A stretch of 5,037 nucleotides of DNA, from the NCBI GenBank assembly GCA_947463165.1, contig CANHSW010000187.1:1-5037 (forward strand), read 5' to 3'. Source of the stretch: Cyanobacteriota bacterium. Its GTDB lineage: Bacteria > Cyanobacteriota > Cyanobacteriia > PCC-6307 > Cyanobiaceae. The notes below the pieces were generated by a model that searched no databases, was not told where the DNA came from, and saw nothing but the letters and a program-made list of their open reading frames with translations. The position numbers and the translations under genes are program-made. This document shows, piece after piece, positions 1 to 5,037 of this stretch; the first letter of the stretch is position 1; every line of letters begins with the position of its first letter.

Positions 1-824
1 AGTGGTGGAGTCCGGGTGAATGACCAGACTGCGCACATCACCGAGGATGAAGGAGAGATTCACACCGAAGGCGCCATCCACCCCAGATCGCGGGCATAAA
101 CAACACCGTGGTAGCTGGAATCAGGTTGGTTGTAGTTAGGGAAGCGTTCGGGATGGGCGCCGTAATCAAAGCGACCGCTATCAATGATCACACCGCCGAT
201 GGCGGTGCCATGGACCACCACATCGGCCCCCCACTCGATTGGACGGATTAGATAAGGAGTGGCGACGGTGTTGTCCACGATCAGCGGCACACCCACCTCG
301 TGGGCGATCTCCGCCACGGCTTCGATGTCGAGAACGTCGTTCCTGGGGTTGGAGATCGATTCACCAAAGAAAGCCTTGGTATTAGGCTTTACCGCTGCAC
401 GCCAAGAGGCGGGATCATCGGGGTTGTCAACGAAGGACACCGTGATGCCCAGCTTGGGGAGGGTGTAGTGGAACAGGTTGTAAGTGCCGCCATAGAGCGA
501 GGGGCTGGAAACGATGTGATCGCCTGCCTCAGCAATGTTCAAAATGGCAATGGTTTCGGCGGCCTGTCCGCTGGCGACCAGCAGGGCGCCCACCCCTCCC
601 TCCAGGGCAGCGAGCCTTTCCTCCACGGCCGCCTGGGTGGGATTCATGATCCGGGTATAGATGTTGCCCAGCTCCTTGAGGGCAAACAAATTAGCGGCGT
701 GGCTGGTATCCCGGAAGGTGTAAGAGGTGGTCTGATACAGCGGCAATGCCCGGGATTGGGTGGTGGGATCAACCACCTGCCCCGCATGGATCTGCTTGGT
801 TTCAAAAGACCAGGAGTTGGCCAT
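1..824 (-). pseudogene. metY: O-acetylhomoserine sulfhydrylase (MetY), broken, 3' end outside the window
   Basis: Family: a PLP enzyme of the Cys/Met-metabolism group that makes homocysteine from O-acetylhomoserine and sulfide in the cytoplasm. The ATG at 822-824 gives the usual MetY N terminus ([16 protein letters not shown]). Conserved PLP-site pieces are visible: YTR at residues 56-58, SGQAAET at 85-91, Tyr111 in [10 protein letters not shown], and VDNT with Asp184. Three defects follow. After VVVH (residue 205) the text jumps straight to GTAIGG, so the SATKxLGGH segment carrying the PLP lysine is missing. At the C4 tract 81-84 a base appears to be lost, giving a stop at 60-62. In the restored frame, NLSFIL is joined directly to GDVRSLVIHPDSTT, omitting roughly 110 family residues. 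As written the product cannot be a working transsulfuration-family enzyme. It is the last gene of the minus-strand arm. Family assignment is very secure. Whether the lesions are biological or assembly errors is open. Confidence 0.85.
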
Positions 825-921
825 GGTTGCGGTGCTGATCCGGCCAGCCTATGGCGATCCTCTGGGCCGCACCTGTGGTTTCGATGACAAGCCGATGTGG
901 CTAATCCAACAATGTTTCAGT

Positions 922-950
922 TTGCCGCCAGCAGGGCTGCCAAGCGGCAA
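922..950. repeat. Inverted repeat / potential hairpin in the metY leader
   Basis: Arms ttgccgc (922-928) and gcggcaa (944-950) are perfectly complementary over 7 bp. Inside the 15-nt loop, gcag and ctgc can add a 4-bp inner stem. No run of T follows on either strand, so it is not a standard rho-independent terminator. It lies about 100 bp upstream of the metY start, where an RNA hairpin or protein-binding site is possible. Function unknown. Confidence 0.4.
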
Positions 951-981
951 TCAGGCTGAGCGGTGGCACCTGGCGCGAGGG

Positions 982-1009
982 ATTATTCGCCCGCGAGCCA
1001 GTCGCCCAA
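982..1009 (-). promoter_or_regulatory. Weak candidate promoter for metY
   Basis: On the minus strand, a TTGGGC hexamer (1004-1009) and AATAAT (982-987) are separated by 16 bp. The -10 element matches TATAAT at 5 of 6 positions; the -35 matches TTGACA only in its TTG. Transcription from here would give a leader of about 150 nt containing the 922-950 hairpin. In GC-rich sequence such a match can arise by chance. Confidence 0.22.
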
Positions 1010-1033
1010 GTCGGCGGCGGACGGCCACATTGA

Positions 1034-1603
1034 TCACTGCAACAGGGTTTTCAGCTGCAGGGGTACTGGATTGCGGAGGGTATTGGCAACTGGCGAGTAG
1101 TGGTTCGCCTGGTCCACGATCGCCTGCAGCTCAGTGTCGCTGGCATCACCTTCGATCAGAACCTGGACGCGAATCGCTTGAAAGCCCATCTCGGCAGCTG
1201 GTGTATCCAGGGCGCCACCGGCACCCCAGGCGGCTGGATTGCCAATGTCACCCTCCAAGAACAGCTCCAAGCGGGAGAGATGCACCTGCTTCCAGGTGGC
1301 CACGGCCGTGATTCCCACCGCCAGGCAGCCGCCGAGACCCGCCAGCACGGTTTCCCCGGGGGCCGGTGCCGTGTTCTGCCCGAACAGATGCAGCGGTTCA
1401 TCCACCACCACCGGTTCGTGGTCGCCGATGTAATTGAGGGTGCGGTACTGGCCGTCTGTAACGGTGTGCACCCTGTTGGTGCCCCGAGCCGTTGGGTTAT
1501 TGCGGCCTTTTTCGGCAAAAGCCAGCAGACCGTCCCGGTCGATCGGGCGCAGATGCGCTTTCACGGTGTTAACAGGTGGTTGAAGAGGAGAAGTGGTGCT
1601 CAT
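1034..1603 (-). CDS. OsmC/Ohr-family protein
   Basis: 189 residues from the ATG at 1601-1603. OsmC-family proteins are small cytoplasmic dimers that reduce peroxides using a pair of cysteines. The family core is visible: an N-terminal strand region (RVHTVTDGQYRTLNYIG, 44-60), the helix PGETVLAGLGGCLAVGITAVAT (82-103) with the first cysteine at 93 and a plausible active-site Glu84, and the C-terminal HYSPVANTLRNPVPL (168-182). In classical OsmC/Ohr the last motif reads HxxCPV, so the second redox cysteine is replaced here by Ser170. Cys93 is the only cysteine in the protein. The N-terminal 20 residues are longer than in the short Ohr proteins. It sits 98 bp downstream of the flavoprotein gene on the same strand, consistent with a role in organosulfur metabolism. 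No strong ribosome-binding site precedes the start. Family assignment is firm; the reaction is unknown. Confidence 0.85.
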   Translation of the reverse strand: MSTTSPLQPPVNTVKAHLRPIDRDGLLAFAEKGRNNPTARGTNRVHTVTDGQYRTLNYIGDHEPVVVDEPLHLFGQNTAPAPGETVLAGLGGCLAVGITAVATWKQVHLSRLELFLEGDIGNPAAWGAGGALDTPAAEMGFQAIRVQVLIEGDASDTELQAIVDQANHYSPVANTLRNPVPLQLKTLLQ

Positions 1604-1701
1604 GGAGTGAATCTGCGGAGGCAGGAAAAGAGCGCTGGTTGAAAGAAATACCCGATGGAATTAGCTGCAGGTATTACCTGCTGGCGAAACACCTGCGGGG
1701 A
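1604..1701 (-). other. Short intergenic gap with a palindrome
   Basis: 98 bp between the flavoprotein stop and the OsmC start. There is no gene. Its one clear structure is the palindrome at 1667-1681. The two genes could still be co-transcribed. Confidence 0.5.
1667..1681. promoter_or_regulatory. Near-perfect palindrome, candidate operator
   Basis: gcaggtattacctgc is a perfect 7-bp inverted repeat around a single central base. Such symmetry fits a dimeric regulator site. As RNA it could form a 6-bp stem with a 3-nt loop, but no T-run follows on the minus strand, so termination is unlikely. A third copy of the half-site (acctgc) follows at 1691-1696. The regulator is unknown. Confidence 0.35.
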
Positions 1702-2847
1702 TCAATCGGTGAGATCGCGGCTCAGCCGATCAATTTCCAGGCGCAGATGCTTGAGGGCTGGGGTCACGATGGCCACGAAGTGGGATTCGCGAATGCGCCG
1801 TTGCACTGGCGAGCTGGCTAGATAGCCTCTGGCGCCTTGATGCAACAGGGCGGCCTGGGCGGCCTTGAGTGCCAATTCAGAGCATCGGGCGCGCCCAGCG
1901 AGAACAGCGATGAGCCGTCGGAGGTCCGGCGGCAAAGGGTTGCGGGCCAGCTCCAGAATCTCGGCCTTGAGGGCGTCATGCTCGACTTGCAGGTCGTCGG
2001 CCTGGTCGTCGAGGAAGCGATTCACGCTGCCCAGGCTGCTTTCCACGGCCCGGATCGAGTCGATGGCGCCCTGGATCACCCCCAAGCCCATGCCGCATTG
2101 GAGCAACACGAAGCCAGCGCGAATCCGCTTGATGAAGGCCTTGGCGTCTTCTGCGATCACATCGGCGGATCCGGCCTTGAAGTTGTTCAGGCGGATCGCA
2201 AAGGTGCTGGTGCCCTCCATGCCGGAAAAGGCAGGGCAAGGCAGCAATTCCAGTCCTGGCGCTGTACCGGGCAGCAGCACCATCACATCCCGACCGGTGG
2301 CGACACCCCCTGCCACCACCTGGGCAATCACACCGCAGTAGCCATCGGGTTGGAGATGGCTCACCCATGGCAAAGAGCCATTAAGCCTGTAGCCATCGCC
2401 TTCGGGCGTGGCCTTGAGCAGCAGCTTCTCGATGCCCGCGTAACTCTTGATTGGATTGGATAGGCCCGTGCCCCCGAGGGTTTGCCCCGTGATGTGGCGG
2501 TGTAAGCGCTCACCGCTGAGGGCTGGATTGCCGGATTCCTCCAGGTAGAGACCGCAGGCCGCCTGACACCAGGCCATGAAGCCGCTGGCGCCGCACACCC
2601 GGGAGATCTCGGCGATTAATTGGATGGAAAGAGCTAGATCGGAAGGTTGGCCGTGGCTGCGCAGGTGGGCGCTCAGGGAGCCCACGGAGGCCAACTGCTG
2701 GAGCACTGACCTGGGGTAAAGGCCTTGGCGGTCGATGCCCTCAGCGAGGGGGGCCAGGGATTGGCGGGCGATGGTTCGCGTTGTCAGCAGCAGATCTGCC
2801 CCTGGTGCCGGCCTGGCTGGAGCCTCTGCAGACACTGAAAGCGGCAC
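1702..2847 (-). CDS. Acyl-CoA dehydrogenase-fold flavoprotein, SfnB/DszC-like
   Basis: 381 residues. The fold matches acyl-CoA dehydrogenases in order: an N-terminal helical domain (about 18-125), the central beta region with GGTGLSNPIKSYAGIEKLLL (125-144) and PWVSHLQPDGYCGVIAQ (160-176), and a C-terminal helical domain ending in HQGARGYLASSPVQRRIRESHFVAIVTPALKHLR (336-369). In sulfur gene clusters, relatives of this type are flavin-dependent monooxygenases (DszC, SfnC) or SfnB-like proteins rather than fatty-acid enzymes; no beta-oxidation gene is nearby, so desulfurisation is the likelier role (inference). A separate NADH:flavin reductase would then be needed and is not in the window. The start is GTG at 2845-2847: an in-frame stop lies only 9 bp upstream (2857-2859) and there is no in-frame ATG before residue 91. 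No strong ribosome-binding site is visible. First gene of the minus-strand arm, divergent from the transporter genes. Family is firm; substrate and reaction are not known. Confidence 0.85.
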   Translation of the reverse strand: MPLSVSAEAPARPAPGADLLLTTRTIARQSLAPLAEGIDRQGLYPRSVLQQLASVGSLSAHLRSHGQPSDLALSIQLIAEISRVCGASGFMAWCQAACGLYLEESGNPALSGERLHRHITGQTLGGTGLSNPIKSYAGIEKLLLKATPEGDGYRLNGSLPWVSHLQPDGYCGVIAQVVAGGVATGRDVMVLLPGTAPGLELLPCPAFSGMEGTSTFAIRLNNFKAGSADVIAEDAKAFIKRIRAGFVLLQCGMGLGVIQGAIDSIRAVESSLGSVNRFLDDQADDLQVEHDALKAEILELARNPLPPDLRRLIAVLAGRARCSELALKAAQAALLHQGARGYLASSPVQRRIRESHFVAIVTPALKHLRLEIDRLSRDLTD

Positions 2848-3078
2848 ACGACATGTTCAGACGATGTCGATCTTCAAGCCAAGTGCCACAGCTCGGAGTT
2901 GCCCGGACAACAAGCCAGGCCCGCCGCGATGTAACCCGAGACACAAAGGGAAAACGCCGATCCCCCTAAGCTGCACTAATACTCCAATAAACCGATTGAA
3001 ATTGCGTTCAAAGCTTTTTCCATGGGTGGCAGTCTGCTTGCCTGATTGCATTGCTGCGGATTCGTGGCGGAGCAGCTG
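2848..3078. promoter_or_regulatory. Divergent intergenic region between the two arms
   Basis: About 230 bp between the GTG start of the minus-strand flavoprotein and the ATG of the plus-strand ATPase, so promoters for both arms should lie here. The part from about 2970 to 3020 is visibly richer in A and T than its surroundings. I could not find a hexamer pair good enough to name a promoter on either strand, nor a convincing NtcA (GTA-N8-TAC) or LysR-type T-N11-A site. The small reading frames crossing the region lack family resemblance and are judged non-coding. Confidence 0.5.
3069..3072 (+). promoter_or_regulatory. Ribosome-binding site deciding the ATPase start
   Basis: ggag lies 6 bases ahead of the ATG at 3079. 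This favours 3079 over the in-frame TTG at 3046, which would add 11 residues (cysteine-rich, not family-like). It is the clearest Shine-Dalgarno match in the window. Confidence 0.55.
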
Positions 3079-3879
3079 ATGGCTGCTGCGCTGGCGGCGG
3101 ATCCATCGGCCGCCATTCCCCCCTTGCTGCAACTTGAGGGCATCAGCCATCGGTTCCGCAAGCGCCGGTCTGCCGAGGTGGATCAGCCGATCCTGCAGGA
3201 GCTCCACCTGGAGCTGGCCATGGCTGAGATCAGCGTGCTGCTGGGCCCCAGCGGCTGCGGTAAATCGACGCTGCTAAATCTCGCCGCCGGACTGGTGGAG
3301 CTGCAGCGGGGCCGGGTGCTGATCGATGGTTTACCAAGCCAGGGGCCCCATCCACGGGTGGGGGTGGTGTTTCAGCAACCAGCCCTGTTGCCCTGGCTCA
3401 ATGTTTATCAAAATGTGGGCTTTGGGCTCAGCCTGAAGCATTCGGAGCCGCTGTCGCGCCGCCAGCGCCACGATCGGATTGAAGAAGCCCTTGATTTGGT
3501 GGGTATGGGGGCCCATGCCGCCAAGGCGCCTGCGCAGCTATCGGGAGGGATGGGGCAGCGGGTGGCCCTGGCCAGGGTGTTGGTAAGGCGGCCCCGGCTA
3601 CTGCTACTGGATGAGCCCTTCAGCGCCCTTGATGCCGTTACGCGCGCCGATATGCAAGGGCTTGTGCATAACATCGTGGCCCGAATTGGCACCGGCGTGC
3701 TGATCGTCACCCACGACGTGGATGAGGCCCTGGCCCTGGGCGATCGAATCCTGTTGATGCGGTCTCAGCCAGGCCAGATCCATAGCCAATGGACGGGAGT
3801 GCGCGCCCTAGACGACAGGGAACGCCTTGATCTACGACGAGACATATTGCGTCAACTAAGCGACATCCTACAACCCTGA
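3079..3879 (+). CDS. ABC transporter ATP-binding protein, SsuB/TauB/NrtD family
   Basis: 266 residues from the ATG at 3079, the usual length for the family. It hydrolyses ATP to drive import through a membrane permease and sits on the cytoplasmic face. All ABC motifs are intact and in order: Walker A GPSGCGKST (56-64), Q-loop VVFQQPALLPWLNV (96-109), signature LSGGMGQRVALARVL (154-168), Walker B LLLLDEP (174-180), D-loop SALD (182-185), H-loop His212 in VTHDVDEA. The Q-loop text with PALLPWLNV and the following NVGFGL is typical of the nitrate/sulfonate/taurine/bicarbonate importers. The N-terminal alanine-rich stretch (1-14) is not part of the domain. The next gene, 12 bp downstream, encodes the matching binding protein, so the two form an operon. 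With an organosulfur-type flavoprotein divergently placed, sulfonate is the best guess for the substrate, but nitrate, taurine or others cannot be excluded. Confidence 0.92.
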   Translation: MAAALAADPSAAIPPLLQLEGISHRFRKRRSAEVDQPILQELHLELAMAEISVLLGPSGCGKSTLLNLAAGLVELQRGRVLIDGLPSQGPHPRVGVVFQQPALLPWLNVYQNVGFGLSLKHSEPLSRRQRHDRIEEALDLVGMGAHAAKAPAQLSGGMGQRVALARVLVRRPRLLLLDEPFSALDAVTRADMQGLVHNIVARIGTGVLIVTHDVDEALALGDRILLMRSQPGQIHSQWTGVRALDDRERLDLRRDILRQLSDILQP

Positions 3880-3891
3880 ATCCTTGAAGCC

Positions 3892-5037
3892 ATGGCTATC
3901 CATCACCCACTCAGCTGCGACTGCTGCGGCATGAACCGCCGCCAGTTCCTCCAATTTGGAGGTCTGCTGGCCGCCTCCACCGGTTTGAGCCTGCTGGGGC
4001 GCCAGCTGCCCGCCCAGGCAGCCAGCCCCTCCCTCGCCAAAAGCCAGGATCAGCCCGTGAAGATCGGCTATTTGCCAATTCTTGACGCCTCTCCTCTGCT
4101 GATCGCCGACGCCAGGGGAGCGTTCAAGGACCAGGGCCTGACGGCGAGCGATCCCACCCGCTTTCGCTCCTGGGCCCAACTATCGGAAGCCTTTCTTTCG
4201 CGTCAGGTGAATGTGGTGCACATGCTCTTTCCCACCACAATCTGGATTCGATATGGCAAGAATTTTCCCGCCAAGGTGGTGGCCTGGAACCACACCAATG
4301 GCTCCGCCCTAACGGTGCGGGAGAGCATCAACAAACCCACAGATCTGGGCGGTCAAGTGGTGGCGATACCGTTCTGGTATTCGATTCACAACATTCTGCT
4401 GCAACAGTTGCTGCAGAAGAATGGACTAAAAGTGGTGCGCAGGCCACTGGAGGCACCCCTGGGCGAAAGGGAGGTAAATCTGATCGTATTGCCACCGGCG
4501 GAGATGGTGCCCGCCCTGGCCAGCAATAAGATTGCCGGCTATATCGTAGCCGAACCATTCAATGCGGCGGCGGAAACTAAAAAAATCGGCAAAGTACTGC
4601 GGTTCAGCGGTGATATCTGGAACGACCATGCCTGCTGCGTCGTGCTGGTGCACGAAGAAGATGTAAAAAGCCGGCCCGAGTGGACCCAGCGTGTGGTGAA
4701 TGCCATCGTTAGCTCCCAGCGCTGGATGCAGGGCAACCGCCTGGAAGTGGCAGACATTCTCAGCCAAGAAGGCGGTCGTAATTACACCCCCCACAGCAAG
4801 GCGATACTCACCCGAGCGCTCACAGCCTACGGCAAACCCTATGTTCAAGATCGGGCAATTCTGCATCCTGAATGGAAAAATCAACGCATCGACTTCCAGC
4901 CCTATCCATTTGATTCCTACACCAAGGAGCTAGTGCGGTTGCTAAAAGTTACCCAGGTGGAAGGCGATCAAGCTTTCCTGAAAACACTAAATCCAAACCT
5001 GGTGGCCCGCGATCTAGTAACGGATCAGTTCGTGCGC
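3892..5037 (+). CDS. Tat-exported ABC substrate-binding protein, NrtA/CmpA/SsuA family, 3' end outside the window
   Basis: From the ATG at 3892 the frame stays open for 382 codons to the window end; the family is usually about this long, so few residues are probably missing. It captures a small anion such as a sulfonate outside the inner membrane and hands it to the permease. The N terminus carries a twin-arginine signal: NRRQFLQ (15-21), a hydrophobic stretch (22-36) and a likely AQA cleavage site ending at residue 43. The mature domain starts KIGYLPILDASPLLIADARGAF (57-78) and contains SWAQLSEAFLSRQVNVVHML, NHTNGSALTV, the family-typical VVAIPFWYSIHN (156-167), IAGYIVAEPFNAAAE (214-228) and DHACCVVLV (245-253). 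Ahead of the arginine pair is an unusual CDCCG (9-13). An internal ATG at 3931 would start just at MNRRQFL and lose that motif; neither start has a strong ribosome-binding site. Substrate not readable from sequence. Confidence 0.9.
   Translation, partial: MAIHHPLSCDCCGMNRRQFLQFGGLLAASTGLSLLGRQLPAQAASPSLAKSQDQPVKIGYLPILDASPLLIADARGAFKDQGLTASDPTRFRSWAQLSEAFLSRQVNVVHMLFPTTIWIRYGKNFPAKVVAWNHTNGSALTVRESINKPTDLGGQVVAIPFWYSIHNILLQQLLQKNGLKVVRRPLEAPLGEREVNLIVLPPAEMVPALASNKIAGYIVAEPFNAAAETKKIGKVLRFSGDIWNDHACCVVLVHEEDVKSRPEWTQRVVNAIVSSQRWMQGNRLEVADILSQEGGRNYTPHSKAILTRALTAYGKPYVQDRAILHPEWKNQRIDFQPYPFDSYTKELVRLLKVTQVEGDQAFLKTLNPNLVARDLVTDQFVR

Follow-up and report, generated by a model that had tools for sequence, protein, structure and literature searches.

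Gene content of the contig and lesions in the metY-like gene

The window, by which we mean the whole stretch of DNA that was analysed, is one entire contig, C187, with a length of 5037 bases; the assembly to which it belongs comprises 332 contigs totalling 2.27 Mb and is 77.66% complete. Its minus strand carries a broken metY-like gene of the O-acetylhomoserine/O-acetylserine sulfhydrylase family (60..824; a frame of 254 residues ending in WMAPSV and a stop), the gene for a 189-residue OsmC-like protein upstream of it (1034..1603; PF02566, 69.1 bits), and an acyl-CoA-dehydrogenase-like gene (1702-2847), while the plus strand codes for an ABC ATPase (to 3879) and a substrate-binding protein (3892-5037) that runs off the contig end. 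The frames of the four genes other than metY are open. The acyl-CoA-dehydrogenase-like gene adjoins the transporter pair, which is SsuB/SsuA-like; by neighbourhood only, it might encode a flavin monooxygenase for organic sulfur, and the block as a whole probably serves organic sulfur use. The block looks accessory, since the acyl-CoA-dehydrogenase-like gene was found in only one of the 24 genomes searched, namely the window's own.

The product of the metY-like gene (P0001) belongs to the family originally predicted, with a PF01053 match of 227.9 bits (cut-off 27) over residues 8-207, and resembles MetY (PF01053; TIGR01326; e.g. chain 4kam) in sequence over residues 1-247; chain 4kam and an intact relative (P0002) matched with 644 bits. 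An osmC gene also lies just upstream of metY in another genome (G377, locus L156), a neighbourhood that matches that of the window. The protein differs from MetY in lacking the lysine segment, in being frameshifted and in having lost 109 C-terminal codons. Its score against the NCBIfam model TIGR01326 (369.5 bits) falls under the curated cut-off of 495.1, and its 254 residues compare with 437 or 438 in close relatives and with a full length of approximately 420-440 for the family. The closest intact copy found (L116) shares 83% DNA identity with the window metY.

In the translation (824..60, minus strand), ADVVVH (residues 200-205) joins GTAIGG directly. The original prediction had described an in-frame loss of nine codons here and proposed an alignment with related MetY proteins as a check; in our alignment with seven intact relatives (L116-L122) exactly 27 bp are absent from the window, and all seven relatives carry the segment, which reads S-[AV]-T-K-Y-[IL]-G-G-H. 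The junction (207..212, minus strand) lies between the flanking His and Gly codons, and the break falls at 209/210, as predicted, if it is put after the His codon. It slides over a common CAT/CCAT, which fits the suggested loss between short direct repeats. In the MetY family the lysine of the S-x-T-K segment forms the Schiff base with PLP. The same lysine is aligned in the solved chains 4kam and 8sf5, and the lysine lost from the window is likely the one that holds the PLP cofactor of this MetY-like enzyme. The motif TKx[ILM]GGH was present in 174 of the 176 MetY-type proteins among the matches listed (P0001 included); P0059 retains the lysine in an altered motif (TKYIAGH), leaving P0001 as the sole protein without the segment, and none of the best 120 matches of the region search shares the loss. 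A natural lysine-less subtype of MetY was considered and rejected, given that no second case occurs among those 176 matches listed and that a frameshift lies beside the gap.

The sequence flanking the gap, which had been thought fully conserved, is so from 824 down to approximately 85 and not beyond. At about 81..84 (minus strand) one base is missing compared with the relatives, seen as one gap column in the alignment, and the frame then reads six codons to a stop, so that the protein ends at 254 residues. A further 327 bp, or 109 codons relative to L116-L119, have been lost at 42..43 (minus strand), where BLAST aligned the window in two pieces (43-826 and 2-44), the length of the loss being 327 in all four relatives, with TC common to both sides. 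The remaining 42 bases (1..42, minus strand) are a 3' remnant of metY that aligns with L116 1634-1676 and is cut by the contig end. Both the frameshift and the 327-bp loss lie within 170 bp of the 27-bp gap. The lengths 27 and 327 are in frame and have 2-4 bases common at their joins, whereas the one-base loss is out of frame. Compared with its intact orthologues the gene therefore carries three disabling lesions. In naming a dead enzyme and an assembly error, the original interpretation chose the correct alternatives, but the loss of the lysine on which it was based is only one of these lesions; the frameshift and the 327-bp loss alone, without the lysine loss, would be enough to destroy the enzyme.

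When the assembly's own DNA was searched with the 3'-terminal part of the intact L116 metY, only the two known pieces on C187 came up, so the missing part of the gene is not on another contig of the assembly. A 30-base sequence spanning the 27-bp junction had no exact match in viral_contigs, and a scan of genome contigs, which may leave out records near the window's own genome, gave 80 loci with a best identity of 79%, none of them similar enough to resolve this locus. A tblastn search against phage records gave 34 records, all below 60% identity.

Selection on metY and the reality of the break

The substitutions in what is left of metY look strongly constrained. Over 244 of the 438 codons, the window and L116 differ by 85 synonymous and 20 non-synonymous changes (dN/dS 0.051), and the 41 codons after the 27-bp gap show 15.5 synonymous against 2.5 non-synonymous differences. 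At sites where three outgroups and the other copy agree, there were 10 amino-acid changes specific to the window and five specific to L116, a small excess. No relaxation of selection after the break is apparent from the dN/dS of 0.051, a value that a break could explain only if it is very recent; in a gene decaying step by step, three lesions with no relaxation of substitution would be unusual, a point against a real pseudogene. Since the substitutions are so constrained, the gene appears to have been under selection until lately, and the lesions would be either recent or artefactual.

Evidence from outside the contig bears on this choice. The same 254-residue protein (the row of P0001) is listed with nine contigs, the longest of 182,657 bases; one of the nine may be C187 itself and several may share reads. 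The contig count is not a sum over cluster members, because other rows pair many members with a single contig (10 members and one contig for P0003 and for P0034, 12 and one for P0068). A single table column is the source for the 182,657-base contig as carrier of the locus; a search with the OsmC protein did not reproduce it, the best row (P0121; 99% identity) having four contigs with a longest of 22,465 bases. As a control, 43 other contigs of the assembly and the window (336 kb, 88 ends) were compared with open reading frames from 1.6 of the 2.41 Mb of another genome (G011). Among 140 matched frames there were 14 gaps of at least five residues, of which three had a flank identity of at least 0.6, the nearest lying 1,748 bases from a contig end, and the two frameshift-like cases resembled antisense frames when inspected by eye. 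Where the 43 sibling contigs could be tested, none had a lesion comparable to those of metY, 26 of the 88 ends falling in a matched frame. The clean control indicates that errors of this type are not widespread in the assembly, with most ends beyond the reach of the test. Together with the nine contigs listed for the 254-residue protein, it makes an artefact less likely than a real broken gene, without proof.

Our data are best explained by a young pseudogene, that is, a real and recently broken accessory gene of the metY type, and we consider this probable. Three deletions would have removed the predicted cofactor-binding lysine, shifted the frame and excised most of the C-terminal part, and because they take all of these, the 254-residue product would be inactive. 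Each of the two larger losses may have arisen by slippage or end-joining at the 2-4 bp of common sequence. Like ordinary bacterial pseudogenes formed by small deletions, metY has several frame-breaking or domain-removing deletions beside open neighbours, but it differs from them in having no relaxed substitution yet, so that it would be very young if real. The same absence of relaxation, pointing to selection until very recently, also fits a metY that is intact in the living cell, with a thin or mixed contig end stitched together from reads that were chimeric or in error. Amplification chimaeras, too, typically show joins at 2-4 bp of common sequence like those of metY; moreover, the final 210 bases of the contig, a place where assembly errors gather, contain all three lesions, and the assembly is in many pieces (332 contigs) and 77.66% complete. 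We nevertheless regard an assembly or amplification artefact as unlikely, in view of the identical protein listed with nine contigs, the longest of 182,657 bases, the lack of any lesion of this sort at those contig ends that could be tested (26 of 88), the four open frames elsewhere in the window and a contig composition that fits the assembly.

The contig might also have been binned wrongly, in which case a gene broken in another organism would say nothing about the pathway of this genome. Its genus mates (G001, G002) have neither MetY nor a relative of the acyl-CoA-dehydrogenase-like protein, and the nearest intact metY found belongs to a different genus (g6). An acquired gene block accounts for this patchy presence equally well, and the tetranucleotide distance of the window to its assembly (0.178) is lower than that to the g6 loci (0.239) or to G011 (0.216) and would rank fifth-lowest among 14 similar-sized contigs of the assembly (0.150-0.313). 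Misbinning, the probability of which overlaps with those of both the pseudogene and the artefact, therefore seems improbable. Retention of the shortened protein for a role without PLP, for instance as a non-catalytic partner, is very improbable. The lengths 27 and 327 are both multiples of three, which has a chance of one in nine, and the substitutions on either side of the 27-bp gap are mostly synonymous, but the low dN/dS is equally explained by selection before the break, the frameshift takes away the rest of the protein, and among the matches listed the loss of the lysine recurs in no other lineage.

Predicted alternative routes to homocysteine

Rescue by a second, intact MetY was considered and rejected, none being present in the assembly (77.66% complete). 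A MetX-like protein is encoded on contig C276 of the same assembly; it scores 373 bits against TIGR01392, under the cut-off of 500, a score reached by none of 18 genomes and none of 14 controls. It shares 45-47% identity with the metX-like genes that lie 3' of metY in four genomes (G374, G265, G296, G290), and the gene upstream of it is not metY. On C276 (L172 1025-2690) it begins 10 bases after a 173-residue frame that by eye looks rhodanese-like. In G377 (C26; L156 7916-9008) metY is intact but the metX-like gene beside it is divided between two frames, which we take as a sign that the metX-metY pair decays elsewhere too. A metX-like gene without a MetY match occurs in G007 (C4 64368-65312), a genome that is 99% complete.

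The window's genome also encodes HcyBio (DUF39, PF01837; a 380-residue frame on contig C64, 137.7 bits) and a NIL-domain protein (contig C49; 61.7 bits), which are predicted to give homocysteine by another route, so that loss of metY is probably tolerated. The species Synechococcus elongatus was an HcyBio-positive control in the HcyBio search. Homocysteine would then be formed from aspartate semialdehyde by DUF39/NIL and not from O-acetylhomoserine and sulfide. A route of this kind, with DUF39 (HcyBio, PF01837) and NIL/ferredoxin, is described for Desulfovibrio and methanogens (PMC5764234). The HcyBio and NIL-domain genes of that description are both in the window's assembly, and the route is predicted here from these two genes. 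In the open-access literature searched, no article on cyanobacterial homocysteine synthesis through DUF39 came up, which is weak evidence of absence.

The distribution of these genes suggests that the two routes seldom occur together. The genus mates G001 and G002 both have HcyBio and lack MetY, and among ten genomes tested a NIL domain was found in all eight with HcyBio and in neither of the two without it, although NIL also occurs in other proteins. The searches for MetY (E <= 1e-120) and HcyBio across the family seem, judging by the genome handles, to share one set of 400 genomes, 228 of which have MetY and 148 HcyBio: 209 have MetY only, 129 HcyBio only, 19 both (including the window's own genome with its broken copy) and 43 neither (among them G004, where another PF01053 enzyme is present, and genomes that are incomplete). 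This avoidance is marked (Fisher p 1.8e-45, ignoring shared ancestry). As MetY and HcyBio rarely coexist, NIL accompanies HcyBio in the genomes tested and the window's genome has both HcyBio and NIL, the lineage seems to retain the DUF39 route, with MetY as an additional one. More tentatively, and with the balance tipping slightly against it, DUF39/NIL and MetX/MetY may be interchangeable routes to homocysteine that replace each other in the picocyanobacteria of the family, with this contig catching an acquired MetY as it is being discarded and the lineage reverts to DUF39.

The loss of a gene is in itself ordinary, and the more interesting part is the pathway swap. Because the MetY and DUF39/NIL genes almost exclude one another in the family, a missing metY should not be annotated as methionine auxotrophy, and genomes that have both routes, or one of them in broken form, lend themselves to natural tests of how one pathway replaces another.
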